A stretch of DNA of 40,505 nucleotides from the IMG/VR virus record IMGVR_UViG_3300032251_000005, positions 1-40,505 of that record. The stretch is one strand, 5' to 3'. The DNA is from a virus. Position numbers and translations under genes: made by a program. The notes below the pieces were generated by a model. It had not been told where the DNA came from and made no database searches. It saw nothing but the letters and a program-made list of their open reading frames with translations. Position 1 is the stretch's first letter, and each line of letters starts with the position of its first letter. This document shows, piece by piece, positions 1-40,505 of this stretch.

Positions 1-139
1 GTGTAAATATAACCGCAGCAGTACTACCAGTAGGGCCAATAGTAGTGGTTGCGCCTAACATACCGGATGTTAGCAAGTCTAAATCTGCACCGTTTGGAAC
101 TTCATATGTTACTTGGCCACTACCTATAGCGCCATCAAC
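1..139. repeat. terminal direct repeat, left copy
   Basis: These 139 bases reappear as the last 139 bases of the window with one difference: T at 127 here, A at 40493 there. The repeat lies inside the tail-fibre gene and the reading frame is continuous when the copies are merged. This is what an assembler leaves when it opens a circular or circularly permuted genome. A true short terminal repeat inside a structural gene is less likely. Merged genome length is 40,366 bp. Confidence 0.93.
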
Positions 140-1285
140 ATAACTTTTAGGCGCTAAATCATCAGCCCCAACAGGTACTGTACCGGCTGTAACCTCAACG
201 TTGCCATCGCTCTTAAATCTTGTATTAGTAAGTTGTGCGCCTGCTACGTTTCTCAATCCGATGTAGGCCAGTGGATCATTGGGATCAGTATTAAGATCAA
301 ATTCAATATAAGCCTGTCCTCTTGCAGCATTTTCCATTTGTGCAGAAAGTCCATTAAAACCATCAGCGGCATACATTACTATGTCGCTACCCGGACTTGG
401 AGTTGTATCTTTAATTCTCATTTTGGGGTATAAATTCGGCATCTGGCCATCATATTCAATTATTAAATCGCCAGATAATGTACCGCCAACCAAAGGCAGG
501 TATGCAGCCGGATCATACACAGATATCCAGGCACTGCCTGTATAAACGCGCATTTCACTTACTGATGTATTCCAATACAAATCACCCGGATTAAGTGGGC
601 TACCAATGTTATCAAGTGTAGGATCAGTAGGCTTCGGGCCTAGATATTGATTAGTAAACTGGTTTAAGGCTAATTCTGCTGCATCCTCGCTATTTTGAGC
701 ATTTGTTGCAGATGTTGCCGCTTGTGAAGCGCTTGCTGCGGATTGTGAAGCGCTTGCTGCGGATGCTGCGGCGGCGGCTTCCGCATCGTCTTTCCATTGC
801 TCAACTTCTGAAACAGTTGGGCCATTAACTACTTTGCTTGGATCGACCGTATCTTCCCAAGCCAAAATGGCATTCCGCAAAGGCGTTGGGAGTAAAATAC
901 CTGTTACTTCTGAATTAACATCAAACTGTAAACAACGGCTTAATTCATCTTGTTGTTGCTGTGCTATCTGGGTGAGTTTATCGAGCGCAGCCTCATGTGT
1001 TTCAGCCGGAAAAGGATCATACGGCTGGTAATCAGTTTCTTGATCTAATGGCACATTCAAGAAAAGTGTGACTGTCACGCCATTAGCAGGAACGAACGGA
1101 CTAAATAACACCGTGCCACCAGCCACGTCACCTAGTCCCGTTACAGTATAGGCTCTGTTTGTAAGTGTGCCGTTCTCATAAACCTCAAGATCGCTTTCTT
1201 GCAATACAAGAAAATCAAATGGAAATGTATCTTGTATCCCATCCGCTAAAAGGTTTATTCGCGTTGTCTGTACTGGTAATGTCAT
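1..1285 (-). CDS. tail fibre protein, N-terminal part (cut by the window end)
   Basis: The gene starts with ATG at 1285 behind AAAGGAAC and runs off the left end. With the piece at 40023-40505 it makes one 542-residue protein. Residues 1-120 look like the adaptor domain that anchors podovirus fibres and tailspikes to the tail. Residues 167-205 are rich in Ala, Ser and Gln, as in fibre coiled coils. A GGTLSGDL motif marks the start of the shaft region. It follows the internal-protein genes, as in T7-like genomes, and should bind the host surface. Adaptor and fibre roles are inferred from order and composition. The receptor is unknown. Confidence 0.85.
   Translation of the reverse strand, partial: MTLPVQTTRINLLADGIQDTFPFDFLVLQESDLEVYENGTLTNRAYTVTGLGDVAGGTVLFSPFVPANGVTVTLFLNVPLDQETDYQPYDPFPAETHEAALDKLTQIAQQQQDELSRCLQFDVNSEVTGILLPTPLRNAILAWEDTVDPSKVVNGPTVSEVEQWKDDAEAAAAASAASASQSAASASQAATSATNAQNSEDAAELALNQFTNQYLGPKPTDPTLDNIGSPLNPGDLYWNTSVSEMRVYTGSAWISVYDPAAYLPLVGGTLSGDLIIEYDGQMPNLYPKMRIKDTTPSPGSDIVMYAADGFNGLSAQMENAARGQAYIEFDLNTDPNDPLAYIGLRNVAGAQLTNTRFKSDGNVEVTAGTVPVGADDLAPKSYVDGAIGSGQVTYEVPNGADLDLLTSGMLGATTTIGPTGSTAAVIFT
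723..764 (-). repeat. 21-bp tandem repeat in the fibre coiled coil
   Basis: Two perfect 21-base copies (723-743 and 744-764) encode seven residues each of an Ala/Ser/Gln coiled-coil segment. Copy-number change would lengthen or shorten the fibre by one heptad without shifting the frame. Confidence 0.8.
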
Positions 1286-1318
1286 GGCAAGTTCCTTTTG
1301 CCTATATTTCAATTATAG

Positions 1319-4300
1319 CTAAAGTTCAGCACCTGTTGGGCTATATGCTTTGCCGCCCATGGCTTCCTCTAACTTGTTAAAAACACGGTTCGTCCAGAAT
1401 AAATTATTTAACAATAACAGTCTACGCATTGCACGGGCATCCGTTTCCCGCCAGTCGCCAGCAGAAATTGCGCCCGTTATCTGGCCGATATCTGATATCC
1501 GTCCGGCAGATGGCCCAAGGATTGAACCTAACAGATTACGTGAGGCATATCTATCCAGCGGTTCATCCGCCAGCTTTGGTACAATATGCGCCTTACCGCG
1601 TGTTGCCTTTTCAATCATACCATTTACATCACCCCAATAAGCCAACAAGCCTGACCTATCAAGCGCATTATCCAGAAATCGTTTTATGTCATCGTCAGTG
1701 TCCAGCTTCGTATCCTTGCCGCGCAGAAAGTCACGTGATAACTGCGCAACACCACCCAACGCCACCATTGATAAAATTCCAATAACTTTCTGGGCAGACA
1801 TATCATCAAGCGTAGCCAACAACACACGGTTATTTGCTGACATGGCAAACGACTTGAATTGAAAAATCAGTCTACCGACTTCGTTCCGGCTGGCCAGCGG
1901 CAAATCACCTTTGCCCGGAGTGACAATTGTCGTATCGACTTCCTTATGTATGGCATTCTTGTAACGTGTTGCCAAGGCTTGGTCTGCCCATTCATCCGGA
2001 TTTGCAACCCAGATACCTTCTATCTTCGGCTCTTTCTGTGCTTTCAATTCCTTTGCGATGGCTTTCATGTCATTAGCAGAAATACCACCACGGGAATAAG
2101 CCGTGATTTTCTTTGCACCCAAACGGCCAGATGCCAAATTAACGGCATCAGTCAGCATGTCATTAGAATAGATAAATCCTGTAAATTGTTTCCAGCCCGC
2201 ATTCCAATGAGCCATGCCGGTCAACTTGGTAAAGGTGCTGGTAGCACGCTGCATTGTTCTATCGCCATTGGTCATAAGGCCATAGTTATTGTCAATCATG
2301 CCCATCCGTTGCGCACGACCATTGTTAGTTAAGTCTGCCGCCAGTCCAAATGATTTCATCTGGCGCATGTTTAATTTCAATCCTCGACTTTGCTTGGCTA
2401 CCTGAATCAAACCTTTGCTGAAACTGCGCAAGCCATGGCGCATGATAATGTGACCTACATCCGGGATAGCCGATATCGTCATCATGCCAAGCAGGGTCAT
2501 GAAATTGAATTCACGCAAGCGCTGCGCGGCCTTGCTGAAAAAGCTGGTCGGATCATCAGGCACTTTATAACGATTATGCAATGACTTAACCATTGCTTCT
2601 AAGTCGCGCGATACGGCTTTCTTTTCACGGTTTAGTGATTGCTTTTGTCGCACGGTTTTCGCAGCATTAATCGCATCATCATAGTTATCCATGACTCTTG
2701 CAACATCATCCACTATATCAATTGAACCAAACTTTTCTTTCATAACCAGATTCGGCAATACCTGCTGCAAGTAATCACCCCAAACTATCTCAGAATTATT
2801 AACCAGAAATTCCTGCACCTTGTTTGACGGAATATAAAAAGTTCTGTCTTTCAGTGGTCCAGCCGTGAATGACTCTAGCCGATAACCGGGACGATACTCC
2901 TGTCCTGTAATGGCATTCTTAATCTCCCTTGCTGCCTGCGTCAATTCATCAGGCAGCACGTCCTCCCTATAGAGTTTATTCTCGGCGCGCACATTGGCCA
3001 AATCATCTTCCAATTCAGCCATACGTTGTTCAATTGAAACACGATGTAACTGCCGCGATGACCGCAAGGAAGTCTGTATTTTTTCCATGCGATCAAACAG
3101 TTTGCCCACTTCATCAAAATCAATGCGGTCACGCGCCAGTGCTGTGCGGTAACGTTTGCGTGTCTCAATTAAGCCGCTTTGCAGAATATCAATCTGTTCT
3201 TTTTTGGATTCTGCTTGCGCTAATCGTTCATGATAAGGTCTGGCATTCTTGCGGCCTCGCTCCATCATTGCGGCCACATCATCCGGAGCCATTTCATCAC
3301 GCGCTGCACGGGTCTGAATTTCGTCCACAACTTCTGTTAACTTATCTTCTGCGCGCCTCTCGGACTTATACAAACGGCGATCTGCTTCTTCCTGCAAAAC
3401 TCCGCGTATTCTGGCTTCAAACACATCTGGCCTTTCATCAATGGCAGCCCGATCCCATGTACGATGAAAATAGGATTCATCACCGGCAACCGTGTCAGCC
3501 ACTTCTCGCAGCTTGCCAGTTTCCACCAGCTTATCAATATAATCCTGATCCAGTTCCTTAATCAGATTCGTTTTCGGCGTGCCATCTTCCTTGAATAAAT
3601 TGCCGACTGTTTCTTCCCGTATCGGCGGCTCAAAACCTTCCGGACGATATGGATACAATTCGTCATTGATATCCAGTAAATCCTGCATCCGCAAATCTTC
3701 AACACCTTCTATTTTTGAATCCAGTAAACCGGATTTCAATAAACGATCTTCAATCGGCTTGTTCACTTTCTGCCGCAATTCGCTGGCCGTTCTGGCAATC
3801 ATTTCAATATCGGCCTTATCACCGACACGCATAGCAATCCCGACCTGATCGGCAAATTCGTCAAAGGTCAGCTTTTTCAGATTATTCTGTTTTGCCCAGT
3901 CCTTATACACCTTGTAATTTTTCGTCATCGTGTCATAGACAGTCTGGCCCAGTGAATTAACCAGCCGGTCTATTTCGATTTCGACAGATGGGCCAAGCGA
4001 CTGGCCATAGGTATGGCGGATGCGCGTCAGCGGATCATCCACTAACTGGGCTGCCAGTTCCCGCGCTGAATGCATTCTGGCCGTAGCCAGGCGAACGCTG
4101 GGTGAAGCAAAGCCCAGCACTTTCATGATCCGGGGATGCCTGACTTGTGACAGGGTTTCTTCCATGGCCTTTTCTTCCAGCTTAATAGCTTCGGCACGGG
4201 CTTCCGGTTCAATCAGTCCTTTCTGTATCTTGGCATCCACATTCGCAGCGGCACGTTCTGCCAGTTCTTCCGGTAAGGGTATGCGCGCTTCCATAGCACC

Positions 4301-5062
4301 GGCTGTTGATACAGCCGGATTGCTGTCAATACGTAGCATGTCATCCTCAGTTTCTTTAATGGCCCTTTGCATCCCGCGCAAGCTCCATGCACCAGCTACC
4401 AGAATATCGGATAACAACACGCTGGCACCTACTGCATAAATACTTTCTTCCACCGTGCGGGTAGGCTGCATCTGGTATAGCGCAGTTTCACCCAGTCCGA
4501 CTGTGCCCGCAGCGATAGCTGATTCATATGTCAGCGCACGGGAAAGTGTAAGCCTACCTGCAAGGCTTGAGCCTTTTAGCGCCAGTCCGGCTGGCACAAT
4601 ATAAGCCGGTATGGTTTCCGGGGAAGTGGCACCGGCTATCAAAGTCGCGGCCATACCAGACCATAGATTTTGTTCCAGCATCTGCCGTTCTTTTACGTTA
4701 CGATTTTGATTGTCTATCACCCACTGCGCATTTCGTGGACTGGTTGCGTAGCGGGCAAATTCCTGCATAAATCGCGGATCATTTTTATATTCTTCCGGAA
4801 TAAAATTTTCATAGTTATAGGTGCCATCCGCAAAGTCTTGCCGTTCATCAGCAGTCATGTCACCGGGATTGTTATCCCATTTCGCCATATATGACGATGC
4901 CACGTTATGCTGATTAAAGGCAGAATTCCAAACCTGATCCCAGTTTGCATCCGCGTACTGCAATTGTGCCTGTTCCTGTTGGTATTGTTCGGGCGAATAA
5001 TACGTTGCCGTCATGTCACGCGGCATATACTGGCCCCAGTCTTGTGGCGGCACTAATGGCAT
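1319..5062 (-). CDS. large internal/ejected virion protein (T7 gp16-like by position)
   Basis: A protein of 1247 residues, the largest in the genome, starting three bases after the previous gene. It begins with a Pro/Gln/Tyr-rich stretch. A weakly hydrophobic segment follows near residues 130-230, then long charged helical regions with coiled-coil character. The C-terminal third has hydrophobic helices and an IFQFKSFAMSANNRV-type segment that I associate with ejected proteins of marine and T7-like podoviruses. Size and place between a 755-residue protein and the fibre match T7 gp16, which is ejected to help DNA cross the envelope. I see no lytic transglycosylase or lysozyme motif, although T7 gp16 has one. 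Function rests mainly on synteny. Confidence 0.75.
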   Translation of the reverse strand: MPLVPPQDWGQYMPRDMTATYYSPEQYQQEQAQLQYADANWDQVWNSAFNQHNVASSYMAKWDNNPGDMTADERQDFADGTYNYENFIPEEYKNDPRFMQEFARYATSPRNAQWVIDNQNRNVKERQMLEQNLWSGMAATLIAGATSPETIPAYIVPAGLALKGSSLAGRLTLSRALTYESAIAAGTVGLGETALYQMQPTRTVEESIYAVGASVLLSDILVAGAWSLRGMQRAIKETEDDMLRIDSNPAVSTAGAMEARIPLPEELAERAAANVDAKIQKGLIEPEARAEAIKLEEKAMEETLSQVRHPRIMKVLGFASPSVRLATARMHSARELAAQLVDDPLTRIRHTYGQSLGPSVEIEIDRLVNSLGQTVYDTMTKNYKVYKDWAKQNNLKKLTFDEFADQVGIAMRVGDKADIEMIARTASELRQKVNKPIEDRLLKSGLLDSKIEGVEDLRMQDLLDINDELYPYRPEGFEPPIREETVGNLFKEDGTPKTNLIKELDQDYIDKLVETGKLREVADTVAGDESYFHRTWDRAAIDERPDVFEARIRGVLQEEADRRLYKSERRAEDKLTEVVDEIQTRAARDEMAPDDVAAMMERGRKNARPYHERLAQAESKKEQIDILQSGLIETRKRYRTALARDRIDFDEVGKLFDRMEKIQTSLRSSRQLHRVSIEQRMAELEDDLANVRAENKLYREDVLPDELTQAAREIKNAITGQEYRPGYRLESFTAGPLKDRTFYIPSNKVQEFLVNNSEIVWGDYLQQVLPNLVMKEKFGSIDIVDDVARVMDNYDDAINAAKTVRQKQSLNREKKAVSRDLEAMVKSLHNRYKVPDDPTSFFSKAAQRLREFNFMTLLGMMTISAIPDVGHIIMRHGLRSFSKGLIQVAKQSRGLKLNMRQMKSFGLAADLTNNGRAQRMGMIDNNYGLMTNGDRTMQRATSTFTKLTGMAHWNAGWKQFTGFIYSNDMLTDAVNLASGRLGAKKITAYSRGGISANDMKAIAKELKAQKEPKIEGIWVANPDEWADQALATRYKNAIHKEVDTTIVTPGKGDLPLASRNEVGRLIFQFKSFAMSANNRVLLATLDDMSAQKVIGILSMVALGGVAQLSRDFLRGKDTKLDTDDDIKRFLDNALDRSGLLAYWGDVNGMIEKATRGKAHIVPKLADEPLDRYASRNLLGSILGPSAGRISDIGQITGAISAGDWRETDARAMRRLLLLNNLFWTNRVFNKLEEAMGGKAYSPTGAEL

Positions 5063-5065
5063 GAC

Positions 5066-7333
5066 TTAACCGCCACCGGGATAAGGTAAACGTTCTGGCA
5101 TCTTTGCATCTTCATCTGGATAGAACATATCTCTGATAAGCTGATTGCGTTTTTCTTTAACTTTTTGTTCGGCAAGTTTCTTGAATTTCTGGCCTTTTGA
5201 AATAGCTTGCGCAGTTTTTTCCAATGGGCCAGCTCTGCGCTCGCCATAACCGTAAGGCGTAGGCTCAAACGCGCCTTTGCCGCCAGATGGCGGATAGAAT
5301 TCTTTATTCTCAGGGTCTTGATTAATTTCGTACTCAACCGCCTTGCGCTGCCGTTCCATTTCAAAAGCGTTTAATCTGGCGCGCTGTTCTGCTACGCGCT
5401 GATATTCCATACCTTGTGGCGTTTGATTAAAATCATATTTCATGATGCCCATCTGGCGCACAAAACCCAGATCGGGGTTATAGTCATAAATGATGTAAGC
5501 TGGATCATTCTTGTCAAAGTAGGGCGCAGGCTGCACCTTCACAAAATCAGTATTGTAATCTTCTCCCCAGTTTGCTTTGATATCCTGATTGCGTTGCTCC
5601 TGCATCCAGCCGCCACCGTCATAGTCTGCATTCGGCACAAACAGTTCTGGCGGATTTTCCATCAGCTCCGGCGTATCGCCATTGGCTTTACTCGGCGCGA
5701 AAGAGGCGCGCATGGAATACATTGCCATCCGCATGGCAGATTGTGTATCGCCATTGGTATAAGGCAGGAAACTTTTAGATGCCTGTTTAATCCGATCTTG
5801 ATAATTCTGTCTGACTTGTGGTGCGGCAGATCGCCAGAATGCCCACATTGGATTATCTACCGGATATTGTTTTTTGAGTACACTAGAGAAATTATCGTCA
5901 AACGCCTTGTTAAATATTTCCGGGTTATAAAATGTTTTTTTCATCTCAGTGTCCATATCACGGACTTTGAGATAATTGTCATAAGCAATCTGATAAGATG
6001 TTTCGTCACCACCTAACATTTCCGCCATGGATGCCACGGCATTCATATCATGATTGCCATGTTTGAACATGGCTTCTGGCGATGCCTGGCTTATGTCATG
6101 TAACGTCATAACTGCATTCAGGCCGTCTTTGCCGCGCTGCGCCTGTAACGCAGCTTGCAATGCTTCATCAGCAGTTTTCGGAATAACGCCATAACCAGCA
6201 ATAAATCCAACGGTATCATTGCGTACTTGCGGATCATTATAGATTGCACTTTGCGCAGTAGTGCGCATGTACTGACTGCCACCACCTTGCAAATTCCAGC
6301 CTAAAATATCCGTTGCGTACCAGTCATTGTACTGTTGCATGTTAATATCAGCACTGGCAGGGTCTTGGCCACTCTTAACCCTATTCATTTCATCTACACG
6401 CAGCGCTTCTACTGTTCTTGTTTTAAGCTGGCTCTTGAATGTACTGATAACCTGATTCACGCGGTTCAATGTTGCTAGTTTGAAATTTTCATCACTACCA
6501 ATATCATCCGCTTTGGTATCACGCAAACCATCAAAGATTAATTCACCTACCACAATAGCATCAGGCAAGCCCAGCTCATTGGCAACACCAGTCATTTTCG
6601 TAAATACATCATCCGTAGTAGCCTGCAACATTTTATCTTCTGTTGCTTTGATTAATGTATTCTTGTCCTTTTCATCCAGCCGATTATCATCCTTAACATT
6701 CTGGATAGTTACTGCGCCTGTGTCAGCATTCCAAACGCCTTCTACGGCATCAGAATGAGCATAATAATTTTCAAAATAATTTGTCTGGATTAATTTTCGT
6801 TGTCCGTCTGTTGCACTCATGTTGCCAATTGTGACTTCACGATCAATTGTGGCACGGGCTTTATCCCATTCACGCGCATTCTTATAATCATCATAGGCTT
6901 TTAATGCTGTTGCAGCCTGATCTTCTTTCATCCATTTCAGTTGCGCGCCACCCCATTTCACCTTGTTCTGTGCATCATACTGCGCAGCCTTGCGATCAAA
7001 TATTGCCTTGGCCATCGGCGTTTGCAATTCTTTTGTGGCGCTATTCCGATTCGCTTGATTGGCTTTGTCATACAGTTCATCGCCTTTCTGCCATGTGCCG
7101 CTACCGTCTGCCTGATACGGGCCTTGATTTTGTGCCCAGTCAGACATGCCAGTATCGTAAATTAACAGGGCTTTCTCGGCCTGTGTAACCGATTGCTTTT
7201 CATAAATATCGCCCAGCACGGCAGCCGTCTGCCGCAATGCGCCAGAAATAGCCGTACCTTTCTGCAATTCGCCGCCAACATCTAGGCGGCCTAATGATTG
7301 CACTGGGCCGTATGTGATACCCGGAAGTTTCAT
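5066..7333 (-). CDS. internal virion protein (T7 gp15-like by position)
   Basis: A protein of 755 residues, soluble and mostly helical, with many Gln, Asn, Asp and aromatic residues and no signal peptide or membrane segment. Its start overlaps the previous stop by one base (TAATG), so the two are probably translationally coupled. The C-terminal 60 residues are Lys/Arg-rich and end in a Pro-Gly-Gly tail. Length and position match the gp15-type internal protein of T7-like phages, part of the core that is ejected into the cell. No domain was recognised directly. The assignment is from gene order. Confidence 0.7.
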   Translation of the reverse strand: MKLPGITYGPVQSLGRLDVGGELQKGTAISGALRQTAAVLGDIYEKQSVTQAEKALLIYDTGMSDWAQNQGPYQADGSGTWQKGDELYDKANQANRNSATKELQTPMAKAIFDRKAAQYDAQNKVKWGGAQLKWMKEDQAATALKAYDDYKNAREWDKARATIDREVTIGNMSATDGQRKLIQTNYFENYYAHSDAVEGVWNADTGAVTIQNVKDDNRLDEKDKNTLIKATEDKMLQATTDDVFTKMTGVANELGLPDAIVVGELIFDGLRDTKADDIGSDENFKLATLNRVNQVISTFKSQLKTRTVEALRVDEMNRVKSGQDPASADINMQQYNDWYATDILGWNLQGGGSQYMRTTAQSAIYNDPQVRNDTVGFIAGYGVIPKTADEALQAALQAQRGKDGLNAVMTLHDISQASPEAMFKHGNHDMNAVASMAEMLGGDETSYQIAYDNYLKVRDMDTEMKKTFYNPEIFNKAFDDNFSSVLKKQYPVDNPMWAFWRSAAPQVRQNYQDRIKQASKSFLPYTNGDTQSAMRMAMYSMRASFAPSKANGDTPELMENPPELFVPNADYDGGGWMQEQRNQDIKANWGEDYNTDFVKVQPAPYFDKNDPAYIIYDYNPDLGFVRQMGIMKYDFNQTPQGMEYQRVAEQRARLNAFEMERQRKAVEYEINQDPENKEFYPPSGGKGAFEPTPYGYGERRAGPLEKTAQAISKGQKFKKLAEQKVKEKRNQLIRDMFYPDEDAKMPERLPYPGGG

Positions 7334-7731
7334 TACCAGATATCCCAGCTCTTACCCATACCAAAAGCGCTGGCTAATCCGCCTAACGCCTGCGCCGTAC
7401 CCTGTGTTTTTGCAATACCGCCTTGCCGTCTGGCTGCGCTGGCGCGACTTGCACCGGATGCACGTAACCAATCCAGCTCGCGGCCAAATTCAGATTCCAT
7501 TTCACCGATGTACAAATCCTGTGAGCCGCCGCCCCGTGTTCCGGATGCTCTGGCTCTAGCTCTGGCTTCTGCGGTTTTCGCCTCGCCTACTTGTTTCTGC
7601 CTGCGAGCCTGTTCTTCTGTTTCTGATTTGATCCGGCGTGCATTTTCTTCGGCAGCGGCTTCTGCTTTCTGGCCTGCACGGTACGAACCAATCGCACTTA
7701 AAGCCGTCAATGCAATTGCTATATAAGCCAT
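7333..7731 (-). CDS. small internal virion protein (gp14-like)
   Basis: A protein of 132 residues. It starts with a short hydrophobic helix (residues 3-15), followed by a long Ala/Glu/Lys/Arg-rich helix, a Gly/Ser linker and a C-terminal Gly/Ala-rich helix ending in Trp. This layout of N-terminal membrane helix plus long amphipathic helix is typical of gp14-type internal proteins, which form an outer-membrane pore during T7 DNA ejection. The ribosome site is TGAGGTG, seven bases before ATG. It lies between the GNAT-like gene and the two large internal proteins. Pore role is by analogy. Confidence 0.65.
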   Translation of the reverse strand: MAYIAIALTALSAIGSYRAGQKAEAAAEENARRIKSETEEQARRQKQVGEAKTAEARARARASGTRGGGSQDLYIGEMESEFGRELDWLRASGASRASAARRQGGIAKTQGTAQALGGLASAFGMGKSWDIW

Positions 7732-7735
7732 GATA

Positions 7736-8158
7736 TCACCTCAATAAAACATAACATTCCATGTCGCGCTGATCTGGTGTGACTTTGCGCATTGTCGATT
7801 CGTACTCAAATCCTAATAACATAATCCAGCGTTTGTATTCTTCCTTATCAACCCGCACTAACGCCTGAATGCGATGCAGCACATGAATATATAGCCAGCG
7901 CTTGATTAGCTTTCTGGCGTAACGTGTGACCGCAGTTCCATGGCCACGCGCATCATCAGATATTACAGCCCATACACCAGCAACACCTTCATGCAATATA
8001 ACTAATCCCATTACCGCAACTACTTGCCCTGTTTCATTAACGAGCGAATACGTGTCATCAGTTGCTTGATATGATGAATCATAATTAAGATAGTCACCGT
8101 CCCGTTCCTTGAAGTCTTTCAAATCTCCAAATTCGTAATGGCGCATTTTCAGGCTCAT
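7736..8158 (-). CDS. GNAT-like acyltransferase fold protein of the virion cassette
   Basis: A protein of 140 residues from ATG 8158. An upstream in-frame ATG at 8179 would overlap the previous gene by 16 bases. The middle shows a strand, then WAVISDDARGHGTAVT, which resembles the acetyl-CoA loop of GNAT enzymes (R-G-x-G-x-A/G). It is followed by a helix and a late LGFEYESTMRKV segment typical of the GNAT C-terminal half. Such proteins often sit between tail tube and internal-protein genes in T7-like podoviruses. Whether they acetylate anything or are structural is not known. The start codon is uncertain because neither ATG has a clear ribosome site. Confidence 0.65.
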   Translation of the reverse strand: MSLKMRHYEFGDLKDFKERDGDYLNYDSSYQATDDTYSLVNETGQVVAVMGLVILHEGVAGVWAVISDDARGHGTAVTRYARKLIKRWLYIHVLHRIQALVRVDKEEYKRWIMLLGFEYESTMRKVTPDQRDMECYVLLR

Positions 8159-8163
8159 ACAAT

Positions 8164-8676
8164 TTAACCATCGCTCCATCCATAACCATAGTCGTCTGAT
8201 TGTTCCCGCTTTTTTTTGCGTCTGGCTTCCAATTCCGCCTCATATTCTTTTTGATAAACGTCCACTTGTGGCTGTAATTCCGATTGTTCCTTTTCGGAAC
8301 CAAATTGATATTTATACCAATCTTCCATACCTAACTTGCTCGCACCACCACCTTTAATACCGACACGTCTACCGGCTTTACCACCCATACCACCACCTTT
8401 ACCAGTTTGTTGGTTGTAGTATGAGCCAATATCACGATAGCGCTGTGATTTTTCCAGCGTACCAATCTCTTTCTGATATTGTTGTTTATAAATATCTGCC
8501 AATGCAGAATCACCACCGACACGACCGCCACCAGCAGACAATCTGGCCAACATACCATGATACTTTCCGGTTATACTGCCGCGTTCTGCCTGTACGCTTT
8601 GCCAGTTCGCCTTTGCGGCAAACTTCTGTTCTTCTGCGCTCGGGCCTTTATCGCCTCCACCAAATAGTCCACCCAT
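8164..8676 (-). CDS. glycine-rich virion-associated protein, unknown
   Basis: A protein of 170 residues behind AGAGGATATAACA. It has a Gly-rich N-terminus, a helical Gln/Lys/Tyr-rich middle, a Gly/Lys patch near residues 93-115 and a charged C-terminal helix ending in a Tyr/Gly/Trp/Ser tail. Proteins of this make-up lie between tail tubular protein B and the internal-protein genes in related podoviruses. I recognise the type but no function. A minor tail or internal protein is most likely from its place. Confidence 0.6.
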   Translation of the reverse strand: MGGLFGGGDKGPSAEEQKFAAKANWQSVQAERGSITGKYHGMLARLSAGGGRVGGDSALADIYKQQYQKEIGTLEKSQRYRDIGSYYNQQTGKGGGMGGKAGRRVGIKGGGASKLGMEDWYKYQFGSEKEQSELQPQVDVYQKEYEAELEARRKKKREQSDDYGYGWSDG

Positions 8677-8687
8677 TGTTATATCCT

Positions 8688-10760
8688 CTATACGCTGTCT
8701 TGTGCCATTTCACCGTAAATAGATAATACAGTCATTGGCTCTGGTAAATCCTGCTTGATATTGATTGCGCCTTGCTTGGTTCTGCCCAGCGTGACCGTCA
8801 TTACAATCTGCGTACGCACTGGTTCTGGTGTATCCATCGGTGTTGACGGAGTACGATCCGGCGCACGCACCCCATTAATGATGGGCAAGGCTGAGTTGTA
8901 TAATTCAACATAAACTTTATTCCAGTGCTTTTCTGTATGACGTGCTGTACCTTGTGCGCCACCTTGATCCAAAGTTAACGTCGTCATTTCAGAAATGAAT
9001 TGAAGTCCTACAATTACATTAATAGCTTCCCATTCCAATGTGATTTCACCACCTGAGACAATACGATCCGGATGTATTGCACCATCAGTTAAAACCTGTA
9101 CAGTCAATCCTTCAAGATGTTCCAGCCCATTGACTACTAACGATCCACCCGGATAAGATCGGTCTACCCAAGAATCCATAAATTGTTGTGGAACAGCAAC
9201 TTCGAGATATAGTTTTCCCTCAACGCGGGACACTAAAGCAACTGCAAATGATTGGCCTGATAATTCACCAGATGTAATGTCAGTTAGTTTTCCGTAAGTA
9301 TCTCCCCGCGCCCAGCCAATGAGGTTATAACTGCGCTCATAAACAAGCGCAGCAAAAGTGCCATCATTCAAAACCACCCATAATATGTTGTATGGATTTT
9401 GTACCCATGCCATGTCTTTAATGCCGACACTGGTTAAGTGGTCACTGGAAAAGGTAATATCACGAGATAACCAGTTATCCGTAGTAAAGTCATATTGCAT
9501 AGCTCGGATTTTTGTGCCATCGGCTGACACGTAAAAAACCTGATCACCAATCTGTAAAGACTTCACATAATTGGAACCATAGGCTGATTGTTGTGTGGCC
9601 TGTACATCGCTCGGCGTTATAATGCCTGTTTCACTGGTAATAATGAATTCATTGAATTCCGTACCAATAACAAGATTCTTGGTTGCCGACATCCATTGTA
9701 TCTGGCCAAACTTTTCCAGTGTAAATTCAAGCCCATCATCAGCATTCACTCCCGGAGTGAAATCTTCTGGTACGCCAGACCTAGAAGCCCAGAAAGTTTC
9801 AGGCTGTTGTGGTGAACCGCCTAGCCACAACCGGCCTTGGAAAAATGCGCCAGTGCTCGGCCAGTTTTCGCCTACCCATTCGGCTGGCGCGCCGACAAAC
9901 GTAACTATTGTAAAAGAAAACTGGTTGCTTGCATCGTCATAGACAAATTTATAAATCGGGTAGTTAGGATGCACGGCATATACAGCACTTTCTGAGGGTG
10001 CCTGTATGGTCTGCAATTGTGTTAAATCTGCTTCCAGATACGGAGTTAGAAAACTTAAATCAGCTACGTTATCTGTAATGCCAATATAACCAATATTAAT
10101 TCCCGTGTTGTCCGGCGTACTATCTTCATCAACTGTTACTGTTATCCATGGAGCCGCAATGCCTGGCGTAAAGTTAGCAGTAAATGCTATCTGATTTGTT
10201 GTTACATCCAGAATTGAGCCATCATTCAAAGCATTGCCAATTCGTATCCGATATGTTGTTAGCCCGTTTGAATAAATAATAACTTCATGTAAATTTGTCG
10301 GCGTAACCGGCGTCCACTGCTGCGCGATAGATGCATAATAATTAGCGTTTGCTCCGCGAAACAAATAACAATCGCTTGGATTGAATGTCACAATGGAGCC
10401 GGATGTACTTTTATCAACCGTCCATGCAGTACCAAAATTTTCAAATCGCGGCTCAACAATATAATTTTCTTCCGGTACTGGCCCCCCCAATGTGGAAATA
10501 AAGGCAACCTGATCCAGAAAAGTTAAAATAAACAATGTGCCACTTGCCGATTGCAAACTGAATACGCGACCATTGTCGCCATCATAACTTGCAAGAAAAC
10601 GTGATCCTGTTCGTCTATTGGCAGGGCCGCGTGAATTAGGCACCATGTTACTCATTAAGGATAATCCATTTCTATAGATTTCCTGATCTGAGCGCGCACG
10701 CATAAACGGCGATAATTCACCTGCTGAAAAACTGTTTTGAATAGGATCAATCTTTGGCAT
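8688..10760 (-). CDS. tail tubular protein B (T7 gp12-like nozzle protein)
   Basis: A protein of 690 residues. The N-terminus (IDPIQNSFSAGELSPFMRAR, then a stretch with PNSRGPANRRTGSRFL near residue 45) is the usual opening of phage tail nozzle proteins. Most of the rest is beta-rich with repeated Trp/Tyr strands, as expected for a beta-propeller nozzle. It starts one base after the stop of tail tubular protein A, the usual A-B order of podoviruses. In T7 this protein forms the end of the stubby tail and binds the fibres. Ribosome site is weak, so translation is probably coupled. Confidence 0.88.
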   Translation of the reverse strand: MPKIDPIQNSFSAGELSPFMRARSDQEIYRNGLSLMSNMVPNSRGPANRRTGSRFLASYDGDNGRVFSLQSASGTLFILTFLDQVAFISTLGGPVPEENYIVEPRFENFGTAWTVDKSTSGSIVTFNPSDCYLFRGANANYYASIAQQWTPVTPTNLHEVIIYSNGLTTYRIRIGNALNDGSILDVTTNQIAFTANFTPGIAAPWITVTVDEDSTPDNTGINIGYIGITDNVADLSFLTPYLEADLTQLQTIQAPSESAVYAVHPNYPIYKFVYDDASNQFSFTIVTFVGAPAEWVGENWPSTGAFFQGRLWLGGSPQQPETFWASRSGVPEDFTPGVNADDGLEFTLEKFGQIQWMSATKNLVIGTEFNEFIITSETGIITPSDVQATQQSAYGSNYVKSLQIGDQVFYVSADGTKIRAMQYDFTTDNWLSRDITFSSDHLTSVGIKDMAWVQNPYNILWVVLNDGTFAALVYERSYNLIGWARGDTYGKLTDITSGELSGQSFAVALVSRVEGKLYLEVAVPQQFMDSWVDRSYPGGSLVVNGLEHLEGLTVQVLTDGAIHPDRIVSGGEITLEWEAINVIVGLQFISEMTTLTLDQGGAQGTARHTEKHWNKVYVELYNSALPIINGVRAPDRTPSTPMDTPEPVRTQIVMTVTLGRTKQGAINIKQDLPEPMTVLSIYGEMAQDSV

Positions 10761-10761
10761 C

Positions 10762-11346
10762 TTAGCGCACGCCGATTAATTTCCTCGACTGAATGATATC
10801 TGAACTTCCCTGCATTCCATCAGTCGCCATGGCGTCATCCAGTTTTTTTGAATACAAAGTCCACATATCCTGCTGCATCTGCCGGGACTCTGTTAATGGA
10901 ATGCATATATCAGCCGCCAGTCTGGCTGCAAGAGCCATAACAAATGAGGGAGGATATTTACTGGTATCAGCGACACGGCGTAAGGCTTTGACGTAGATAA
11001 CACTGGCATTTGCTACAATAGTGTTGCCTTCGCGCCGCCAGTCCAGATCGTTTGCACCATTCGCGTTATAAGTACCATCACTATCACGGACTTCAAGAAT
11101 ACGCACCACTTCCGGATCAATCATGAAAGCATAGCCATATCCGTAAACCGGGGCTGTTGATAATGGCGTCCAGCGATAACGCTTCGTAGCAAATGTCCAA
11201 GCGCGATCCTCTAACACAGCATCACGGGAACTATCATAATTTGCTTTACATAACTGGGCCTCAATAATTTCATCATCCAAGGAAATGATTAAATTACCTG
11301 CGAGCCAACTCAAAGCAAGGTTACATATAGAAACTTCGGTAGCCAT
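10762..11346 (-). CDS. tail tubular protein A (T7 gp11-like adaptor)
   Basis: A protein of 194 residues. It opens with MATEVSICNLALSWLAG and a helix with LCKANYDSSRDAVLE, then WTFATKRYRW, a pattern I know from gatekeeper/adaptor proteins of short-tailed phages. It joins the portal ring to the nozzle in the T7 tail. Neighbours are a small HTH-like protein upstream and the nozzle protein downstream. Length (about 195) fits the family. Ribosome site is poor (CGGATTA), so coupling to the previous gene is likely. Confidence 0.85.
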   Translation of the reverse strand: MATEVSICNLALSWLAGNLIISLDDEIIEAQLCKANYDSSRDAVLEDRAWTFATKRYRWTPLSTAPVYGYGYAFMIDPEVVRILEVRDSDGTYNANGANDLDWRREGNTIVANASVIYVKALRRVADTSKYPPSFVMALAARLAADICIPLTESRQMQQDMWTLYSKKLDDAMATDGMQGSSDIIQSRKLIGVR

Positions 11347-11351
11347 GGCCG

Positions 11352-11543
11352 TTAATCCGAAAAGACAATTTCAGGTTCTGTTTTTTCTTTCTTCGGCGCA
11401 GACTTTTTCTTAACAGGTTTCATGATGGCCGTAACACAGGAAGGTACGATTAATAATTTCTCGCTGATATCTTCCGCGCTATAACCTTCCTCTGCCAGTT
11501 TCTTAATCGCCACCTTGTCTGATCTATTCGCTCCGGCTTTCAT
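11352..11543 (-). CDS. small HTH-like protein of the head-tail cassette
   Basis: A protein of 63 residues from ATG 11543 behind AAGGAGCAAAAC. An in-frame ATG further up would overlap the previous gene and lacks a ribosome site. Residues 10-40 (VAIKKLAEEGYSAEDISEKL and onward) read as a helix-turn-helix of the resolvase/transposase type. A Lys/Pro-rich tail and an acidic end follow. Small proteins of this kind are common between capsid and tail genes of podoviruses. The role is unknown. Confidence 0.7.
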   Translation of the reverse strand: MKAGANRSDKVAIKKLAEEGYSAEDISEKLLIVPSCVTAIMKPVKKKSAPKKEKTEPEIVFSD

Positions 11544-11565
11544 GTTTTGCTCCTTGGTTATCAAC

Positions 11566-12009
11566 TTAAATCGGCGGTATTCCGGGCCATGGCACAAGTA
11601 CCAATTCCCGAAAGCCTTGAATCAATCGCTGAATCGTATCCTGAATAAATTCCGTACTATGCGGAATATTCTGGAAAGCCGCACCGTATGAAATGCTTAC
11701 GCCAGTTTCGCTCACAACTTGCGTGCCCGGAACATCAGCGATTGTGATCTGGCCTTTGCCCGTAACATTCAAATCGCTCACGACATAGATGTACTGACTT
11801 GGGCTAGGTGCAGGAAAACCATTTTCCCGGATCACATCAGAACATTGTTTAAGGCCGGTAATGATGGCAAGGAAATTTGGTTCGGCCACATTCTGGCCCC
11901 AGGCTACGCCTACTTGTGAAGCAGGCAGGTCAGTCACAAGATTTAATGGGTTAACTTGTACAAATTCAGGCTGGCCTTGGTTATAGCCACATCGCAGCAT
12001 AATGGACAT
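11566..12009 (-). CDS. probable capsid cement/decoration protein
   Basis: A protein of 147 residues behind AAAGGAGCGACCC. Composition is beta-rich with many Val, Ile, Pro and Gly and no charged clusters, which suits a small beta-sandwich. It is separated from the major capsid gene by a strong terminator-like hairpin. In Bordetella phage BPP-1 a jellyroll cement protein of about this size is encoded beside the major capsid gene. The similar position is the only reason for this call. It could also be another minor head protein. Confidence 0.5.
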   Translation of the reverse strand: MSIMLRCGYNQGQPEFVQVNPLNLVTDLPASQVGVAWGQNVAEPNFLAIITGLKQCSDVIRENGFPAPSPSQYIYVVSDLNVTGKGQITIADVPGTQVVSETGVSISYGAAFQNIPHSTEFIQDTIQRLIQGFRELVLVPWPGIPPI

Positions 12010-12025
12010 GGGTCGCTCCTTTCTT

Positions 12026-12052
12026 AAAAAAAGGGGAGGATAAACCTCCCCT
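12026..12052 (-). terminator. intrinsic terminator after the major capsid gene
   Basis: Read on the minus strand, an 8-bp GC-rich stem (AGGGGAGG with CCTCCCCT), loop of five, is followed by seven T. It lies between the capsid gene stop (12067) and the next gene (12009). It could trim the transcript so that capsid mRNA is more abundant than downstream tail mRNA, with read-through for the rest. Confidence 0.75.
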
Positions 12053-12066
12053 AACGGACGTAAGGA

Positions 12067-12933
12067 TTATGTTAAGGAATCCTTAAGACTCCAAAGAACA
12101 ATCTGTTCATCTTCCACCCGGACTGCACCCCATGTACCAAAACAGTACACGCGCCATGCAAAGGAAATGCTTGGATCTTCTGCAATACGTGCGGAAATGT
12201 CGCGGTTCATCTGCAAGCCAATAGCGCGCTTGGTCATGGCCAGACAGGAAATATCTGTACCAAGTGGAGAGAGTAAACGAGTTGACACAATCCAGTTGAA
12301 CCCCATCCACGCCTTGACAAAGCCATTGGTAGCTAATGACTTGACGTTGACATAATCGCTGGATGTATATTCAGTTAACTGCTGCATCTTACGCAGTTGC
12401 ACTGGGCCGATAACCATCCATTTTTCTTCATCCGGATCGATATCGTTTTCCATGAATTTTTCATAGACTTCGGTAACACCGTCGAATGAGAAAACGCCAA
12501 GGCCGTCACCGACAACCTGACCGGCAGGGAATGCAACCGGCGTACCGTCACCACCTAAAGCATCACCAGTAGCGGCTTCGATAATGGTATCGTCCTGAGC
12601 ACGTTTCATAGCCATGGCGATGGAGTGAGCGATATTGCTCTGCGGATCGACTAGCATCTGTACGGGATCTTCCTGTTCAACACTGTCGCCAATGTGCCAA
12701 GTTTGAGCCACACTGACACGTCTTGACCAATCAGAATCGTTTTCAGGGGTTGCAACACGGGCTGCCGTTTTCAGGCTGGCCGTATTCTGGCCCATCCGTT
12801 CCCAGTTGTGTTTTTCGGAACTGACACCGCGTTCATCTACGCACATCCGCAAACGGGACATACGCTGCTGAGCAAGGTGCCGTACAATATTTTCAAATGT
12901 CTGGATATAGACATTACTAATTGAAATTGCCAT
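12067..12933 (-). CDS. major capsid protein
   Basis: A protein of 288 residues with a strong ribosome site (AAGGAGATGCCCCA). The pattern fits the podovirus capsid family: an N-terminal arm, a Q-Q-R-M-S-R-L-R-M-C-V helix, WERMG near residue 45, DDTIIEA in the middle, then a WMVIGPVQLRKMQ helix and a beta-rich end. It follows scaffold and portal genes in the standard order. It should form the HK97-fold shell. The gene is flanked by a 164-base gap upstream and a terminator downstream, unlike its tightly packed neighbours. This suggests separately controlled, high expression. Confidence 0.85.
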   Translation of the reverse strand: MAISISNVYIQTFENIVRHLAQQRMSRLRMCVDERGVSSEKHNWERMGQNTASLKTAARVATPENDSDWSRRVSVAQTWHIGDSVEQEDPVQMLVDPQSNIAHSIAMAMKRAQDDTIIEAATGDALGGDGTPVAFPAGQVVGDGLGVFSFDGVTEVYEKFMENDIDPDEEKWMVIGPVQLRKMQQLTEYTSSDYVNVKSLATNGFVKAWMGFNWIVSTRLLSPLGTDISCLAMTKRAIGLQMNRDISARIAEDPSISFAWRVYCFGTWGAVRVEDEQIVLWSLKDSLT

Positions 12934-13097
12934 TGGGGCATCTCCTTGAAAGTTAATCCATTAACCTTCGTCGTAGCTACCCCATGGCATACACAGGACT
13001 TACTGACTTGTACTGATTAACGCCAGCACCGAGCGCTTGTTAGCAGACTAATATCCTTATTAGCCACCTGCTGATTGAACTATAGGATAAAAACTCC
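12934..13097. promoter_or_regulatory. untranslated leader of the capsid gene
   Basis: A gap of 164 bases, unusual in a cluster whose genes mostly overlap. On the minus strand it holds small inverted repeats (CTAATA-AGGA-TATTAG; GTTAA-TGGA-TTAAC just before the ribosome site). I see no convincing -35/-10 pair. It may stabilise or process the capsid message. Confidence 0.4.
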
Positions 13098-14054
13098 CTA
13101 CATATCAAGTCCACTACCGGCGCGCAAGTCATTTATATCTGTGCTGCTGTCCGGATTTGCCTGTTTCATCAGCGCTATTACCTTTTTCACCGCGTCAGCA
13201 TGGCCCGGATCACTGGCATTCCAATAGGCATGTTCACGGTTGCCCATGATTTCATTTACCTGCGCTTTGGCTTCTGCCGGTGCAACTACGCCAGCCTTGC
13301 CAGCGCTGGATATCAGGTCATTACTACCTTCACCACCAAACTGATCGGCAATCTTAGCTAATCCACGAATGATACCGGGGGGCATCCCTTCAATACTTGT
13401 CACATCGTCACCAAGGAATGCCTGGCGCACGCGATCCGCTTTCTGCATATTGTCATCAAAGGTCAGCCCCCATTCACTACGCAATTCTTGCATCCCTTTC
13501 TGATAATCAGAACGTTGCTGTAAAACGCCTTGTAACTGACCTTCATTGTAATCTTTCAGCACGCCTTCAAATTGTTTCTGGCTCAGTCCATGCTTATGCG
13601 CAATCGGCGCAAACGCCTTCAATGCATCTTCATCCACGGGAATGCCTTCCGGCACGTCTATTTCCGGTAGCCGGTAATCATCCGCTTTTTCAGGCTGGCC
13701 CAGTTGTCGATACAAAGTCTGCATCGCGTCCGGGTCATCATCTTTTGGCCGGATCATCAGGTCTGGCACTTTATTAATCAGCTTGTCATAGAATTCCTGT
13801 TGCTGCTGCGCGCCTGCATCTTCTCCCGGTATGCGAATGCTTTGCCCCAGAAATGAGCGCATGTTTTCCATCTGGCCCCAGAATTTTTCCGGCGTGTCGC
13901 TGTTCTTTACTTCATCCCAGTTGCGGATATTTTCAGGGATTGAATTTAACCATTCCGGTGTATTCTGTTCCTGCGTGCCTTCGCCTTCACCTGTTCCAGC
14001 GCTGCCTTCACCTTCGCCAGCTTCGTCCATTAATTTATATTTCAACCTGTACAT
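13098..14054 (-). CDS. scaffolding / capsid assembly protein
   Basis: A protein of 318 residues, acidic, behind AAGGAGGATTAATA. It opens with a Gly/Glu low-complexity stretch (residues 10-33), has a WLNSIPENIRNW motif, then helical regions rich in Asp, Glu, Lys and Gln. The motif PDLMIRPKDDDPDAM and a Pro-Glu-Lys-Ala-Asp-Asp-Tyr stretch are typical of T7-like and BPP-1-like scaffolds. It lies between the Bbp19-like gene and the capsid gene, as scaffolds do. It should guide shell assembly and then leave the head. Confidence 0.82.
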   Translation of the reverse strand: MYRLKYKLMDEAGEGEGSAGTGEGEGTQEQNTPEWLNSIPENIRNWDEVKNSDTPEKFWGQMENMRSFLGQSIRIPGEDAGAQQQQEFYDKLINKVPDLMIRPKDDDPDAMQTLYRQLGQPEKADDYRLPEIDVPEGIPVDEDALKAFAPIAHKHGLSQKQFEGVLKDYNEGQLQGVLQQRSDYQKGMQELRSEWGLTFDDNMQKADRVRQAFLGDDVTSIEGMPPGIIRGLAKIADQFGGEGSNDLISSAGKAGVVAPAEAKAQVNEIMGNREHAYWNASDPGHADAVKKVIALMKQANPDSSTDINDLRAGSGLDM

Positions 14055-14056
14055 TA

Positions 14057-14254
14057 TTAATCCTCCTTGGCCATATCTAGATAAGTCTGGGCTAACATTC
14101 TTTGCCCTTCACGAAAAAAAGTTTCATAGGGATCATCACGCACATAACTCTGACGTGTTGCGTAATATTCCAAGTCCTTTTGAATGATGTGGCCTTGCGC
14201 GCCACGCAATAGCAAACGCCATCCCGCTATTAATTTTTCGTCATCATTTGTCAT
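14057..14254 (-). CDS. Bbp19-like small protein
   Basis: A protein of 65 residues whose start overlaps the portal stop by four bases (ATGA). It has a helix near residues 18-30, then YVRDDPYETFFREGQRMLA, which is the signature I associate with the Bbp19 family of Bordetella phage BPP-1 (D-P-Y-x-T-x-F-x-E-G-Q-R). Members sit next to portal and scaffold genes. The molecular role is not established. A head-assembly factor is plausible. Confidence 0.75.
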   Translation of the reverse strand: MTNDDEKLIAGWRLLLRGAQGHIIQKDLEYYATRQSYVRDDPYETFFREGQRMLAQTYLDMAKED

Positions 14255-15903
14255 TTCTGCATCGGAATTACTTCCGCCTCGCTGGAAAGTTTTTCAGCCG
14301 CCGCACCTTGCTGCATGGACTTGGTAATAGATTCGGCTTGAGCCAGTTTCTGCTGCATTTGTTGCTGTTGCTCACGAACTGCGCGAATTTCTTTAACGTC
14401 ATCCTCACTGCGTAACATATCCATTGGCACGCCCAGCCGGTCAGCTTTGATACGTGTGGCCTTATCCCAGTCAACAATATCCAGCACTTCCGGATTGATT
14501 GCTGCAATCTGGCCCAGCATGGCTTCCAGTCTGTCCATGGCCATCACGTCATGCAGTTTCTGACTACGGGCCAGCGGGCCTAGATATTCAATTTCCATTT
14601 CAGCATTGGAATTGGCTACGGATGCTGGCATTTCCGGTAACTTGCCTGCACGGAATAACAAATAGAAACTACGATTGATTAACGGATCAAGGAAATCAGA
14701 CTGGATACGTCCCAGTGCTGGGCCTAGTAAGCGCTGCATCAGCTCCATGCGCGCATTGACTTCCGTAGCCGTCATGGCTGGGCTGTCTTTTAATTCCAGT
14801 TGATCGACATAGAATGACTGGCGAATTGTGCGAATAAGTTGCTCACGTTGTAGCTGACTCACGTCGAATTGCGCGCCACTCAAAAACGGTTTAACTCCGT
14901 CGATGTTGCGCAGAATAGTCACGCCAGCGGGCTGCAAATCCAGATCACCGACTACACCGCGCTGCTGCGCCAAGATAGGCGGATCAACCACTTTTTCAGC
15001 CGCCTTGATTATCAATTCCACAAGTTGATTCAGGGTCAGAATATCTGACAGGACATTGATAGCAGGGGAGTAGCCAAACTTGGAACCGGCAGTACGGCCC
15101 CAGCGGATGACATACGCGGGCATTTCATAATATCCGCTTGGCCGTGGTGTTAGCTCAGTCGCATCCTTGATTAAAATATAGCGTTCTTCATACGGTCTGG
15201 CATCTGGCGCTAAGGGTTTACTGATATCCTTGCTTTTGTTTTCTGGCCGCAGTCGAATGGCATGAATAACATTGTGTGGCGTGTTAGCAGTTGACGCGCC
15301 ATCGGCCTGTTTCTTGATATAGTCCGGGCAAGTGGTAGGCCACTTAACGGAAACCTGTAAGGCGGTATATTTCTTTTCCCGGTAAATGCCAATCGGCATT
15401 CCATCAAAATCTTCCTCAAAATAAATTTCACGGGTCATTGCCGCACGAAACTGGAATGCATCATCTTCCGTTTCATGCAGCAGAACAGCAGTGCCATAGC
15501 TGACTAAATCAAGATAACTTTCACTGACTTCCAGATTAAAGTTACTTTGCTGCAAGGCATACCAGATACGCATACCGCACTCCTGCAACCATGCGGCAGC
15601 CTCAAAATTTTCATTCAGCGCATCATCCTGAAAGCGTAACGAAAACCATTTGCTCGATGGCATGGTAAGATTGCCATGAATGCTGCTGGCGAGCGTTGTA
15701 GCGGCGTTTACAGCCGTGGAATCAAAAATCTCACGCCTGCGCCAGTTGATAGAATTTTCATCGTCGTAATCTTTCTGGAAAAACCGGCCTCTACCGGGAA
15801 CAACAAACCGGCTGATAATTTCCATCATGTTATCAAGATTCCGGCGCTCGCTTTCGAGTGAACGAAAACGGGTAACAATTTCTTCCGGCGTCATTTTAGC
15901 CAT
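14251..15903 (-). CDS. portal protein (head-tail connector)
   Basis: A protein of 550 residues of the T7 gp8-like connector family. Visible hallmarks are the opening E-R-R-N-L-D helix, FVVPGRGRFF, an IFDSTAVNAATTLASSIHGN segment (residues 60-79), SYLDLVSYGTAVLLHE, a C-terminal MTATEVNARMELMQRLLGP helix and a Gln-rich end. Twelve copies would form the ring through which DNA is packaged and to which the tail attaches. The gene lies directly after the large terminase and overlaps the Bbp19-like gene. Family length is about 520-560. Confidence 0.92.
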   Translation of the reverse strand: MAKMTPEEIVTRFRSLESERRNLDNMMEIISRFVVPGRGRFFQKDYDDENSINWRRREIFDSTAVNAATTLASSIHGNLTMPSSKWFSLRFQDDALNENFEAAAWLQECGMRIWYALQQSNFNLEVSESYLDLVSYGTAVLLHETEDDAFQFRAAMTREIYFEEDFDGMPIGIYREKKYTALQVSVKWPTTCPDYIKKQADGASTANTPHNVIHAIRLRPENKSKDISKPLAPDARPYEERYILIKDATELTPRPSGYYEMPAYVIRWGRTAGSKFGYSPAINVLSDILTLNQLVELIIKAAEKVVDPPILAQQRGVVGDLDLQPAGVTILRNIDGVKPFLSGAQFDVSQLQREQLIRTIRQSFYVDQLELKDSPAMTATEVNARMELMQRLLGPALGRIQSDFLDPLINRSFYLLFRAGKLPEMPASVANSNAEMEIEYLGPLARSQKLHDVMAMDRLEAMLGQIAAINPEVLDIVDWDKATRIKADRLGVPMDMLRSEDDVKEIRAVREQQQQMQQKLAQAESITKSMQQGAAAEKLSSEAEVIPMQK

Positions 15904-15920
15904 AGCGCACGCTCCTTGTG

Positions 15921-17321
15921 CTAATGCTTAATACTACTTAATACTCTCGGTTTCCGGTAATGCTCAATCTCACTTACGCCAGTCCAACCGATGGCCAGCC
16001 CGCGAAAGGCATCAGCTCCATGCGATGCCCAGTTATGGGTAGGCGCGTCACGAAAGCGCTTAAATTTATCGTCCCACTGTCTTTCATAGCCCATTAACAC
16101 CTCTATACCATACTCCGCCTGGCTTGCATCAAAGGTGCAAGTAGGGAGTAGGGCGCGCACGGCTTCAATTCCATCATCACGGGATAGCTTCGGCAATACA
16201 GTGAAATCAATGCCATGCTCCATGGCCAGCTCAAGCCGCGTTACGCCTGTGCCGTAATCCCTGACCGTTATATCATGCGGGGCCAGATGTTCAATGTAAT
16301 TATAGGGCTTGCTCAGCACATAGCGAACATGCTCAGTTAGCGGAATGTTCCTTTCTTCGTAATACTCGATGATTCTGGGACTACCGCCAATGTTCTGCAC
16401 GAACCAGATTGCGGTAGCATCACTGATACCCAAATCCCATGCGGTAATGACTGGATATCGCGGATCATACGGATAATGCCCGATACTGGACGGACTGCGC
16501 GCACGCAATGCTTCAATTAAATCACCGTAGTAACTGCCCATCACGCCAGCATCAAAGCTGTTATAGAATTCCTGCCGCACCATTTCCGGGGGCATACCGG
16601 CATCTATTTCCGATTGAATATCTTTTTGTGTAATAACGGGGCTTCCATCTTCCCGCTTGCTTTGATCGACATTAATGTTGGAATAAAACCAATCCGTATT
16701 GCCTTTTTCAACTTCCTTTTTGGCAATCTTGTACAGCTCGAATCCATGGTTATGACCACGCGGCGTATAGATGAATATGGCCCAGCCACGGTTTTCCACC
16801 AAAATCGGTCTAAAGTAATGCCATGCCTGCGGGTCTTGCAAGGAAAATTCAGAGAACACAATTCCCCTTGGATTAGTACCCATCCACGAATCATACGCAT
16901 CACTGCCGCCTAGTTGAATAGTTGAGCCGTTGATTAACTCAACCAGCATTTCAGAGTTATATTTTTTGCGAATGATCTCTTGCGGGATGTGGTCGATAAA
17001 GCGCATTCCATCCGCGCCAATACCATGCCAGATAATTTTGCGGGCCTGTGTCTGTTCCGGCAGCATGTAAAGATAGTTACCAACTTCCTCCATGCCTTTG
17101 GCCGTAACCAGATTAATGCTGGTTTTATCTTTACCGGCACGACGATGCCAGACTAACAGGAACCGCCTGGCTGCCTCCATGGAAAGGCCAAACTGCTGCG
17201 GGAATGCAGCGTGCCATAACGGCAATTGATAATCGCGGGGAGTGTACTTGTAAGGCAGGACAATGCTATCAGTAGCTTTGTCTTGCCAGTCATCCAGTAT
17301 CGGCTGTTCCATTAATGCCAT
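15921..17321 (-). CDS. terL: terminase large subunit
   Basis: A protein of 466 residues. The ATPase half shows a Walker A-like HRRAGKDKT (residues 59-67), a Walker B IVFSE (154-158) and the coupling motif YTPRG (185-189). The nuclease half has TAWDLGISDAT (D296 and D301) and a late SHGADAFRG (Asp near 437), the acidic residues of the RNase H-like fold. It cuts and pumps phage DNA into the prohead through the portal. Order is small terminase, a 69-residue protein, large terminase, portal. The type does not by itself show cos or headful packaging. The permuted assembly would suit headful. Confidence 0.93.
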   Translation of the reverse strand: MALMEQPILDDWQDKATDSIVLPYKYTPRDYQLPLWHAAFPQQFGLSMEAARRFLLVWHRRAGKDKTSINLVTAKGMEEVGNYLYMLPEQTQARKIIWHGIGADGMRFIDHIPQEIIRKKYNSEMLVELINGSTIQLGGSDAYDSWMGTNPRGIVFSEFSLQDPQAWHYFRPILVENRGWAIFIYTPRGHNHGFELYKIAKKEVEKGNTDWFYSNINVDQSKREDGSPVITQKDIQSEIDAGMPPEMVRQEFYNSFDAGVMGSYYGDLIEALRARSPSSIGHYPYDPRYPVITAWDLGISDATAIWFVQNIGGSPRIIEYYEERNIPLTEHVRYVLSKPYNYIEHLAPHDITVRDYGTGVTRLELAMEHGIDFTVLPKLSRDDGIEAVRALLPTCTFDASQAEYGIEVLMGYERQWDDKFKRFRDAPTHNWASHGADAFRGLAIGWTGVSEIEHYRKPRVLSSIKH

Positions 17322-17335
17322 CCATGGCTAAATTG

Positions 17336-17545
17336 TTACATTGCTCCGCGCTTACGCCAGAATCTGAACAAGGCATTATTGAAATATGCTCTAGCCCGTT
17401 CATCGTCTTTACTGTCAAGCAGTTCGCCTATATGCCGTTTTTTCTTTCCAACGCAAAAACTTGCATGATAAGCCCATGAAAAAAGGTCGTCATAGTAGAC
17501 AGGCTCATGTCTTTCAAATTTATATGGTAATGGCACGCTATTCAT
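17336..17545 (-). CDS. small protein between terminase subunits
   Basis: A protein of 69 residues. Its ATG lies inside the last codons of the small terminase gene (8-base overlap), so translation is coupled. It is basic, with a Tyr/Trp/His-rich middle and a C-terminal Arg-Phe-Trp-Arg-Lys-Arg patch. I do not recognise a family. The position inside the packaging cassette suggests a DNA-packaging or nuclease accessory role. Only the location supports this. Confidence 0.65.
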   Translation of the reverse strand: MNSVPLPYKFERHEPVYYDDLFSWAYHASFCVGKKKRHIGELLDSKDDERARAYFNNALFRFWRKRGAM

Positions 17546-18092
17546 TTTCTACTTCGATAACCGGCTTCACTGCCACTGGTGGAGTATCGAATTCGAGAAT
17601 CACTCTCGGCGCACGTTCGCGCTTGTTGTCCCTGTCCAGATTTTTGATATTGACTAGCATCTGTAACGCTTTTAACTTGTCATGATTCTTGAGCGTGTAG
17701 TTAACTCCATCCATGCCTTCGGTAATCATATACTCTTTAATGGCCGCACGGGCATGAGCCGGTATTTCTGTCAGGTTCTTGGGTACACCGTCAGGGTGAA
17801 AGGCATCCATAGGATCACTGAATGCGATGGCGGCCAGTTCGGCAAGGATACGTTCATCGCGTACATCCAGCTTTTTGCGTAGCTGCATCTGATAATATTC
17901 AATGCGCTCGACCATTCTTTCCTGATTGGCCAGCTTAAGCGCTTCACGCCGCATATTGGCAGCCGTAGCCAACTCATGATAGCCAGCCGTTTGCCATGCC
18001 TTGAGTAAGTCGTTTTCCAAGGCCAGAACACGACAGAACGTTTCTTCCTGATCCGTTACCGTGTATTCAAATAATGCTAGTTCGCTATCCAT
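17538..18092 (-). CDS. terS: terminase small subunit
   Basis: A protein of 184 residues of the Terminase_2 type. Residues 8-75 form a helical DNA-recognition region. The core has AIAFSDPMDAF, then EIPAHARAAIKEY, and ends with the hallmark LKNHDKLKALQMLVNI. It recognises the packaging start site and recruits the large subunit. It overlaps the winged-helix gene upstream by 16 bases and the 69-residue gene downstream by 8. Confidence 0.88.
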   Translation of the reverse strand: MDSELALFEYTVTDQEETFCRVLALENDLLKAWQTAGYHELATAANMRREALKLANQERMVERIEYYQMQLRKKLDVRDERILAELAAIAFSDPMDAFHPDGVPKNLTEIPAHARAAIKEYMITEGMDGVNYTLKNHDKLKALQMLVNIKNLDRDNKRERAPRVILEFDTPPVAVKPVIEVENE

Positions 18093-18343
18093 GCTTCACC
18101 AGCCTCAGTTGTTTTAATGGTAATGACTTTCAGCCGATTGTTGGCCGTCATGCGTTCGACATACAGAAAACCCATATCCGTGAGTTCCCGCACGGTTTCC
18201 TCAACCAGATTTTTATCCAGTCTGAGGCGGCGATAGATATCACGGACAGTTACAGGTCGCGCCTGGGAAACCTCATAGCGGGCCACGGCATTGAGAATAG
18301 CCGTTTGAAGGTGGGAAAGGTAAGGTGTAGCTACTGCTTCCAA
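18077..18343 (-). CDS. winged-helix protein at the head of the packaging genes
   Basis: A protein of 88 residues with no ATG in a usable position. TTG at 18343 is the best start. Helices at 12-24, VTVRDIYRRLRLDKNLVEET (a helix-turn-helix) and a beta wing (FLYVERMTANNRLKVITI) give a clear winged-helix fold. It is the first gene after the promoter-like sequence at 18377-18410, so it may control the packaging and structural genes or act as a second DNA-binding subunit beside the small terminase. Its ribosome site is weak. Confidence 0.7.
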   Translation of the reverse strand: MEAVATPYLSHLQTAILNAVARYEVSQARPVTVRDIYRRLRLDKNLVEETVRELTDMGFLYVERMTANNRLKVITIKTTEAGEAWIAN

Positions 18344-18376
18344 TTGTCGGCGTCCGTGCTGACCTGAATTAGAACA

Positions 18377-18410
18377 AGTCTAGCACAAATGCTGACGTGG
18401 TGAATACAAA
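18377..18410 (-). promoter_or_regulatory. late promoter P2 (extended -10, shared with P1)
   Basis: On the minus strand TTTGT is followed by CACCACGTCAGCA and then the extended -10 TGCTAGACT (18377-18385). The arrangement is nearly repeated at 22200-22232. No good -35 lies 17 bases upstream of the -10, so an activator binding CACCAYGTCAGCA is likely. A third partial copy of the GTCAGCAC half, without a -10, lies at 18356-18366. Transcription would enter the winged-helix, terminase and structural genes. Confidence 0.55.
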
Positions 18411-18462
18411 CGTTATGAGCTATGATTATCAGCCATATTCAAACTTAATCAGGAGGTACGCC

Positions 18463-18474
18463 ATGACAAAGTAA
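18463..18474 (+). other. three-codon minigene (Met-Thr-Lys-stop)
   Basis: A textbook ribosome site, AGGAGG, lies six bases before ATG ACA AAG TAA. The next start (18496) has its own AGGAG site 21 bases after the stop. Either this is a leader minigene that tunes initiation or depletes a tRNA, as the bar minigenes of phage lambda do, or a remnant. Confidence 0.45.
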
Positions 18475-18495
18475 ACTACATAGGAGTAAATTGTC

Positions 18496-18678
18496 ATGGC
18501 CCGTGGAAAAGATGGTGGCGCGCCCAAGAAAGGCCGCAAAAACCGCAAACACGGACGCAACAAAAAATGGTGTACATTGTATGAAAAGCTGGGAACACGG
18601 CAGAAAAATAAAGCCAAACGCCTAGCGCGCCATTTACTGCGTCATCCTGCCGATAAACAAGCGCGTAAAGCGCAATAA
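18496..18678 (+). CDS. small, very basic protein on the opposite strand
   Basis: A protein of 60 residues with about one third Lys plus Arg and a Gly/Lys N-terminus. It has TAGGAGTAAATTGTC before ATG and its own terminator after it. It is the only plus-strand gene between 1 and 22800, set as a single-gene island in the late block and transcribed away from P2. Composition suggests nucleic-acid binding. Similar small basic proteins are encoded at 38539-38911. Function is unknown. Confidence 0.7.
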   Translation: MARGKDGGAPKKGRKNRKHGRNKKWCTLYEKLGTRQKNKAKRLARHLLRHPADKQARKAQ

Positions 18679-18683
18679 ACCAA

Positions 18684-18707
18684 GGCCCGCTATTTGCGGG
18701 CCTTTTT
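18684..18707 (+). terminator. intrinsic terminator after the basic protein gene
   Basis: A 7-bp stem GGCCCGC/GCGGGCC with a five-base loop is followed by TTTTT on the plus strand. The convergent minus-strand gene ends inside the stem (stop at 18690), so its last codons and the terminator share sequence. Confidence 0.85.
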
Positions 18708-18902
18708 CTTACTTTTTTTCAAGAAGTCAATATCCGGTTCCTCGCCATTTAAGGCTGCGTATTCCAATTCTACGCGCAGTGAGCCGATAATTTTACCAGC
18801 TACATTAGTTAGCATCTTGGCTTGATCTGGATCGACCTTGTTGCTTTTTACATTCTCATACATGGTCGCCAGTTCATCACGTAACGTAACAATATCTCTC
18901 AT
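18690..18902 (-). CDS. small helical protein, pre-terminase cluster
   Basis: A protein of 70 residues, helical, with a Lys/Arg-rich C-terminal tail. The body (LRDELATMYENVKSNKVDPD, then AKMLTNVAGKIIGSL) matches a small protein common near terminase genes of temperate phages. It overlaps the upstream zinc-protein gene by four bases. No function is known to me. Confidence 0.7.
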   Translation of the reverse strand: MRDIVTLRDELATMYENVKSNKVDPDQAKMLTNVAGKIIGSLRVELEYAALNGEEPDIDFLKKSKKKARK

Positions 18903-19339
18903 TGCTCATTCCCAAATAAATAACGTTTTAATTTAATGTGCAAGCGGGTTGCATCAATCAGTTCATCCGGCACATTGGTTTCCTTATCCAGTCCCAGCCG
19001 GTTACGCACATAACTATCCGTTAATTCTTCCCGGTAACGATCCGTACAGGCTTTTTGATTCTCGCGCTGACGTTCCCGGTATTCCGCTACTTTGTCAGGA
19101 TTATCTTTACGCCATTGATTGTCACGCAATCGTTTATGCTCAACCTGTTCCGGATCATTATTAAGCCGTGCATTATTCTCAGCATAAAAACAAGCCTTGC
19201 ATTTCTTGCGGCGCAGTGTGCGGCCAGTTCTGCCCCTGAACTTCGGGAAATCGGTGTAGTGTTTTTCAGCATGGCACTTGCTGCATTCCCGGATAACTGG
19301 CCCGCGCTCGGCATCACTGAAATCGTATTTATCCTTCAT
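18899..19339 (-). CDS. zinc-ribbon protein, pre-terminase cluster
   Basis: A protein of 146 residues with CSKCHAEKHYTDFPKF at residues 19-34 and KKCKAC about 15 residues later, forming a four-cysteine zinc site. A long Arg/Asp/Asn/Glu-rich helix follows. The layout resembles proteins near HNH or endonuclease VII-type nucleases in phages, but I see no H-N-H catalytic triad. Nucleic-acid binding is likely. Coupled by four-base overlaps at both ends. Confidence 0.7.
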   Translation of the reverse strand: MKDKYDFSDAERGPVIRECSKCHAEKHYTDFPKFRGRTGRTLRRKKCKACFYAENNARLNNDPEQVEHKRLRDNQWRKDNPDKVAEYRERQRENQKACTDRYREELTDSYVRNRLGLDKETNVPDELIDATRLHIKLKRYLFGNEQ

Positions 19340-19752
19340 AATTCCCCAGTTAGCATGAATTCCCGATGTTGTTTAGCTAACTGCATGGCCTTTCGATAAC
19401 CATATTTGTTCACACTAAAATATTTTTTACGCTGTTTCTTTTTGATCGTGTCCCAATAATGCGCTATCCATCCAATATCAACCACGCCATTCGGGCGCGT
19501 TCGAACCATCAAACAATACCCTTTGCCCCATCGTCGCTTGCCGTGTAAGTGGAGTTGTCTTTGCTTTGGCATCTTGGCCAGCGTCTTATCACGGAATTCA
19601 ATCGCGGCAAGTCTGGCTTTGCGCTTGCCGCCATACTGACCATCAGAAAAAGATTTCTGAATATAAGTTGGTTTCGGGACTTCCTGAATACGCACCCACC
19701 AGCAATGCGTGCTGTTTGAATCAATGCGGGTTATGTACTTAAGGGTTTTCAT
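19336..19752 (-). CDS. AP2-domain DNA-binding protein (copy 1 of 3)
   Basis: A protein of 138 residues with two AP2-like units. The first has WWVRIQ, then KSFSDGQYGGKRKARLAAIE. The second has IAHYWD and KKYFSVNKYGYRKAMQLAKQ. In phages AP2 domains usually accompany homing HNH nucleases, but no nuclease domain is present here. It is clearly related to the plus-strand gene at 36620-37075, which shares KSFSDG-YG-KRKA, and more distantly to 36143-36616. A DNA-binding regulator or a nuclease-less relic are both possible. Confidence 0.72.
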   Translation of the reverse strand: MKTLKYITRIDSNSTHCWWVRIQEVPKPTYIQKSFSDGQYGGKRKARLAAIEFRDKTLAKMPKQRQLHLHGKRRWGKGYCLMVRTRPNGVVDIGWIAHYWDTIKKKQRKKYFSVNKYGYRKAMQLAKQHREFMLTGEL

Positions 19753-20012
19753 TCGCCCGTCAGTGACTTTGTTATTACCTTGCTAATATCTTCCAGCAAC
19801 CTTTCCTTGTCAGCGATAAAGCGTACATCTTCGTCGGGCAATCGTCGGGATATGCGCATTATAGAAAGTATAGCTAAATTCAGGGCTTCGGCTAAACATT
19901 TCCGGCAATATGGGTGACTAGGTATATCCAGATCACAAGCTGGCCAGAATGCTACGGCTGGTTTACCGCAGACACAGCACTTGCAATCCTTTGCTTGTAT
20001 TGTTTCAGCCAT
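19749..20012 (-). CDS. small zinc-finger protein
   Basis: A protein of 87 residues. The pairs CCVC (residues 12-15) and CRKC (36-39) form a zinc site in the N-terminal half. The C-terminal half is helical and charged. Four-base overlap with the AP2 gene downstream and one-base overlap (TAATG) with the gene upstream place it in one coupled operon. No family recognised. Confidence 0.65.
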   Translation of the reverse strand: MAETIQAKDCKCCVCGKPAVAFWPACDLDIPSHPYCRKCLAEALNLAILSIMRISRRLPDEDVRFIADKERLLEDISKVITKSLTGE

Positions 20013-20356
20013 TAAACACCATATGCCCGTTTAGTCATTTCAAATACACGTTGCCATTTCCATTCGTCCATGACCAACTGCTTAAAGTCATGTTCCTCTA
20101 ATACAAAAGTATCTGCGACTTCCATTTCAACCATCTTGATAGCACGGTCATAATCATCTACATGACTTTCTGGTATTGAAGGCATATCCAAATCTGGAAT
20201 CTTGCCTTTACTTAACAGGTCATAGCCTTCTTCAAATTTGACCGTTAAGGTCTCCATAAAGTGTTCCATCACTTTTTCGTATTCGTCAGCGTGCTGTTTG
20301 CGGTTGTTCTGTAATGCCGCAAGTAATTCATTTTTGTTTACCGTTACGTCTTTCAT
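20012..20356 (-). CDS. hypothetical acidic protein
   Basis: A protein of 114 residues, acidic and mostly helical, with no cysteines, signal peptide or membrane helix. It starts in the ATGA overlap with the previous gene. I recognise no domain. Coupled position between a coiled-coil protein and a zinc-finger protein suggests a common early or middle function. Confidence 0.65.
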   Translation of the reverse strand: MKDVTVNKNELLAALQNNRKQHADEYEKVMEHFMETLTVKFEEGYDLLSKGKIPDLDMPSIPESHVDDYDRAIKMVEMEVADTFVLEEHDFKQLVMDEWKWQRVFEMTKRAYGV

Positions 20357-20619
20357 TCGATTGCCTCTCTCAAGTTATTCAGTTCCTGATTCAATATCTG
20401 GACTTCTGTCTTGTAATCCTCAATCACCCTATTGTTATGGTCATTGACTTCATGTATCTGCGCCCATGCAATAATCATAAGACGATAGGAATTAATCAGG
20501 GCTTGGATATCACAGGCAAGGGACAGGTTAGCGTCCGGGTCATCGCATTCAACTTGTAATGCTAATTCGGTTTCTAATCGGTGTATTACATCATTGATAT
20601 CAGCTTTCTTTTCGTCCAT
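20353..20619 (-). CDS. hypothetical coiled-coil protein
   Basis: A protein of 88 residues behind AGAGGAAG. Two long helices with heptad-like Leu/Ile spacing (residues 8-50 and 60-88) suggest a dimeric coiled coil. It overlaps the next gene by four bases. Function unknown. Confidence 0.65.
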   Translation of the reverse strand: MDEKKADINDVIHRLETELALQVECDDPDANLSLACDIQALINSYRLMIIAWAQIHEVNDHNNRVIEDYKTEVQILNQELNNLREAIE

Positions 20620-20622
20620 GAA

Positions 20623-20838
20623 TTAATCTTCCTCTTTTACGCACTCCATGTATGCCCGTTTCCAATGATCGATTTCTCTTTGTGCCTCTATTAATGCAGT
20701 TCGCACGATTTCAGACACTGCCGGATCGTTCGTATCAGTTGCCAGTCGCCACGCATGTTTCTGCGCATATTCCCAGTTAGTCGCTACGTAATTGCGGCCC
20801 TTGTCATTTTTTATATCACTCAACAATGATAGTCCCAT
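20623..20838 (-). CDS. hypothetical small protein
   Basis: A protein of 71 residues from ATG 20838. GTG at 20847 would add three residues. The start lies inside the end of the preceding OB-like gene. It has two helices with conserved-looking Trp and Tyr (YAQKHAWRLATD, IDHWKRAYMECV) and an acidic end. No family recognised. Confidence 0.6.
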   Translation of the reverse strand: MGLSLLSDIKNDKGRNYVATNWEYAQKHAWRLATDTNDPAVSEIVRTALIEAQREIDHWKRAYMECVKEED

Positions 20839-21283
20839 ATTTGCCACTGAAAGGCAGGAAACAGCCGCCAGCGCTTTTCATCAGAAACTGAACCTTAATC
20901 CTTGAGCCTTTCACTAAGTCATAGCCAGCGCGCTTATCATTGAAATCCACTTGTAAATCCTGCGTACCACGACCATCAATATTCAGTGACGCGTTATCAG
21001 CTTCGGCTAACACAACCTCGCCAGCCCATGTCATCCAATGGTTTTTGAAATTGGTATTGAATATATCTTCTTTTTTGTCATCGCTTAACTTACTTTTGCA
21101 ACCGACATAACTATCAACCGTTGCATAAGTTACGTCACTGAAAGGGTATACAGTAGGGTCTAGCTTTATCTGTTGTTGTTCGTATCCTTTCTGGACATTA
21201 GTAATAATTAATGAAAGCAATATAAAACCGCCAATGCCTACTATCATCCAAGTTGTTACTGATGTTGGTTTCTTTTCCTTCAT
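20816..21283 (-). CDS. membrane-anchored protein with OB-like domain
   Basis: A protein of 155 residues. Residues 11-28 form one transmembrane helix close to a positively charged N-terminus, so the rest should lie in the periplasm. The C-terminal domain (NHWMTWAGEVV, then strands and SRIKVQFLMKSAGGC) has the strand order of small OB folds seen in bacterial envelope proteins. Two cysteines could form a disulphide. The start is marked by an AAGGTTGAGGCT version of the shared leader. It is a candidate lysogenic-conversion or exclusion gene. Confidence 0.65.
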   Translation of the reverse strand: MKEKKPTSVTTWMIVGIGGFILLSLIITNVQKGYEQQQIKLDPTVYPFSDVTYATVDSYVGCKSKLSDDKKEDIFNTNFKNHWMTWAGEVVLAEADNASLNIDGRGTQDLQVDFNDKRAGYDLVKGSRIKVQFLMKSAGGCFLPFSGKYGTIIVE

Positions 21284-21314
21284 AGCCTCAACCTTTTTAC
21301 TGAATTAAATAAGA

Positions 21315-21384
21315 TAGCCAGCAGGTAAACTTGTCCGGACGCGCCCCCAGCGCATTCCAAACATTACTACCGCCCTGCTGGCTA
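21315..21384 (-). ncRNA. closed-stem RNA element A
   Basis: An 11-bp perfect closing stem (TAGCCAGCAGG with CCTGCTGGCTA) encloses a 48-base interior. It lies in the gap between two secreted-protein genes and is one of four elements with nearly the same closing stem but unrelated interiors. A message-processing, stability or terminator role is possible. Confidence 0.5.
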
Positions 21385-21394
21385 AAACAAAGAA

Positions 21395-21465
21395 GCCAGC
21401 AAACCAAGTCGCTACTCTCCACCGGGTCAGGCAAGAGCAACGTTCCAACAACTTGGCCTGCTGGC
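21395..21465 (-). ncRNA. closed-stem RNA element B
   Basis: GCCAGCA pairs with TGCTGGC, and after a 2x2 internal loop CCAAGT pairs with ACTTGG. This gives 13 bp in all around a 41-base interior. It follows the short His-rich peptide gene on the minus strand and adjoins element A. A T-rich stretch follows on the minus strand. Confidence 0.5.
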
Positions 21466-21471
21466 ATTAAC

Positions 21472-21600
21472 TTAATGACAGTGATAAACACCTGTCTTGT
21501 GATTTTTATGGCAGCCATAGGCGTCAGTGCCGCCAGAGTGTGCCATGGCAAAGCTGGCTGTACCGATAGCCAGTAAAGCGATTAACATGAGTTTCTTCAT
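21472..21600 (-). CDS. secreted His/Cys peptide (YHYH-like)
   Basis: A protein of 42 residues from ATG 21600, chosen because ACAGGAGAAACACAG precedes it. Residues 1-20 are a signal peptide ending in SFAMA. The mature part is only about 22 residues, HSGGTDAYGCHKNHKTGVYH and a final Cys-His. It contains the H-x-x-G-C-H and Y-H-C-H pattern of small bacterial YHYH-type proteins, probably metal-binding or disulphide-bonded in the periplasm. It lies between closed-stem elements B and C. It is probably a host-derived accessory gene. Confidence 0.75.
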   Translation of the reverse strand: MKKLMLIALLAIGTASFAMAHSGGTDAYGCHKNHKTGVYHCH

Positions 21601-21630
21601 CTGTGTTTCTCCTGTGTTGTAAATAAAAAA

Positions 21631-21706
21631 AGCCAGTAATGGAGCTAGGCATGGCGGGATGTGGGATAAGGAATTTACCATGCGGAGCGAGAGGCCATTA
21701 CCGGCT
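21631..21706 (-). ncRNA. closed-stem RNA element C with U-tract
   Basis: A 12-bp closing stem (AGCCAGTAATGG with CCATTACCGGCT, one mismatch) encloses an inner GCATGG/CCATGC stem. On the minus strand the outer stem is followed directly by a run of T, so this copy could act as a terminator for the repeat-protein gene. It lies between that gene and the YHYH-like peptide gene. Confidence 0.55.
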
Positions 21707-21717
21707 AAACCTAAAAA

Positions 21718-22083
21718 CTAATTACAAAAAGTAGAATTACCTATCTTGTTACAGACTGTGCCATCAGAGCCAAACGTACTGTTACCTATACGGTTCACGT
21801 AACTGCCGTCAGAGTTATACATGCTGTCTCCGACTTGATTGGAATAACTGCCATCAGAGTTGAATTGCGTGTTGCCGACACGATTAGAATAACTTCCGTC
21901 TGAGTTGTAGGTACTGCCGCCAACGTGATTCGAGTAACTACCATCAGAGCCGTAGGTACTATTGCCAATGTCATTGTAGACAGTGCCTGGCTGGCCATGG
22001 ATGTACGTTTCTGCCATGGCTGGGGCCAGCAGGGATGTAGCGATAACGGCCAGTATGAACAGCAGGGGAATAGATTTATTCAT
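21718..22083 (-). CDS. secreted repeat protein with five 15-residue repeats
   Basis: A protein of 121 residues. Residues 1-24 are a signal peptide cut after APAMA. From about residue 39 five repeats of 15 residues follow (type VGNSTYNSDGSYSNR), then a half repeat ending FCN. The last repeat and the end carry one Cys each. Proteins with this repeat are familiar from gammaproteobacterial genomes, where the function is not known to me. It is headed by TCGGAGGTTGAACT, the shared leader type, and by promoter-like P1 with two leader hairpins. It is probably a lysogenic-conversion gene of host origin. Confidence 0.75.
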   Translation of the reverse strand: MNKSIPLLFILAVIATSLLAPAMAETYIHGQPGTVYNDIGNSTYGSDGSYSNHVGGSTYNSDGSYSNRVGNTQFNSDGSYSNQVGDSMYNSDGSYVNRIGNSTFGSDGTVCNKIGNSTFCN

Positions 22084-22108
22084 AGTTCAACCTCCGATTA
22101 GAATTAGG

Positions 22109-22165
22109 GCCAGCAGGACTACAGACATACACAATCAGCCTCGACTGCGCTGCCAACCTGCTGGC
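22109..22165 (-). ncRNA. closed-stem RNA element D
   Basis: A 9-bp perfect closing stem (GCCAGCAGG with CCTGCTGGC) encloses a 39-base interior. It forms the second hairpin of the predicted leader of the secreted repeat protein and ends about 12 bases before its ribosome site. Confidence 0.5.
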
Positions 22166-22195
22166 TTGCATAGAGGGAGCTTAAGCCTCATGCAA
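22166..22195 (-). promoter_or_regulatory. leader hairpin after P1
   Basis: TTGCAT and ATGCAA pair, and next to them four more pairs (GAGG with CCTC) form after a one-base bulge. This gives about 10 bp with a nine-base loop. It lies at the expected 5' end of the P1 transcript and touches element D, so the leader begins with two stacked hairpins. Confidence 0.5.
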
Positions 22196-22199
22196 ATTA

Positions 22200-22232
22200 A
22201 GAATAGCATACGTGCTGACATGGTGGAACAAA
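22200..22232 (-). promoter_or_regulatory. late promoter P1 (extended -10, shared with P2)
   Basis: On the minus strand TTTGT, CACCATGTCAGCA and the extended -10 TGCTATTCT (22200-22208) match P2 at 18377-18410. About 21 of 27 bases are identical from CACC to the end of the -10. It would transcribe the secreted-protein and pre-terminase genes. Confidence 0.55.
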
Positions 22233-22740
22233 GGTGATCGGATTCTGTGTCTACGTTGCTACCAGCCAGCCAGCAAAACGATTTCCGGGGGTGCCCCCAC
22301 TTAAAAAACGTCTACAGGAAAGGGAAAAATCTCCCTGACTGACTTGATAGATTAGGCTTTTATCATTGTTTACAGTAACTTAGAGCACGGAACACAAGCC
22401 CGGAACATAATTCAGGGATATTCAGCCGCCATGGCCAGCGATGGCCAGACACTGGCAACCATGCGCCGACATTGTGCGCGCCTACAAAATGCATCCCTTC
22501 TCAATAGCGTATGGCTATCGCTCATTCTCACACAATAGCTAAAATGTATTGTTTGTACTCAGTCTAATATACTGACAGCCTGAGAGCCGCCACAAGCGCA
22601 GATCATGCCATGCGCTATAGCGTGACCTTATCCAGCTTTGACGCGCTTAGACGGCTTTGCACTGTATCAGCACGTTATTTATGCGGGTTATGTCTGACAA
22701 TTAAAAACCATGCGCTAGACTAAATTCCTCAATATTGCTC
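22233..22740. other. noncoding region between divergent blocks
   Basis: About 500 bases without a credible gene on either strand. It contains a GGGG-GTGC-CCCC hairpin near 22290-22302 and three copies of CCATGCGC (22459, 22608, 22708). The last two extend to CCATGCGCTA and are exactly 100 bp apart. A CGCTATAGCG palindrome lies near 22614. The position between divergent early and late blocks would suit a replication origin or packaging site, but nothing here proves either. Confidence 0.4.
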
Positions 22741-22769
22741 TTGATAACGGAGTTAAACTCCACTATTAT
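22741..22769 (+). promoter_or_regulatory. early rightward promoter with operator in the spacer
   Basis: TTGATA (22741-22746), a spacer of exactly 17 and TATTAT (22764-22769) form a strong sigma70-type promoter. The perfect inverted repeat GGAGT-TAA-ACTCC (22749-22761) fills the spacer, where a bound repressor would block RNA polymerase. It drives the plus-strand accessory block starting at 22803. A GGTTGAGAC copy lies near the expected transcript 5' end. Confidence 0.7.
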
Positions 22770-22802
22770 TATTGACAGGTTGAGACTAAAGAGGATCAGA
22801 CA

Positions 22803-22886
22803 ATGGAAATATTTATATGGTTTTTATGCATTGTCGGCGGTATCGCTGGCCATGCAATTATTTTTTCTCGTTACATCTGGGAATAA
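22803..22886 (+). CDS. 27-residue membrane peptide
   Basis: A protein of 27 residues (MEIFIWFLCIVGGIAGHAII and seven more), almost wholly one transmembrane helix with a basic-aromatic end. An AAAGAGG ribosome site lies upstream and a GGTTGAGAC copy precedes that. It is the first gene after the early promoter and ends 28 bases before the next start. A single-helix peptide in first position could be an inhibitor of host membrane functions. That is only an inference. Confidence 0.6.
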   Translation: MEIFIWFLCIVGGIAGHAIIFSRYIWE

Positions 22887-22914
22887 TCCCACTAATCATT
22901 TGGAGGTTGAGATC

Positions 22915-23094
22915 ATGCAAACACTAACCAAGGCGCAACAAGTGGCCATTTACCGCAAGTATCAACAAAGCCCGGACGGCTCGCGCTCTTATCTGCAATT
23001 TAGACGGCGCGTGCAACATGGCTATGATTGTTTAATGCTTAATTGGTGCGGTATGTGGTTAGGCATTGAAACGGACGGCTATACACACAGCTAA
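22915..23094 (+). CDS. small conserved phage protein
   Basis: A protein of 59 residues. The start at 22915 is fixed by GGAGGTTGAGATC directly before ATG. It has a basic helical half (QQVAIYRKYQQSPDGSRSYL, FRRRVQHG) and an uncharged Cys/Trp/Met-rich half. I have seen this type in many environmental phages, but no role is known to me. Confidence 0.72.
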   Translation: MQTLTKAQQVAIYRKYQQSPDGSRSYLQFRRRVQHGYDCLMLNWCGMWLGIETDGYTHS

Positions 23095-23100
23095 CCACTT

Positions 23101-23141
23101 ATGGCCATTGTTATCAGTGGCCATAGTTGGCAATACTGCCA
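23101..23141 (+). ncRNA. two-hairpin intergenic element E1
   Basis: Hairpin 1 is ATGGCCATTG-TTAT-CAGTGGCCAT, ten pairs including one G-T. Hairpin 2 is TGGC-AATACT-GCCA. A leader copy (TGAGGTTGAGACT) follows about 12 bases later. First of five related elements. Confidence 0.7.
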
Positions 23142-23166
23142 GACATAAATAAATGAGGTTGAGACT

Positions 23167-23964
23167 ATGAAAAGCATACTAACAAAACGACAGGTAAAAA
23201 CCTTTAGTAAGGATCTGCCGAACAATCATAAAATCTATGTAAATGTTCGTTATGATGACGAATGCGGGAATGGCCATAATTCATTTGCAATTACTGGCGA
23301 CATTTATTCCAGCCGAACCAGTAAAGCGGATCGATATTTTGAAATGGGCGGTTGTATCCATGAACAAGTAGCAAAGCATTTTCCGGAATTAGCGCCTTTC
23401 ATCAAATGGCATTTAACTAGTTCCGATGGACCGATGCATTATGTAGCAAATACCATGTATCACGCGCGAACCTGTGACACGAAAGGGAAAAAGCCCGGTG
23501 ATCCGATTGCATTTAAAGAATATCTGCAATTCGGTAATTTCCCTATGACGTTCAGCGAACCAGAAAAAGGTTTTTTTGAATTCCTGCGCGGGTGCAAGTC
23601 TGATTTTTCAGATCTAGTTATTGAGCCTATTGAGTATGTCAACCGACCGGGTAATCATTATGATTTTGAGCCTAAATATACCTTTCAGGGATTTGCTAAT
23701 GACTGGTATAAATGCCCATTTGATTCTGGTAAAGAAGCGCATGAATGGCTAGAAGCTTTACAACAATATGGCGCTAAGTTTATTAAAAAGCCGTGCAAGT
23801 GGGCGCAAGCCGTGGAACCAGATTTAGAAGCTGCACGATCCTGCGCAATATGGCCAGACGCTACACTTGAACAATTGCAAGATGAAAAACTATTAGCTGC
23901 GCGGTTGCCTAGCTTGTTAGCTGAATTCAAAAAAGACATTGAAAGCCTAGGCTTTGTTTATTAA
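23167..23964 (+). CDS. conserved accessory protein of unknown function
   Basis: A protein of 265 residues, the largest in the accessory block. The N-terminal 130 residues include GHNSFAITGDIYSS, GGCIHEQVAKHFPEL, IKWHLTSSDGPMHYVANT. This is a domain I recognise from many proteobacterial phages and plasmids, but it has no assigned role. His, Cys and Asp residues in this domain could bind metal. The C-terminal part is helical. It has a leader motif and starts 25 bases after element E1. Confidence 0.8.
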   Translation: MKSILTKRQVKTFSKDLPNNHKIYVNVRYDDECGNGHNSFAITGDIYSSRTSKADRYFEMGGCIHEQVAKHFPELAPFIKWHLTSSDGPMHYVANTMYHARTCDTKGKKPGDPIAFKEYLQFGNFPMTFSEPEKGFFEFLRGCKSDFSDLVIEPIEYVNRPGNHYDFEPKYTFQGFANDWYKCPFDSGKEAHEWLEALQQYGAKFIKKPCKWAQAVEPDLEAARSCAIWPDATLEQLQDEKLLAARLPSLLAEFKKDIESLGFVY

Positions 23965-23982
23965 TTATTGGAGGTTGAGACT

Positions 23983-24168
23983 ATGAATAGCGGATTCAAA
24001 CTAACAATCACTTGTGATAATGCTGCATACAGTGACGGCTGGGAAATTGAAGTGGCCAGACAATTGCGTAACATTGCAGACAAACTAGAGCGCGGTCACG
24101 AATACGGCAATATAATGGATTACAACGGAAACAAAGTGGGTAATTTTTCCTACCATGTAGGCGAATAG
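23983..24168 (+). CDS. small conserved phage protein
   Basis: A protein of 61 residues from ATG 23983, fixed by GGAGGTTGAGACT. An N-terminal beta strand, a helix VARQLRNIADKLERGHEYG and a short C-terminal beta hairpin (YNGNKVGNFSYHV) recall small phage proteins of unknown role. No catalytic motif. Followed by element E2. Confidence 0.75.
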   Translation: MNSGFKLTITCDNAAYSDGWEIEVARQLRNIADKLERGHEYGNIMDYNGNKVGNFSYHVGE

Positions 24169-24178
24169 AATACCCCTA

Positions 24179-24221
24179 ATGCCCATTAGTTAGCTAGTGG
24201 GCATTGTGGGCCATTCTGCCC
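24179..24221 (+). ncRNA. two-hairpin intergenic element E2
   Basis: Hairpin 1 is ATGCCCATTAG-TTAG, closed by CTAGTGGGCAT. Here GCCC/GGGC replaces GGCC/GGCC of E1, so pairing is kept while sequence changes. Hairpin 2 is GGGC-CATTCT-GCCC. Confidence 0.7.
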
Positions 24222-24242
24222 GGTTTAATTGAGGTTGAGACA

Positions 24243-24671
24243 ATGCCAGCACGCAAACTAAAGTTTATTAATGATCCGGGCCATGGATGGCTGTCAGTCA
24301 GTCTAAAGGATATTATTGATCTAGATATCGTGGATAAAATATCAGCTTATAGCTATATGTCACCCAGTCGCGCCTATTTAGAAGAAGACTGCGATGCAAG
24401 CATATTTATCAATGCCGCCAAAGATGCGGGATGGAAACTTGAAATAAAAGAATCTTATTCTGATAACTCATGGAAAGGTCGGAATTGGCCTAGCTATAAT
24501 ATTTATTTTGTAAAGAATCCATTAATAACCGGATCAAAGGTCAAACTGAATGATGGATCAATCGCTACCTTTTATGATGATCCTGAAAAACCTTACTTGA
24601 TAACTGAATCTGGCCAGCGATACAAGGCACGCAAAGCTAATGCCTTACAGGCATTGAATCCGCCAGTCTAG
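24243..24671 (+). CDS. conserved DPGHGWL protein
   Basis: A protein of 142 residues from ATG 24243. The first half, with DPGHGWLSVSLKDI, ISAYSYMS, AYLEEDCDASIFINAAKDAG and a final SYNIYF, is a conserved fold present in many phages and plasmids. No biochemical role is known to me. The remainder (residues 96-142) is a small beta-rich extension. Starts at a leader motif, followed by element E3. Confidence 0.78.
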   Translation: MPARKLKFINDPGHGWLSVSLKDIIDLDIVDKISAYSYMSPSRAYLEEDCDASIFINAAKDAGWKLEIKESYSDNSWKGRNWPSYNIYFVKNPLITGSKVKLNDGSIATFYDDPEKPYLITESGQRYKARKANALQALNPPV

Positions 24672-24681
24672 TGATCCCTTT

Positions 24682-24721
24682 ATGCCTATTCGTTGAGTAG
24701 GCATAGCGGGCGATACTGCCC
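24682..24721 (+). ncRNA. two-hairpin intergenic element E3
   Basis: Hairpin 1 is ATGCCTATTC-GTT-GAGTAGGCAT and hairpin 2 is GGGC-GATACT-GCCC. The CCT/AGG pairs again differ from E1 and E2 while the stem is kept. Confidence 0.72.
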
Positions 24722-24742
24722 GGTTTAATTGAGGTTGAGACC

Positions 24743-24964
24743 ATGACAGAACAAGAATTTAATGAAATTTATGATTCTCGTTATCGGATTAAAGCTATAA
24801 GCATGTCAATGGATGGCTTTACCACTAGCGGCATTATTTTAGATGGCATTCATACTGCTACATCTGGCGAAAAATTCGTTTTTATTGATAACTTTTTTAA
24901 CCGCCATACTATTGATTCACTTATCAGAATAGAAAATACTCTAAATCCTTGGATTAATCAGTAA
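24743..24964 (+). CDS. small acidic/neutral hypothetical protein
   Basis: A protein of 73 residues behind TTGAGGTTGAGACC. Secondary structure looks like helix, beta hairpin, beta strand and short helix. No cysteine or catalytic motif and no recognised family. It lies between elements E3 and E4. Confidence 0.68.
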   Translation: MTEQEFNEIYDSRYRIKAISMSMDGFTTSGIILDGIHTATSGEKFVFIDNFFNRHTIDSLIRIENTLNPWINQ

Positions 24965-24971
24965 TCCCTTT

Positions 24972-25012
24972 ATGGCCATTGTTATCAGTGGCCATAGCGG
25001 GCGATACTGCCC
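24972..25012 (+). ncRNA. two-hairpin intergenic element E4
   Basis: Hairpin 1 is the same as in E1 (ATGGCCATTG-TTAT-CAGTGGCCAT). Hairpin 2 is GGGC-GATACT-GCCC. A leader motif follows after CTAACTAAA. Confidence 0.72.
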
Positions 25013-25033
25013 TAACTAAATGAGGTTGAGACC

Positions 25034-25333
25034 ATGCCAACATATACCCGCAACATCGGCCAGAATCGCGGCAGACCGCGAATATGGCTAGAGAAAGCCG
25101 TTTTACTTGATAACGGTTTTAACTATCACGACAAGTTCAAAGCTATCAACGAAGTAGATCGGATTGTCTTACAGGTTGATCCATTAGGTGATCGAACTGT
25201 TTCAGGTAGCGAATCAAGGCCAGTGATAGACCTGTCAGGCGCTGTTATTGAGCGCTCATTCAATACCGATAAGGTCAAAGCCGTTACAGTCCGTAAACTG
25301 TCACCCGGACGGCTCGAGCTAACACCGGCATAA
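25034..25333 (+). CDS. SymE/AbrB-like small protein
   Basis: A protein of 99 residues. RNIGQNRGRPRIWLEKAVLLDNGF, split here as RNIGQNRGRPR and a WLEKAVLLDNGF helix, is followed by beta strands with RTVSG and PVIDLSGAVI and a final strand. I have seen this pattern near phage methyltransferase genes. The short strands resemble the swapped-hairpin fold of AbrB and SymE. DNA or RNA binding is a cautious inference. An intrinsic terminator follows directly, so it may end a transcript. Confidence 0.62.
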   Translation: MPTYTRNIGQNRGRPRIWLEKAVLLDNGFNYHDKFKAINEVDRIVLQVDPLGDRTVSGSESRPVIDLSGAVIERSFNTDKVKAVTVRKLSPGRLELTPA

Positions 25334-25337
25334 ACAC

Positions 25338-25364
25338 AAGGCGCGCTTAGTCGCGCCTTTTTTT
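25338..25364 (+). terminator. intrinsic terminator in the accessory block
   Basis: An AAGGCGCG/CGCGCCTT stem with a six-base loop runs into seven T. It is the only classical terminator in the plus-strand block and divides it at 25364. Confidence 0.88.
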
Positions 25365-25393
25365 ATACCCGCTAGCTATAGCCATATTTTTAG

Positions 25394-25429
25394 TCAGGCC
25401 CCGCCTGGCTACGGTAAACGCTGGCCTGA
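25394..25429 (+). ncRNA. variant intergenic hairpin
   Basis: TCAGGCC pairs with GGCCTGA around a 22-base interior. It is followed by GAATTTAGCG and a leader motif, the same order as after element E5, so it probably has the same role with a different stem. Confidence 0.5.
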
Positions 25430-25453
25430 ATTTAGCGAATGGAGGTTGAGACC

Positions 25454-25720
25454 ATGAGTTATTTATATCGTTGTAATAAATGCAAACAGCGCAAAGCATT
25501 ACCCAGATTACATACTGACTATGTGCGCGCGCCTAAATGCCAGTGCGGCGAGTTGTTAACATACCGCGACAAGTGGCAAGAGCGCAAAAACAAGGAAAAC
25601 GTATGCAATTGTGACGGTTATCCGCACCCGCACCGCAAAGGTTCCGGGGTATGGTGTATTGAATCTGTGAGATTACCCACAGAATCAGACTATCAAGATA
25701 GACAATACGCCTACCGTTAA
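25454..25720 (+). CDS. zinc-binding phage protein
   Basis: A protein of 88 residues from ATG 25454, fixed by GGAGGTTGAGACC. It has CNKC (residues 7-10), CQC (33-35), CNC (53-55) and a later single Cys, with His residues in GYPHPHRKGSG. This gives one or two zinc sites. Small Cys/His-rich proteins like this are common in early regions of temperate phages. No role known. Confidence 0.75.
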   Translation: MSYLYRCNKCKQRKALPRLHTDYVRAPKCQCGELLTYRDKWQERKNKENVCNCDGYPHPHRKGSGVWCIESVRLPTESDYQDRQYAYR

Positions 25721-25774
25721 TACCCTGAATTTAGCTATACTTTCTATAACGTTAATCAAAGTGAGGTTGAGACC

Positions 25775-26221
25775 ATGATTACAGCAAAGAATGAATTCGA
25801 GACTATAAGCGCTTTTGAATCCCTAGCAGGTTCCAGTAGTGGAACATGGACTGACAGGGAAACAACGGCTGAGTTAATCCGGGTACTGGACTTGGTACAA
25901 AACCAGATCAGCACGGCTGAATATTATCAAGATTTAGCAAAATGCTCAGATGATGACACGCAAACAATGTATGAGATTCAACAGGAAGTTGCTGGCCATA
26001 TCGAATATTATGCGCCATTGCCTGACTGTTGTTCCGTTACCTTACAAGATAATGAATGGCAGGTAATCCCCTATATTGACGAAGATTTACCCAGACTTGA
26101 GGACATACCGGAAACTTATACTGAGGACTTGGTTTATCAGGTTAATGACCATGGCAATGTTAGCTTGTATAAATGGCATCCTAATTTCAGGGAATATCGT
26201 GAAGTCTGGGCTATGGTGTAA
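25775..26221 (+). CDS. acidic accessory protein
   Basis: A protein of 148 residues, strongly acidic, helical in its first half. The C-terminal part PETYTEDLVYQVNDHGNVSL and a following WHPNFREYREVW recall small conserved proteins of temperate phages. The charge would suit a DNA mimic such as an anti-restriction protein, but no sequence hallmark supports that. Leader motif before the start, element E5 after the stop. Confidence 0.7.
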   Translation: MITAKNEFETISAFESLAGSSSGTWTDRETTAELIRVLDLVQNQISTAEYYQDLAKCSDDDTQTMYEIQQEVAGHIEYYAPLPDCCSVTLQDNEWQVIPYIDEDLPRLEDIPETYTEDLVYQVNDHGNVSLYKWHPNFREYREVWAMV

Positions 26222-26235
26222 TCAGTAATCCCTTT

Positions 26236-26289
26236 ATGGTCATTCACTAGGCAGCGCCTGGCGAGTGGCCATAGTGGGTAATACTGCCC
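26236..26289 (+). ncRNA. two-hairpin intergenic element E5
   Basis: Hairpin 1 keeps the ATGGTCATTC/GAGTGGCCAT arms but carries an inserted inner stem AGGC-AGC-GCCT. Hairpin 2 is GGGT-AATACT-GCCC. The extra inner hairpin shows that the loop tolerates insertions while the outer stem is kept. Confidence 0.7.
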
Positions 26290-26310
26290 GAATTTAGCGA
26301 GGTTGAGACC

Positions 26311-26631
26311 ATGACGTACAAAACAGAATTCCCAGACTATGAGCTAGATGTATTAATCCCTGTCGGCTTTGAGGACGATAGCTGGCACAACGATGTAATG
26401 CCTAAATGGATTAATCCACAACTGAATTTAGCATTATGGATTAACTACCCAGAGGCAGAAAAAAGGGAAGGTCACGAAAAGAATCGGTTTTATCTCTATG
26501 AGATTGACAACAATGGCGATTATGTACGCACCATTCTTGTTGGTAAAGACAACGAATACGATCTGATTCTTATGGCCATCCTTGAAAAGTTACTGGCTAA
26601 TAGAGGCGTAAAACATGCCAGCAAAATTTGA
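26311..26631 (+). CDS. acidic accessory protein
   Basis: A protein of 106 residues, acidic, rich in Trp, Tyr and Asn. Beta strands (LNLALWINYPEAE, RFYLYEIDNNGDYVRTILVG) followed by a helix suggest a compact alpha/beta fold. Starts at a GAGGTTGAGACC leader. The next gene begins 17 bases before its stop. No family recognised. Confidence 0.68.
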   Translation: MTYKTEFPDYELDVLIPVGFEDDSWHNDVMPKWINPQLNLALWINYPEAEKREGHEKNRFYLYEIDNNGDYVRTILVGKDNEYDLILMAILEKLLANRGVKHASKI

Positions 26632-26794
26632 AGCACACTATAAGCCCAAGGAAACAAGGCCAGACAAGCCTATCCTGATTGGCCGTGCTCAATCACAAGC
26701 TAGAGTAAGCATCATTGAAGCACAAAATTTAGCGACCCAGCTTAATATAGCCATCCGGTTAGCTCTACAAGCTGAATCTGGCAAAACTTATTAA
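26615..26794 (+). CDS. small helical protein
   Basis: A protein of 59 residues: a basic Pro-rich N-terminus (KPKETRPDKP) and one long C-terminal helix (SIIEAQNLATQLNIAIRLAL). It starts inside the preceding gene and has an AGAGGCGTAAAAC site rather than the shared leader. It is one of the few genes in this block without the leader, which suggests translational coupling. Confidence 0.62.
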   Translation: MPAKFEAHYKPKETRPDKPILIGRAQSQARVSIIEAQNLATQLNIAIRLALQAESGKTY

Positions 26795-26818
26795 TCATTA
26801 TTAAATGAGGTTGAGACA

Positions 26819-27013
26819 ATGCACGTTATATCAGAAATGAATTCCAGTGGCGGAAAACATATAGTAGATGACTGGCCAGACTGGATCAGTCTATTGGATG
26901 ATGTAGTATTGCTGCGCAAACTGGGCTATATGGCTTTTGGTACGGAACTACGTGGCCAGTTTGTTATTGTCATGACAGCTAAACCTACACCTGTTTTATA
27001 CACGGTTCAGTAA
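26819..27013 (+). CDS. small hypothetical protein, last of the accessory block
   Basis: A protein of 64 residues after TGAGGTTGAGACA. The fold looks like beta-beta-helix-beta-beta. No family recognised. It ends eight bases before the convergent YkgJ-like gene without a clear terminator between them. Confidence 0.62.
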   Translation: MHVISEMNSSGGKHIVDDWPDWISLLDDVVLLRKLGYMAFGTELRGQFVIVMTAKPTPVLYTVQ

Positions 27014-27020
27014 GCCAACT

Positions 27021-27353
27021 CTATACGCGCTTATTCCTGCGTTTAGCGGCTTCAATCATCCTGTCCGGTATCATCCGTTTTATATGCGGCTGATGCCGGA
27101 CAGCTTTTAACAACGTCCTGCAATCAAACTCCCTGCATATCGCTGGTGCTCTATCGTGAATTGTGCAGCCTGTCACCCTGTCTAAATAAACACAATCCCC
27201 GTTTTCCTTGTGTTCCAGCACGCGCCCGCCATGATATTCAATGGTCTGGTAATCCTTTTCATCGTCACCCAGTTCCGGATGCAGATAGATGGCATCCCAT
27301 TGGCAACATGCATGGCAGTTACCACAAGGAACACGTTTAGTTTTAACGTTAAT
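27021..27353 (-). CDS. YkgJ-type zinc/iron-binding protein, apparent ATT start
   Basis: The open frame extends from 27021 to beyond 27353 with the CxxCxxCC-type cluster CGNCHACC (residues 10-17) and C-x7-C and C-x5-C motifs further on (DCVYLDRVTGC, ICREFDC). This is the full layout of YkgJ-family metal-binding proteins. Upstream of CGNCHACC the frame contains no ATG, GTG or TTG before a stop codon. ATT at 27353 lies nine bases after AGAGGA and gives 110 residues. GTG at 27221 would remove the metal cluster and is unlikely. A frameshift from the preceding gene or a sequence error is the alternative. Confidence 0.65.
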   Translation of the reverse strand: MNVKTKRVPCGNCHACCQWDAIYLHPELGDDEKDYQTIEYHGGRVLEHKENGDCVYLDRVTGCTIHDRAPAICREFDCRTLLKAVRHQPHIKRMIPDRMIEAAKRRNKRV

Positions 27354-27358
27354 AAAAT

Positions 27359-27721
27359 TTAGTCCTCTTTCTTTTGAACCGTAGTATTGACGCTGCCATC
27401 CAGCACCTTATCCAAAAATTCCTGATAGTTACATTCCACTGTAGTTAGCACTCGTTGCTGAAATTTAGCCATTATTGCTAAATCGTCAGAGTTATCTTGT
27501 ACTGTCGCATACATAATAGGTAATAAAATTTCGTGTAGCCGCACAATAATTCCGCCCAGACATGCCGCGCTATCTTTCATCTCACCAGACGTACCTTCAT
27601 ACTTAACGCTCGTAGTACCTTCTACGGATTTGAATCCCAGTTCATCCAATACAAAATAAAAAATATTTCGTGATCGTTCAGCTAATTCATAGGCTTCTTT
27701 ATCAGTTAATTTTTTTGTCAT
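27359..27721 (-). CDS. hypothetical helical protein
   Basis: A protein of 120 residues, helical and mildly acidic, from ATG behind GCGAGGTTGAGACC. The stop of the 36-residue gene upstream lies inside that leader. A conserved-looking Cys and a charged, unstructured C-terminus (VQKKED) were seen. No family recognised. The YkgJ-type frame begins just after its stop. Confidence 0.68.
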   Translation of the reverse strand: MTKKLTDKEAYELAERSRNIFYFVLDELGFKSVEGTTSVKYEGTSGEMKDSAACLGGIIVRLHEILLPIMYATVQDNSDDLAIMAKFQQRVLTTVECNYQEFLDKVLDGSVNTTVQKKED

Positions 27722-27725
27722 GGTC

Positions 27726-27836
27726 TCAACCTCGCTTTATGTTTTGCTGTATGAATTTACTTATGGCACAAAGATTATCATTAATTAAATATAGCTGAAT
27801 CAGGATTACAAACAGTAAAATTTCTGTTATGTACAT
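27726..27836 (-). CDS. 36-residue membrane peptide
   Basis: A protein of 36 residues with one transmembrane helix (ITEILLFVILIQLYLI) and a basic tail. It has the full GGAGGTTGAGACC leader. Its own TGA stop is the TGA within GAGGTTGAGACC of the next gene, so the two are coupled through the motif. Role unknown. Confidence 0.62.
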   Translation of the reverse strand: MYITEILLFVILIQLYLINDNLCAISKFIQQNIKRG

Positions 27837-27851
27837 GGTCTCAACCTCCAA

Positions 27852-28031
27852 TTATTCATCATCGAGTATATGATCTAAGACATTTAGCATTGGTTCACGA
27901 ACATGAGCAATTTTTTTCTGACAATAATGTTTACTCATATCAAGATTGTAGGCGAACCAATAACTATCATCCGCTGTTACCACTATAATCCTTTCATGAC
28001 ATTGCTTGCAGTCCTTTTCATATTTCTGCAT
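27852..28031 (-). CDS. small Cys-containing protein
   Basis: A protein of 59 residues with CKQC at residues 8-11 and one later Cys plus His, a likely small zinc ribbon, and an acidic C-terminus. A weak GGTTGGAACG precedes ATG. Frame and composition look genuine. No family recognised. Confidence 0.58.
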   Translation of the reverse strand: MQKYEKDCKQCHERIIVVTADDSYWFAYNLDMSKHYCQKKIAHVREPMLNVLDHILDDE

Positions 28032-28399
28032 CGTTCCAACCCAATCACTCTATACTTTCTTTGGACATAGCAGTAGCTATTGTTATGCCCTGTAAAGCAG
28101 TGATTAGTTACAGATTTAGATGCTGGCTTAGGAAACGGCTGGCTCGGAGCAAAGCAGGAACAAGCCCTTGTCTCGTGACGACGAGAAACAAAGGTGTTCC
28201 GCCTTGCCCGACCCAGCCTGATGCCAACTTGAGGAATCCGTATGGTCGTCACAGTGTTCCGCTACTATGCAGATACCAGGCGCAGCCTGATACCCTGTGT
28301 CAACGTCCGGAACTTAGCAGCCGTTTTGTGCCATGACACGCCCATCCCTTGCACATAAGACACTGGCCGGAACGGTTCTCCCAAGCATAACCAGTGAAT
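28032..28399. other. structured noncoding region beside the helicase gene
   Basis: About 370 bases without a credible gene. An apparent 89-codon frame at 27983-28252 is not convincing. The region carries many GGAAC/GTTCC arms (near 28157, 28195, 28255, 28309 and 28370) and two CAGCCTGAT-CC stretches, and it contains the double-stem element at 28137-28218. A replication origin next to the helicase, or a regulatory RNA, is possible. Confidence 0.45.
28137..28218. ncRNA. double-stem structured element
   Basis: Outer stem GGCTGGCTCGG with CCGACCCAGCC (10 of 11 pairs) encloses an inner hairpin at 28157-28200. Its arms are GGAACA/TGTTCC, CCTTGT/ACAAAGG and CTCGT/ACGAG, with a GACG loop. Such nested, near-perfect pairing over 82 bases is unlikely to be chance. 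Confidence 0.55.
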
Positions 28400-28630
28400 C
28401 TATTCATTTTGGAACGCATATATCAATTCGTCAAGCAGATCATCAAATGGCACGTTACGGAACCGGCCCAGGAATATCATTTTCTTGTGATTATCGGCAG
28501 CATGTCTGGCAACATGGAAACGCAGGTTATCCTTATCAAACCAGATATTGACCGCACAGACCTTGGCTCGCAGATAACACTCAACAATGCTTGTTCGCAC
28601 GGCTAGCGGCACTTCACTGTATTTGTACAT
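28400..28630 (-). CDS. small protein after the helicase gene
   Basis: A protein of 76 residues from ATG 28630 with AAAGGTTGAGT before it, a shortened shared leader. A TTG two codons upstream is less likely. The start overlaps the helicase stop by 17 bases. Basic N-terminal half with one Cys, acidic C-terminal helix (VPFDDLLDELIYAF). No family recognised. Part of the replication operon by position. Confidence 0.65.
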   Translation of the reverse strand: MYKYSEVPLAVRTSIVECYLRAKVCAVNIWFDKDNLRFHVARHAADNHKKMIFLGRFRNVPFDDLLDELIYAFQNE

Positions 28631-30110
28631 ACTCAACCTTTAGTTGTAGCCAGAACTGATGCATGTCCAGATGCAAATCCGGGGTAAACTTGTGGATCGC
28701 AAAGCCCAGAAAGATATCATCAGTTGGCGGCTTGCTCATGTCCTTGGGGGTGCTGATGTTGGCATAAAACACCGTGCGCCGGTAGCGGAGTTTTTCTGTC
28801 TTGTGCCATGGGTTGTAAATATATCTATCCACATTGCGGGACAGATATTCTCGAAAACGTGACGGATCGCACAAATCCCGCCAGCGTAAATCCTTAATTT
28901 CAATCATCCAGCGCTGATTCGTGTAGCGTATCCACTCATTACTGATACGCTTGCCGGATTCTGGCCAGTACCAGCCTGTAGTTAGCCAGTTATCCGCATG
29001 GATTTCCGGCACCAGCGAACGGAAAAATAAAGTCTTGCCTATGCCAGATGGCCCTATCAGGACAAGCAGGGAGGATTTCTCGACACCCTTTGGTTTATAC
29101 AGGCCATCCAGCGCCATAAAAAACCAGCGCCGGAGAAAAGCTCCTGCGGCGTCTGAGGTTATATTATATAAATCTAATTGAGCCATGAAAGCTGGCCATC
29201 TATCCAGCCCATCCCATGTTTTTGACTCAAGCCAGGCATGAACTGGGTGATAATTGTGCCCCGGTTCATTTGCATAGCGCTTGATATATTCCCTAAGCAG
29301 GGCTTGCGGGATGGCCAGCTTTTCAATTGCGCACCGGCTGGCTATCTCTGAAAAATTTTCATCCCCGGTTATCCGGAAAGCCGTGCGGTTCATGTCCGGC
29401 CAGAATATATCTGTCGTGTCGTGAAGTAAGTTATATTTGATTTCAATCCGGGATTTTTTAAGCAGGACTTTGAAATTCTCGTAAGTCGGCTGCAATCTAA
29501 TCGCGCCAGCCTTGCTGATGGTGTAGTGGGGCCAGTCAACACCATGGCGCGTATTGGCGAGCACGGCACCATCGTACAGGTCATGCAGTATTGTGATTTT
29601 CTGATTGGTTTTTTTCGCCAGCTTGGATAAGACCGTATTGATCTGGTACGGGTGCATCCCTTCAAATTTAGCGAGTTCGTCTATAACCCTGTGTGCGTCC
29701 ATCGGTTCGCGCACCTTGGCAATCATGCTGCGTAGCGTCATATTAATGCTGCGCGGCTCATACTGGGCCAGCTTGGCTTCCAGCCGGTTATCACCATGCA
29801 AGCGCAGTTCCCTTGCCAGATGGTGGGCTGTCAGTCCATGGTCTGGCCTGATACGGTTCCAGCGCTCACGGATATCCGGGATTTTTCCTTTGAGTGCTGG
29901 GCTGTCACTGGCCCAGAGTATAAACGCATCCAGCCCAGTGCCTGCCGTAGCATGATGACAGGCATCCATTAAATCCAGCATGGCTTGCTGCGCGCTGGGC
30001 GATTGAATGAAATTGGCTACATCAATGCTGCGTAGATACTCATTCAATTCCGTGCTTGTCAGGATGCCGTAAAAATTCTGGCCCGAAGTCTCTTTCTTGT
30101 TCGTTTGCAT
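28614..30110 (-). CDS. VapE-type superfamily 3 helicase / replication protein
   Basis: A protein of 498 residues. The C-terminal half has Walker A GPSGIGKT (residues 353-360) followed by LFFRSLVP, then WMIEIKDL as the acidic second motif and DRYIYNPW with RRTVFYANIS, which together mark virulence-associated E (VapE) proteins. The N-terminal half contains a PriCT-like helix (IPDIRERWNRI). It probably opens and primes the phage origin for host polymerase. Its start lies 71 bases inside the RusA gene. Its ribosome site is weak. Confidence 0.83.
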   Translation of the reverse strand: MQTNKKETSGQNFYGILTSTELNEYLRSIDVANFIQSPSAQQAMLDLMDACHHATAGTGLDAFILWASDSPALKGKIPDIRERWNRIRPDHGLTAHHLARELRLHGDNRLEAKLAQYEPRSINMTLRSMIAKVREPMDAHRVIDELAKFEGMHPYQINTVLSKLAKKTNQKITILHDLYDGAVLANTRHGVDWPHYTISKAGAIRLQPTYENFKVLLKKSRIEIKYNLLHDTTDIFWPDMNRTAFRITGDENFSEIASRCAIEKLAIPQALLREYIKRYANEPGHNYHPVHAWLESKTWDGLDRWPAFMAQLDLYNITSDAAGAFLRRWFFMALDGLYKPKGVEKSSLLVLIGPSGIGKTLFFRSLVPEIHADNWLTTGWYWPESGKRISNEWIRYTNQRWMIEIKDLRWRDLCDPSRFREYLSRNVDRYIYNPWHKTEKLRYRRTVFYANISTPKDMSKPPTDDIFLGFAIHKFTPDLHLDMHQFWLQLKVEYVQIQ

Positions 30111-30480
30111 ATTTGCTTATACGTAATACGACTGACCCACCAGACACTGCCTGGCGCCGGCGGATAATATGCAAGTCATCCACCAGATAATCATCCGTCC
30201 AGATTCTGGCATAGGTCAGCGCATCCAGTACGCCCTTGCTGTAGTTATCAATATCACGTTTGCGCCGGTCTGGCGGAAACAGATGCATTTCTACATTGAC
30301 AGGCTCATTAATCACGGCATGAACCGGAAACTGTTTGCGGATTGTTCTGACGGCTTCTGTTCGAAAATGGCGGCCTTCCATAGAAAGTAGGGTACGCTGG
30401 CGCAATCCTTTCTTGGTTTTCAGGACAACATGCCGCCAGTATTGGTTAACTGATGGCGGCCATGGCAATAAAATAATCAT
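30040..30480 (-). CDS. rusA: RusA-type Holliday junction resolvase
   Basis: A protein of 146 residues. PWPPSVNQYWRH at the N-terminus and PPDRRKRDIDNYSKGVLDAL in the middle are hallmarks of RusA, including the catalytic Asp pair of RKRDIDN and a further acidic stretch (WTDD). It cuts branched DNA formed during replication and recombination before packaging. Overlaps the gene before it by four bases and the helicase gene by 71. Confidence 0.92.
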   Translation of the reverse strand: MIILLPWPPSVNQYWRHVVLKTKKGLRQRTLLSMEGRHFRTEAVRTIRKQFPVHAVINEPVNVEMHLFPPDRRKRDIDNYSKGVLDALTYARIWTDDYLVDDLHIIRRRQAVSGGSVVLRISKYANEQERDFGPEFLRHPDKHGIE

Positions 30481-30716
30481 GCCGAATGCGTTTTGCTTTC
30501 AATATCGACCAGCAAATTCTGCACGGCTTCCGTAATTGTCTGGCCACGGCCTGTACCCACTAAAGACTGAGCACCAGCTTTGCCGGGAGGCGTGAAAGCA
30601 TCCGCCATATAGGAACGTGAATTCACTTCATGTATTTTGGCTGGATCGGCTGGCGCGCAGTTGATACTTATCCAGTAACCATCACCCAGTAACTGATCAA
30701 CAATTTCTGTAATCAT
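30477..30716 (-). CDS. small protein upstream of RusA
   Basis: A protein of 79 residues. The stop of the upstream gene abuts this ATG, and its own stop overlaps the RusA start, so the three are coupled. The sequence (YWISINCAPADPAKIHEVNS, then a helix near the end) has no motif I recognise. Confidence 0.65.
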   Translation of the reverse strand: MITEIVDQLLGDGYWISINCAPADPAKIHEVNSRSYMADAFTPPGKAGAQSLVGTGRGQTITEAVQNLLVDIESKTHSA

Positions 30717-31286
30717 TTATCGGCTCTCTGCAATCCATTCTTCAATGATTTTTCTAGCCCATTTCGGAACATACTTATTATTCTCGAAAGTGGATATATA
30801 ACTAGCCGGTATATTTAAGGCTTTAGCTAATTTATTCTGGCTCATGCCGATATCTTCACGAATAATTTTTAACGATGTATTGGTGGAAACAAAATCAGGA
30901 TGCTGATTGTGCATATGCTGAAAAAGGTTGTTGAAATGTCGATTACAACAAGGACAAACGCCATTAGCTACACGAGTTTTTATACGTTGTTTTGTCTTTT
31001 TCTCAACTTCTGCTTTAGCTGCCTCTTTATCAGCGCGCTGCCTTTCTTTATTAGCATCATCAAGCGCACGGTGTTTACGCAATTTTTCTTTTTTTAATTC
31101 AGCTTTTAGCCTGTCGTTTTCTGACGTGCCATACCCCCAAGATACTTGGCAATATGGGCAATGCCAATAACCACCTTGTTCATGTTTTAGATCGATGTAT
31201 CGTTCACTTAATGCGTATGTTCCACCGCATTTACCACAAGTAAAATCAGCAAGCGTGACTTGAAAATTTAACTTTACAGCGCCCAT
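30717..31286 (-). CDS. zinc-ribbon, C2H2 finger and XRE HTH protein
   Basis: A protein of 189 residues from ATG 31286 behind CAGGGGGAATA. It has a zinc ribbon (C17/C20 and C43/C46), a Lys/Glu/Arg-rich coiled coil (55-105), a CPCC finger with His at 124 and 129, and a C-terminal XRE-type HTH (MSQNKLAKALNIPASYISTF). This three-part make-up is found in phage early regions. A regulator or DNA-repair adaptor is likely. A palindrome (31306-31321) lies 20 bases upstream and could be its operator. Confidence 0.75.
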   Translation of the reverse strand: MGAVKLNFQVTLADFTCGKCGGTYALSERYIDLKHEQGGYWHCPYCQVSWGYGTSENDRLKAELKKEKLRKHRALDDANKERQRADKEAAKAEVEKKTKQRIKTRVANGVCPCCNRHFNNLFQHMHNQHPDFVSTNTSLKIIREDIGMSQNKLAKALNIPASYISTFENNKYVPKWARKIIEEWIAESR

Positions 31287-31305
31287 TATTCCCCCTGATG
31301 TTTCA

Positions 31306-31321
31306 TGTTCCACATGGAACT
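31306..31321. promoter_or_regulatory. palindromic operator-like site
   Basis: TGTTCCACATGGAACT has 6-bp arms (GTTCCA/TGGAAC) and lies 20 bases upstream of the zinc/HTH gene. It resembles operators of XRE proteins and, more loosely, parS-type sites. Autoregulation is the simplest reading. Confidence 0.5.
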
Positions 31322-31385
31322 ATTTCCTTAACTTTACTTAAATTAGGTGGGCCATCCTTGGCCCTTTGCGTCATCCATGACATAG

Positions 31386-31607
31386 CTAAACTTTGTCCTT
31401 AAACCAGTAGCAGCGTTTATGAACAGGCCAGACTTTGCCAATTGTGCATTTTCCGTTACCAGTCTCATGATCACCGCGCACAAACAGGCATTCCCAGCAG
31501 CGCTTGCCTGACTCGCTGAAACCATAGCCACTATCGAACGTTTTATGTACTGGCCATGGGTCATGGTCTGGCCGCTGTTGATACTGCCATTTGAGATGTG
31601 AACTCAT
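31386..31607 (-). CDS. small Cys-rich protein after the methyltransferase
   Basis: A protein of 73 residues from ATG 31607. It overlaps the methyltransferase end by 47 bases. Cys residues in RCWECLFVRGDHE, KCTIG and KRCYWF with His suggest one zinc site. Such proteins often follow phage cytosine methyltransferases. Role unknown. Confidence 0.65.
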   Translation of the reverse strand: MSSHLKWQYQQRPDHDPWPVHKTFDSGYGFSESGKRCWECLFVRGDHETGNGKCTIGKVWPVHKRCYWFKDKV

Positions 31608-32322
31608 AGCCATCCATTATGCTTTGTCCTAACAATTGTGGTATCTGCGGCACTACCGCATTGCCGATGGCCTTAAGTCTGTCCATCCGGGCGGAAAGCC
31701 CATCAACCACTCGCTGAATGTCGGGTTCAATGTCCCAGACTTCGTTTCCACTGCGTAATCCAGCCGTTCCCATGATCTGTTTCTGCCATCCTTGCGGATC
31801 ACTGTCGGGCCACTGCCTTTCCAGTCGTTGGCTGTCGGCGTAGGATACAATCCACACTCTTTCACGGACATGCCACGCGTTAAGGGACACAGCCGGAAGT
31901 ACAAATGCCCACCAGGCGTAGCCTGTGTCTGCCAAGTCAGAAATAACTTTGTCGATCCCCAGATTGAGGAAGCCAGTAACATTCTCGGCAATAACCCATC
32001 GCGGCCTGACAGCTTTAATAATTCGATACATTTCTGGCCAGAGATCACGGTCATCTGCCGTGCCTTCTCGCTCCCCTGCGTTACTGTATGGTTGGCAAGG
32101 GAATCCCCCTGCGAGAAGATCGATAGTTGTGAGTCCATCCTGCGTTAAGCGCTCGCCGGTTATGTCTGCTACATCGTTGTAAATGGGAATGTCCGGCCAG
32201 TGCTTTTCCAGTACCAGCCGACAATAGGGATCGATCTCGCATAGCGCGCTGATATCCATTCCGGCACGCGACAGGCCCAATGCCATGCCGCCGATACCGG
32301 AAAACAGATCAAGCACGCGCAT
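31561..32322 (-). CDS. orphan C5-cytosine DNA methyltransferase
   Basis: A protein of 253 residues. Motif I FSGIGG (residues 7-12), motif IV GGFPCQPYS with catalytic C76, motif VI ENV (113-115), motif VIII RERVWIV (153-159) and motifs IX-X with LKAIGNAVVPQIPQL are complete. The target-recognition part between VIII and IX is very short. No restriction endonuclease is nearby, so it probably protects phage DNA from host restriction or tunes its own genes. Its ATG follows the SSB-like stop directly. The second frame inside it is listed separately. Confidence 0.92.
   Translation of the reverse strand: MRVLDLFSGIGGMALGLSRAGMDISALCEIDPYCRLVLEKHWPDIPIYNDVADITGERLTQDGLTTIDLLAGGFPCQPYSNAGEREGTADDRDLWPEMYRIIKAVRPRWVIAENVTGFLNLGIDKVISDLADTGYAWWAFVLPAVSLNAWHVRERVWIVSYADSQRLERQWPDSDPQGWQKQIMGTAGLRSGNEVWDIEPDIQRVVDGLSARMDRLKAIGNAVVPQIPQLLGQSIMDGYEFTSQMAVSTAARP
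31653..32138 (-). CDS. long overlapping frame inside the methyltransferase
   Basis: An open frame of 161 codons on the same strand, shifted one base, wholly inside the methyltransferase. Its translation has a structured, protein-like pattern: GLYPTPTANDWKGSG, a Ser/Thr/Leu-rich middle with IWGSTKLFLTWQ and LNPTFSEWLMGFPPGWTDL at the end. I recall similar sequences annotated next to or over phage methyltransferases. This may be genuine dual coding. It may instead be a conserved by-product of methyltransferase codons that has been annotated repeatedly. No ribosome site was found. Confidence 0.4.
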   Translation of the reverse strand: MDSQLSIFSQGDSLANHTVTQGSEKARQMTVISGQKCIELLKLSGRDGLLPRMLLASSIWGSTKLFLTWQTQATPGGHLYFRLCPLTRGMSVKECGLYPTPTANDWKGSGPTVIRKDGRNRSWERLDYAVETKSGTLNPTFSEWLMGFPPGWTDLRPSAMR

Positions 32323-32805
32323 TTAATTAAAAGGGATATCGTCATCAAAAGCTGGATTAGGATTACCAGCCTGCGCGGGCGCGCTCTTGAAAGAGGGTGG
32401 AGCAGCCTGATGGGCAGCAGGTGGCACTTCGGAGGTTGAGACCGGAGGAACTTGACCTACTGCTTGTGGGACAGGCTGCCCCGTAGCTTGTACTGGTCTG
32501 ACACGGATACCGCCAGTCTGTTTGCTGCCAAACCAGATGTTAGGTTCATTATAGAGCACAATTTGCTTGCCGATCCAGCCATCTGTGTCATCCGTGCCCA
32601 TGGCCTGCGTCATGATTTCTGCATTCGTCCGGTTAATTACCATGCCTTTATCTGATTCATGGAAATGCACCACGGGCTTGGAGTCCTGCGGATCACCATT
32701 ACCACCTACATCTTCAACCCGGATATCTTTAATTGTGACCATAATGCCATTGCCACAATCTTCCTTTTTCAGATAATTACTTGGAAATGCTGCCCCTATT
32801 TTCAT
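32323..32805 (-). CDS. SSB-like single-stranded DNA-binding protein
   Basis: A protein of 160 residues behind AAAGGAGC. Residues 1-100 are a beta-rich OB-like domain with GKQIVLYNEPNIWFGSK and a final IRVRPV. Then come a Pro/Gln/Ala linker and an acidic tip DDDIPFN, which matches the SSB tail that binds partner proteins. It should coat ssDNA during replication and bring in repair enzymes. An antisense copy of the leader motif falls inside the linker (32431-32443). Confidence 0.82.
   Translation of the reverse strand: MKIGAAFPSNYLKKEDCGNGIMVTIKDIRVEDVGGNGDPQDSKPVVHFHESDKGMVINRTNAEIMTQAMGTDDTDGWIGKQIVLYNEPNIWFGSKQTGGIRVRPVQATGQPVPQAVGQVPPVSTSEVPPAAHQAAPPSFKSAPAQAGNPNPAFDDDIPFN
32431..32443 (+). 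repeat. stray leader motif antisense to the SSB-like gene
   Basis: GGAGGTTGAGACC, identical to the leader before at least three genes, occurs here with no start codon after it and antisense to coding DNA. At 13 bases a chance match in 40 kb is unlikely. It is a possible recombination scar or a site with a function other than translation. Confidence 0.5.
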
Positions 32806-32969
32806 TGGTGTTTTGCTCCTTTGAGTAATTCGCTGGTACTGACCCAGCCCCAGTCCTTAATTTGCATGTACCATCGGCCAGCTTTCCGGGCCATGGCTTC
32901 AATATCGAACAAACGAACGTCTGCCTTGTTAGCAATGGCAATCATTAGATCAAGCTGTTGCAGACTCAT
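32802..32969 (-). CDS. small early protein
   Basis: A protein of 55 residues from ATG 32969, preferred because GGGGGCATTAAGT lies before it. ATGs further up give up to 67 codons. Mostly helical (QQLDLMIAIANKADVRLFDI, EAMARKAGRWYMQ). It overlaps the previous gene by 20 bases and the SSB-like gene by four. No family recognised. Confidence 0.6.
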   Translation of the reverse strand: MSLQQLDLMIAIANKADVRLFDIEAMARKAGRWYMQIKDWGWVSTSELLKGAKHQ

Positions 32970-33165
32970 ACTTAATGCCCCCATGTGGATAAAGCCCCGC
33001 TTCATGCACTTCTACAATGTGCTTTGCATCGTCAAGTTGCTCGAAAACGCCTAGCAACTCACGCCGATACCATGCAGAGTAAGCAACCTTACCCCGCACC
33101 CAAGACCGGCTGATTTTGTATTCACGGCGATGAATGTAATATTTATCGCCTTTCTGCCATTGCAT
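32950..33165 (-). CDS. small basic early protein
   Basis: A protein of 71 residues behind GGAAGGCAAGCT. Basic and beta-rich with Tyr/Trp (KYYIHRREYKISRSWVRGKV), then a helix. It may bind nucleic acid, but no family was recognised. Its stop lies inside the next gene. Confidence 0.6.
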   Translation of the reverse strand: MQWQKGDKYYIHRREYKISRSWVRGKVAYSAWYRRELLGVFEQLDDAKHIVEVHEAGLYPHGGIKYESATA

Positions 33166-33181
33166 AGCTTGCCTTCCATGG

Positions 33182-33391
33182 TTAGCGCACCAGCCTGTAA
33201 CGAGCGAACCGCACTTTATGCCCGTACTGATTCGTGCTTTCTTCCGGTATCGTATTTATTTCAATACCTTTATGGCGCAAGTCCCATATCCTTGCGCCTA
33301 ATCTCAAAATTCCATACCTGATCATGTCCAGTTGTGTTATCCCTTTACGGTTGCGCTTGAGTTCACGCATTACAATCGTTTCATGATTCAT
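33182..33391 (-). CDS. small HTH protein (HTH_39-like)
   Basis: A protein of 69 residues. ATG 33391 overlaps the previous stop by four bases (ATGA). ITQLDMIRYGILRLGARIWDL and the following RHKGIEINT match the winged-HTH pattern of small phage proteins that set base-pairing direction of a helix-turn-helix (x-L-x-A-R-I-x-D-L-R). It is likely a regulator of the replication operon. Confidence 0.7.
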   Translation of the reverse strand: MNHETIVMRELKRNRKGITQLDMIRYGILRLGARIWDLRHKGIEINTIPEESTNQYGHKVRFARYRLVR

Positions 33392-33618
33392 GATTTCGCC
33401 CATTGCTTGATAAAATTCCAGTTAAGGTCAGGACGAAAATCAGTTTCAGTCAGTCTGTTTTCAGACAAGGCTACAAGCTGAGGCACTCGGCTCTTGGGTA
33501 CTTGCGTCTTGCGCCAGTAACAAATCGCTGGCGCAGTAACATGCATTTCCTTTGCTAATTCATTCAGGCCGCCACACATTTCAATGCACGCCTCAATTGC
33601 CTCGACTGGTTCCACCAT
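33388..33618 (-). CDS. Cro/YdaS-like repressor
   Basis: A protein of 76 residues from ATG 33618 behind AAGGACGTTA. ATGs further upstream lack a ribosome site. LNELAKEMHVTAPAICYWRK is the helix-turn-helix of YdaS/Cro proteins, and VPQLVALSENRLTETDFRPD is the usual end. As first gene of the leftward operon it takes the place of Cro and probably binds the repeats at 33709-33729. Confidence 0.82.
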   Translation of the reverse strand: MVEPVEAIEACIEMCGGLNELAKEMHVTAPAICYWRKTQVPKSRVPQLVALSENRLTETDFRPDLNWNFIKQWAKS

Positions 33619-33708
33619 TAACGTCCTTAAAGATAAATAAAGTGCTGTTAAATCGGATTTAAGCAGGATTGAAAAAATAAACAATTGTCACACTGGCATC
33701 ACATGACA

Positions 33709-33729
33709 TTAGCGTGACGTTAGCGTGAC
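33709..33729. promoter_or_regulatory. operator-like direct repeat in the leftward early promoter region
   Basis: TTAGCGTGAC occurs twice with an 11-base period (33709-33718, 33720-33729), so both copies lie on one DNA face. GTCAC and ATGAC half-sites occur 10-25 bases nearer the Cro-like gene. The place 90 bases upstream of that gene suits a repressor operator. Confidence 0.6.
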
Positions 33730-33740
33730 AGACATTAAGG
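33730..33740. repeat. 11-bp repeat flanking the integrase module (left copy)
   Basis: AGACATTAAGG is repeated at 35685-35695 on the other side of the excisionase and integrase genes. A related GACATTAAAGG lies on the minus strand near the integrase stop. These are possible integrase or excisionase arm sites. Confidence 0.4.
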
Positions 33741-33756
33741 GAAATTTATTTAAGAT

Positions 33757-33781
33757 TAAAAAAAACCCTGCGGATGCAGGG
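33757..33781 (-). terminator. intrinsic terminator after the excisionase-like gene
   Basis: On the minus strand CCCTGC-ATCC-GCAGGG is followed by eight T. It separates the integrase and excisionase transcript from the early operon promoter. Confidence 0.85.
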
Positions 33782-33788
33782 CTGGGAA

Positions 33789-34013
33789 TTACTGATAAAC
33801 GGCCTTTTTGCTTCTCTCTCTTTCAATGGCCTGAATAAAATCATCACGTTTAATATATTTTTTATTCCCTATGCAATACGTCTTGATATCCAAACGCCCG
33901 GATGCAATATAATTTCTTAATGTCCGGATCGTTATACTTCTAAGCAGGGCGGCCTGTTTATAATTTAACAGTGCTTCTGTTCCCAGCAATTGCGCAATTT
34001 CTCTATCTACCAT
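33789..34013 (-). CDS. excisionase-like HTH protein
   Basis: A protein of 74 residues behind GGGAGCGCGGC. ALLNYKQAALLRSITIRTLR, then NYIASGRLDIKTYCIGNKKY and IKRDDFIQAIE, is the MerR/excisionase-type winged helix (HTH_17). It lies next to the integrase and a terminator. It probably bends attachment-site DNA to favour excision. Confidence 0.72.
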   Translation of the reverse strand: MVDREIAQLLGTEALLNYKQAALLRSITIRTLRNYIASGRLDIKTYCIGNKKYIKRDDFIQAIERERSKKAVYQ

Positions 34014-34047
34014 GCCGCGCTCCCGTATATATTAATTATCGTTGGAG

Positions 34048-34068
34048 AAGGGGAGCTTTGCTCCCCTT
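34048..34068. terminator. hairpin between integrase and excisionase genes
   Basis: AAGGGGAGC-TTT-GCTCCCCTT is a perfect 9-bp hairpin. There is no T-run on either side, so it may be a weak terminator or a message-stabilising stem. Confidence 0.5.
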
Positions 34069-34107
34069 ATAATTAAATATACCTTAGTGCCCTTTAATGT
34101 CAAACGT

Positions 34108-35508
34108 CTACTTTTTTCTTATTGCGACTACGGTCGCACTTTCGCCAATACGATTCGCATTTTTCAGGATGATAGTCACGATTTTTTCTGAGGCTGTTTG
34201 CAGTGGATCAACCACATCAGTATCTCGCCATTCTGTGATAGCCGTATCATTATTAATATAATGTTTGCTGGTCACGTCTGAATCAGTTTCATGGTTCATA
34301 AGCTGTTTAATCGTGGTCTTTTCAATCCCATTGGCTGCGGCAATCTGGCTGAATGTCCGGCGCAAGTCATGATTAGAAATCCTGCGGCCCAGCCCCTTGG
34401 CTACCATCGAAATCAACTTGGCACGCTGACCCCGGTTAGCCTGCGGGAACACCATATCATCAGGTGCCGCCTGGCTTGCGCGTGAGCGCAGACGCTGCGC
34501 CACATACAGGGGAAGGGGAAAGGTTTTTTCTTTATGCTTGCCCTTGGTCAGCATACTGAATTCGCCTTTTCCCAGATTGATATTTTTCCAGCGCAGATTG
34601 CTGGCCGTGTCACCCGCACGCATCCCGGTTAGGAACAGGAATAACAGGAAATCGGTATCGCGGCTGTCTGCCATGGACTCCACTACATCAAACCATTTTG
34701 CAGTTTCCTTTTTGCGCAAGCTGTTTGTGCGCGGCTGATAATCCATATCCTTGATCTTGGTTTTCATCAATTGCTCGGCAGGGTTTAACTGCTGAAAAAC
34801 TGGCGCATAATCCTTGGTCAGAATGTTATTCTTGGCCCAGTTATAAAGCATGTTGATATGTCGCACGGCAGACATAGCGCCCTTGCTGTTGTGAATAGCA
34901 TCCAGCATCAGATCACGATCCAGAATGGCCGGAAAAGGCATCTGATATTCTTCCGGGAAATGGCGCGGCAAAACTTCCCGGTAAGTCTCAATAGAGCTGG
35001 GGCTTAATTTTTCCTGCTTATCCCGTAGATAAAGCTGCATGATTTCCTCGGCGCTCAGGCTCGCCTTATCCGTGTCACTCATGCGATGGATTGCATTGTC
35101 ATTGATATCATGGAACCGGGAAACGCGCTTGGCACTCGGCGCACGGCTGCCACGGGTTTCAGCCCCTTCACGCACGGCTTTCAATTGGGTCTGATTCATG
35201 CCCATCAATCGGGCAGTATAGGCGCGGGCATCATCCATGCTGATGGCCTCGACAGTGCTAAAGCCATCAGGGTTGACAGAAAACCGTGTTGTTTTCCCTT
35301 CCACGGTCAGGACGGCACATAACGACTTGTGGCCCCGGTCAGTGACATAACAGCGCAGCTTGGGCATCTGCTTGTCGAACACATAATAACGTTTGCCGGG
35401 AAGTGCCTTGGGTAGCTTGGCCAGTGTGTTCTTCGTAAAGGTCATGTACTTGTTGATCTCTTTGCCTGCAATCGTTGCAGGGATGGTGTCACCCAGTTTC
35501 TTGCTCAT
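34108..35508 (-). CDS. int: tyrosine recombinase integrase
   Basis: A protein of 466 residues. The catalytic set is visible: R297 in TGMRAGD, a Lys near 322-324 in TKGKHKEK, H380 and R383 in NHDLRRTF, H406 in LMNHETD and Y417 in SKHYINN. The N-terminal third carries the arm-binding domain expected in P4/lambda-type enzymes and the middle a core-binding SAM-like domain (LSPSSIETYREVLPRHF). It should integrate and, with the excisionase, excise the prophage. It has the full GGAGGTTGAGACA leader of the early genes. Confidence 0.93.
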   Translation of the reverse strand: MSKKLGDTIPATIAGKEINKYMTFTKNTLAKLPKALPGKRYYVFDKQMPKLRCYVTDRGHKSLCAVLTVEGKTTRFSVNPDGFSTVEAISMDDARAYTARLMGMNQTQLKAVREGAETRGSRAPSAKRVSRFHDINDNAIHRMSDTDKASLSAEEIMQLYLRDKQEKLSPSSIETYREVLPRHFPEEYQMPFPAILDRDLMLDAIHNSKGAMSAVRHINMLYNWAKNNILTKDYAPVFQQLNPAEQLMKTKIKDMDYQPRTNSLRKKETAKWFDVVESMADSRDTDFLLFLFLTGMRAGDTASNLRWKNINLGKGEFSMLTKGKHKEKTFPLPLYVAQRLRSRASQAAPDDMVFPQANRGQRAKLISMVAKGLGRRISNHDLRRTFSQIAAANGIEKTTIKQLMNHETDSDVTSKHYINNDTAITEWRDTDVVDPLQTASEKIVTIILKNANRIGESATVVAIRKK

Positions 35509-35684
35509 TGTCTCAACCTCCAGTTGCCTGTAAATACTGCCAGAATTTAACGATTAATTTAATTATAGTGAAGCCGCCTTAAATTGCAAGATATATCTGT
35601 GTCTGAATATTTGTGTTCCGGAGTGATTCGGGAACACATCGGGACAGTGAAACAGGGGTGATATCAGGATTATGCTGGGATGAT

Positions 35685-35695
35685 AGACATTAAGG
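35685..35695. repeat. 11-bp repeat flanking the integrase module (right copy)
   Basis: Second AGACATTAAGG, identical to 33730-33740, directly before a GGAAAACCTTAAT inverted repeat. Confidence 0.4.
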
Positions 35696-35843
35696 AAAAC
35701 CTTAATATTCCTTAATCAATCAATCACTTACGCGATGTAAGCTGTTGATCGGCAAAGGGGTGAATTAAGTCATAAGTAAGTCCCAGTTAAATCCCAGTTC
35801 TAATAAATTACATACAAAACAAGCACTTATGTTTTCACTGCTA

Positions 35844-35862
35844 TTCCGGTACGCATCCGGAA
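35844..35862. other. possible attP core
   Basis: TTCCGG and CCGGAA flank the 7-base centre TACGCAT. This is the usual layout of the crossover site for tyrosine recombinases. It could instead be an operator. Host-junction sequence would decide. Confidence 0.4.
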
Positions 35863-35871
35863 CACAGGAAT

Positions 35872-36063
35872 TTATTTGCGTCTTTTTAGCTCATCTAGCA
35901 CATCATCTATGTATAAATGTGTCATAATTATACTGATTAATAACAAGGATATGACGATGGCCAGCACGGGTAATTGCCCAGTGAAAAAGTACAATATTAA
36001 GAAAGCAATAGCTGATCCGCACATGAATTGCGCCAGTATTTTAGTTAACGGCATCCGTTCCAT
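35872..36063 (-). CDS. small two-helix membrane protein
   Basis: A protein of 63 residues behind AAGGAG. Two transmembrane helices (residues 9-28 and 32-49) and a charged C-terminal tail that probably lies in the cytoplasm. It is alone between the attP-like region and divergent plus-strand genes, a common place for immunity or superinfection-exclusion genes expressed from the prophage. No family recognised. Confidence 0.68.
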   Translation of the reverse strand: MERMPLTKILAQFMCGSAIAFLILYFFTGQLPVLAIVISLLLISIIMTHLYIDDVLDELKRRK

Positions 36064-36094
36064 GAGAAAAACTCCTTTTCAATTTAATACATTT

Positions 36095-36106
36095 AAGTTA
36101 TAACTT
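36095..36106. promoter_or_regulatory. perfect 12-bp palindrome in the divergent gap
   Basis: AAGTTATAACTT lies between the divergent starts at 36063 and 36143. It may be an operator for either gene. TTGATA-N17-TAACTT is a possible minus-strand promoter across it. Confidence 0.4.
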
Positions 36107-36142
36107 TAGTGTGTATATATCAATGGATAAAGGGGAATATGG

Positions 36143-36616
36143 ATGGCTAAATCAAATCAAGCTCGACAAATGTCAAATATTTCAAGCCGTGGAGAATGGA
36201 TTGCACGGGATGGTAACGGATATCGCGTTAGGGTGCCTTGTCAGGGCGGCCACCAGTATTTCAAGATAGATGAATACGGTAGCAGTGCGAAAGCTCACAA
36301 GGCCGCCAGAACGTTTCACGCTAAGATGGAAGCCCAGCTCCAAAAGGATCGAGAATATGAGCGAAAAAACGGAGAAAAGCCCTTTCGCCATGTTCTGAAT
36401 ATTCGCAATACATCCGGTCATCATGGCATATCCAAGCAAGTATTTCCTATCCTAGATGGTAGTCCTAGAATCACTTATACAGTGACATGGCGCAGCAGGG
36501 ATGGCTGGCCGCAACAAAAAGGCTTTTCGTCCGTAGAATACAAACATGCTGAATACGCGCTTGAGGCAGCCATAGAATTCCGTGATCGTGTTCGGCCAGA
36601 GTTAAAAGGCTTGTAA
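36143..36616 (+). CDS. AP2-domain DNA-binding protein (copy 2 of 3)
   Basis: A protein of 157 residues behind AAGGGGAATATGG. Two AP2-like units: YRVRVPCQGGHQYFKIDEYG with a helix KAARTFH, and TYTVTWRSRDGWPQQKGFS with a helix AIEFRDRV. It is distantly related to the next gene and to 19336-19752. No nuclease domain. DNA binding is likely, function unknown. Confidence 0.7.
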   Translation: MAKSNQARQMSNISSRGEWIARDGNGYRVRVPCQGGHQYFKIDEYGSSAKAHKAARTFHAKMEAQLQKDREYERKNGEKPFRHVLNIRNTSGHHGISKQVFPILDGSPRITYTVTWRSRDGWPQQKGFSSVEYKHAEYALEAAIEFRDRVRPELKGL

Positions 36617-36619
36617 TGA

Positions 36620-37075
36620 ATGACGGCAGCGAACCGTCCAAAGACACATAAGTATATTTCGCGCAACAACGGACTGCACCGATGGGAAGTGCGGATCGGC
36701 ATGGATGCTATAAATTTCAAGCCCGTTCGTAAAAGTTTTTCGGATGGAGTGTACGGAAGTAAGCGCAAGGCTCTACGTGCTGCCAAGCTGTTTCGTGATT
36801 GCGAGTTACGGTTATTGCAAGCCAAAGGCCATTATTTTGGAGTTAAGCGATACCGTGAACTCGGTAGCGGAATCATCTACCGGGAATTTACAGATAAGGA
36901 TGATTGCTTTCGCCAAATTGTGATTGCCCAGTATTGGGACAATAAAAAACAAAAACAGATCAAGCGAGAATGGAGCATTCGCATACATGGCGGCAAGCGT
37001 AAAACAATGGCGCTGGCCACAACATGGCGAGAAGAACAATTGAAACGCCTTAACAAGAGGCAACCATTTCGGTAA
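36620..37075 (+). CDS. AP2-domain DNA-binding protein (copy 3 of 3)
   Basis: A protein of 151 residues. The first AP2 unit HRWEVRIG and KSFSDGVYGSKRKALRAAK is close to the first unit of the minus-strand gene at 19336-19752. The second is IAQYWDNKKQKQIKREWSI with GGKRKTMALATTWR. Starts three bases after the previous stop, so both belong to one transcript. Ribosome site AAGG is ten bases off. The pair suggests duplication. Confidence 0.72.
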   Translation: MTAANRPKTHKYISRNNGLHRWEVRIGMDAINFKPVRKSFSDGVYGSKRKALRAAKLFRDCELRLLQAKGHYFGVKRYRELGSGIIYREFTDKDDCFRQIVIAQYWDNKKQKQIKREWSIRIHGGKRKTMALATTWREEQLKRLNKRQPFR

Positions 37076-37109
37076 AGATTCTTTCAAACAACAAAGTGAG
37101 GTTGAGACA

Positions 37110-37553
37110 ATGGCACATATAGGTGGCGGAAAACAGGAAAAACTCATTGCCCTGATGGGTGAACATGCAAAAACACAATTATGGATCAGGGAAGATTTTA
37201 TGGAGCATTTCGGCTGGGACAAAATACCTGCTGAAAATGCCGTTTACAATGCATGGCGCACTGGCAAAATATATCGCCATAAAGAACCCGACAAGGAAGG
37301 TAACAAACGCTATGGTTTAAGTATCAAGGAAGAATCCCGTGCTATTTATAAGCAATCCAAAACTGGCGGCGGCACTACGCCAGGCATTACACGCAAGAAG
37401 AAAAAGTCGCTGCCCAGTGCTAAAGAATTGCGTAAGATGTTTGCGGAGCACATGAACCAAATGGCTCAACTTGAGGATACAATGCTGGCCGTAGTAGAAC
37501 GGCAGGAAGAATTGGAAAAAACCATAAGCAAGATTGAACAATTAATTCCATGA
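37110..37553 (+). CDS. unknown protein with C-terminal coiled coil
   Basis: A protein of 147 residues after TGAGGTTGAGACA. The N-terminal half has helices resembling a winged-helix (TQLWIREDFMEHFGWDKIPA, AVYNAWRTGKIYRH). A basic hinge (TRKKKKS) and a long C-terminal coiled coil follow. It probably dimerises and may bind DNA. It lies directly before the Rrf2-like regulator and may be part of the lysogeny control. Confidence 0.65.
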   Translation: MAHIGGGKQEKLIALMGEHAKTQLWIREDFMEHFGWDKIPAENAVYNAWRTGKIYRHKEPDKEGNKRYGLSIKEESRAIYKQSKTGGGTTPGITRKKKKSLPSAKELRKMFAEHMNQMAQLEDTMLAVVERQEELEKTISKIEQLIP

Positions 37554-37564
37554 GGGTTAAGGAT

Positions 37565-37972
37565 ATGGCAAAAGAACCAAGAACAAACCTTCATCAGCAG
37601 GTTATGAATACCTATTTCCTGCATCCACGACTTTCAATTGCAATCGGACTTTGCATCAAAATTGGAGAAAATCGCCCTTATTATGCGCTGCATAATGCAG
37701 CGATTGAAATGGGAATATCTGTTTCTTATGTGGAGCAAATTGCCAGAGTGCTTAGGGAGCATGGTATATTAGCGTCCCAGCGCGGCCCCGGTGGAGGCGC
37801 GTACTTAACCAAGCCATTGGAGCAAATCACCGTGATAGATTTAGCCAATGCAATGATCCCGGAACCAGATGACCTGTACGAAAAACGGTTATTCAGATTT
37901 GCCAAACAAACTATAAAACCTTTAACTCTTTGGCATCTTTGGAAAAACCACAATCCCTTTAACGACACTTGA
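37565..37972 (+). CDS. Rrf2/IscR-like transcription regulator without the Cys cluster
   Basis: A protein of 135 residues from ATG 37565, where GAGGGTTAAGGAT gives a ribosome site. ATG at 37550 overlaps the previous stop and has none. The helix-turn-helix GISVSYVEQIARVLREHGIL and wing SQRGPGGGAYLTKPLEQITV are typical of Rrf2/IscR proteins. The three Cys that hold the Fe-S cluster in IscR are absent, so it should sense something else or act as a plain repressor. The palindromic operator region begins at its stop. Confidence 0.78.
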   Translation: MAKEPRTNLHQQVMNTYFLHPRLSIAIGLCIKIGENRPYYALHNAAIEMGISVSYVEQIARVLREHGILASQRGPGGGAYLTKPLEQITVIDLANAMIPEPDDLYEKRLFRFAKQTIKPLTLWHLWKNHNPFNDT

Positions 37973-37997
37973 TTTAGGGACAATATGCCTCTATAGT
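37969..37997 (+). promoter_or_regulatory. promoter of the XRE regulator gene
   Basis: TTGATT (37969-37974), 17-base spacer and TATAGT (37992-37997). The spacer carries TAGGGA, part of a TTTAGGGA arm (37973-37980) whose reverse complement TCCCTAAA lies at 38005-38012. It overlaps the end of the Rrf2-like gene. Confidence 0.65.
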
Positions 37998-38042
37998 TAG
38001 TATATCCCTAAATCTGTTAGGGATTAGATATAGTCTAACTAT
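37993..38042. promoter_or_regulatory. nested palindromic operator of the switch region
   Basis: Outer arms ATAGTTAG (37993-38000) and CTAACTAT (38035-38042) enclose inner arms ATCCCTAA (38004-38011) and TTAGGGAT (38017-38024). With the TTTAGGGA arm upstream there are three TTAGGGA sites. They overlap the -10 and the transcript start of the XRE gene. Repression by the Rrf2-like or the XRE protein, or both in competition, is likely. Confidence 0.65.
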
Positions 38043-38054
38043 GGAGGTTGAGAA

Positions 38055-38282
38055 ATGGCAGAAATACAGATGACGCCAGCGCAATTCCAGCGTATCAGAG
38101 AAATAGATTTCGGGTTAAGCCGTAAGGAATTCGCTAAAGTCTTTGGTTTTTCAGATAGGCATGTACGCGATTTAGAAAATGGTATCAAGCCTATCAATCA
38201 TAGGACGGCGTTACTTTTGAGGTTAGCGAAAAAAGCGCACGAATATGACTTGATTAGTTTTAACAGGAAGTTACTGCTATGA
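38055..38282 (+). CDS. XRE-family HTH regulator
   Basis: A protein of 75 residues after GGAGGTTGAGAA. RKEFAKVFGFSDRHVRDLENG is a Cro/C1-type helix-turn-helix. The short length and absence of a second domain fit a Cro-like repressor rather than a CI-type one. It lies directly after the operator region and overlaps the next gene by four bases. Confidence 0.78.
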   Translation: MAEIQMTPAQFQRIREIDFGLSRKEFAKVFGFSDRHVRDLENGIKPINHRTALLLRLAKKAHEYDLISFNRKLLL

Positions 38283-38518
38283 AATTTTTAACAGACAGCC
38301 TGATAATAATCAGCTTGGTCATAATCGGTATTGCAATAGATGGCCGTATTAATCAGGTTAACAAGGTGCGTACTAATGTCCCGTATGGTTACGGTTACTG
38401 CCTGTACAAAACTGGCGGCGACATTAGTAATTGCTCCGCGACTGCATGGCGCAGATTAACTGACAAAGGATATGAGCGCTGTATGACAGAAACTAAATCG
38501 CCTGATATCTGTCTATAA
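38279..38518 (+). CDS. small membrane-anchored or secreted protein
   Basis: A protein of 79 residues. Residues 5-20 form a hydrophobic helix (signal anchor), and the outer part has four Cys (CLY, NC, CMT, CL) that could make two disulphides. Coupled to the XRE gene by ATGA. It may be a prophage-expressed envelope protein. No family recognised. Confidence 0.65.
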   Translation: MKFLTDSLIIISLVIIGIAIDGRINQVNKVRTNVPYGYGYCLYKTGGDISNCSATAWRRLTDKGYERCMTETKSPDICL

Positions 38519-38520
38519 CC

Positions 38521-38540
38521 AAGGGGGCATTCGCCCCCTT
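38521..38540. terminator. bidirectional terminator at the block junction
   Basis: AAGGGGGCATTCGCCCCCTT is a perfect hairpin between converging transcripts. It stops the plus-strand XRE operon (stop 38518) and the minus-strand late block, whose last gene ends at 38539 within the stem. Confidence 0.8.
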
Positions 38541-38697
38541 ATTTACACTTCCCGGTAGTCGCATCATACTCATAACCTTCACCATAACAAGCTGCGCGTT
38601 TCTGCGCCTGCTGGCGTTTAGTCAGTTTCTTTTTCGCGCCTTCTGCCATGCCACTACCTAACGGCATATCTTCTGGTTTACGTTTCTTGGCAGCCAT
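38539..38697 (-). CDS. 52-residue basic protein
   Basis: A protein of 52 residues, Lys/Arg-rich at both ends with Cys in RAACYGEGYEYDATTGKC. Its ATG shares its A with the stop of the tiny gene before it (TAATG). Last gene of the late block; its stop lies in the terminator. Unknown role. It may be a DNA- or membrane-active peptide. Confidence 0.6.
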   Translation of the reverse strand: MAAKKRKPEDMPLGSGMAEGAKKKLTKRQQAQKRAACYGEGYEYDATTGKCK

Positions 38698-38756
38698 TAG
38701 TATTTCCTCCTTCCACCACCTTTACCTTTACCTTTACCTTTACCCTTGCCAGCCAT
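38697..38756 (-). CDS. 19-residue Gly-Lys peptide
   Basis: An open frame of 19 codons, MAGKGKGKGKGKGGGRRKY, with TAATG overlaps on both sides and GGAGGAAAC before it. Its DNA carries CTTTAC repeated about four times. Tiny Gly-Lys peptides like this occur in related phages. It may exist mainly to couple translation. Confidence 0.5.
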   Translation of the reverse strand: MAGKGKGKGKGKGGGRRKY

Positions 38757-38911
38757 TAGCGTTTCCTCCCTGATTTCTTGCCCTTATGAGTGCCTTTTAT
38801 GTTGCCTTTGTTCTGGCTGGCATAAAAGACTTCCTCGCCTTTACCTTTGCCATACTCCTTTTCCATGGCTTTCTTAATCTTCTTTCCTTTTGCTGTCAGT
38901 GGCATTTCCAT
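38756..38911 (-). CDS. 51-residue conserved basic protein (MPLTxKGKKI type)
   Basis: A protein of 51 residues, MPLTAKGKKIKKAM near the start and GEEVFYASQNKGNIKGTHKG in the middle, a pattern I know from many podoviruses and environmental phages. Role unknown. The stop of the upstream gene is inside the ribosome site TAGGAGG. Probably abundant and DNA- or virion-associated. Confidence 0.72.
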   Translation of the reverse strand: MEMPLTAKGKKIKKAMEKEYGKGKGEEVFYASQNKGNIKGTHKGKKSGRKR

Positions 38912-38917
38912 TGCCTC

Positions 38918-39196
38918 CTATGGTGGTGCAACAACTCTGCAATAATAATCATATTGTAGGTCATTTAATGTTTCGCCAATGGCCAACTGATTTTTTAGAT
39001 ATGTTACATACCTGTCGTTAAATGCTCCGGGCGGTATCGCAAGCACATCAAAAAATTGATTCCATGCATCGTTAAGCTGCGCAGCCGTGACGCCAGGCTG
39101 TGTCTGTAACCATTCCAGCATGAGATCATTTAGCTGGCCAGAGTGCAATAACACGCTCTCAAAATACGCGACTTTGCAATCATTAACATGCGGCAT
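38918..39196 (-). CDS. small protein after the holin candidate
   Basis: A protein of 92 residues, mostly helical, behind GGAAGG. HSGQLNDLMLEWLQTQPGVT and LNDAWNQFFDVLAIPPGAFND look like a compact helical protein. No catalytic pattern of an endolysin (no E-x8-D/C-x5-T). A known type in podoviruses but without a role. Overlaps the gene before it by one base. Confidence 0.68.
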   Translation of the reverse strand: MPHVNDCKVAYFESVLLHSGQLNDLMLEWLQTQPGVTAAQLNDAWNQFFDVLAIPPGAFNDRYVTYLKNQLAIGETLNDLQYDYYCRVVAPP

Positions 39197-39312
39197 CAGT
39201 TTACCTTCCCTAGTAAATAGCCAAATATAAATATCAATAAATCAGCAAGCAGTGCTATGGCAATCAAAACCCATAGCACTACTTCTGATTTACTGCGTGG
39301 CGGCCAGACCAT
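39196..39312 (-). CDS. 38-residue single-helix membrane protein (holin candidate)
   Basis: A protein of 38 residues with one transmembrane helix (about residues 11-34), a basic N-terminus (PPRSKS) and a short Lys end. TGATG overlaps on both sides. In T7 the class II holin gene follows the tail fibre, and this is a similar place and size class. A holin or holin-like role is inferred from that only. Confidence 0.55.
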   Translation of the reverse strand: MVWPPRSKSEVVLWVLIAIALLADLLIFIFGYLLGKVN

Positions 39313-39977
39313 CAAAAATGGTAATTAATACCAAGCTGATAAGTGCTAGGATCAAAATCAACGACTTGGCCAGCATAGACCATTTCAACTTCATGTTTGC
39401 GATAGTCAATAAACACATCCATTCCGGGCAAGACATTGGCCACTTCCAGACCAATACCATATGCATAGCCAATGCCGGAATCAGTTACTGAGGCTCGTGC
39501 GCTATTTGAATAGATGACTTCGCCTTCATTAGTTACCGTTTGATTATAATTGATACTTGCACGACTGCTGGCGGCAGTAATTCCCACTCGCGGCACAATA
39601 TTTAATGGCCGATTGTCGGTAATATTGATTGGTGAAAAACGACCTACCAGCCATAAATCAGCGGCTTTCCCTTCATAAGTTCCTGTTAAAGTCTCTGTGC
39701 TAGTGTAGTCATCACGAACATAAGTATCGACAATGGCCTTACTAGAGTCGCCAAAATCGGTATAGGTCAACTCCACGGCCAGCCATGGCTTAGAAGTCTG
39801 CCAGCCAAAGCCCAGCATGTAACCACTGGCATCATCGTTGAAGGCTTGATTGAATGGTGCATCAACTTCTAAATCAGTATCGACATAGGCTCCCGTGATA
39901 TAGGGTGCAGCCTTAACTGATGCCATTGCGGCAAAGCCGAATAATACAAGTAATAGTCCTATTGCTGTTTTTTTCAT
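39312..39977 (-). CDS. outer-membrane beta-barrel protein (Lom/OmpA-like)
   Basis: A protein of 221 residues from ATG 39977, since AGGAG lies nine bases before it. GTG at 39983 is too close to it. Residues 1-24 are a signal peptide (cut near SVKA). The remainder alternates hydrophobic and polar residues in about eight strands and ends in LGINYHF, a C-terminal Phe signature for outer-membrane insertion. Phage-encoded barrels of the Lom/Ail type alter the lysogen surface or block superinfection. It lies in the late block between the tail fibre and the holin candidate. Confidence 0.82.
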   Translation of the reverse strand: MKKTAIGLLLVLFGFAAMASVKAAPYITGAYVDTDLEVDAPFNQAFNDDASGYMLGFGWQTSKPWLAVELTYTDFGDSSKAIVDTYVRDDYTSTETLTGTYEGKAADLWLVGRFSPINITDNRPLNIVPRVGITAASSRASINYNQTVTNEGEVIYSNSARASVTDSGIGYAYGIGLEVANVLPGMDVFIDYRKHEVEMVYAGQVVDFDPSTYQLGINYHF

Positions 39978-40022
39978 TGTCACCCTCTCCTTGGGTTAAG
40001 TTTAATTAATTATGTAATAATA

Positions 40023-40505
40023 TTAAGCGGGGTTATATCCCCAGCCGATCACTCTAATTTTACCTGCGGTAAAAAAGTTTCCTGCGAACCCGGTACTTGT
40101 AACTGTAAAGATACGCCTTTCTCCTGTTGGGTTAGTTCTTACTGCCGCATTACCGGCTGCACCTTGTGAGACATTTGCACCATCAAGCGGGTCTAATAAC
40201 AGAGTCCAGTCAATGATTCTAATGTCATATTTTACAGCCATAGCGGAGCCTTTTATTCTAATACTACTGCCAAGCAGAGACCTACTGCCAGCAAAGTCTG
40301 TATAAGTTTCTGATGCAGTAACTAGGAATATAATGAAATCTACATCAGTAGGAACGCTATCAAGTTGTGTAAATATAACCGCAGCAGTACTACCAGTAGG
40401 GCCAATAGTAGTGGTTGCGCCTAACATACCGGATGTTAGCAAGTCTAAATCTGCACCGTTTGGAACTTCATATGTTACTTGGCCACTACCTAAAGCGCCA
40501 TCAAC
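40023..40505 (-). CDS. tail fibre protein, C-terminal part (cut by the window end)
   Basis: The frame enters from the right end and stops at 40023. It continues the gene at 1-1285. Its first 46 codons lie in the end repeat. The C-terminal 160 residues hold a VDFIIFLVTASETYTDF strand, GSSIRIKGSAMAVKY and a final WGYNPA, a beta-rich tip that probably carries host recognition. No chaperone or lyase motif is visible. Confidence 0.85.
   Translation of the reverse strand, partial: VDGALGSGQVTYEVPNGADLDLLTSGMLGATTTIGPTGSTAAVIFTQLDSVPTDVDFIIFLVTASETYTDFAGSRSLLGSSIRIKGSAMAVKYDIRIIDWTLLLDPLDGANVSQGAAGNAAVRTNPTGERRIFTVTSTGFAGNFFTAGKIRVIGWGYNPA
40367..40505. repeat. terminal direct repeat, right copy
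   Basis: Right-hand copy of the 139-base end repeat. The single mismatch against the left copy changes tail-fibre codon 387 from ATA (Ile) to TTA (Leu). It could be a population variant or a read error. Confidence 0.93.

Follow-up and report, generated by a model that had tools for sequence, protein, structure and literature searches.

A covarying two-hairpin RNA element between small phage genes as a probable RNase III processing site

The window analysed here, a stretch of 40,505 bases that represents a whole virus record, carries five copies of a two-hairpin RNA element between small genes. We propose that each copy is an intercistronic processing site for the host RNase III, where a polycistronic transcript would be cut into stable single-gene messages, and we put the probability of this reading at roughly 70%. 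The first hairpin (H1) would act as a minimal RNase III site, with cleavage predicted from sequence, and the second hairpin (H2) would form the new 5' end.

The window encodes a head-tail adaptor (portal), a terminase, a head protein and an integrase, as well as an internal virion protein that carries an endolysin domain, and the virus is an integrase-bearing, podovirus-like phage. A rightward run of small genes with unassigned functions is located between 22.7 and 27.0 kb, flanked by leftward blocks. The features of this island are:

23167..26631, + strand: run of small genes of unassigned function; the genes at 23167, 24243, 24743, 25034 and 26311 are each preceded by an element
23099..23126, + strand: H1 of E1, 12 bp, UUAUGGCCAUUG-UUAU-CAGUGGCCAUAG (fold and alignment)
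23127..23141, + strand: junction base (23127) and H2 of E1, UGGCA-AUAC-UGCCA; predicted cut 23127/23128, derived from the T7 R1.1 register
23155..23169, + strand: shared leader (Shine-Dalgarno GAGGT) and ATG of the gene after E1
24177..24206, + strand: H1 of E2, 13 bp (fold and alignment)
24207..24221, + strand: junction base and H2 of E2, GGGCC-AUUC-UGCCC; predicted cut 24207/24208
24680..24706, + strand: H1 of E3, 12 bp (fold and alignment)
24707..24721, + strand: junction base and H2 of E3, GGGCG-AUAC-UGCCC; predicted cut 24707/24708
24970..24997, + strand: H1 of E4, 12 bp, sequence identical to H1 of E1 (fold and alignment)
24998..25012, + strand: junction base and H2 of E4, GGGCG-AUAC-UGCCC; predicted cut 24998/24999
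26234..26274, + strand: H1 of E5, 12 bp; its loop holds a second stem, and the hairpin contains GGUCAUUC/GAGUGGCC like T7 R1.1
26275..26289, + strand: junction base and H2 of E5, GGGUA-AUAC-UGCCC; predicted cut 26275/26276

In every copy H1 (12-13 bp) is followed by one unpaired base and then by H2 (5 bp, mostly with an AUAC loop), and all five window copies are placed after a stop codon and before the next ribosome-binding site. A first-pass annotation of this DNA had listed the five elements, and all are present where it placed them. The extra stem that it saw in the loop of E5 is real; the apical stem and loop of H1 are variable, and an extra stem is found there in E5 as well as in the copy F4. 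Its formula for H2, GGGC-nATACT-GCCC, is exact for E3 and E4 but has to be relaxed for E1 (TGGC/GCCA), E2 (CATTCT loop) and E5 (GGGT/GCCC wobble). A more accurate description of H2 is a 5-bp stem with an AUAC tetraloop, E2 carrying AUUC and a mismatched fifth pair. Two constant features had escaped that annotation, namely an invariant U·G pair within H1 and a junction that is always a single base.

Downstream of each window element follows a shared leader with the sequence GAGGTTGAGAC(n)ATG, in which GAGGT is the Shine-Dalgarno sequence. The elements had been described as lying just before this leader, which holds for all five, but the leader is found on both strands and before genes with and without an element; about half of the genes that have it lack the element. 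The stems were also considered as intrinsic terminators, a reading rejected for want of a U-run. The absence of the U-run had been noted before and was confirmed, E2 and E3 appearing terminator-like in a lax scan only. A true intrinsic terminator is located at 25338-25359, downstream of E4.

The pairing is supported by folding and by covariation. Folded as single copies, the window elements had z-scores between -4.6 and -5.6, and none of the shuffled sequences was as stable. Across the five window copies 98.8% of cells were paired, with 5 pairs changed on both sides and 8 compensatory cells, values reached by 0-5 of 500 shuffles. When five copies from the related phage G017 were included, 10 of 17 pairs were changed on both sides and 24 compensatory cells were counted, compared to 7.6 ± 1.9 after shuffling (0/500 shuffles). 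The covariation proposed in the first-pass annotation is therefore real and exceeds shuffled controls on five as well as on ten copies. A DNA-binding reading was rejected because the pairing covaries. The model R2, built from the five window copies, gave exactly five matches in the 40,505 bases, all on the + strand and scoring 63-74 bits. A sixth copy was not found in the window with this model, the other strong matches being the reverse strands of the same near-palindromes. No family in Rfam 15 matched the elements at gathering score.

For T7, intergenic RNase III sites are textbook knowledge. We compared the elements with such sites using R3, a covariance model made from the ten window and G017 copies only, which was run on T7 and HK022 and then on T3 as confirmation. 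In T7, R3 matched 5861-5884 (19.5 bits, E 6e-4), 6419-6447 (14.2 bits) and 1441-1465 (6.3 bits), corresponding to the upper stem of R1.1, of R1.3 and of R0.5, respectively. The top three + strand matches in T3 fell inside stem-loops annotated as RNase III recognition sites (R1.3, R0.5 and R1.1), and annotated sites occupy 244 of 6701 bases in that sequence. The eight pairs of the T7 R1.1 stem, GGUCAUUC-GCAA-GAGUGGCC, recur unchanged in E5. Like the early sites of T7 and T3 (R0.3, R0.5, R1, R1.1, R1.3), the elements are intercistronic, occur several times per transcript and lie just 5' of a ribosome-binding site. In most T7/T3 sites an internal loop separates the upper stem from a lower one. 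In contrast, the elements possess neither the asymmetric internal loop nor the lower stem, and a separate H2 starts at the predicted cut. As H2 directly follows H1, we regard the elements as a variant of the T7-type site rather than a plain member.

For single-strand cleavage RNase III needs no more than a stem of 12 bp and a tetraloop, and cleavage is lost when the last pair of the distal box is removed (PMC8708148). H1 resembles this minimal substrate, uR1.1 delta-1, as a natural hairpin of equal size with the U·G at the expected distal box; uR1.1 delta-1, unlike the elements, is an artificial truncation of R1.1 and lacks H2. RNase III of E. coli recognizes no strong sequence consensus (PMC8708148), and its preferences may differ from those of the enzyme in the host of the window phage.

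The U·G inside H1 was present in 21 of 21 copies that had not been selected by a pattern fixing it, a count in which some copies, including F1-F5, were found by a model already holding the U·G and the descriptor copies come from contigs chosen for another copy. The U·G is located about one helical turn from the base of H1 and, together with the following U-A, occupies the distal end. The distance from its G to the first base of H2 is 10 nt in 16 of the 21 copies, 9 nt in three and 8 nt in two. T7 R1.1 is cut at nt 5887 (PMC8708148), which is 10 nt after the G of its own U·G. Applied to the elements, the R1.1 register would place the cut exactly between the junction base and H2, so that the predicted cut of the elements and the R1.1 cut agree in their distance from the U·G. 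For R0.3, R0.5, R1 and R1.3 the cuts were placed according to the T7 map; with these presumed positions the U·G lies 10 nt from the cut in R0.3 and R1, as in R1.1, and no U·G occupies the 10-nt position relative to the presumed cut in R0.5 and R1.3.

The U·G also bears on a role without RNase III, in which the hairpins would simply stabilise or insulate messages, H1 by blocking 3' exonucleases after another nuclease has acted and H2 by shielding the ribosome-binding site. Stable folding and siting between stop codon and Shine-Dalgarno sequence would suit such a role, and stabilisation by hairpins at the ends of mRNAs is known (PMC7509114). We nevertheless consider it unlikely, since it leaves the invariant U·G, its fixed distance to H2 and the match to the T7/T3 sites unexplained.

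We therefore return to RNase III. The enzyme would read H1 as a minimal substrate and would cut the 3' strand after the junction base, right before H2. The upstream message would then terminate in H1, hindering 3' exonucleases, and the downstream message would begin directly in H2, with a 5'-monophosphate left by RNase III. A 5'-monophosphate is the type of end to which RNase E tethers. As a 5'-terminal hairpin H2 would keep RNase E off, with the Shine-Dalgarno sequence free a few bases further on, and this function would explain both the existence of H2 and the point at which it starts. Products of RNase III are known to carry a 5'-phosphate (PMC8708148), and both RppH and RNase E require single-stranded 5' ends, with 5' secondary structure hindering RNase E (PMC3997798). 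In the part of the literature covered by PMC3997798, which cites Emory et al. 1992, ompA-type 5'-terminal stem-loops that stabilise mRNA are comparable in that H2, too, would be the first structure at the (processed) 5' end; those stem-loops are located at transcription starts, whereas H2 would be exposed by the cut. Overall, cutting at the elements would turn a polycistronic transcript into stable messages of one gene each, as happens in the T7 early region, with H2 in place of the lower stem. RNA processing had been one of three functions offered by the first-pass annotation, next to protein binding and cassette boundaries, and it is the best supported of them, by the T7/T3 match and by a U·G register that fits the R1.1 cut, as a predicted cleavage.

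Two stem-loops about 1 base apart are also found in put of phage HK022, an antiterminator RNA that binds RNA polymerase, and we asked whether the elements might be put-like. The intrinsic terminator at 25338-25359 downstream of E4 would fit this idea. However, put spans about 70 nt, has bulged stems, is found in one copy near each early promoter and acts over 10 kb (PMC9378689), whereas up to five copies of the element occur, each before an individual gene; the two differ in size, bulges, copy number, position and sequence. R3 found no H2-bearing match in the early region of HK022, yielding only a 16.9-bit AT-rich single hairpin without H2 between 24000 and 40000, where put itself was not located. 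A put-like function has only the slimmest chance of being correct.

The first-pass annotation was to be refuted by an absence of further copies in relatives; this did not occur, and we found five in G017 (IMGVR_UViG_3300050175_000044), at 10166, 10708, 11297, 11691 and 12289. This phage was reached by an IMG/VR scan for the shared leader; it is collinear with the window, and the two terminases are 92% identical. The window proteins encoded in 23167-26631 had no matches in G017 by tblastn, whereas the genes on both flanks matched, indicating that the genes between the elements were replaced while the elements were kept. "Cassette boundaries" is thus an apt description, as the inter-element genes are non-homologous to those of G017 and the flanks are homologous, but a recombination function is unsupported. 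Such a function would make the repeats recombination sites or boundaries that allow small genes to be exchanged between phages, consistent with the differing genes between conserved elements and flanks, with the whole H1 common to E1 and E4 and with TAATCAGTAATCCCTTT, which E4 and E5 have in common upstream. Yet it is pairing rather than sequence that is kept, with an RNA-type U·G, copies elsewhere are too diverged for homologous recombination, and exchange can be a by-product of repeats. We judge this explanation highly improbable.

G005, a more distant relative, has one copy of the same layout near its contig end, which is weak by itself given its score (16.5 bits, E 0.1). At its end this contig has a direct repeat of 91 bases, and the gene right of the island has a homologue just across the join. 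The capsid relatives G002, G006 and G014-G016 were without the element. Stilesk and KASIA, related through a 265-aa protein, have other intergenic hairpins but not this element. Helicase and terminase queries returned few or no kin, and a search of genome contigs returned none.

Beyond these relatives, two IMG/VR motif scans detected the element in about 20 further phages, mostly unrelated and nearly always directly 5' of a Shine-Dalgarno sequence and start codon. In the second motif everything except CAUU/AGUG, the spacing and part of H2 was left free. Among its 38 distinct matches, 26 paired at 6-7 of the 7 unconstrained H1 positions, where about 0.5 would be expected from a simple binomial, and 178 of the 182 free H1 positions in these 26 were paired, compared to 97 ± 5.5 with partners shuffled. 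The remaining matches served as a built-in control: a Shine-Dalgarno sequence, a start and an ORF within 46 nt were found for 23/26 well-paired matches and for 0/12 others. Chance or control matches include L147, L148, L153, L154, L156, L158, L162, L164 and L166/171/177 as well as L167, L173, L174, L180, L183, L184 and L188. A pattern-free descriptor found additional copies in the same contigs. The class is under-sampled, because the IMG/VR scans fix letters. Two early pattern scans gave nothing or chance sites only. Named phages were also searched at the DNA level, and the queries (the 4.4-kb region, E1, the L144 element and a 17-element set) gave chance matches only; a match in Ab1-TPeters was dismissed as chance since it lies inside a gene.

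The phages bearing the element have terminases of PHROGs 9, 38, 2 and 5653 and variously encode DNA polymerases, helicases, a CI-like repressor or an integrase. As the carriers differ in terminases and other genes, the element is not tied to one lineage, and its occurrence in unrelated phages fits a host enzyme as the actor. The same distribution weighs on the protein-binding sites suggested earlier. An RNA-binding protein that regulates translation might bind the element, making it an RNA counterpart of ESAS plus SAS in cluster K mycobacteriophages, where, as in the window, a common ribosome-binding leader with an optional upstream inverted repeat precedes many small non-structural genes (PMC3203893). 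The window leader GAGGTTGAGAC does not match the 13-bp SAS, GGGATAGGAGCCC. ESAS is a 17-bp repeat of different sequence that does not support RNA pairing (PMC3203893), whereas the elements covary and have a second hairpin. Moreover, phages with unrelated terminases and replication genes have the element, so a binder encoded by the phage would need to be shared as well. A dedicated phage RNA-binding protein is accordingly very unlikely.

Taken one step further, the data lead us to favour, with reserve, an uncatalogued class of RNA elements in many unrelated phages, in which a minimal RNase III substrate is joined, at the cut, to a 5' cap hairpin that is already folded; a single host enzyme would then generate single-gene mRNAs with both new ends sealed. 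The proposed cut-and-cap design common to unrelated phages is absent from Rfam, and limited searches of open-licence papers gave no description of it, so that an earlier one may exist elsewhere. If the proposal is correct, a simple signature, a U·G whose G stands ten bases before a GG-N-AAU-type hairpin, would predict RNase III processing in uncultured phages; the signature also marks a region of rapidly exchanged accessory genes. The proposal would explain how many separately translated small genes are packed into one transcript, and the role of the distal-box U·G in RNase III specificity would become directly testable.

Phages with sites of this kind include Sphaerotilus phage R1 and ICP2. 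In ICP2, hairpins consisting of H1 only, with the U·G, were observed, and T7-type sites may therefore grade into the two-hairpin form.

Hairpins resembling the two-hairpin element, a predicted RNase III site made of a 12-bp hairpin with an internal U.G (H1), one junction base and a 5-bp hairpin (H2), were located in three other phages:

Sphaerotilus phage vB_SnaP-R1 (L196), 1257-1330: candidate two-hairpin element, directly before gp2
Shewanella phage KASIA (L062), 2206-2227 and 2923-2949: intergenic hairpins within the terminal repeat
Vibrio phage ICP2 (L199), 6308-6383, 6737-6818, 8702-8774 and 10520-10597: single hairpins with internal U.G

The vB_SnaP-R1 candidate is likely a two-hairpin element, here with a junction of two bases; this phage is named and cultured. 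The KASIA hairpins carry the apical H1 letters CAUU/AGUG and match the model, for H1 only, with 17.9 and 14.4 bits. All four ICP2 hairpins contain the internal U.G and lack H2, and possibly represent RNase III sites of the type found in phage T7. Each of them lies between the stop codon and the Shine-Dalgarno of small early genes.

In the window itself, the following signals were found in and around the island of small rightward genes that holds the five element copies E1-E5:

22741-22769: sigma70-like promoter TTGATA-17-TATTAT, upstream of the entire rightward gene run
25338-25366: the run of small genes has a clear intrinsic terminator in its middle, downstream of the gene following E4
27848, 27733 and 35520 (minus strand), 37098 and 38044 (plus strand): copies of the leader GAGGTTGAGA before genes outside the island

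The promoter spacer holds the inverted repeat GGAGTTAAACTCC, and the site looks like an early promoter under repressor control. About 60 bases at 40-100 recur at 40406-40465, near the start and end of the record, which has no exact terminal repeat.

The GAGGTTGAGA copies outside the island lie on either strand and have no hairpins. Other phages examined have shared leaders of their own, for example AACCTTGGAGGGTT in the related phage G005 and GAGGATTACATCATG in L160. In G015 (L048/L049), another related phage, the palindrome CCCTCCGGAGGG occurs six times, counting both strands together; its hairpin would include a Shine-Dalgarno.
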